A DNA stretch of 29,901 nt, taken from a virus. Shown in pieces: positions 1 through 29,901 of this stretch (positions within the stretch are counted from its first letter, which is position 1; every line of letters starts with the position of its first letter). The translations under genes were made by a program, and so were the position numbers. Under the pieces are notes generated by a model. That model made no database searches, had not been told where the DNA came from, and worked only from the letters and a program-made list of their open reading frames with translations. The stretch lies in IMG/VR virus record IMGVR_UViG_3300027971_000167, positions 1 to 29,901 of that record, one strand, 5' to 3'.

Positions 1-347
1 CTGCTACTGTATATGGTGTTTATACCGCTGATGGCGGCGCAACGGCTTGTATTTACACCGTTCCTGCTGGATATACGGGTTACATTTTTGATTTTCTCTG
101 TTCTTCCGGTGTTACTACCGCTAATGCATATACAAGCATTGGTTTGTACCATAGGCCGTTGGGCGGGGTTTTTGACAACACAATTCAAGGCAGATGCGCA
201 AACGGCGGTGCTTTTACCATCCCGTTGAATTACCCGGTAGGTTTTACGGAAAAAACAGACATCGAAGTCCGGGCAACCGCCACAAACTTATCCAATGTAA
301 CGGCAAACTTCAGCATCCTGCTGGTGCAGAATGGCTACCAAATCTAA
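1..347 (+). CDS. C-terminal end of a probable virion protein (5' truncated)
   Basis: The frame is open from base 3 to a TAA at 345-347, and no start is needed because the gene enters from outside the window. The visible 114 residues are rich in Thr, Gly, Ala, Tyr and aromatic beta-strand-like stretches (GYTGYIFDFLCSSG, FTIPLNYPVGF, ANFSILLVQNGYQI), with no charged clusters. That composition fits a beta-rich structural protein such as a capsid decoration, head fibre or tail component, but I do not recognise a family. It overlaps the next gene by 17 nt and lies at the head of an all-plus-strand structural run, which supports a virion role by context only. Confidence 0.7.
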   Translation, partial: ATVYGVYTADGGATACIYTVPAGYTGYIFDFLCSSGVTTANAYTSIGLYHRPLGGVFDNTIQGRCANGGAFTIPLNYPVGFTEKTDIEVRATATNLSNVTANFSILLVQNGYQI

Positions 348-594
348 ATCCCCTGCATGGCAACGCAAAGAAGGTAAGTCCGAGAGTGGCGGTTTGAACG
401 CCAAAGGAAGGGCTTCTTATAACGCTGCCAATCCGGGCAAGCCCGGACTCAAGCCTCCTCAACCTGAAGGTGGGGCAAGGAAAAAGTCATTTTGTGCGCG
501 GATGTCGGGCATGAAGAAAAAGCTCACTAGCGCCAAAACAGCCAACGACCCCGACTCCCGGATTAACAAAAGCCTTCGGGCATGGAAGTGTTGA
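331..594 (+). CDS. Small basic conserved phage protein (DUF6321-like)
   Basis: 87 residues, strongly basic, without a membrane segment. The sequence opens with SPAWQRKEGKSESGGLNAKGR and continues with GKPGLKPPQPEGG, KKSFCARMSGMKKKLTS and a C-terminal KSLRAWKC. I recognise this pattern as a short conserved family seen in many environmental phages and some cellular genomes, which I believe is Pfam DUF6321; its function is unknown. Two Cys residues and many Lys/Arg suggest nucleic-acid contact or packing against DNA in the head, but this is inference. The ATG at 331 lies inside the end of the previous gene (17-nt overlap). No strong Shine-Dalgarno is visible, so it probably depends on translational coupling. 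Confidence 0.8.
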   Translation: MATKSKSPAWQRKEGKSESGGLNAKGRASYNAANPGKPGLKPPQPEGGARKKSFCARMSGMKKKLTSAKTANDPDSRINKSLRAWKC

Positions 595-601
595 GGTGGA
601 C

Positions 602-838
602 ATGGAACACACTATCTGGAACGCCGTACTTTCAGTAGGTGTCAGTATTGCTGGGTTTTTCATCAAGGGCATGTTGGACGAGGTAAAACGTCTTCAAGTG
701 CTGATTACCAAAACCCGCGAAGAGATTGCCAAAGATTACGTAACCAAGACACAATTGGATTCGGATATCAACCGCATCTTTGATCGCCTTGATCGTCTTG
801 AAAGTAAGATTGATCGGCTTATGGAGCAGCACAAATGA
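602..838 (+). CDS. Small single-TM coiled-coil protein
   Basis: I start this gene at ATG 602 because GAGG at 593-596 lies five bases upstream. A GTG at 596 is in frame but falls on the ribosome-binding site. The 78-aa product has a hydrophobic N-terminal segment at residues 6-22 (WNAVLSVGVSIAGFFIK), then a heptad-like helix to the end (KRLQVLITKTREEIAKDYV, then IFDRLDRLESKIDRLMEQ). That is one membrane anchor with a soluble coiled coil. The general shape fits holin-accessory, spanin-like or virion-tethering proteins, but no family is assigned and no lipobox is seen. It ends in an ATGA overlap with the next gene. Two further proteins of the same build lie in the lysis cluster. Confidence 0.75.
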   Translation: MEHTIWNAVLSVGVSIAGFFIKGMLDEVKRLQVLITKTREEIAKDYVTKTQLDSDINRIFDRLDRLESKIDRLMEQHK

Positions 839-2148
839 AAAAGCCCAAGAAATTTAAGCGTTTTGGCGCTGGCGGAGGACCGCTTGGTGATGAGTCAATC
901 ATGACCGATGAAGAGTATGCGAAGCAAAAAGAACAAGGCGCAAAAAACTGGGAAAGTCTGAAAAACTTTTTTGGTGGGCGTAGGTCAGCGGACGAGCCCT
1001 CTGCTCCGATTGAAAACCGTCAACCCCCGAAGGTTGAAAAAGAAACCAGAGCTGTAAAAGCTGAACCCGTCAAACCCGCTGAGACTAAGCCTGTTGAAAC
1101 CGGTCGCGGAAAAATAACTGAAACCCCCAGTGTCGCCCAGCAAATGAAAGACCGGGAGAAGGGTGGACCAAACGAAAGAGCTAATTACGCATCGTCTGGT
1201 AAGACTTCGAGGCCCGAGTATGATAGTTATTCCTACGGACCAGATAATCTAGCCGATGGTAATGAAGGGGTAGACTCGTTCACATCCACCGGAAACTCTA
1301 AAAAAGCAGAAGCGTACCGCCAGTCTTTGATGCCGGTAAGCAAACCCAAACCCAAGCCACCAGCCTCTGCCGCTGAAAAAACTTCAGCCGCCCCCGCTAA
1401 ACCTAGCTATGTAGGAGCGGGTGATAGCGACGATAGCGTCGAAACCAAGAATAAGAATGAGGTAGAACGACTAAAGCGGGTTGGTAGCGGGGCTGTTGAA
1501 CAGACCATGATGGGTCCGGTTGAGACCATTGCTCTTGGGGCTTCCAAGCTTCCAGCTATGGCCCGTGCTGGTTTTGGTGCGCTCCGAAGCAAGGGAACCG
1601 GTAAATTTCCCGAAGAAAAACCGGAGATTAGCGTACCTAGGACTCCCGCATTTGAGCGAAAAGCTAAGGTTGAAGGGCTCTCTGCGTCCGCAGCAGCGCC
1701 AAAGCCAAAAACACCTGCGGAACAGATGGGTTTGCGGGAAACTAAAGCGATGCGTGACGCGCGTGAAGCTAAGGAGAAGTTTGAAGCCGCTGGCAAAAGC
1801 GCCAAAGAAGCCGCTGATAAGTCTTCCAAAAATGCTTCTGATGAAGTGGCAGCAGAGGCGGCTAAGCGTGCAGCATCTAAACGCCAAACTCCAGACAACA
1901 GGCGCTTCCCAAATAAAGGAAGTGCTACTCCCGGTCGACCCAAAGCCAGCGGGGAGTTTAGAGCTACAAACAATAAGTTTGACAGGCCGGTGGGTGAGAA
2001 ACGCGGTCCAAAGACCGATGAAGTGCTTGAACGGGAAGGACTTCCAATCAAAAAAGGCGGCAAGATCCCAGCCTTTAAGAAGGGTGGTCTAGTTGGTCGC
2101 GCAGACGGTTGCGCCCAGCGCGGCAAGACTAAAGGGAGGATGGTGTAA
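835..2148 (+). CDS. Large disordered basic protein with Cys-containing C-terminal tag
   Basis: 437 residues, mostly Lys, Ala, Pro, Glu and Ser, probably disordered. The N-terminus is very basic (MKKPKKFKRFGAGGG). Residues about 300-350 form an Ala/Lys/Glu-rich helix-prone stretch (KSAKEAADKSSKNASDEVAA). The C-terminus carries IPAFKKGGLV followed by DGCAQRGKTKG. Nearly the same last motif closes the next gene, and a related one ends the gene at 4285-4554. I do not recognise an enzymatic fold. Its place among structural genes suggests a DNA-associated or scaffold-like virion protein. It starts in an ATGA overlap with the upstream gene. Long open frames in other phases here are shadows of this Lys/Ala-rich sequence. 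Confidence 0.75.
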   Translation: MKKPKKFKRFGAGGGPLGDESIMTDEEYAKQKEQGAKNWESLKNFFGGRRSADEPSAPIENRQPPKVEKETRAVKAEPVKPAETKPVETGRGKITETPSVAQQMKDREKGGPNERANYASSGKTSRPEYDSYSYGPDNLADGNEGVDSFTSTGNSKKAEAYRQSLMPVSKPKPKPPASAAEKTSAAPAKPSYVGAGDSDDSVETKNKNEVERLKRVGSGAVEQTMMGPVETIALGASKLPAMARAGFGALRSKGTGKFPEEKPEISVPRTPAFERKAKVEGLSASAAAPKPKTPAEQMGLRETKAMRDAREAKEKFEAAGKSAKEAADKSSKNASDEVAAEAAKRAASKRQTPDNRRFPNKGSATPGRPKASGEFRATNNKFDRPVGEKRGPKTDEVLEREGLPIKKGGKIPAFKKGGLVGRADGCAQRGKTKGRMV

Positions 2149-2492
2149 TGCCTAGCCACAGCAAGAAACAGCACAACTTTATGGAGGCGATTGCTCACTC
2201 GCCTTCATTTGCTAAAAAAGTTCACATCCCACAGTCCGTAGGTAAAGACTACGCAGAAGCTGATAAAGGTCGCAAATTCTCCAAAGGTGGTGACATGAAA
2301 AACGGTTATGCAGACGGTGGTATGACCATGGTCAAAAAAGACGGGAAGATGGTTCCTGATTTTGCGGCTGATGGCGTAGGCAAAATGGCTAAAGGCGGAA
2401 TGGCCGGAATGAAAGGCATGAAGAAGGGCGGCTCAATTGACGGTTGCGCTCAGCGTGGCAAAACTCGGCTCAAACGCGGCGGGATGTGCTAA
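2148..2492 (+). CDS. Small Lys/Gly/Met-rich protein with DGCAQRGKT tag
   Basis: 114 residues. The N-terminal third (MPSHSKKQHNFMEAIAHSP, then FAKKVHIPQSVGKDYAEAD) is a conserved-looking phage module. The rest is low-complexity Gly/Lys/Met: KFSKGGDMKNGYADGGM, KMAKGGMAGMKGMKKGG. The end repeats the DGCAQRGKT motif of the preceding gene. The start is firm: GGGAGGA at 2134-2140 sits seven bases before ATG 2148, which overlaps the previous stop by one base (TAATG). No Zn site, membrane segment or catalytic motif is visible. Function is unknown; a small DNA-associated or capsid-internal protein is a reasonable guess. Confidence 0.8.
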   Translation: MPSHSKKQHNFMEAIAHSPSFAKKVHIPQSVGKDYAEADKGRKFSKGGDMKNGYADGGMTMVKKDGKMVPDFAADGVGKMAKGGMAGMKGMKKGGSIDGCAQRGKTRLKRGGMC

Positions 2493-2770
2493 TGCTATCT
2501 AGCCGTGGCATGGGCAATATTGACCCATCCAAAATGCCGGGAAAGAAGACGATCACCCGCAAGGATGATCCGAACGAAGTCGCTATGTACGCTGAAGGTG
2601 GGCACGTCAATGAAGCGGGCAACTACACAAAGCCTAGTCTTCGTAAGCGGATTGTCTCCCAAGTAAAGGCTGCGGCGACTCAGGGTACTGGGGCGGGCCA
2701 GTGGTCTGCTCGCAAAGCCCAGCTTGTCGCTAAGAAGTACAAGGCGGCTGGTGGGGGGTATAGAGATTGA
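2492..2770 (+). CDS. Small conserved phage protein with GQWSARKAQ motif
   Basis: 92 residues from ATG 2492, which overlaps the previous TAA by one base. An upstream start at 2444 is possible on paper but would lie 49 nt inside the neighbouring gene. The N-terminus is SSRGMGNIDPSKMPGKKT. The middle has YAEGGHVNEAGNYTKPSLRK. The end, GQWSARKAQLVAKKYKAAGG, is a block I recognise from many aquatic phages and some large DNA viruses; it may be the DUF5872 family, but I am not certain of the accession. It is basic, without Cys pairs or membrane segments. Its function is unknown. Its length and position in the small-basic-protein run match related phages. Confidence 0.8.
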   Translation: MLSSRGMGNIDPSKMPGKKTITRKDDPNEVAMYAEGGHVNEAGNYTKPSLRKRIVSQVKAAATQGTGAGQWSARKAQLVAKKYKAAGGGYRD

Positions 2771-3000
2771 AGCCTCCACAGCAGTCTCTTAAAGACTGGG
2801 GCGACCAGAAGTGGCGCACCAAGAGTGGTAAGCCGTCAAGCAAGACCGGTGAGCGGTACTTGCCAGAAGATGCAATTAAGAGTTTGAGTCCGTCTGAATA
2901 TGCTGCGACTACCAAAGCCAAACGCGCAGGTAAAGCGGCAGGGAAACAGTTTGTAGCGCAGCCTAAAACAATCGCAAAGAAAACCGCTAGGTTTAGATAA
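2767..3000 (+). CDS. Small basic conserved phage protein, TTG start
   Basis: 77 residues, very basic. The N-terminus SLKDWGDQKWRTKSGKPSS, then TGERYLPEDAIKSLSPSEY and a Lys-rich tail, is a conserved short family of unknown function in phages and some large viruses. The only usable start is TTG at 2767-2769: the reading frame contains no Met codon at all. The TTG overlaps the previous stop as TTGA, and the G-rich run at 2753-2758 may serve as ribosome-binding site. Translation therefore probably relies on coupling to the upstream gene. The gene ends in a TAATG overlap with the adaptor gene. Basic charge suggests DNA or RNA contact; no enzymatic motif is visible. Confidence 0.75.
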   Translation: MKPPQQSLKDWGDQKWRTKSGKPSSKTGERYLPEDAIKSLSPSEYAATTKAKRAGKAAGKQFVAQPKTIAKKTARFR

Positions 3001-3710
3001 TGGCAATTTCCGGAGTCGCTAACTTTGACATGAACTTCACGGAACTCGCTGAAGAAGCGTTTGAACGTGCAGGGCGTGAGATGCGTACCGGTTATGATCT
3101 TCGGACGGCGCGGCGTAGCGCCAATATCATGATGGCTGAATGGGCTAATCGTGGTATCAACATGTGGACGATTGAGTCTGGCTCAATCCCTTTGGTCCAA
3201 GGCACGGCAACCTACAACTTACCGGCGGACACGGTAGACTTGCTAGAGCATGTAATTCGTACGGGATCAGGCAACTCTGCCACTCAATCAGACTTAACGA
3301 TCACCCGAATCAGCGTGTCTACATACGCAACTATCCCAAACAAACTTAGCCAAGCGCGTCCAATCCAAGTTTATATTGACCGCAAACAGGCGGTGCCAAC
3401 CATAACCGTCTGGCCTATTCCAGACCAAGGTACAAGTGGCAGTCCATATTACACATTTGTCTACTGGCGGCTGCGCCGGATAGATAATATTAATACAGGC
3501 GTCAACACGGCTGACGTGAACTTCCGTTTCTTACCCTGCCTTACCGCAGGATTGGCTTACTATATAGCCATGAAGATTCCTGAGGGAATGCAACGCCTTG
3601 GTATGCTAAAGGCTGAGTACGAATCTCAGTGGCAGTTGGCTGCGGATGAAGATCGGGAAAAAGCAGCGGATCGTTTCGTACCTAGACAGTATTTTATCGG
3701 TAGCAGCTAA
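3000..3710 (+). CDS. Head-to-tail adaptor-like virion protein
   Basis: 236 residues. The N-terminal helical part (ELAEEAFERAGREMRTGYDL, then RTARRSANIMMAEWANRGI and NMWTIE) followed by a beta part (GTATYNLPADTVDLLEHVI) is the pattern of podovirus tail-tube or head-completion adaptors of the T7 gp11 / P22 gp4 type. These sit between the portal ring and the tail nozzle. A C-terminal helical segment (PCLTAGLAYYIAMKIPEGM, then LKAEYESQWQLAADEDRE) is also typical. It starts at a TAATG overlap and is followed after a zinc-ribbon and two small genes by a second adaptor-like protein (4551-5201). The family call rests on pattern recall; which adaptor ring it forms cannot be told here. Confidence 0.75.
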   Translation: MAISGVANFDMNFTELAEEAFERAGREMRTGYDLRTARRSANIMMAEWANRGINMWTIESGSIPLVQGTATYNLPADTVDLLEHVIRTGSGNSATQSDLTITRISVSTYATIPNKLSQARPIQVYIDRKQAVPTITVWPIPDQGTSGSPYYTFVYWRLRRIDNINTGVNTADVNFRFLPCLTAGLAYYIAMKIPEGMQRLGMLKAEYESQWQLAADEDREKAADRFVPRQYFIGSS

Positions 3711-4099
3711 TGGGTAATCGGTTCGCCTCTGGCAAGATCGCTATTGCCGAATGCGACATGTGCGGGTTTCGGTACAAGTTAAAGGATCTCAAAAAGCTAG
3801 TAGTTAAGACAAAGCTAGTCAACATCAAGGTCTGCCCTCAGTGCTGGACGCCGGATCAGCCACAGCTACAGCTTGGTATGTATCCAATTGACGATCCTCA
3901 GGCATTGCGGGAACCTCGTAAAGATCTTAGCTACTATCAGTCCGGTACGAACGTGATTGGGTTTCCGTCAGAAGGCAGTAGAATTTTTCAGTGGGGTTGG
4001 AATCCGGTTGGTGGGTCTAGGGGGTTTGATGATCCTTTGACGCCAAACTACTTGGTTGCAACGACATACGTTGGTACAGTAACGGTTACGACATCATAG
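3710..4099 (+). CDS. Zinc-ribbon virion-associated protein
   Basis: 129 residues. Cys15-x2-Cys18 (CDMCGFRYK) and Cys42-x2-Cys45 (VCPQCW) are spaced as a four-Cys zinc ribbon in the first 50 residues. After it comes a Pro/Gly-rich stretch (LGMYPIDDPQALREPRKD) and a beta-prone C-terminus ending TYVGTVTVTTS. I recognise this arrangement from structural operons of aquatic podovirus-like phages, where its role is unknown. It may be a small structural piece stabilised by zinc, or may bind DNA at the portal. The start overlaps the previous stop (TAATG). It lies between two adaptor genes, which argues for a connector-related job. Confidence 0.8.
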   Translation: MGNRFASGKIAIAECDMCGFRYKLKDLKKLVVKTKLVNIKVCPQCWTPDQPQLQLGMYPIDDPQALREPRKDLSYYQSGTNVIGFPSEGSRIFQWGWNPVGGSRGFDDPLTPNYLVATTYVGTVTVTTS

Positions 4100-4108
4100 G
4101 AGTCCGTG

Positions 4109-4285
4109 ATGGACAAGAAAGAAGTTAAAGCTATCGCGGACACGGAAGTTCGTGCCCACGAGAAAAAAATGCACCCCGGTGCTAAAAAGATGAAAGCCGG
4201 TGGCCCAACCACGGATGACCGTATGAAGTACGGCAAAAACTTGTCTCGCGCTATGAATCAGCGTAGTGGCTCACGGGGGCGGTGA
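4109..4285 (+). CDS. 58-aa basic protein (short gene)
   Basis: This small frame begins at ATG 4109, with AGGAG at 4098-4102 six bases upstream, and ends TGA 4283-4285 in a TGATG overlap with the next gene. The product begins MDKKEVKAIADTEVRAHEKK and continues KMHPGAKKMKAGGPTTDD, RMKYGKNLSRAMNQRSG. It is helical and basic, with the AKKMKAGG and KYGKNLSRAMNQ pieces that I associate with a short conserved protein of the same phage groups. Without it the 185 bases between its neighbours would be empty, in a region where every other gap is under 15 bases. Function is unknown. Confidence 0.8.
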   Translation: MDKKEVKAIADTEVRAHEKKMHPGAKKMKAGGPTTDDRMKYGKNLSRAMNQRSGSRGR

Positions 4286-4554
4286 TGGCTAATTACAGCA
4301 TGAAACGTGGTGGCAAAGAAGTGGGGCCTGCCTCAACTTACGCCCAGCCACACGATATGTCAAGCAAAACCGGTGTTGATCTGAGCAACAGCGGCTATGG
4401 TAAAAAAGCTCGTTCGATGAGCCTAGATGATTTGTGCGTCAGCGTTGGCAACGTCTCTAGCAGCGAATGCCCGCCACCCAAGACCTCTGGTATTCAGATG
4501 CGGGGAACTGGTTGCGCTACTAAAGGTAAAATGTCTCGGGGCCCGATGGCATGA
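4285..4554 (+). CDS. 89-aa small protein with RGTGCATKG tail
   Basis: Start chosen at ATG 4285, overlapping the previous stop (TGATG); an in-frame GTG one codon earlier is less likely. The G-run at 4275-4279 can act as ribosome-binding site. The 89-aa product has MKRGGKEVGPASTYAQPHDM at the front, a Cys-containing middle (LDDLCVSVGNVSSSECPPP) and the tail RGTGCATKGKMSRGPMA. Both ends match a short conserved family I have seen in phage structural operons; the tail usually reads RGTGAATKG, so the Cys in the tail and the two in the middle are notable. It ends ATGA into the second adaptor gene. Function is unknown. Confidence 0.8.
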   Translation: MANYSMKRGGKEVGPASTYAQPHDMSSKTGVDLSNSGYGKKARSMSLDDLCVSVGNVSSSECPPPKTSGIQMRGTGCATKGKMSRGPMA

Positions 4555-5201
4555 ACTACGCCGATCTGGTCACGAACATATCTGACATCACGGAAAATAC
4601 TTTTCTGACAAGAGATGTGAATATGTTCATCCAGCAGGCTGAGCAGAAGATCTATAACACGGTCCAACTGCCCAACCTGCGTAAAAACGTGGTCGGCGTA
4701 TTAACTGCATCAAATAAATATCTATCATGCCCCGGAGATTTTTTGTCCGTCTTTTCGTTGGCGGTTTTTCCTACGGGCGGTAGTTATACGTACTTGTTGA
4801 ATAAAGACGTAAACTTTATTCGGGAGGCGTACCCAAATCCAACGGATACCGGACTTCCGGCGCATTACGCTATTTTTGGGCCGCAAACCGCGTCTCCAAC
4901 AACACTATCGCTCATTTTTGGACCAACTCCCGACGCGGCATATAACGCAGAACTGCACTACTATTACTACCCGGAATCAATTGTTACCGCTGGAAACACT
5001 TGGCTTGGCAACAACTTTGACTCTGCACTGCTTAACGGCGCGTTGGTTGAAGCCCTTCGATTCATGAAAGGTGAGGCAGATCTAATTGCAGTGTATAAAG
5101 GTATGTACGACAACGCCTTAATGCTGCTTAAACAGTTGGGCGACGGCAAAGATCGTCAAGATGCGTACCGCAGCGGTCAGGTCCGTGTGGAGATTCTTTG
5201 A
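4551..5201 (+). CDS. Phage adaptor protein (DUF6682-like, gp11-type)
   Basis: 216 residues. The pattern NYADLVTNISDITENTFL, then VNMFIQQAEQKIYNTVQLP, NLRKNVVGVLTASNKYLSCP and DFLSVFSL closely follows a family annotated in databases as phage adaptor protein (DUF6682), which is thought to form part of the tail-tube or portal-adaptor ring. A helical N-terminus packs with a beta domain and a final helix bundle (GALVEALRFMKGEADLIAVY, then LMLLKQLGDGKDRQDAYRSG). Length is typical. It overlaps upstream by ATGA and downstream by TGATG. Together with the 236-aa protein at 3000 it suggests a two-layer connector. Confidence in the family is good; the exact ring position is inference. Confidence 0.82.
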   Translation: MNYADLVTNISDITENTFLTRDVNMFIQQAEQKIYNTVQLPNLRKNVVGVLTASNKYLSCPGDFLSVFSLAVFPTGGSYTYLLNKDVNFIREAYPNPTDTGLPAHYAIFGPQTASPTTLSLIFGPTPDAAYNAELHYYYYPESIVTAGNTWLGNNFDSALLNGALVEALRFMKGEADLIAVYKGMYDNALMLLKQLGDGKDRQDAYRSGQVRVEIL

Positions 5202-5623
5202 TGTCTATCATCCAGACCCAGACAACAAGTTTTAAGGCGGAGTTGTATCAAGCAATTCACAACCTGCTGACGGATACGCTCAAGATTGCGTTGTACACCG
5301 GAAACGCTACTCTCAACGAGAGCACCACTGCCTATTCATCAACAAACGAGGTTGTAGGTGCGGGCTACACGGCTGGGGGCGTGCCTATTACAGGGGTGAC
5401 GGTTAACTCTTCTGAGTATACGGCGTACGTTAGTTTTAACAACCCTAATTGGACTTCTGCTTCGTTTACAGCTCGCGCGGCGTTGATTTATAATTTCAGC
5501 AAGGCTAATCGGTCTATTGCTGTTCTTGATTTTGGGGCCGATAAAACGGTCTCTGGTAATACGTTTACTGTTACGCTCCCAACAAATAGTGCAACAGACG
5601 CACTAATTCGATCATCTAACTAG
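5201..5623 (+). CDS. Beta-rich virion structural protein (140 aa)
   Basis: Start placed at ATG 5201, overlapping the previous TGA; a TTG one codon upstream is in frame but weaker. The 140-aa product is Thr/Ser/Asn-rich with little charge: KIALYTGNATLNESTTAYSS, NEVVGAGYTAGGVPITGV, and a final TFTVTLPTNSATDALIRSS. This beta-sandwich-like pattern is common in small phage tail or decoration proteins, and I recall close relatives annotated as structural or hypothetical proteins. No catalytic residues are visible. It follows the adaptor and precedes another beta-rich protein and the fibre genes, so a role in the tail tip or at the base of the fibres is plausible. Confidence 0.75.
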   Translation: MSIIQTQTTSFKAELYQAIHNLLTDTLKIALYTGNATLNESTTAYSSTNEVVGAGYTAGGVPITGVTVNSSEYTAYVSFNNPNWTSASFTARAALIYNFSKANRSIAVLDFGADKTVSGNTFTVTLPTNSATDALIRSSN

Positions 5624-5631
5624 GATTTATT

Positions 5632-6150
5632 ATGGAAAATACATTTGCTTCTGGTCGTTTTCACGTTCTTTGTTATGACAAGAATGGTGACCTTAAATGG
5701 GAAGAAAAAAACAACAACTTAGTTGTTAATACGGGTATTCAATATATGGCTGGCGTGGCTTTAACTGGCACAACGCAAATTCTTAACGCAGGTTGGTATA
5801 TCGGCCTTGTAACGGGTCCGGGGTCGGGTACTACATTTGCTGCTGGCGATACAATGTCAAGCCATGCTGGCTGGACTGAGTTTACGGGCTACAGTCAATC
5901 GACCCGCGTTTCTCCTTCTTTCACTGCGGCTACTCTAGCAAACCCGTCAGTGGTGACTAATGCGTCAGTCGCAGTGTTTTCAATTAACGCTAGTGGCACG
6001 GTTGCTGGTGCGTTTCTGACAAGTGGTAGCGCAAAATCGGGCACGACCGGCACGTTGTTTTCCGCGTCTGATTTTACTGGCGGTGACCGTTCGGTTGTTA
6101 GCAGTGATACTTTGAACGTGACTTACACGTTTAGCTTAACCGCAACCTAA
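5632..6150 (+). CDS. Beta-rich virion structural protein (172 aa)
   Basis: ATG 5632 is preceded by AGGA at 5622-5625. The 172-aa product starts MENTFASGRFHVLCYDKNGD and has the pieces NTGIQYMAGVALTGT, WYIGLVTGPGSG, FAAGDTMSSHAGWTEFTGYS, then a Thr/Ser-rich beta C-terminus (SDTLNVTYTFSLTAT). The DTMxSHAGWTE piece is familiar from conserved phage structural proteins of unknown detail. There are no membrane segments or catalytic motifs. Its place between the adaptor genes and the fibres supports a tail-tip or fibre-attachment protein. An RNA or DNA function is unlikely given the low charge. Confidence 0.75.
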   Translation: MENTFASGRFHVLCYDKNGDLKWEEKNNNLVVNTGIQYMAGVALTGTTQILNAGWYIGLVTGPGSGTTFAAGDTMSSHAGWTEFTGYSQSTRVSPSFTAATLANPSVVTNASVAVFSINASGTVAGAFLTSGSAKSGTTGTLFSASDFTGGDRSVVSSDTLNVTYTFSLTAT

Positions 6151-6163
6151 TCGGGGGTGGGGT

Positions 6164-6445
6164 GTGGAAATAATTACCCCTACCTATACCTTCTTGTACG
6201 ACAAAGTAAGGTTCGCGGTGTATCACGCAAACACGGGGGAGGGCCTTCCCCGTCATCAGCACACATTTGCTCATCTAACAATGTGCGTTGCTGGAAAAGC
6301 AGCAATTCGTAAAGAAAATCTTTACAAAGAAATGGACAAGGACACCACGCCAGTAATACTAAAAGAGATTGAATGGCATGAGGTCGAGGCGCTAGTTGAT
6401 GGGACTGTGTTCATCAATGTATTTCCGTCTAGCGAGGAAGAATAA
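6164..6445 (+). CDS. Small cupin-like protein, GTG start
   Basis: GTG at 6164 is the only suitable start: the next in-frame Met lies within the cupin core. G-rich sequence at 6153-6162 (GGGGGTGGGG) directly precedes it, although the spacing is short. The 93-aa product has GLPRHQHTFAHLTMCVAGKA, resembling cupin motif 1 (HxH, then Gly), and later ILKEIEWHEVEALVDGTVF, resembling motif 2 with its His. A single small double-stranded beta-barrel is likely. Whether metal is bound is uncertain, because the usual Glu of motif 1 is not obvious. It lies between virion proteins and the fibres. It might process a host surface sugar or be a purely structural beta-barrel. Confidence 0.65.
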   Translation: MEIITPTYTFLYDKVRFAVYHANTGEGLPRHQHTFAHLTMCVAGKAAIRKENLYKEMDKDTTPVILKEIEWHEVEALVDGTVFINVFPSSEEE

Positions 6446-6624
6446 TGACTTGCGTTCTTCTTGATGATCAAGGCAATTATGTCAATACTATTGTTACGGA
6501 TTCTTTAAGTTGGTATGACCCGACTTGGACTCTTATACCTGTTCCCGAAGGGTATAGTTGGAATGGAAAAGAAGTTGTGCCTAACGGCGCGTTACTTAAT
6601 GAAGTAACTCCCGAAGTAATCTAA
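6445..6624 (+). CDS. 59-aa protein ahead of the glycine-rich adhesin
   Basis: This short frame begins at ATG 6445, overlapping the previous TAA, and ends TAA 6622-6624, overlapping the ATG of the next gene. The product reads MTCVLLDDQGNYVNTIV, then DSLSWYDPTWTLIPVPEGYS and WNGKEVVPN. The order of a short beta hairpin (DDQGNYVNTIV), a VPEGYSW turn and a WNGKEVVPN end is similar to short tail-fibre-associated or fibre-assembly-like pieces found before fibre genes in many phages. It is too short for a family call. Its tight coupling to the adhesin suggests it is made in step with it, perhaps as an assembly factor. Confidence 0.7.
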   Translation: MTCVLLDDQGNYVNTIVTDSLSWYDPTWTLIPVPEGYSWNGKEVVPNGALLNEVTPEVI

Positions 6625-9600
6625 TGCCTACCGTAACGATTGCCATTACGTCGACTGGAAATGGACGTTGGCGAGTCCCGGTTGATGCTGGTTCGGGAAC
6701 TATAACTGTTGAGTGTATAGGTGCAGGTGGCATTGGTGGTGGGGCGTATTCAAAAACAACTTCTATTTCTGTTACCCCACTTCAATTAGTTTATATTAAT
6801 GTTGGGAGTGGAGGAAGCGGAAGTACGACTCCCGGAGATACTTGGTTTAACACATCATCGGGAGCACCCGCAGCTTCCTCCTCTCCAACAACCGGCTGTT
6901 TAGCAAAGGGTGCCCAAGTACTTACCGATACTGGTGGTGCCACTTTTCTTGGTGGACAGTCATCTGCCGGGGCTGGAAATACAAGATATTCGGGCGGTTC
7001 TGGCTATGCTGCATGGAATTCTAGTTGCGGGTGTTCAAGCTTATTTTATTCTGCTGGTGGAGCTGCCGGTCCAAATGGAAACGGGGGAAATGGATATTTA
7101 GGTGGCACCATAGGTGGAGGTGGTGGCGCAAACGGGGGTTCGGCTGGAACGGCGGGGTCTGGGGGTAATAATCGCCTTGGTGCGGGTGGCGGAGCATCTG
7201 GAAGTTCTGGTACAAACGGGACTTCCGGTGGTGGTGGCGGCGGAGCAACTGGTTCTGCCAATCAAGGATACGGATCTACGGATTTAGTTTATACAGATTA
7301 CGCGGGGAATCAATACGGCCCCGGTGGTGGAAATGGTGGTTTTGTAGGTATTACTGGACTTAACGCTCGTCCGGCTGGCGGTTATGGTTGGGGGGGGCTT
7401 TCTAATACTGTCAACTCTGGCAACGGGCTTATAATTGTTACCTATACGCCCGCAGTAACTATTAGCAATTCGTATACAGAAGTATTAAGCGAACTTGGAT
7501 TTACTGGCGCAACGGGGGTTCCGTATAGAATTCCATATGGCGTTGATTCCATAACAATACACGGTATTGGAAATGGTGGATCTGCAAATACAAGCACAAA
7601 TCCGTATAAAGGTGGCGGCGGTGGAGCTTATGCTACATCAGCAGTTAATGTAAGCTCTTTAAATAATACCAACGCTTATTATAACAATATTACTGGCGGA
7701 AGTTCTGGAGATGTCTGGTTTAATATTGCGGCAAATATAGCGCCAAGTGTCTCCAGTAACGGTATTAGAGCCGCAGGTGCCCAAGCAGATGTTGGTGGAC
7801 TAACAACTTCTTCTGTTGGCACGACTACTTTTGGTGGGGGTAACGGCGCTAATGGCGCTGGAACCACTGGTGGTATTAGAAAAGTGGGTGGAGCCGGAGG
7901 AGCCGCTGGTCCGTCTGGCGCTGGTAAAGCTGGCGGCGCTGCATCTAATACAACTTCGTCTGCATCATCTGGTGGGGGTGGTGGGTCTAACGGAGGATCT
8001 TCAACCGTTGGTGCAGCAGCGTCAACCGCTACCACAGCCGGTGCTGGTGGCGCAGGTAATGGCGGATCGGGGGGTGGGTCCGCCGCAACTGCAACAGTAA
8101 ATGCAGGTGCTGGAACTAACGGCGGTGGTGGTGGCGGCGGTAAAAATACAACCGGCACTTTCATGAACGGTGGCGCTGGTGGTATGCAGTCCATCTGGAC
8201 CGATTCTGGTACAAGTACAGGTTGGGGTCCGGGCGGAGGCGGTGGCGGTTCTGCTGGTATTACTTCTGCTAACTTTGGAACTCCCGGCGGAGCGCCCGGT
8301 GGCGGTGGTAACGGTGCAAGTGCTTATCCGTATTACAACGGCGTAATTGTCCTTACTTACACAATATCTAAGGCAGTACCGTCTGACTCATATAGTGGGG
8401 CTATTTCTGAAGCGGCGTCGGGTCTTGATGCAATAGCTGCTGCGGTAGCATTTAACAGATCTGTTTCTGAAGCGGCGTCGGGTCTTGATGCAATAGCTGC
8501 TGTGGCAGCATTTAACAGCTCTGTTTCCGAAGCGGGTTCGGGCCTTGATTCAATATCTGCTGGGGCATTATTTAACAGATCTGTTTCTGAAACCGCTTCT
8601 GCTTCAGATGCAATAAATTTAGTTGCAATTTTTTCTTCCGCGTTGTCGGAAGCGGCGAGTGCGGTAGATAGCCAAAATTGTTCACTACTTGTTAGTTTAA
8701 ATGTTTCAGAATCCGCGAGCGGCCTAGATACAACAACAACTATCGCTACATTTGTTACGACAGTTGCGGAATCCGCCGCCGGTTTAGACACCACAAGCAA
8801 CACTATAACATTAGGTGCGACCGCAGTTGAATCCGCCGCCGGTTTAGACACCACAAACAACACCGCAATATTAAATATAGCCGCAGTTGAATCCGCCGCC
8901 GGTTTAGACACCACAAACAACACCGCAATATTAAATATAGCCGCAGTTGAATCTGCCTCCGCACTAGATCAATCAAATGCTTCTTTTGCTTTTGCCGCAA
9001 TAATTGCAGAACTTGCCGCCGGATTAGATTCTACAAACGCGGGATTTAATTATAATTACGCGGTTTCCGAGGCTGCTAATGCAGTAGACGCAGTAAATAC
9101 AATTGCTACGTTTGTTACAAATGTGTCCGAAACGGCGTCAGCTTTAGAAATTTCGTTTGAAAATATTGTAATTAACCTTACTATTGTTGAAACGTCTTCT
9201 GGAGTTACTTCTCTCTCTGCAACGGCTCTATTTTCTCTTGATATTTCAGAAACATCCGATTCAGTAGATAGCGTTAGTAACTCATTGGCGGCTAATTCAA
9301 ATATTATTGAATCAAGTAGTGGTGTTGATAATACAAGTACCGTTATTACGTTTATTAGTAACGTAATTGAGACCGCTGCGGGTGCAGATCTTACTGTTCG
9401 CGAACTTTTGTTTACTCTTACTATTTCTGAATCATCTTCAGGAAGTAGTTCGTTTGCTGCCTCAGCAGCATACTCCGCAATAATTGACGAACTTAGTTTT
9501 GCTTTTGAACAAATTGGTTATTCTGGCACACTTAACTTAGGGATTGTAGAAACAGCGGGTGGTAATGCAAGTGCATTTCCTTCTGGTTCTTATTCAATTT

Positions 9601-9740
9601 CTGTTATTGAAGCGGCGTCAGGTAGAGCAGCAATTGATGGGGAGTTGCTATGGATACCAATTTCAACAGCACAAAATCCAAATTTTGTTGTCATTGATAC
9701 GACGCAAACCCCAATCTGGACAGACATCCAAATACCGTAA
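6624..9740 (+). CDS. Glycine-rich tail adhesin with 20-residue repeat shaft
   Basis: 1038 residues in three parts. Residues 1 to about 285 form a glycine-rich domain ending GNGLIIVTYTP. Residues about 286-590 are a second, related one ending NGVIVLTYTIS. Both carry a DxWFN piece and long Gly runs, as in phage receptor-binding adhesins with polyglycine-helix folds. Residues about 593-1012 are 21 units of 20 residues with consensus VSEAASGLDxxxxxxxFxxS, probably an elongated fibre or solenoid. The last 26 residues (STAQNPNFVVIDTTQTPIW) form a cap. No catalytic motif is seen. Most likely this is a host-binding tail protein. An antisense Pro-rich frame here is only the complement of Gly codons. 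Confidence 0.8.
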   Translation: MPTVTIAITSTGNGRWRVPVDAGSGTITVECIGAGGIGGGAYSKTTSISVTPLQLVYINVGSGGSGSTTPGDTWFNTSSGAPAASSSPTTGCLAKGAQVLTDTGGATFLGGQSSAGAGNTRYSGGSGYAAWNSSCGCSSLFYSAGGAAGPNGNGGNGYLGGTIGGGGGANGGSAGTAGSGGNNRLGAGGGASGSSGTNGTSGGGGGGATGSANQGYGSTDLVYTDYAGNQYGPGGGNGGFVGITGLNARPAGGYGWGGLSNTVNSGNGLIIVTYTPAVTISNSYTEVLSELGFTGATGVPYRIPYGVDSITIHGIGNGGSANTSTNPYKGGGGGAYATSAVNVSSLNNTNAYYNNITGGSSGDVWFNIAANIAPSVSSNGIRAAGAQADVGGLTTSSVGTTTFGGGNGANGAGTTGGIRKVGGAGGAAGPSGAGKAGGAASNTTSSASSGGGGGSNGGSSTVGAAASTATTAGAGGAGNGGSGGGSAATATVNAGAGTNGGGGGGGKNTTGTFMNGGAGGMQSIWTDSGTSTGWGPGGGGGGSAGITSANFGTPGGAPGGGGNGASAYPYYNGVIVLTYTISKAVPSDSYSGAISEAASGLDAIAAAVAFNRSVSEAASGLDAIAAVAAFNSSVSEAGSGLDSISAGALFNRSVSETASASDAINLVAIFSSALSEAASAVDSQNCSLLVSLNVSESASGLDTTTTIATFVTTVAESAAGLDTTSNTITLGATAVESAAGLDTTNNTAILNIAAVESAAGLDTTNNTAILNIAAVESASALDQSNASFAFAAIIAELAAGLDSTNAGFNYNYAVSEAANAVDAVNTIATFVTNVSETASALEISFENIVINLTIVETSSGVTSLSATALFSLDISETSDSVDSVSNSLAANSNIIESSSGVDNTSTVITFISNVIETAAGADLTVRELLFTLTISESSSGSSSFAASAAYSAIIDELSFAFEQIGYSGTLNLGIVETAGGNASAFPSGSYSISVIEAASGRAAIDGELLWIPISTAQNPNFVVIDTTQTPIWTDIQIP
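8401..9660 (+). repeat. 21 in-frame 60-bp repeats encoding the fibre shaft
   Basis: From 8401 to 9660 the DNA falls into 21 consecutive units of exactly 60 bp with no insertion or deletion. Each encodes a 20-residue unit beginning V/I-x-E, usually followed by a small-residue stretch and L/V-D. The units at 8401 and 8461 differ at only four bases. The units at 8821 and 8881 are identical. Units after about 9121 are divergent and keep mainly the leading V/I-x-E. The strict spacing suggests each unit is one structural rung. Confidence 0.92.
8821..8940 (+). repeat. Perfect 60-bp tandem duplication
   Basis: Bases 8821-8880 and 8881-8940 are identical over all 60 positions, and the identity continues into 8941-8953 (the first 13 bases of a third copy). 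The flanking unit at 8761 is similar but has several differences. This is the signature of a recent unequal exchange or slippage that added one 20-residue unit while keeping the frame. Confidence 0.95.
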
Positions 9741-9749
9741 AGGACTAAC

Positions 9750-12434
9750 ATGGCTACTACTAATTTTACTACCCGTCTAGGGCTTGCGCTTCCAACCCAA
9801 GGGGACTTGTCCGGTACTTGGGGTAACGAAGTAAATAACTTTATTTCAAACTACGTTGACTCCGCGGTCGCTGGGGCATTGACGGTTAGCGGAGATGTTT
9901 CGCTATCTAGGACTACAGCCCCAAACTCTATTGGAAGTACGTCATCGCAGTACTCGACTATTATTGCTTCCGGACATACAAGCAACATTACTGTCACCAT
10001 CGCTTCTACAGCGGCAAAGCCTTATTTTGTTATTAACTCGTCTGGCACGTATACGGTCAAAATCTGCGGAACCGGTCCAACAACCGGTGTTACGTTACTT
10101 GCAAACGAAAAAGCTACTGTCGCTTGGAACGGATCTGATTTTGTAAAGATATCGTCAACGACGGGTACAACAGTAACAACATTTAGTGGGGGCACTACCG
10201 GACTCACCCCAAGCACTGCAACGGGGGGAGCAATAACCCTTGCAGGAACTCTAGCTGTAGCTAACGGCGGCACGGGAGTAACAACTTCCACAGGATCTGG
10301 CAACGTAGTTCTCTCAACTTCCCCAACTTTTGTCACTCCGGTGCTGGGTACTCCAACTTCTGGTACTCTTACAAATTGTACAAGTATCCCAGTTGCAAAT
10401 GCCACTGGCACTTTAGCCGTAGCTAACGGCGGCACGGGAGTAACAACTTCTACAGGTTCCGGAAGCAACGTCCTATCGACTAGCCCAACGCTGGTAACTC
10501 CACTATTGGGTACTCCAACTTCTGGAAACTTAGCTAACTGTACTGGTCTTCCCTTGACAACCGGCGTAACCGGCAATCTTTCGGTTAATAACCTCAATAA
10601 CGGTTCTGGCGCGGGTTCTTCTACTTTCTGGAGGGGCGACGGAACTTGGGCTACTGCTAGTGGCGGTGGTGGTGGATCGGTCACTAAAGTTGATGGCACG
10701 GGTACAGTTAGCGGCATTACCCTTAGTGGTTCAGTTACTACCTCTGGAAGCTTAACTCTTGGCGGTACAATCTCCGGCACGGGTTCTGGAAGTGTTGTTT
10801 TACAAACTAGCCCGTCCCTTATTACTCCTGCTCTTGGCACTCCAGCATCAGGAAACTTAGCTAACTGTACGTTCCCGACGCTAAATCAAAGCACGACTGG
10901 TACCGCTGCAAACATTACCGGCAACTTGGCGGTCAGTAATCTTAATAGTGGTATTGGAGCATCTGCAACTACTTTTTGGTCCGGTAATGGTACGTGGGCT
11001 ACTCCGTCTGGCGGTGGTGGTGGGGTTACGTCTTTTAGCGCAGGGAGCACTGGGTTTACACCTAATACGGCAACAACCGGTGCTATTACTTTGGCTGGAT
11101 CTTTGGCGGTTGGTAGCGGGGGCACGGGTGCTACAGCTACTACGGGTTCCGGGAATAACGTACTCTCTAACAGCCCAACGCTGGTAACTCCGGTGCTTGG
11201 TACTCCAACTTCTGGTACTCTTACAAACTGTACGAGTATTCCTGTCAATCAAGCGACTGGAAACCTTCCGGTAGCCAATTTAAACAGCGGTACTAGCGCA
11301 TCTTCTTCTACTTTCTGGAGGGGCGACGGAACTTGGGCTGCACCTACTTTTAGTGTTAGCACTACGGGGACTGGATCTACATATGTATTACAAGGTAGCC
11401 CAACAATTACTACGCCTACCATCAGCGGAAACGCAACCGTTAACGGCTTAAAGCTTGGGACTTTCCCCAATAATGACGCTACCAATACTGTATTTGGTTC
11501 ACTTGCTGGAGGAGGTTCCGGTGCTACCGGTACTTATAATGTTACGGTTGGTTATTTAGTGGGGGGTTTACTTTCAACCGGGGTTGGCAATACCGCCGTA
11601 GGAGCTGTAGCACTTCAGAGTTGTAGTACTGGGAATAGCAATACTGCCGTAGGAACTACAGCACTTAATGCTTGTAGTACTGGTTCTGAAAACACTGCTG
11701 TTGGGTATACCGCACTTAGTGATATCACCACTGGAATTCGTAACACAGGACTTGGTTCTTTTGCTGGTCAAAATATCACTACGGGTGGTAGTAATGTCGC
11801 AATTGGATATGCTTCATTAAATAATGGTATTACCGTTAGTGATAATGTCGCGGTAGGGAATACTGCATTATACACTTGTACGAACGATGGTAATACTGGT
11901 GTTGGGCACTCCGCAGGAAATTCTATAACAAGCGGTGCTGTTAATACTTGTATTGGTTATAGCTCTGGAGTTAGCCTTACTACTGGGTTAAACAATGTTT
12001 GTATTGGATATTCTTCCGGTACAAGTTCAGCTTCTGTATCTAATACTGTTACATTAGGCAACGCAAGTATTGCCACGTTGCGCTGCGCGGTTACCAGTAT
12101 CACCGCAATCTCTGATGCCCGCGACAAGAAAGACATTGTTGATATCCCAATTGGTTTAAGTTTTATTGAAAAGCTGCGCCCCGTTTCGTTTAAGTGGGCA
12201 ATGCGTAATCTTTACGAAGATCCGAAATTTACGGGAAAACAAGATATCCCGGAGTTTGGATTTATTGCCCAAGACCTGCAATCGGTACAAGAAGAAACCG
12301 GCGTAACAGTTCCTAATTTGGTAATGGACGACAACCCAGACAGAATAGAAGCTGCACCTAGTTCTCTTCTTCCAATCCTCATCAAAGCTGTGCAAGAACT
12401 GGCCGCCCGTGTGCAGGAGCTAGAGGCTAAGTAA
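9750..12434 (+). CDS. Tail fibre with YadA-like repeats and C-terminal S74 chaperone
   Basis: 894 residues. The N-terminus ([20 protein letters not shown]) is the usual virion-attachment start of this fibre type. The middle repeats LAVANGGTG, SPTLVTPxLGTPTSG and FWRGDGTWA units. Residues about 609-770 are YadA-head-like repeats (NTAVGxx[20 protein letters not shown]) forming a trimeric beta-roll. The last 107 residues are a Peptidase_S74 intramolecular chaperone: the motif [10 protein letters not shown] places the cleavage Ser at 788, followed by [25 protein letters not shown] and a final coiled coil. The family trimerises the fibre, then cuts itself off before the Ser. AGGA just after the upstream stop precedes ATG 9750. 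No enzymatic depolymerase domain is visible. Confidence 0.92.
10257..11339 (+). repeat. Interspersed perfect direct repeats in the fibre gene
   Basis: A 32-bp stretch at 10257-10288 recurs perfectly at 10419-10450 (162 bp, 54 codons apart). A 37-bp stretch at 10616-10652 recurs perfectly at 11303-11339 (687 bp, 229 codons apart). Both are in frame and encode the ANGGTG and FWRGDGTW units. They could mediate exchange of fibre segments by homologous recombination. Confidence 0.85.
11574..12060 (+). repeat. YadA-head-like protein repeats
   Basis: This part of the fibre gene encodes successive units of about 14-20 residues with the core N-T/V-A/G-V/I-G ([81 protein letters not shown]). The pattern is that of left-handed trimeric beta-rolls. 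Several units contain a Cys at a similar place. Confidence 0.8.
12111..12434 (+). other. S74 autoproteolytic chaperone domain and cleavage site
   Basis: Codon 12111-12113 encodes Ser788 in the motif SDARDK, which matches the conserved S-D-x-R-x-K start of Peptidase_S74 domains. In this family the chain is cut just before the Ser after trimerisation, which here would release a 107-residue chaperone and leave a mature fibre of about 787 residues. Cleavage is inferred from the family. Confidence 0.85.
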
Positions 12435-12521
12435 TCTTCCTGTCTTATGTAAATTGTAAGATTTTAAAGGGGTCACCCGCCCGCCGGGGTGCTCCCACCC
12501 TACAAACAAATGGAGTTTCTC
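12435..12521 (+). promoter_or_regulatory. Intergenic leader with GC-rich hairpins; possible promoter
   Basis: This 87-bp gap is the longest non-coding stretch in the window. Its first half is AT-rich; TAAGAT at 12457-12462 could be a weak -10 element, but I see no matching -35. Its second half is GC-rich: GGGTG at 12487-12491 can pair either with CACCC at 12474-12478 (8-base loop) or with CACCC at 12496-12500 (4-base loop), giving two mutually exclusive 5-bp stems. GGAG at 12512-12515 is then free for ATG 12522. It could be a structured leader or a weak terminator of the fibre transcript; no T-run follows. Confidence 0.4.
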
Positions 12522-12740
12522 ATGAAAGACCTCATCATCGAAGTTCTTGAAGGCTCGGAGCCGGTCGACGCGTTGCAGGCTTTGATCGCTGCTACCTATG
12601 CCGTTGCAGATGCTAACGGTGTTAGCCGCTTCACGCTGACCGAATTGTTCTCGGCTACAGTTGACGCTCACTTCGACGTTGCTGTTATGGCTGAAGAAGA
12701 AGCCGAAGAAGCTGAAGAAGACGAACAGACCGATAACTAA
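12522..12740 (+). CDS. Small acidic protein of unknown function
   Basis: 72 residues from ATG 12522, chosen because GGAG at 12512-12515 lies six bases before it; in-frame starts at 12489 and 12510 lie on or before that site. The product starts MKDLIIEVLEGSEPVDALQ, runs through a helical middle (ALIAATYAVADANGVSRF, LTELFSATVDAHFDVAVM) and ends in an acidic tail of Glu, Asp and Ala (AEEEAEEAEEDEQTDN). It has almost no basic residues. It is the only gene here with its own non-coding leader and its own strong terminator, so it may be expressed apart from the late operon. Acidic small phage proteins can mimic DNA or bind host polymerases or nucleases, but no such family is recognised here. Confidence 0.75.
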   Translation: MKDLIIEVLEGSEPVDALQALIAATYAVADANGVSRFTLTELFSATVDAHFDVAVMAEEEAEEAEEDEQTDN

Positions 12741-12747
12741 GGTCCGG

Positions 12748-12773
12748 CCCCGGTGCGACCCACCGGGGTTTTT
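12748..12773 (+). terminator. Strong intrinsic terminator
   Basis: CCCCGGTG at 12748-12755 pairs perfectly with CACCGGGG at 12761-12768 around a five-base loop, followed at once by TTTTT at 12769-12773. It starts seven bases after the stop codon of the acidic gene. The 3' arm also contains GGGG at 12765-12768, the only Shine-Dalgarno-like sequence for ATG 12776. Confidence 0.92.
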
Positions 12774-12775
12774 AT

Positions 12776-13216
12776 ATGTTATCTTGCGCTGTTTGCCGTG
12801 GAGAGTTCCTCCGAGAAGACCTTATTGTCCACGGGCGTAAGGACTATTTTCTTTGTAGCGCGTGCAAGTCAGACGTAAACCGGCTTGACCGGTTCGGGTT
12901 GTCACCGTCAGATTATGACTTCCTGTTGAAACTTCAGGGGTATAATTGTGCTATCTGTAACAACCCCCTCAAACTCAGACAGTACAAGTTTGCGGTAGAC
13001 CACTGCCACGACTCGGATGACGTTCGTGGGATCTTGTGTAAACGGTGTAATACGGCGCTAGGTATTTTTGAGGACGACCCGGACATGATCCTGCGAGCCG
13101 CAGAATACTTGAACAACCCGCCAGCCTTGGGTAGAGTCAAGAAACATGACGGGCGCAAAAAGGTGACGTTCCTTAGAAATGAGTACATCAGGAGGCACGG
13201 CGGTGGAGCTAGTTGA
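12776..13216 (+). CDS. Endonuclease VII-like nuclease with extra N-terminal Cys pairs
   Basis: 146 residues. The core from residue about 47 matches the recombination endonuclease VII family (T4 gp49 type), which cuts branched DNA such as Holliday junctions: zinc ligands Cys58/Cys61 (CAIC) and Cys88/Cys91 (CKRC), and the catalytic stretch VDHCHDSDDVRGILC with Asp75, His76 and His78, followed by Asn92 (CNTALGIF). Residues 4-30 hold two further CxxC pairs (Cys4/7 and Cys27/30), probably a second zinc ribbon. The C-terminus is basic (VKKHDGRKK). It could resolve DNA before packaging or act as a homing-type nuclease. ATG 12776 lies three bases after the terminator T-run. The 3' end overlaps the next gene by 14 nt. 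Confidence 0.88.
   Translation: MLSCAVCRGEFLREDLIVHGRKDYFLCSACKSDVNRLDRFGLSPSDYDFLLKLQGYNCAICNNPLKLRQYKFAVDHCHDSDDVRGILCKRCNTALGIFEDDPDMILRAAEYLNNPPALGRVKKHDGRKKVTFLRNEYIRRHGGGAS
13191..13195 (+). promoter_or_regulatory. Strong ribosome-binding site fixing a GTG start
   Basis: GGAGG at 13191-13195 lies seven bases before GTG 13203, within the end of the nuclease gene. It decides the start of the 51-aa membrane protein, which otherwise would lack a clear initiation codon. Confidence 0.8.
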
Positions 13217-13358
13217 ACTCTTCCTAAAAGCATGGCCGGTGCTGCTTGGTATCGTGACGCTCATCATTGTGCTCTCTAAGCTTGACTTGCGCGTAGCAGT
13301 CCTTGAGGAAAAAGTCAAGTCCGCGTTTGAGATCATCAACAAGATGAAGGACAAATAA
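13203..13358 (+). CDS. 51-aa single-TM protein of the lysis cluster
   Basis: GTG 13203 with GGAGG seven bases upstream; ends TAA 13356-13358 in a TAATG overlap with the next gene. The product is MELVELFLKAWPVLLGIVTL, IIVLSKLDLRVAVLEE, then KVKSAFEIINKMKDK. Residues about 11-25 form one membrane helix, and the remainder is a short amphipathic charged helix. Size and place beside the endolysin and holin suggest a lysis-accessory role (antiholin, small holin or spanin component). No lipobox or Pro-rich linker is seen, so a classical o-spanin is unlikely. Confidence 0.75.
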   Translation: MELVELFLKAWPVLLGIVTLIIVLSKLDLRVAVLEEKVKSAFEIINKMKDK

Positions 13359-13669
13359 TGAGCGAAAAACTTGAAGCCAAGAGTCAGCTTATCGAGAAGA
13401 CCGCCTTTGCTGTGCTTCCGATTTTGTTTACCTGCGTGGTCTACCTGATGTCTGCGCTGGACAAACTCACGCACGAGGTCACTGTACTTAACGCCAAAAT
13501 CTCCCTCGTTGTTACATCAGACAACAAACAGGCTACAAACTCTGGGGCTGAACTTGCGCGGGAAAAGCTGCGGCAAGAGCTTGAGAAAGAGATTCAGCAC
13601 AACCGCGACATGATCCACGACAATCAGAAGCACATCAGCATCATCGAAGACCGGATGGCGAGGAAATAA
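13358..13669 (+). CDS. Single-TM coiled-coil protein, possible i-spanin-like
   Basis: 103 residues. A charged N-terminus (MSEKLEAKSQLIEKT) is followed by one membrane segment at residues 16-34 (AFAVLPILFTCVVYLMSAL). A long helical periplasmic-type region follows: LTHEVTVLNAKISLVV, then ELAREKLRQELEKEIQHNRD, MIHDNQKHISIIEDRMAR. An N-terminal anchor followed by a coiled coil is the layout of inner-membrane spanins (Rz type), which link inner and outer membranes in the last step of lysis. No matching o-spanin lipobox is visible nearby. It sits directly before the endolysin with a TAATG overlap. It could instead be a holin regulator. Confidence 0.75.
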   Translation: MSEKLEAKSQLIEKTAFAVLPILFTCVVYLMSALDKLTHEVTVLNAKISLVVTSDNKQATNSGAELAREKLRQELEKEIQHNRDMIHDNQKHISIIEDRMARK

Positions 13670-14178
13670 TGGCTGACTTCAACCCCGCTTTTGAGAAGAT
13701 GATCCACGACGAAGGTGGATACCAACTAACTGACATTCCGGGCGACCGGGGAGGACAAACGTATGCAGGGATTGCCAGAAAACCAAACCCAGACTGGGCA
13801 GGGTGGCAGCACATCGACCGCAAAGATTTTGGGTCGGCTACGCCATTGGTTCGTGAATTTTATAAAGCTAATTTCTGGGATCGTGTCCGAGGTGACGACA
13901 TTGCGAACCAAGCTATTGCCGAGACAATATTCAATTTCTCCGTCAACACCGGAGTCGGCGTCGCAGCCAAGCTCGCCCAACTCATCGTCGGAGTCACCCC
14001 AGACGGTGCAATCGGTGCAAAAACCGTCGAACGGTTGAACATTTGTACGGCTGAGAAGTTCCTGCCAGCCTACGCTCTTGCCAAAATCAGCAGGTACGCT
14101 CAAATCTGTAACAAGGACCGAGGGCAATCCAAGTTCTTACTCGGTTGGATCAACCGCACTCTTGCAGGACTCAAGTAA
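13669..14178 (+). CDS. GH108 endolysin (N-acetylmuramidase) with peptidoglycan-binding domain
   Basis: 169 residues. The N-terminal half has the glycosyl hydrolase family 108 signature: FEKMIHDEGGYQLTDIPGDR followed by GGQTYAGIARKPNPDW. Glu15 in DEGGY is the expected catalytic acid. The C-terminal half (NTGVGVAAKLAQLIVGVTPD, GAIGAKTVERLN) matches the PG_binding_3 domain that usually follows it. It cleaves the sugar backbone of peptidoglycan. The length is normal. There is no signal peptide, so it needs the holin encoded immediately downstream to reach the cell wall. The start overlaps the previous stop (TAATG). Confidence 0.93.
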   Translation: MADFNPAFEKMIHDEGGYQLTDIPGDRGGQTYAGIARKPNPDWAGWQHIDRKDFGSATPLVREFYKANFWDRVRGDDIANQAIAETIFNFSVNTGVGVAAKLAQLIVGVTPDGAIGAKTVERLNICTAEKFLPAYALAKISRYAQICNKDRGQSKFLLGWINRTLAGLK

Positions 14179-14615
14179 TGGATCTGATTGGAATAGGGAG
14201 CATCATTGAAGGCGTGGGTAAGGTTGCCGGTGACCTCATTACCACCGATAAAGAGAAACTCCAGATGGCGCTTGAGGACCGCAAACTCGATCTGGAGGAA
14301 AAGAAAATTGACCAAGCCACTGACCTCGCCCAAGTGGATATCAATAAAATTGAAGCGGCGAGTAGTAGCGTATTTGTCAGTGGCTGGCGTCCTGCTGTGG
14401 GCTGGGTTGGGGTGCTTGGTCTGGCTTACCAATTTCTTGGCTACCCCCTGATGCAGTGGTGTTGGGCTTTTGGTCAAAGTTATGACATAATCCCCAAGGG
14501 GTTGAACCCTCCGCCAGACCTAGATGTTGAGCAACTCATGACCCTTCTTGCTGGTCTCCTCGGTTTTGGCGGTATGAGGTCTTTTGAGAAGCACAAGGGT
14601 GTAGCGAGTAAGTAA
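14178..14615 (+). CDS. 3-TM holin (Holin_3TM / GTA-type)
   Basis: 145 residues from ATG 14178, overlapping the endolysin stop; an alternative start at 14145 lies within that gene. After a charged helical N-terminal half (LITTDKEKLQMALEDRKLD, LEEKKIDQATDLAQVDINK) comes SGWRPAVGWVGVLGLAYQFL, the hallmark of the three-membrane-segment holin family first described from gene transfer agents. Two more membrane stretches follow (YPLMQWCWAFG, then LMTLLAGLLGFGGMRSFEK). It is expected to form the pore that lets the adjacent endolysin out. The next gene starts on its last base. Confidence 0.9.
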   Translation: MDLIGIGSIIEGVGKVAGDLITTDKEKLQMALEDRKLDLEEKKIDQATDLAQVDINKIEAASSSVFVSGWRPAVGWVGVLGLAYQFLGYPLMQWCWAFGQSYDIIPKGLNPPPDLDVEQLMTLLAGLLGFGGMRSFEKHKGVASK

Positions 14616-16747
14616 TGGCCCTCAAGAAACTCCAACTTCGTCCGGGCGTAAACAAGGAAAACACTCGTTACGCTAATGAAAACGGTTGGTTTGACAGCGA
14701 CAAGGTTCGGTTTCGTGAGGGCACGCCTGAGAAAATTGGCGGTTGGCAACAGATATCTGGTAATACGTTTTTAGGCATATGCCGGTCTCTGTGGAACTGG
14801 GTTACTCTTGCTTTTGAAAATTTGGTTGGGGTAGGGACTAACTTAAAATTCTATATTGAGCAAGGTGGCGCGTACTACGACATCACCCCAATTCGCGCTA
14901 CGACTACTCTAGGTACAAACCCGTTTACGGGTAACGGCACCACAACGGTAACAGTTACAGCCCCCCTGCACGGAAGCATTACTGGGGACTTTGTTACGTT
15001 TAGCGGGGCTACGGGCACATACGCCACATTGCTGAATGCTGAGTACGTTATAACGTACGTAGACGCAAACTCGTACACAATAACAACTACCTCTGTTGTC
15101 GCGGCTGGTGCAACGGGCGGGTCTGCTGTTGTCGCTGCCTATCAAATAGGTGTGGGCGCTGCGGTTCAACTTCCACCGGTGGGGTGGGGTTCAGGTGGGT
15201 GGGGTACTGGTACTTGGGGTAGCGGGTCACCCACTGCCACCGATATTCGGCTCTGGTCACAGGCAAATTATGGGCAAGACTTAATTTTTGCTTACCGCCG
15301 AGGCCCGATATACTATTGGAATGCCACTACTGGGATCGGCACGAGAGGAGTTTTATTAAATTCTTTGGGTGGAACGGTTACATTTACAAGTGCTTCTCCT
15401 ACGGTTGTTACACTAACTAATTTGTTCCCCAACGGCACGCCCGTGCAGTTTGCCTTTTCTTCTGGTGGAGCACTACCAACTGGTATAAGCGCAAACACGA
15501 CGTATTATCTAGAAAATGTTGTCGGTGTAACTGCTAATCTTGCAACAGTTGCTGGAAGCACTGTATATGTTAATACTACATCTACTGGATCTAACGTATA
15601 TATCTCTAAACTAATAGACGTACCCACGATACAAAATCTAATTTATGTATCGGATAATCGGTTTGTATTTGCGTTTGGGTGTAACGATTATGGTTCGGCC
15701 ACGCAAAACCCCATGCTTGTGCGATGGTCAGATTATGAAAACCCAACAAGTTGGACGGTTGCCCAAGATAGTCAAGCCGGATATGTTACTCTTTCGCACG
15801 GTTCCGAGATAGTCGCTGCTGTTCAAACGCGCCAAGAGACCATAGTTTTTACCGATGCGGCGCTTTATTCGTTTCAGTATATTGGCGTGCCGGGAGTATG
15901 GAGCCAGCAAATTCTTGGCGATAATATATCAATTATCAGCCCTAGCGCCGCTACGGTTGCGTCAGGACGAATATACTGGATGGGCGTCGATAAATTCTAC
16001 ATGTACGACGGGCGCGTCAATACCCTTAACTGCGATCTACGCAAGTATATCTTTCAAGATATAAATCTTGGGCAAGTTGAACAAATTTTTTGCGGGACCA
16101 GCGAAGGATTTAACGAAGTTTGGTGGTTTTATTGTTCGCTTACGGGGCCAAATGGCACAAACGACGCAGCAAACCCCAATGTCATAGTTGATCGGTATGT
16201 GGTTTATAATTATCTTGAGTCGGACGGCAAGGGCGGACAGGGTATTTGGTATCATGGAAAACTGTCTCGCACCGCATGGCTCGATTCCGGATTGCTAAAT
16301 TTTCCAATTGCCGCTACGTATAGTTATAACCTTGTCAACCATGAATCCGGGGTTGACGACCAAGAAACCCCTACAACCTTACCTATCGTTGCATATATAT
16401 CTTCAGCAGAATTTGACATCGACGACGGCGATAAATTTGGGTTTATATACCGGATGCTGCCCGACGTAACATTTGAAGGGTCAACCTCGGCTAACCCCTC
16501 TGCGGTCATGACGTTGCTCCCGATGCAAAACTCTGGGTCAGGCTACAACACCCCTACATCAGTTGCCGGTAGCGACAACGCCACGGTAACTCGAACTGCC
16601 ACTATACCTATTGAGCAATTTACGGGGCAGGTGTATATCCGAGTGCGCGGACGACAGATGATTATGAAGATTGAGTCTACTGGAGTGGGTGTTGCTTGGC
16701 AACTAGGGTACCCCCGTATTGACATTCGCGTAGATGGGAGGAGGTAA
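14615..16747 (+). CDS. Large tail protein (tail tube B / tail hub-like, 710 aa)
   Basis: The N-terminus LQLRPGVNKENTRYANENGW, FDSDKVRFREGTPEKIGGWQ is a recognised start of a large structural protein in aquatic podovirus-like phages. Repeated W/G/Y-rich blade-like pieces (LWSQANYGQDLIFAYRRGP, WMGVDKFYMYDGRVN, EVWWFYC) suggest a beta-propeller like that of T7 gp12 or P22 gp10. Two inserted small beta modules are visible: HGSITGDFVTFSGATG with NAEYVITYVDANSYTITTTS, and a second near ANTTYYLENVVGVTANLATV. No enzymatic motif is seen. It starts in a TAATG overlap with the holin gene. The exact tail position is inferred by analogy. Confidence 0.75.
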   Translation: MALKKLQLRPGVNKENTRYANENGWFDSDKVRFREGTPEKIGGWQQISGNTFLGICRSLWNWVTLAFENLVGVGTNLKFYIEQGGAYYDITPIRATTTLGTNPFTGNGTTTVTVTAPLHGSITGDFVTFSGATGTYATLLNAEYVITYVDANSYTITTTSVVAAGATGGSAVVAAYQIGVGAAVQLPPVGWGSGGWGTGTWGSGSPTATDIRLWSQANYGQDLIFAYRRGPIYYWNATTGIGTRGVLLNSLGGTVTFTSASPTVVTLTNLFPNGTPVQFAFSSGGALPTGISANTTYYLENVVGVTANLATVAGSTVYVNTTSTGSNVYISKLIDVPTIQNLIYVSDNRFVFAFGCNDYGSATQNPMLVRWSDYENPTSWTVAQDSQAGYVTLSHGSEIVAAVQTRQETIVFTDAALYSFQYIGVPGVWSQQILGDNISIISPSAATVASGRIYWMGVDKFYMYDGRVNTLNCDLRKYIFQDINLGQVEQIFCGTSEGFNEVWWFYCSLTGPNGTNDAANPNVIVDRYVVYNYLESDGKGGQGIWYHGKLSRTAWLDSGLLNFPIAATYSYNLVNHESGVDDQETPTTLPIVAYISSAEFDIDDGDKFGFIYRMLPDVTFEGSTSANPSAVMTLLPMQNSGSGYNTPTSVAGSDNATVTRTATIPIEQFTGQVYIRVRGRQMIMKIESTGVGVAWQLGYPRIDIRVDGRR

Positions 16748-16749
16748 AC

Positions 16750-17079
16750 ATGACCTACCTTGTTACTGCTGACGATGTACTATCGCAAGTAGTTGCTCCC
16801 AACCTGCCACTTGCTCCAAACGAATACGACCGACGTTATTTTGATCAGCTAACAAACACAATGCGGTTGTACTTCAACCAGCGCGACAAGATTATCGGGC
16901 AGTTACAAGCTAATGTACCGGTAACGGTAGCCGACTTACCTAGCGCGGTTACTTCCGGCGTGGGGTCTAGAGCGTTTGTTACTAATTCTTCTGTGTCCAC
17001 GTTTGGCTCTACAGTAGCCGGTGGCGGATCAACTAAAGTGCCTGTATATTCAGACGGCACAAACTGGAAAGTGGGTTAA
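16750..17079 (+). CDS. Small conserved virion protein (109 aa)
   Basis: A strong GGGAGGAGG region at about 16735-16743 precedes ATG 16750. The product begins MTYLVTADDVLSQVVAPNLP, then LAPNEYDRRYFDQLTNTMRL, YFNQRDKIIGQLQ. It ends with a Gly/Ser/Thr-rich piece (TVAGGGSTKVPVYSDGTNWK) that often occurs at the ends of phage fibre or tail proteins. The helical NEYDRRYFDQLTNTLRLYF type of core is a pattern I recall from conserved short phage proteins in this gene position. Function is unknown; a fibre-associated or internal virion role is likely. Confidence 0.75.
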   Translation: MTYLVTADDVLSQVVAPNLPLAPNEYDRRYFDQLTNTMRLYFNQRDKIIGQLQANVPVTVADLPSAVTSGVGSRAFVTNSSVSTFGSTVAGGGSTKVPVYSDGTNWKVG

Positions 17080-17081
17080 GT

Positions 17082-20000
17082 ATGGGTCCTATTGGCGCTG
17101 GTTTATTTTCTGAAGAATACCTGCAAAGTATGCGGGATTATGAAACTCCTGAAGGAACGGCTTTCCGCGAAGAACGGGAAGCTGAAGCAAAATGGAGACC
17201 CGGTTACGACACCCTCCTGCGGCAGATGGGTACGCTCCAGAGCAGTACTGACGTTTATAAACGTGGGTCGCCGCTGTCCGCTGATCGGCATATGCAGAAC
17301 ATCGCCAAGTCTCTGGCAAAAGATTATGGCATTACCAGCATTGGTGATATTGGCGTAAGGTACGTAACACGCCCGGGCTATGCGTCAGGTAGTGACGAAT
17401 CGTATACATGGATTCCAGATGAACAAGTTCCAGAGTATTTCAACAAAAACGACCCCACAAAAATAATTCCCGGATATAAGTTTGCTTCTGAAAACGAAGG
17501 AGACGGGTATAGCGAATATAATCTTCAGCCAGTGCCTGACGGGAAAGGCGGCACAATCGCCCTGCCGATTCAACAGTATAGTAAGTCTGGGATGGGCGCA
17601 CTTGCCCAAGATCTTGGACCGATCATGTCCGTGGTTAATATTGCGCTTATGGCTAATGGGGTTCCACCCCTTTACGTAGCCGCAGGTAACGTAGCATTCC
17701 AAGGTGCCGCTGGAAACATCAAAGATTTTGGAGATGTACTACGAACCGCAGCGCCCGTTTTAGTTGGCGACCCCGGAGTTCTAGGTGGGGCAGCTAAAGT
17801 TTACATGGCGTACGACGCCTTTGATAAAGGTAATGTCCTTGGTGGACTGTCTAGCCTTGCCGGTGCTGCTGGGTTTAATGGGCTGGCTAATGATATCCAA
17901 TTTGTTAACGCAATAAAAACTGGAAACGTGCCCGGAGCATTGATGTCTCTTGGCAATATGTCGGGTCTTTTTGACACTCCACTAACAGATGAAGCAGGAA
18001 ATATACTTAAAGATGCGGACGGTGTAGTCCAAAAAGTAGGTAATATTAAAATTGGTGGAGAGGATAACTATATTACTTTGAGGGAAGCAGTAAAAGGCTC
18101 AGCAATTGCCGCTAACTTGCTGTCTGACAAACCAAATTACGGGCTGGCTATCCAGATGGCCGGGGACCTTGTTGGTAGTAAAGACACAATTATAGCGGGT
18201 AAAGCTGCATCTTTGATTGAGGCGCTTAATTCTGGAAACCCCAGCGCTATTAACAATGCGGTTCTTAGCCTTGCTGGTCCGTTTAATAACAAAGCCCCCG
18301 GCTCGGTCCCAATTGAAAACAGAACCGCAAATGATGCAGTCAGAGTAGCTTCTGTGGATACCGGAGATGCCGGGGCAAACGCAATTCTCTCCGCGTCTAA
18401 CACTGTAGGTCAAAATCTTACCGGCACAGATACACTGACTGAGCTTGCTGCGGCGGATCTTGGTACTAAGTCGGACGCAACGGTTACCGATAATTCGGTT
18501 AGGTCAAGATTAACCCCAGCACAACTGCAACAACTGGAAGACTTTGGTGTTTATTTTGACGAAAATGGGGATTCTTACGACGAGTTTGGTGATCGAAAGA
18601 TCATAAGACTTAGCGCTAGTGGTGTATCTGATCGAGACTCTGGATCTACTGATGGAGATTTTGAGGCTACTTTTGCCCCCAAAACCCGGTCTTTAAATTC
18701 TTTTTCAGTCGACGATTTTGCCAACGATAACGACGTTCTTATATCTGACCTTGGGGTAGGTAACATAAACAACCAACTTACCCCAGATCAAATTGCGTTA
18801 TTGACCACCGGCAATAATAACGACGTTCTTATATCTGACCTTGGGGCCGGAACAACCACCCCAATTACGGGCGGGACAGCAACTACGGGCAACACAGATA
18901 CAAAAGCCACTACACCTTCATACACAGGTCCGGCTACAGGACAGAGCGTCACAATTGACGGAAAAATATACCAGTTAACCAACGATGGTGGAGCATATGT
19001 ACAAAATGACATGGGTGGTTACACCCAATTAAATGCTACTCAATTTGCTGCACTAGGAGAACCTGATACAGCTAATACGCTCGACACTGTTACGGTTACA
19101 GGTACAGGTGAAAGTGTCATAATTGACGGAAAAATATACCAGTTAACCAACGATGGTGGGGCATATGTACAAAATGAAAATGGTGGTGTCACCAAATTAA
19201 ATGCTACCCAATTTGCTGCACTAGGAGAACCTGATACAGCTAATACGCTCGACACTGTTACGATTACAGGTAAATTAGATCCTAATCTTGGGTATGATTG
19301 GGCAAAAGATACAACTACAAAAACTACATCACAAATAACTACGCTTACGTCTGATCAGATAGGCGCAATAGATACTAAGAACTCCAATACGCTCGACACT
19401 GTTACGATTACAGGTAAATTAGATCCTAATCTTGGGTATGATTGGGCAAAAGATACAACTACAAAAACTACATCACAAATAACTACATCAAATATAGCTA
19501 CACTCCCAACAGATAAAGTCACTACGCTTTCAACAGATAAAGTCACCACCCTGCCTTCTAGCCAAATCACCACCCTATCTTCTAATCAAATTGCTACGGG
19601 TACATCGGGGTCAACCTCTCTCACATCCAATCAAATTAGTGCGTTGACTACGACTCCAGCTCTTGGACTGCGAGCACTGCCAACTTCGGATGCGCGGTAT
19701 TGGCGGCAGACTGGGGCGACGGGAACTGGTGGCAAAGGTGGCGTGAGGTTTTTTGACTGGTATGACACGCCAGAAAATAGGACAATGGCCCCCCCTGCAA
19801 TGACGACGGCGACCTTTGGGGCCTTAACATCTCAACAGGCTGGAACTATTGCTCCCCCTGTGGCTAAACGATATTTCAATGCGGCAACCAATAGATATTA
19901 CACAGACCCTACCGGAACATGGCAACCCCCTGCCGGTTGGACTCAAACAGGACTAAAAGGCGGTGGTGAAGTGAAGACAAAACATTTTGATGAAGGCGGG

Positions 20001-20867
20001 TACGCTGATTATGGATACGACTGGGGGTATGACAGTGGAGGCATGCCTGATAGCGATATCTACAGCTACCTTAGGTCCCTCCCAGCCGACAACTCATGGA
20101 ATAGTTCCTCCAGTGACTATGGTTTTAACTTTGACCTTGGCGACCTAACTTACGGATTCGATGAGTCAGAGGCAGAGAAAGCCGCCGCCGCTGCCGACGC
20201 AGAGAATGTAAACAACATCCGCTGGGACAGGGGTGATTTTGGTGATCCTGAAGACCCCAGAAATCCAAACTATGGGAACGAAGGTAGGGCGTACTCGGGA
20301 GCAAACGCGATAGATCCGGTAACGGGTAGCCCAATAAATGCAAAAGTTGGTTCGCCGACTAGATCTCTTAAACCCAACCCACTCAAAGGTCTAGCCGATG
20401 CGGCTAAAAACAATCCAGATCTAATGAAGTTACTGCTAGGTGCTGGACTTGGTGGTCTTCTTGGTTACATGGGGCGTCCAAAAGGTATAAAAGGTAGGGG
20501 CATTCAGGGGGGTGGCCTTGGCCTTAGCCAATCCCAAGTCCATGGCGCTCTCAAGGGCGTGCCGGTTCAACGTGCCGAAGGTGGTGAAATTGGTGGCTAC
20601 GCCGGAGGCGGTGGGCTACACTACCTAAAGAGCGCCGAAGACGGCATGGCCGACAAGATCCCTGCTACTATTGACAACAAGCAACCGGCGAAACTTAGCG
20701 GTGGTGAGTTTGTGATTCCCGCTGATGTGGTATCTCATTTAGGAAACGGCAACTCTGAGGCTGGTGCCAAACAACTTTACAAAATGATGGACCGCATCCG
20801 TCACGCCCGCACCGGTAATAAACAGCAGGGCAAGCAGATCAACCCGGCTAAATTTACGCCGAAGTAA
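17082..20867 (+). CDS. 1261-aa probable internal/ejected virion protein with repeats
   Basis: Residues 1 to about 170 are helical and charged. Residues about 171-300 are Ala/Gly-rich and hydrophobic (GPIMSVVNIALMANGVPPLY, VGDPGVLGGAAKVYMAYDAF), as in proteins ejected into host membranes. Residues about 545-850 are Thr/Asp-rich with perfect repeats. The end has KHFDEGGYAD, a Gly/Tyr/Asp stretch and a last module (GGLHYLKSAEDGMADKIPAT, LSGGEFVIPADVVSHLGNG, then MMDRIRHARTGNK) that I recall at the ends of several large aquatic-phage virion proteins; its role is unknown. There is no clear enzyme motif. It is the first of four large genes with few overlaps, in the place where ejection proteins are expected. 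Confidence 0.72.
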   Translation: MGPIGAGLFSEEYLQSMRDYETPEGTAFREEREAEAKWRPGYDTLLRQMGTLQSSTDVYKRGSPLSADRHMQNIAKSLAKDYGITSIGDIGVRYVTRPGYASGSDESYTWIPDEQVPEYFNKNDPTKIIPGYKFASENEGDGYSEYNLQPVPDGKGGTIALPIQQYSKSGMGALAQDLGPIMSVVNIALMANGVPPLYVAAGNVAFQGAAGNIKDFGDVLRTAAPVLVGDPGVLGGAAKVYMAYDAFDKGNVLGGLSSLAGAAGFNGLANDIQFVNAIKTGNVPGALMSLGNMSGLFDTPLTDEAGNILKDADGVVQKVGNIKIGGEDNYITLREAVKGSAIAANLLSDKPNYGLAIQMAGDLVGSKDTIIAGKAASLIEALNSGNPSAINNAVLSLAGPFNNKAPGSVPIENRTANDAVRVASVDTGDAGANAILSASNTVGQNLTGTDTLTELAAADLGTKSDATVTDNSVRSRLTPAQLQQLEDFGVYFDENGDSYDEFGDRKIIRLSASGVSDRDSGSTDGDFEATFAPKTRSLNSFSVDDFANDNDVLISDLGVGNINNQLTPDQIALLTTGNNNDVLISDLGAGTTTPITGGTATTGNTDTKATTPSYTGPATGQSVTIDGKIYQLTNDGGAYVQNDMGGYTQLNATQFAALGEPDTANTLDTVTVTGTGESVIIDGKIYQLTNDGGAYVQNENGGVTKLNATQFAALGEPDTANTLDTVTITGKLDPNLGYDWAKDTTTKTTSQITTLTSDQIGAIDTKNSNTLDTVTITGKLDPNLGYDWAKDTTTKTTSQITTSNIATLPTDKVTTLSTDKVTTLPSSQITTLSSNQIATGTSGSTSLTSNQISALTTTPALGLRALPTSDARYWRQTGATGTGGKGGVRFFDWYDTPENRTMAPPAMTTATFGALTSQQAGTIAPPVAKRYFNAATNRYYTDPTGTWQPPAGWTQTGLKGGGEVKTKHFDEGGYADYGYDWGYDSGGMPDSDIYSYLRSLPADNSWNSSSSDYGFNFDLGDLTYGFDESEAEKAAAAADAENVNNIRWDRGDFGDPEDPRNPNYGNEGRAYSGANAIDPVTGSPINAKVGSPTRSLKPNPLKGLADAAKNNPDLMKLLLGAGLGGLLGYMGRPKGIKGRGIQGGGLGLSQSQVHGALKGVPVQRAEGGEIGGYAGGGGLHYLKSAEDGMADKIPATIDNKQPAKLSGGEFVIPADVVSHLGNGNSEAGAKQLYKMMDRIRHARTGNKQQGKQINPAKFTPK
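18727..18846 (+). repeat. 30-bp direct repeat, 90-bp spacing
   Basis: A 30-base stretch encoding NDVLISDLG at 18727-18756 recurs exactly at 18817-18846. The spacing is 90 bp, or 30 codons, so the reading frame is kept. Confidence 0.88.
18948..19271 (+). repeat. Imperfect 168-bp tandem repeat
   Basis: The unit starting at 18948 repeats from 19116 with a period of 168 bp (56 codons). Both copies encode IDGKIYQLTNDGGAYVQN, then LNATQFAALGEPDTANTLDT. Differences cluster in the short linker after AYVQN. The tandem keeps the reading frame and lies inside the Thr-rich middle of the 1261-aa protein. Confidence 0.9.
19242..19486 (+). repeat. Perfect 101-bp direct repeat, 144-bp spacing
   Basis: Bases 19242-19342 and 19386-19486 are identical across 101 positions. 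They encode NTLDTVTITGKLDPNLGYDW followed by AKDTTTKTTSQITT. The spacing of 144 bp is 48 codons. Directly after it, short Thr-Ser units (TLPTDKV, TLSTDKV, TLPSSQI, TLSSNQI) form a ladder of about eight residues per step. Confidence 0.93.
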
Positions 20868-20875
20868 GGATTATC

Positions 20876-22210
20876 ATGAGCCTTTACCATTTGCTCTACC
20901 CTGATAACATGGGTGTTCAACACTTTGACGCGGGTGGTGGGGTAGCCACGGGCGTACGAGAAACTACCGTATCCGACTGGGCTGCTCCCGTTGTCGGGGG
21001 TATCGTTAATGCTGCGGTTGATGCTGCGGCTAACCCGTACCAAGTCTACAGCGGCAACTTAGTTGCTGGTGCGTCTGACCTCCAGAACAAAGCGTTCTCA
21101 GGTATCCAAAATCTAGCCAGTCCTAATACGACGCAGACAAACGCCAGCACCAACATGCAGGACGTGTATACGTCTGCGGCCACTCAGCCTGCGTACGGTA
21201 CTGGAAATTTTAGTAAAGCGGCTAATCCACTTAACCAATCTTCATATACTGGGGGCCAAGATTATACTAAAGCAGGCGCTGCATCTACTCAGCCTGCGTA
21301 CACGGGAACGACGTTCACGTCTAACACGACGGGGATCAACAATCAGTTTGATCAGAACGCGCTTAACAGCTACATGAACCCGTACCTGTCTACGATCCTG
21401 AATCCGCAGCTTGCGGAGGCTCAGCGTAACGCGAATATTCAACAGATGAAGAACAACGCGCAATTGATCAAATCTGGCGCGTTTGGTGGTAGTGGTCAGG
21501 CTTTAGCAAACGCAGAGACCAGCCGCAATTTGGGAACTAACCTCGCCAACATCACTGGCAAGGGGTATTCAGACGCATATACCCAATCCCTAGGACAGTA
21601 CAACGCTGATCAGAACCGACTGCTTGACGCGCTGAGAGAGAAAGAAAGATCTGGACAGTACGGGTATACTAAAGACGCAGAACGTCTTGCTGCTGACAGA
21701 GCCGCACTCTTTGATTCATTAAAAGCCACAGAATCATCTAATCAGTATGGCTACAATAAAGACCGGGAACGACTTACTGATGATAGAACCGCGCTTCTTG
21801 AATCGTTAAAAGCTGACGAAGCGTCTAGACAATTTGGCGCTAAACAAGGTCTTGATTACCTCAAGCTCGCGGGCGATACAGCTCAGAACCAAGGTCAGTT
21901 TGGCAATCAACTTGCTGACAGACAGTTGGCGGCTAACTTGCGAGAAGCTGACCTTGGTAGTATCCAGCGTGACATTACCCAGCAGGGTCTGACCTCTGAC
22001 TACAATCTGTTTAAAGAACAGCGGGATTATCCGAAAGAACAGATTAAGTTTCTTAATGACATTATGAAAAACTACCCGATGACCACCACTAACGAGTATG
22101 GGGAGCCTACGTCTGCGGCTAACTCCACTTTTGGCGGTATCTTGTCTGGTGTTAGCCTTGCTGAGCGGATGGCTAGATTGAGCGGCGGCACTAAAACTAC
22201 AGATGGTTAA
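20876..22210 (+). CDS. Virion structural protein with helical repeats (444 aa)
   Basis: ATG 20876 follows AGGA with normal spacing. Near the N-terminus is QHFDAGGGVA, then a Ser/Thr/Gln/Asn-rich region. The core ALNSYMNPYLSTILNPQLAE, then SGAFGGSGQALANAETSRN, is a recognised signature of phage structural proteins in many environmental podovirus-like genomes. It is followed by three similar helical units (RLLDALREKERSGQYGYTKD, ALFDSLKATESSNQYGYNKD, ALLESLKADEASRQFGAKQG) and a Gln-rich helical end. The three units suggest a rod-like helical repeat. Its place between large Ala/Gly-rich proteins fits an internal or ejected virion protein. No catalytic site is visible. Confidence 0.78.
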   Translation: MSLYHLLYPDNMGVQHFDAGGGVATGVRETTVSDWAAPVVGGIVNAAVDAAANPYQVYSGNLVAGASDLQNKAFSGIQNLASPNTTQTNASTNMQDVYTSAATQPAYGTGNFSKAANPLNQSSYTGGQDYTKAGAASTQPAYTGTTFTSNTTGINNQFDQNALNSYMNPYLSTILNPQLAEAQRNANIQQMKNNAQLIKSGAFGGSGQALANAETSRNLGTNLANITGKGYSDAYTQSLGQYNADQNRLLDALREKERSGQYGYTKDAERLAADRAALFDSLKATESSNQYGYNKDRERLTDDRTALLESLKADEASRQFGAKQGLDYLKLAGDTAQNQGQFGNQLADRQLAANLREADLGSIQRDITQQGLTSDYNLFKEQRDYPKEQIKFLNDIMKNYPMTTTNEYGEPTSAANSTFGGILSGVSLAERMARLSGGTKTTDG

Positions 22211-22219
22211 GGACTAGAT

Positions 22220-24109
22220 ATGGGACCGACACTTGAAGAGACCCGCCGCGACCTGCGGTACATGCCGACCCAGTATCTGACGCAAGTCGCCCAGAGTCCT
22301 AACGACCGGGTTATTGGTGATATCCCCCTAAAAACTTTAGCGGGGCTGGAGTTGAGCCGCCGTGCGCAAATGCAAAACGAGTTAGCCGCAAGGGGTGCGG
22401 CTAATCCTCAAATGCCCACGGTGCTGGATTCGACCGTACAGACGCTTAGTCCACAGCGTCAGCAGCCCATGCCCCAGCAAGGCATGATGCCTCCCCAACA
22501 ACCGCAGCAACCCATGCCTCAGCAGGGTATGCCCCCGGCCCCACCACCCCAACAAGCTGCGCCTCAACAACCGCCGCAGCCTCAACAGCAACAGCAACCA
22601 CCGCAAGCAAAGCAACCTCCCATTATGGGACTACCTGCTATGCAAACCCCGAAGAAGATGGCCGGGGGTGGGATCATTGCGTTTGCTGGGCCGGAAGGTA
22701 GTGAAGTACCCCCTGCGGAAGAGGCTACTTCTGCGCTAGGAGACATGCTGCGCAGCTTTCTTAGGGGTCCAGAGAAAGACGGGAGAAACGCCAGAGAAAT
22801 TGAGTGGGAAGCAGCAAAAGCCAACCCCAATACTTGGTTTAATCTTGCAACTGCAATGACCCCGAGCCAACGCAAGGCGGCTTCTGAGAAAGCGGCTGCT
22901 CTGCGTAGAGAAGCGGAAGGCATACGCGGTACATCTGTGCCCCCCGCCGTTGAAGAAGATGCTAAGAAAAACGAAGGCAACCCTGCAATTATCAAAGCCC
23001 CAGATCGAGCTAGTGGGTTAGCCGACCTTGCAAGAATGGCAGGGGGTATAGGTGGCGGCGGTGGGTTTGGTGGACCGTCTAGAGAAGAAAGCGCGTTACG
23101 TAAACAGCTTCTTGAAGGACTTGATAAGAAAGGCCCTGCCCAAACAACGTACGAAGCAAACGCTGATAGGATGGCTAAGGATTTAGAGACCGCTCGTGCT
23201 CCTGCTTTATCAGAAGAGCAACGAGATGCGTTGGAACGTAAGAAATACAATGAATACCAAGAGCGTTCTAAGCCTCACTTCGACATGATGCAAAAGCTGA
23301 TTGACGAAGAAAAAACTGCGAACAACGCTGGTAAAGAAAGCGAATTTTATCAAATGCTTGGTAAAATGGGTGGCGCGTTGATGTCTAGCCGTGGAGCATT
23401 TGGTCCCGCGTTGGGCCGTGCCGTAGGTGAAGGTATTGACTACAGCGATAAGATGGATGCTGCCCGTGCTACCGCTGAGCGCCTACGTCGCAGTGCCCAG
23501 ATGGATCTTCTCAAAGCCCGCATGGCTGACGAAAAGAACGATCAAAAATCTGCTCAAGAGTATATAAACGAGCATGACCGCAAACTACAATCTGCTTTTA
23601 AAATCGACCAAGATTTAAAGGTTGGCGCTCTGAATATCCGCAAGAGTGTGGCGGATCTTGAAGCCGGAGATGAACGTAGTAGGGAACGTGTATTAAATCA
23701 ATTGGCAATTTCTGATGCAAAGAATGAAGCTCGGGCGGCTGTAGCTGGCGCTAACCAGCAGAATGCTATGTTGAAAATGCAACTGGGATTGATGGGTTTA
23801 CAACAAAAACGCGAAGTTGCCCCTCTAGAAAAGATGAAGATTAAAGCGGCCATAAACGAGATGTTCTCTAATCCGTTTAATGATTCAGATGCTATTGGTT
23901 ATATCCAAGCTGTAAAAGGTAACCGGGGTGCAAACTTACTGGCTAAAATTAAGAGTGGTGAATTAAAGCCTAAAGATGCTATGTTAGACCCAGTTATAGC
24001 CGAAGCTCGAAAAATTGCATATGACGATTTTTTATCGGGCACCAGCAAGAGCGGTGGGGGTTCTGGCGTACAGAGCTATGATAGTTATGTTGCAAACTTG
24101 CCTAAATGA
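22220..24109 (+). CDS. Gln/Pro-rich internal virion protein (629 aa)
   Basis: The start IPLKTLAGLELSRRAQMQNE is a short helical module I recall from the N-terminus of large phage proteins. Residues about 75-135 are a low-complexity Pro/Gln/Met tract (repeated QQPMPQQGM, PPQQ). The tag MAGGGIIAFAGPEGS follows at about residues 147-161. The remainder is long, charged and mostly helical (ALGRAVGEGIDYSDKMDAAR, ATAERLRRSAQMDLLKARMA, KNEARAAVAGANQQNAMLK) and probably a coiled coil. There is no enzyme motif. Length and composition are like internal core or ejection proteins. It ends in an ATGA overlap with the giant gene, suggesting they are made together. Confidence 0.75.
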   Translation: MGPTLEETRRDLRYMPTQYLTQVAQSPNDRVIGDIPLKTLAGLELSRRAQMQNELAARGAANPQMPTVLDSTVQTLSPQRQQPMPQQGMMPPQQPQQPMPQQGMPPAPPPQQAAPQQPPQPQQQQQPPQAKQPPIMGLPAMQTPKKMAGGGIIAFAGPEGSEVPPAEEATSALGDMLRSFLRGPEKDGRNAREIEWEAAKANPNTWFNLATAMTPSQRKAASEKAAALRREAEGIRGTSVPPAVEEDAKKNEGNPAIIKAPDRASGLADLARMAGGIGGGGGFGGPSREESALRKQLLEGLDKKGPAQTTYEANADRMAKDLETARAPALSEEQRDALERKKYNEYQERSKPHFDMMQKLIDEEKTANNAGKESEFYQMLGKMGGALMSSRGAFGPALGRAVGEGIDYSDKMDAARATAERLRRSAQMDLLKARMADEKNDQKSAQEYINEHDRKLQSAFKIDQDLKVGALNIRKSVADLEAGDERSRERVLNQLAISDAKNEARAAVAGANQQNAMLKMQLGLMGLQQKREVAPLEKMKIKAAINEMFSNPFNDSDAIGYIQAVKGNRGANLLAKIKSGELKPKDAMLDPVIAEARKIAYDDFLSGTSKSGGGSGVQSYDSYVANLPK

Positions 24110-27100
24110 AAATAGTAAATGTTCCCGGTGCAGGCCCGCTATCTTTTCCAGATTCGGAATCTGATGAATCTATATATGCAAAAGTTGCAAGGCTTCAGGA
24201 ACATTTACAAAAACTTGATTTAGAAAGTCGTCCAGACCCACGTAACATTCCGTTTAGTCGGGTTGCAAGTAACGCCTTCAATCGTACCGTCAGGGGGCTA
24301 GGGATCACGGCTCTTAATGAGCTACCGGCTCTTGGCGCGTCCCTGCTTGGCGAAGATGAAACCGCCGCTAGACTGTTGGATAAAGGTATAGCCGAACGCC
24401 GAACCCTTGAAGAAGAGTATCCAACATCTCAAAGAACTTTTGAAGGTATCCGTGGGCTATCTGATGTTGGTAAATTTTTTGTTGAGTCTGGTGTAGAAGC
24501 CGTACCCACTGTGGCTGCGATTGCGGGGACCGGTGGTATTGGGGCCGTTGCTGGGCGTACCGCTGCTAAGTATGGAGTGGAAGCGGCACTTGCTCGCGCT
24601 GCGGCGCAACGGGGTGTGGGTGTGGAGGCGGCTGAAGCGGCTGCTGCCGCTGCTAGATCTAAAGCTACTCAGACTGGTCTCAATGTGGGTCTTGGTACGG
24701 GTAGCTTCGGCCTCAACGCGCCTGAGTCTTTTGCTGGTATTTACGAAGAGACCGGCGGCAAACTTGAACCCGGCCTTGCTATTGGTGCTGGCGCATTCAA
24801 AGCTCTCTTTGATGGCCTTCTCCCAGCCCGAGTATTAAATCAGTTGGGGTTACGTGGTCAGGCTAAGTTAGCGGAAGAAATCGCCGCGCGGTCCACCATC
24901 GTACCGGACAGCTTCAAGTTGCGGCTTGCTAAAGAAATTGGCAAAACTGCGCTTACTGAGAGCACAACTGAAACCCTTCAAGAATCAATTGACATTATTG
25001 CGGAGCAGCTTGCTGGCGCTCCGGGTGGGTTATCCGATCCTAAGAATGTAGACCGGCTGTTGATGGCCGCTGCCAAAGGTGGTATCGGTGGTACTGTTAT
25101 CAGTACTCCGGGTGCTGTGGTCCAGACCATGCGGGAGACTCCCGCAAAAGAGCCTGAGCTACCACTCAACGAGACTAAACTTGCTGGATCTGTTGGCCCC
25201 GGCCCCGCTGAGAATCTTGCAGCGGCTATGCAGAAGCGCAAAGCTAAAGAGGCTATTACCGAGGACGAGTTCCAACTGCTCGTCCAAAACGGTGTACTCA
25301 AAGACAACCCACAGACAAGAGCTTCGGTAAAATTTGCCGCCCCTTCAACTGATCCGTCTCTAGAAGAACAAACCAACGCGGCTACTACTAGGGAAGCTGT
25401 ACAGAATGACGAAGTAGCAAACGCCGCTTTGGCACAAGCTGCGTTACAGCAAGCGCAACAGCAAAACCAACAAAACGATCAAGTACGCCAAAATGCGCTG
25501 GCCCAAGCGCAAGCAGCTAATGAACAGCGGAAAGCGCGAGAAATCGCCGCGTATCAAGCTAGACAAAAAGCGGCGTCCGAAGCCGCCATGGCTCAACGGG
25601 AAATTGAAACCCAAGATCGCGCCGCAGCAACACAACAGGCCCAACAAAATGCCCAACCTAACGCCCAAGCCAACGCAACACCTGCTCCAACTGTCACTCC
25701 CCCAAGTGGAGCAAGCCCTAATGTACCTAGCGGACCCCAAGGAGGAGTACCCCCCGCAGGAGTTGCAACATCTCCACCCCCTAGAGTGGCACCTGCTGAA
25801 CAACCTCCTCAACAAGCTGGAGTGGGAGAAGCAGCACAGCCCCCTACAGTAACAAAGGGTAGGCAAGCAATATGGAGTAATAAAGATACCGACATTCCCG
25901 TCACAGTTATTGCTGAACCAGAGACCAGCAAAGACGGAAAACAGTTTGTCAAGGTTCGGTACGACCTCCAAGGGAATACGGGGGAAAATTACGTTCCGTT
26001 TGAGGAATTAAAGTTTTCAACTCCTACGCCAACCCCTGCCCCCCCTACAGTAGAAGTAGGTACGCCAGCCGAAGAGTGGAACACTCAGTACCGCACTAGC
26101 GATGCTGAACCAACATTTGAGCAACTGCCCCCCACTATGCGTCGGAGGTGGATGGATGCCCCTGCTAAAACGACAGAGTTGTTTGACTCAATTGTTAATG
26201 ACTACGGCGCTGCCGCTCCGCTGGCTCCAGAAAGACCCGGACTTCTTAACCAGCCCTACACGTACTACTCGCCTAAAGAGATTGGCATTCCCGGTGACCG
26301 TCTGGCGCTGCGTAAACTAAAGAATGACGACAAGTTTGCCGACACATATTTTGATCGCCCACGGTTAGCAGACAACCTGATCAACCTTGCCCATGACCGG
26401 ACGTTTGAGAACTACACCGAAGCTAGATCAAAAGAACGATTAGATGCGCTGGACTCTTGGGTTCGCAGTAACCTGACCGATGACGCGGTGCGTGGATACG
26501 ACGAGCAAATAGATAAGCAACGGCAAATTCTGGCTGGTGAGCAAAAATATAACCTCACTACTAAAGCTAAAACAAAAAAAGCTAAAGCAGAAAGAGATGC
26601 CGCAGATCAAGCAGCTAATGATGCGGAAGCAGCACGTCAAGCGGCAGTCCGTGCCGCCCAGCCTAGCGGCCCAGCGCCCGTTACTGTAATAAATCCAGAG
26701 GCGGCGCAAAGACAACTTGATAACATTCGCGCTTTAAACGAAGCAAAAATCAAACGTGCAGCGGAAAACAAACTAACCGAAGAACAGTTGGCAGAACGAC
26801 GAGCTAAAGAAGCCAAAGATCAAGAAACTGAACTTGAGAAAGCACAAAGAGAGGCGGATGCTAAGGCAGAGCAAGAAGAGGCCGATCTTGCAAACGAAGC
26901 CTTTGATGCTAGGGCAACCGCTGCCAATGAAGCAGAAGAAAACGAACGGCTGATGCGGCAAAGGCAAGAGGAGCTTGCTAGAAAAGAAACTGAACGAGCC
27001 GCTGCTCGCGCTGCGGCACCTCAACCTGCGGAAGCTCCGGCAATTACTAAGCCGGAAAAACCAGCAGAAGTTAAAAAGGAAGAAGCCCCTGCAAAACCTA

Positions 27101-29901
27101 GCGGTAATTTGCCTGAGGGCAAACCGCCACTAAATACAATTGTTTTTAGCAAGGACCCAGAAAACGGTTCTATGTGGACGCCTGAAGCCGTTAAAAACTA
27201 CGGCGATATGGTTGTATCGGTTACAGGTAACGGACCTACTGTTAGTTTTACTCCACCTATAGAGATTACTAATTACGGTGTTACGGGTGTTTATTTAACT
27301 CCAGACCGTATTGGTGTGAGCCTGAACACTATAGATGGTGATTTAGTCAGACTAACTTTGCACGATGAAAAGTTTTTAGAGTTAGAGCGTTTTAATACCG
27401 GCACGTTTGCTCGGTTATACCTTAATAGCTTAGACCCTAAAACTGAAACTAAATTTCGTAGGGCGTTTGGTGACGCGGTAATTGATGACTTTATTAAAGG
27501 CGCAACCCCAACTCAATTCTTAACCAAACTTATTGGGGTTGATATAGAACCGCGTTTACGCGAAGTATCTGCTGCATTTGAAAAACAGTTCCTCGTAAAC
27601 AAGCCAGCGCAGTATGCCGAGGGTGTAGCCTATAAGCCTTTGTCCGACAAGTTCCCTATTTCTCGGGAAGATTTTGCTCGCGCTTTGGGTATCACGACCC
27701 ACAACAAGGCGTGGCTGGCTACCGACTTCAATGCTGAACTGGCAGATGCGGCTACTAGAGGCGACATGCCAGCGGTGATAAAAGTGCTGTTGGCTAGTAA
27801 GAACCCCATCATCCGAGACATTGCACTACGCGCTCAAGCAACACAACGGTTCATGCCTTCGGATCGGATAAAGATTAAGATCGCTGATGAAGAACTTGCT
27901 GAAATAGACCTAGAGAAAGGTCGCCGACCCGGAAATCTTGCAGGGATGTTTGACGGTAGGAACAATACGGTCCTGCTTAACTCCGTATACGCTGGCAGCG
28001 AGCACACCATAGCTCACGAAATTGTCCACGGTCTGACGGAAAAAATAATCAAAATGCCTCACCCCGGCAATCAGCTTGAAGCGGTCAATCGCCTCAGGCG
28101 GTTGTACAAGGATGTACTTGCCAAAGCCAAAATCGTCTACGAGACTGACGATATTAAGAAACTCCCATACGGCTTTACGTCAGAGTCTGAGTTTATCGCT
28201 GAAGGTCTCAGCAATCCTGAGTTCCAGTACCTCCTCGCTGCGCTGCCTCACGAGGGTAAAACCTCCTCGATGTGGACCGAGTTTGTCCGGGCGATTGCCC
28301 AACTCTTGGGCTTGAAAGACCACAACGCTCTAACAGAACTGCTGGACATCTACAGCGTCATGCTTGAGCGGGACCTGCCTCCAAACAAAAACGTCAGTGG
28401 TGCCGTAACAGCCGCGCTGATTGGGGCTCCTCCTCCACCCAATAACAATTACCCCTTAGTTCCTGACGACCTCCCTGCAAACGCCAAAGTCCCTTCGACG
28501 GTATCAACCCCGCCAGCCGCCCTACCCCAAGTTGCAATAAACCGGACGATGGTGGGGCCGATGCAGCAGTTGCTTGACGCCCCTAAGAACAGCGAGTTCT
28601 TTATTAACGCAGCAGATGCGGCGGGGCGGTGGGGCCTGTCTTTGCTGCCTACGTGGAACATCGCCGCTAACGCGCGGGACATGGGGTTCGATCAGATTGG
28701 AGAGATTGAGAACAGCTTGCGTAAAGCTGGCGCGATGAAGGACACAATTCTCAAGCGTAGCTCAGACTTTATGACTAAGGCACTGGCGATTGCCAAAGCT
28801 GACCCTGCCGGTAAGAAAGCGATGGACGCCTTCGTGAACCGCGCATCTGATCTTGCTATTGATGTGACCCGCAGCAAAACCCCAACACCAGAGTTTGTCA
28901 AAGCTCGTGGGGAAGAAGCGGCTATTGACTACCTGTCGCTGCGTGCTGAGTACGACAAGCTCCAACCCAAGTTTCAGAAGTTAGCGTCGGATCTTGTTAA
29001 TCAGTACCGACAGTTCCGTAACGAATACTTCGAGGCCCTGAAAAAGTCTGTGCGCGACCAGTATCAGGATGACCCAGTTAAAGCGGACAAGATCCTGTCT
29101 GGATTGGATGAGAAGTACAAAAAGTTCAACGAAGCCTACACGCCATTCGTCCGCATAGGGGACTACTGGATCACGTATGTCAACCCTGACACTGGCAAAG
29201 ATGTTGCTGAGTCCTACACCAGTCTGGGTGCTCAAAAGACCCGGCTTGATGAGTTAAAGAAGGCTGGAATTGCATACGTTCAGTCATTCAAACAGACGGA
29301 CTTCAGGAAGTTCAGTTACAAGAGCGGGCCCGTCAATCAGTTCTTTGACGAGATCAAAGCTAACGTAAACAAAGCACTGCCTATCCACAAGGATGACCCT
29401 GCCGATGTAGCTGACCGCATCCGTGAAGCACGAGAGGAAATGAAAGAGCGTCTGTATCAGGCGTCCCTGCTGTTGCACCCAGAGTCCTCCATGCTTCGGC
29501 AGTTTGGTCTTGAGCGTAAGGGCACGCTGGGTTATATCGAGGACACCCTCGCTGCGTACGACCAGAAGGCTCCGGTTTACGCTACACAGATCTCTCAAGT
29601 TGCTAATAAAGGCGAGATCGAGTATCAGATCGACAGCGCACGGAAGCAAAACGCCAGCAACCCCGACACGAAGATGAGTGACATCATCACGCACGTCGCC
29701 AAGATCGTCTACGGGGTAGACACAATCCGCGCAGATGACCCTCTGAATAAAATTGCCAACAACGTAAACAAGCTGGGTTTCACGTACTACATGGGCTTCA
29801 ACCCTGCGTCGGCTCTTGTAAACATGTTGCAGACACCCACTGTGATGTTCCCGCTGCTGGCTGGCGAGTTTCACGGGCTGGGCCAACTCAAGATCATGAA
29901 C
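24106..29901 (+). CDS. Giant virion protein with HExxH zincin and PLxRFG-like motif (3' truncated)
   Basis: ATG 24106 overlaps the previous stop as ATGA. The frame stays open for 1932 codons to the window end. In order: an Ala/Gly-rich hydrophobic stretch (residues about 126-190), a helical piece TETLQESIDIIAEQLAGAPG (about 289-308), a Gln/Ala-rich coil (about 426-585), a small beta domain (QAIWSNKDTDIPVTVIAEP, about 587-640) and a charged coil (about 800-985). A zincin motif follows with His1304, Glu1305 and His1308 in EHTIAHEIVHGLT; SESEFIAEGLSNPEF nearby could supply the third ligand (Glu1360, Glu1362 or Glu1366). Further on, PFVRIGDYWITY (1680-1691) resembles the PLxRFG motif, and GFNPASALVNMLQTPTV is near the end. 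It is probably an ejected polyvalent protein carrying a protease. Confidence 0.8.
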   Translation, partial: MKIVNVPGAGPLSFPDSESDESIYAKVARLQEHLQKLDLESRPDPRNIPFSRVASNAFNRTVRGLGITALNELPALGASLLGEDETAARLLDKGIAERRTLEEEYPTSQRTFEGIRGLSDVGKFFVESGVEAVPTVAAIAGTGGIGAVAGRTAAKYGVEAALARAAAQRGVGVEAAEAAAAAARSKATQTGLNVGLGTGSFGLNAPESFAGIYEETGGKLEPGLAIGAGAFKALFDGLLPARVLNQLGLRGQAKLAEEIAARSTIVPDSFKLRLAKEIGKTALTESTTETLQESIDIIAEQLAGAPGGLSDPKNVDRLLMAAAKGGIGGTVISTPGAVVQTMRETPAKEPELPLNETKLAGSVGPGPAENLAAAMQKRKAKEAITEDEFQLLVQNGVLKDNPQTRASVKFAAPSTDPSLEEQTNAATTREAVQNDEVANAALAQAALQQAQQQNQQNDQVRQNALAQAQAANEQRKAREIAAYQARQKAASEAAMAQREIETQDRAAATQQAQQNAQPNAQANATPAPTVTPPSGASPNVPSGPQGGVPPAGVATSPPPRVAPAEQPPQQAGVGEAAQPPTVTKGRQAIWSNKDTDIPVTVIAEPETSKDGKQFVKVRYDLQGNTGENYVPFEELKFSTPTPTPAPPTVEVGTPAEEWNTQYRTSDAEPTFEQLPPTMRRRWMDAPAKTTELFDSIVNDYGAAAPLAPERPGLLNQPYTYYSPKEIGIPGDRLALRKLKNDDKFADTYFDRPRLADNLINLAHDRTFENYTEARSKERLDALDSWVRSNLTDDAVRGYDEQIDKQRQILAGEQKYNLTTKAKTKKAKAERDAADQAANDAEAARQAAVRAAQPSGPAPVTVINPEAAQRQLDNIRALNEAKIKRAAENKLTEEQLAERRAKEAKDQETELEKAQREADAKAEQEEADLANEAFDARATAANEAEENERLMRQRQEELARKETERAAARAAAPQPAEAPAITKPEKPAEVKKEEAPAKPSGNLPEGKPPLNTIVFSKDPENGSMWTPEAVKNYGDMVVSVTGNGPTVSFTPPIEITNYGVTGVYLTPDRIGVSLNTIDGDLVRLTLHDEKFLELERFNTGTFARLYLNSLDPKTETKFRRAFGDAVIDDFIKGATPTQFLTKLIGVDIEPRLREVSAAFEKQFLVNKPAQYAEGVAYKPLSDKFPISREDFARALGITTHNKAWLATDFNAELADAATRGDMPAVIKVLLASKNPIIRDIALRAQATQRFMPSDRIKIKIADEELAEIDLEKGRRPGNLAGMFDGRNNTVLLNSVYAGSEHTIAHEIVHGLTEKIIKMPHPGNQLEAVNRLRRLYKDVLAKAKIVYETDDIKKLPYGFTSESEFIAEGLSNPEFQYLLAALPHEGKTSSMWTEFVRAIAQLLGLKDHNALTELLDIYSVMLERDLPPNKNVSGAVTAALIGAPPPPNNNYPLVPDDLPANAKVPSTVSTPPAALPQVAINRTMVGPMQQLLDAPKNSEFFINAADAAGRWGLSLLPTWNIAANARDMGFDQIGEIENSLRKAGAMKDTILKRSSDFMTKALAIAKADPAGKKAMDAFVNRASDLAIDVTRSKTPTPEFVKARGEEAAIDYLSLRAEYDKLQPKFQKLASDLVNQYRQFRNEYFEALKKSVRDQYQDDPVKADKILSGLDEKYKKFNEAYTPFVRIGDYWITYVNPDTGKDVAESYTSLGAQKTRLDELKKAGIAYVQSFKQTDFRKFSYKSGPVNQFFDEIKANVNKALPIHKDDPADVADRIREAREEMKERLYQASLLLHPESSMLRQFGLERKGTLGYIEDTLAAYDQKAPVYATQISQVANKGEIEYQIDSARKQNASNPDTKMSDIITHVAKIVYGVDTIRADDPLNKIANNVNKLGFTYYMGFNPASALVNMLQTPTVMFPLLAGEFHGLGQLKIMN

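Follow-up and report, generated by a model that had tools for sequence, protein, structure and literature searches.

The window analysed here, a 29,901-nucleotide stretch of viral DNA, ends inside the gene of a giant protein that, judged by its sequence, is one more polyvalent ejection protein of a known class, with a predicted peptidase module that recurs in very different phages. We consider it fairly probable that the giant is the third protein of a podovirus ejection operon, and that it is packed and ejected, its zincin-like domain acting after entry on the giant itself or on a host protein.

Gene context and domain layout

The reading frame of the giant is open from an ATG at 24106 (plus strand) to the end of the contig, which agrees with the at least 1932 codons claimed in an earlier note on this DNA; since the window is the entire IMG/VR record, the gene lacks its 3' end. 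Its start codon shares the sequence ATGA with the stop of the upstream ORF (22220-24109), in line with the overlapping start named in the earlier note, and the same overlap is present in the related locus L003. Six related loci were recovered. Complete relatives of the giant have 2,024-2,123 aa and retain both HExxH and PFVRIGDY; where compared, their N-terminal start is the same, MKIVNVPGAGPLSFPDS. In L003, L004 and L005 the giant stops about 65 bp short of a convergent gene block, which in L003 encodes a replication module (primase/helicase, helicase, exonuclease and DNA polymerase). Because it abuts the convergent block in these three loci, the rightward late operon ends with the giant. The two genes before it complete an ejection trio (see the table); the family-profile searches gave no family match for the second protein. 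Further upstream, genes for an Endonuclease VII-like protein, an endolysin and a holin (12776-14615) lie within the structural block, flanked on one side by the tail spike gene (S74 chaperone, 9750-12434) and on the other by more virion genes. When bacterial genomes were scanned with the tail of the giant, the only matches were two distantly related giants of Rhizobium/Agrobacterium (24% identity).

Table. Features of the ejection trio and of the giant protein in the window
Feature	Residues of the giant	Position	Strand	Basis
Ejection protein, 444 aa, first of trio		20876..22210	+	PHROG 4287 'DNA ejection protein' E 6.6e-10; L003 ortholog E 1.1e-17
629-aa protein, second of trio		22220..24109	+	Conserved in L002, L003, L006
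Giant, putative polyvalent ejection protein, 3' end missing		24106..29901	+	ORF; complete relatives
N-terminal element	274-341	24925..25128	+	hhalign vs N4-type vRNAP N-terminal domain
Gln/Ala-rich low-complexity linker, variable length	about 420-600	25363..25905	+	Alignment A1
Small beta domain, modular cassette	1003-1147	27112..27546	+	AF2, pLDDT about 75-90 mostly
Zincin-like metallopeptidase domain (predicted)	1209-1425	27730..28380	+	Profiles, conservation, AF2, structural and PDB sequence matches
HExxH (HEIVH)	1304-1308	28015..28029	+	Invariant in 21 domains
Predicted third zinc ligand, Glu	1362	28189..28191	+	Invariant; retained in distant homologs
LPD39-like region	about 1537-1671	28714..29118	+	PF18858 in relative P0004
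Tail-700 / PLxRFG domain, first third	1677-1924	29134..29877	+	NF032893, 85.6 bits (cut-off 100)
PFVRIGDYW motif	1680-1688	29143..29169	+	Sequence

The chain combines several unrelated domains (the N-terminal element, the beta cassette, the zincin and tail-700) beside virion genes, and fits best among the phage-type polyvalent proteins. Phage-type polyvalent proteins with a zincin-like metallopeptidase (MPTase) were described as a class by Iyer et al. in 2017 (PMC5512222). The giant resembles this class in the length of its complete relatives (>2,000 aa), in its late virion-gene context, in the MPTase HExxH with a Glu on a later helix, and in the LPD38/LPD39 and ART-PolyVal domains of related giants, but differs in that the window protein itself (P0001) has no Pfam polyvalent domain match: the Pfam scan of it gave zero matches, LPD39 included. 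In the relative P0004, PF18858 (LPD39) scored 24.5 bits, just under the cut-off of 27. Across 16 aligned giants (alignment A4, L016-L028 set), which are 15-43% identical to the reference row, LPD39 was matched in 7 and ART-PolyVal in 4. In these four, the shared scaffold bears another effector, an ADP-ribosyltransferase.

Several parts of the chain vary. A hydrophobic Ala/Gly segment, claimed in the earlier note, is real, though only mildly hydrophobic (Kyte-Doolittle peak of 1.44 near residue 132), and the stretches read there as coiled coils are Q/A/E-rich and variable among relatives in the alignment. The small beta domain was predicted by AF2 with nine strands between residues of about 1011 and 1105 and a pLDDT of about 75-90 except for the first strand, in line with what the letters alone had suggested. 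It is present only in the proteins of the window, L005 and L002 (P0001, P0004 and P0005) and missing from L003 and L004. The L004 and L005 giants are 97-98% identical over most of their length, and L005 carries an extra, clean in-frame 537-bp segment with the beta domain (L004 2292-2296 against L005 1583-2121). That closely related giants differ by a whole domain agrees with the mosaicism reported for polyvalent proteins. In VIA-align, rows for the beta domain such as TCP10, polo-box and KhtT stood at Z 5-6.5, within background. The L002 giant (10001-15688) has an extra block at residues of about 590-880, with an apparent second, diverged copy of WNxQYR...W, which suggests an internal duplication.

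The zincin-like domain

The intact HExxH that had been noticed in the giant is present, as are the acidic residues after it, Glu1360, Glu1362 and Glu1366. In a shuffled protein of the same composition 0.0065 HExxH motifs would be expected, and the motif is invariant in 21 related domains, so it is not there by chance. A scan with the zincin-domain alignment returned 21 loci. In the 21 domains, His1304, Glu1305, His1308 and Glu1362 are invariant down to about 21% identity. The 16 giants share, without exception, His1304, Glu1305, His1308, Glu1362, Phe1363, Glu1366, Asn1370, Glu1372, Phe1373 and three other residues, a pattern also seen in the 21 domains; Glu1360 is not conserved. The equivalent of Glu1362 is kept in far more distant proteins, in the segments NEFMAWGLAN (N4), HEFISQ (PhiM1), DEFIAQ (CX5), KEFITY (Limnohabitans), DEFVTH (Vibrio), KELVAW (9sfn) and HEMLAG (23sg), as well as in phi14:2. 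Glu1366 differs in most of the distant homologs, including N4 and PhiM1. Since distant relatives keep the first Glu only, Glu1362 is the predicted third ligand, which narrows the choice among three glutamates left in the earlier note. PHROG 2206 matches the window protein at E 2.7e-6. In some giants (L014, L015, L017 and L027) there are two HExxH sites per chain; in L017 they lie at 964 and 1624, and the zincin profile matches both.

AF2 was run on residues 985-1440 of the window protein with 21 sequences and gave a mean pLDDT of 71.5, the zincin core being mostly at 70-90. In the model's own numbering there is a helix at 250-265, strands at 272-275, 296-299 and 304-307, and helices at 315-332 and 376-385. 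In the numbering of the giant, HExxH lies in the predicted helix 1299-1316 and Glu1362 in the predicted helix 1360-1369, with three short strands before them, and the core of the zincin class (an N-terminal helix, a three-stranded sheet and two C-terminal helices) is present in the prediction. Foldseek with the two-domain zincin model returned no match at E <= 0.001, and unrelated long chains dominated its output. VIA-align on the top 1000 Foldseek chains gave all of the first 16 rows to the catalytic region of lethal factor, a zinc metallopeptidase of the zincin class (163 residues, rmsd 4.9), at a Z of 7.4, which is below the level convincing by the aligner alone. Taken alone, this match of the predicted model is moderate evidence. 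When PDB sequences were searched with the zincin profile, lethal factor (E 0.014) ranked behind three phage ejection proteins, and with HHpred Iyer et al. had assigned the N4 domain to this fold (PMC5512222). Taken together, conservation and the predicted fold identify the zincin domain as real.

Ejection-protein relatives and the proposed role

The three phage proteins found in the PDB sequences were 9sfn_G, an 'internal virion protein' (2.7e-12), the PhiM1 tetrameric ejection protein gp48 (8vb2_A, 6.3e-9) and gp10 (23sg_S, 1.3e-7). In the Limnohabitans phage YIMV22061 and the Pectobacterium phage CX5 the zincin is found at the position of T7 gp16, downstream of the tail tube genes; the Limnohabitans homolog has an N-terminal transglycosylase too, and in the CX5 homolog (L049 5960-9652) Pfam shows no lysozyme-type domain. 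Cellulophaga phage phi14:2 g065, whose virion annotation is based on mass spectrometry, carries the zincin (E 2e-25), and its gene adjoins that of a catalytic RNA polymerase subunit. A Vibrio phage protein of 3,130 aa also contains the domain. In T7 gp16 itself, which has an HExxH-like string (HERLH, residue 559), the zincin profile found no match.

PhiM1 gp48 and the proteins at the gp16 position in autographiviruses, like the giant, carry the zincin and are the largest protein of their ejection block. They differ from it in size (1.2-1.6 kaa), in their flanking domains and in having no tail-700 match, and the N-terminal lytic transglycosylase of the T7 gp16 type is absent from the giant (no SLT match in P0001 and P0002). 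In the PhiM1 study, residues 268-528 of gp48 were called endolysin/exotransglycosidase-like via BLASTP and DALI (PMC11440229). The zincin profile match in gp48 covers 378-515, with HExxH and the partner Glu, and lies within this published stretch. The domain thus appears to contain the zincin core, and the 'endolysin-like' label is probably a misassignment, so the published assignment merits re-examination.

Homology therefore supports the earlier reading of the giant as a zincin joined to an ejection-type scaffold and carried in the virion: the domain occurs in solved ejection proteins, mass spectrometry detected a homolog in virions, and the gene stands last in an ejection operon. Most likely, the giant would be stored in the capsid, be driven out through the tail in an unfolded state before the DNA leaves, and refold at or inside the host envelope. 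The peptidase would then turn active, its zinc bound by His1304, His1308 and Glu1362 and Glu1305 serving as general base, and would cut either the giant itself, releasing parts of it, or a host protein. Roles listed by Iyer et al. for such MPTases are processing before packaging, action inside the head, action after injection and attack on host proteins (PMC5512222); by analogy, the post-injection roles appear to fit best.

A maturation protease would instead cut the giant or its neighbours during assembly, prior to packing or in the course of it, and leave fragments in the capsid. The long variable linkers upstream of the zincin would suit such a role, as does the precedent of phage P1 DdrB, a polyvalent protein with a predicted C-terminal metallopeptidase that is cleaved or shortened before packaging (PMC5512222). 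However, the N4 virion RNA polymerase (vRNAP) is packaged unprocessed (PMC5512222), and the gp48 domain of PhiM1 was modelled inside the capsid within the longer ejection-protein chain (PMC11440229). Both make cutting before packaging less likely, and we regard the maturation reading as improbable.

Somewhat less probable again is a dead zincin that would serve packing or ejection as a structural module, with no proteolysis. In both PhiM1 and N4 the domain is part of a large architectural protein for which the available text of the two studies reports no protease activity (PMC11440229, PMC12633501), and the N4 authors point out that HExxH occurs in other enzyme types as well. Against this, all three ligands and the general-base Glu stay constant among highly divergent proteins whose remaining residues change, which a structural role alone would not need.

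A broader reading may be put forward, tentatively: one zincin could be the recurring active part of injection machines, cutting a common class of envelope target or freeing injected enzymes. This reading, possible but doubtful at present, would cover N4-type virion polymerases, crAss-like virion proteins, T7-type tetrameric ejection proteins and the tail-700 giants, and if it is true the 'endolysin-like' domain of PhiM1 is this zincin peptidase. The sequence-profile link itself points to a single metallopeptidase family in ejection proteins of phages with very different transcription strategies, some of them solved by cryo-EM, so that well-studied laboratory phages could be used to test what is cut when phage DNA enters.

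The tail-700 region and the link to N4

At the C-terminus, the match of the window protein to NF032893 (tail-700) stays under the cut-off, the contig ending after 230 of 681 model positions. Complete relatives, which are 83-91% identical to L003 across this region, score 325-329 bits over positions 2-677 of 681, with P0002 matching the full model at 329.5 bits; the model was matched in 9 of the 16 giants. The complete relatives thus have the full domain of the tail-700 family, which includes RHph_TM29 EVB31_083 and the 'PLxRFG' protein of Klebsiella phage LASTA. AF2 predicted the tail too poorly for a structure search (pLDDT 56, pTM 0.36).

The PFVRIGDYW string noticed earlier is indeed present at 1680-1688, where the giant has PFVRIG in place of the exact PLxRFG of the family name. 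Matches to tail-700 show the forms PFVRIG, PFLRRG, PLVRKG, AFDREG, PLVRRG and PLGRFG, with PLMRRG in RHph_TM29, and across 12 tail sequences the motif region has just three fixed residues, Y, R and G. The motif being degenerate in other NF032893 matches as well, PLxRFG does not define the family in practice. Its variation was accordingly rejected as the possible subfamily marker that the earlier note had suggested together with the domain order. PFVRIGDY is identical in the seven closest proteins and, on these alignments, is a lineage signature of those seven and no more. The domain order is shared too: a chain with zincin and tail-700 occurs in other phages, including the isolated Rhizobium phage RHph_TM29, whose 2,328-aa EVB31_083 has the zincin followed by a nearly full tail-700 and, unlike the giant, an inorganic pyrophosphatase domain.

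The tail region also bears on the very improbable reading of the giant as a DarB-like antirestriction protein. PHROG 10089 ('DarB-like') matches its C-terminal part (E 4.1e-7) and tail-700 relatives carry such names in RefSeq, but Pfam found no methylase or SNF2 helicase in P0001, P0002, P0004 and P0005, and the part in common is tail-700 only. Complete relatives have neither domain in the 3' part that the window protein lacks. With the methylase and helicase domains missing, this candidate was rejected, and the name would be misleading for giant-type proteins. RefSeq entries with 'DarB-like antirestriction' names where the tail-700 region matches include NC_054966, NC_054965 and NC_048758.

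The operon layout parallels that of N4, where the order gp52-gp51-gp50 corresponds to the ejection protein, a protein of about 630 aa and the giant. Like N4 gp50 (PDB 9pnq, 11gp), the giant is the last and largest of the trio and has the N-terminal element and a zincin with the same three predicted ligands; in N4 the motif is HELVH at 2228-2232, with Glu2229 as the predicted general base. It differs in that the polymerase domain of gp50 is not found in the giant and C2 has no detectable similarity to tail-700. The alignment of the 16 giants was compared with 8 schitovirus vRNAPs by hhalign, the E-values being those of single comparisons. The N-terminal element, in which both groups share ExxxExxQ and a Gly-rich end, was matched at 96.2% and E 2.4e-9 (reversed control E 0.54), and the zincin at E 3.4e-8 (reversed control 0.34). 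The N4 element went undetected (E 0.27) when the N-terminal alignment was limited to the five closest proteins, so this link rests on the broader 16-member family. The 629-aa neighbour holds the position of N4 gp51 and has no detectable sequence similarity to it. In the comparison of tail-700 with the N4 C2 domain, nothing rose above the reversed control (hhalign E 0.75 against 0.27).

That the giant might be an N4-type virion RNA polymerase, as the PHROG 2206 match and the two shared domains could suggest, is refuted for the part in the window and for the complete relatives and has a negligible probability: the PHROG match is restricted to the zincin, the N4 polymerase-domain profile matches none of the giants, and Pfam RNA_pol was found in neither the 61-kb nor the 56-kb relative, the T7 and N4 positive controls being detected. 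Plausibly, the giant works like N4 gp50 in the latter's capacity as an ejection protein.
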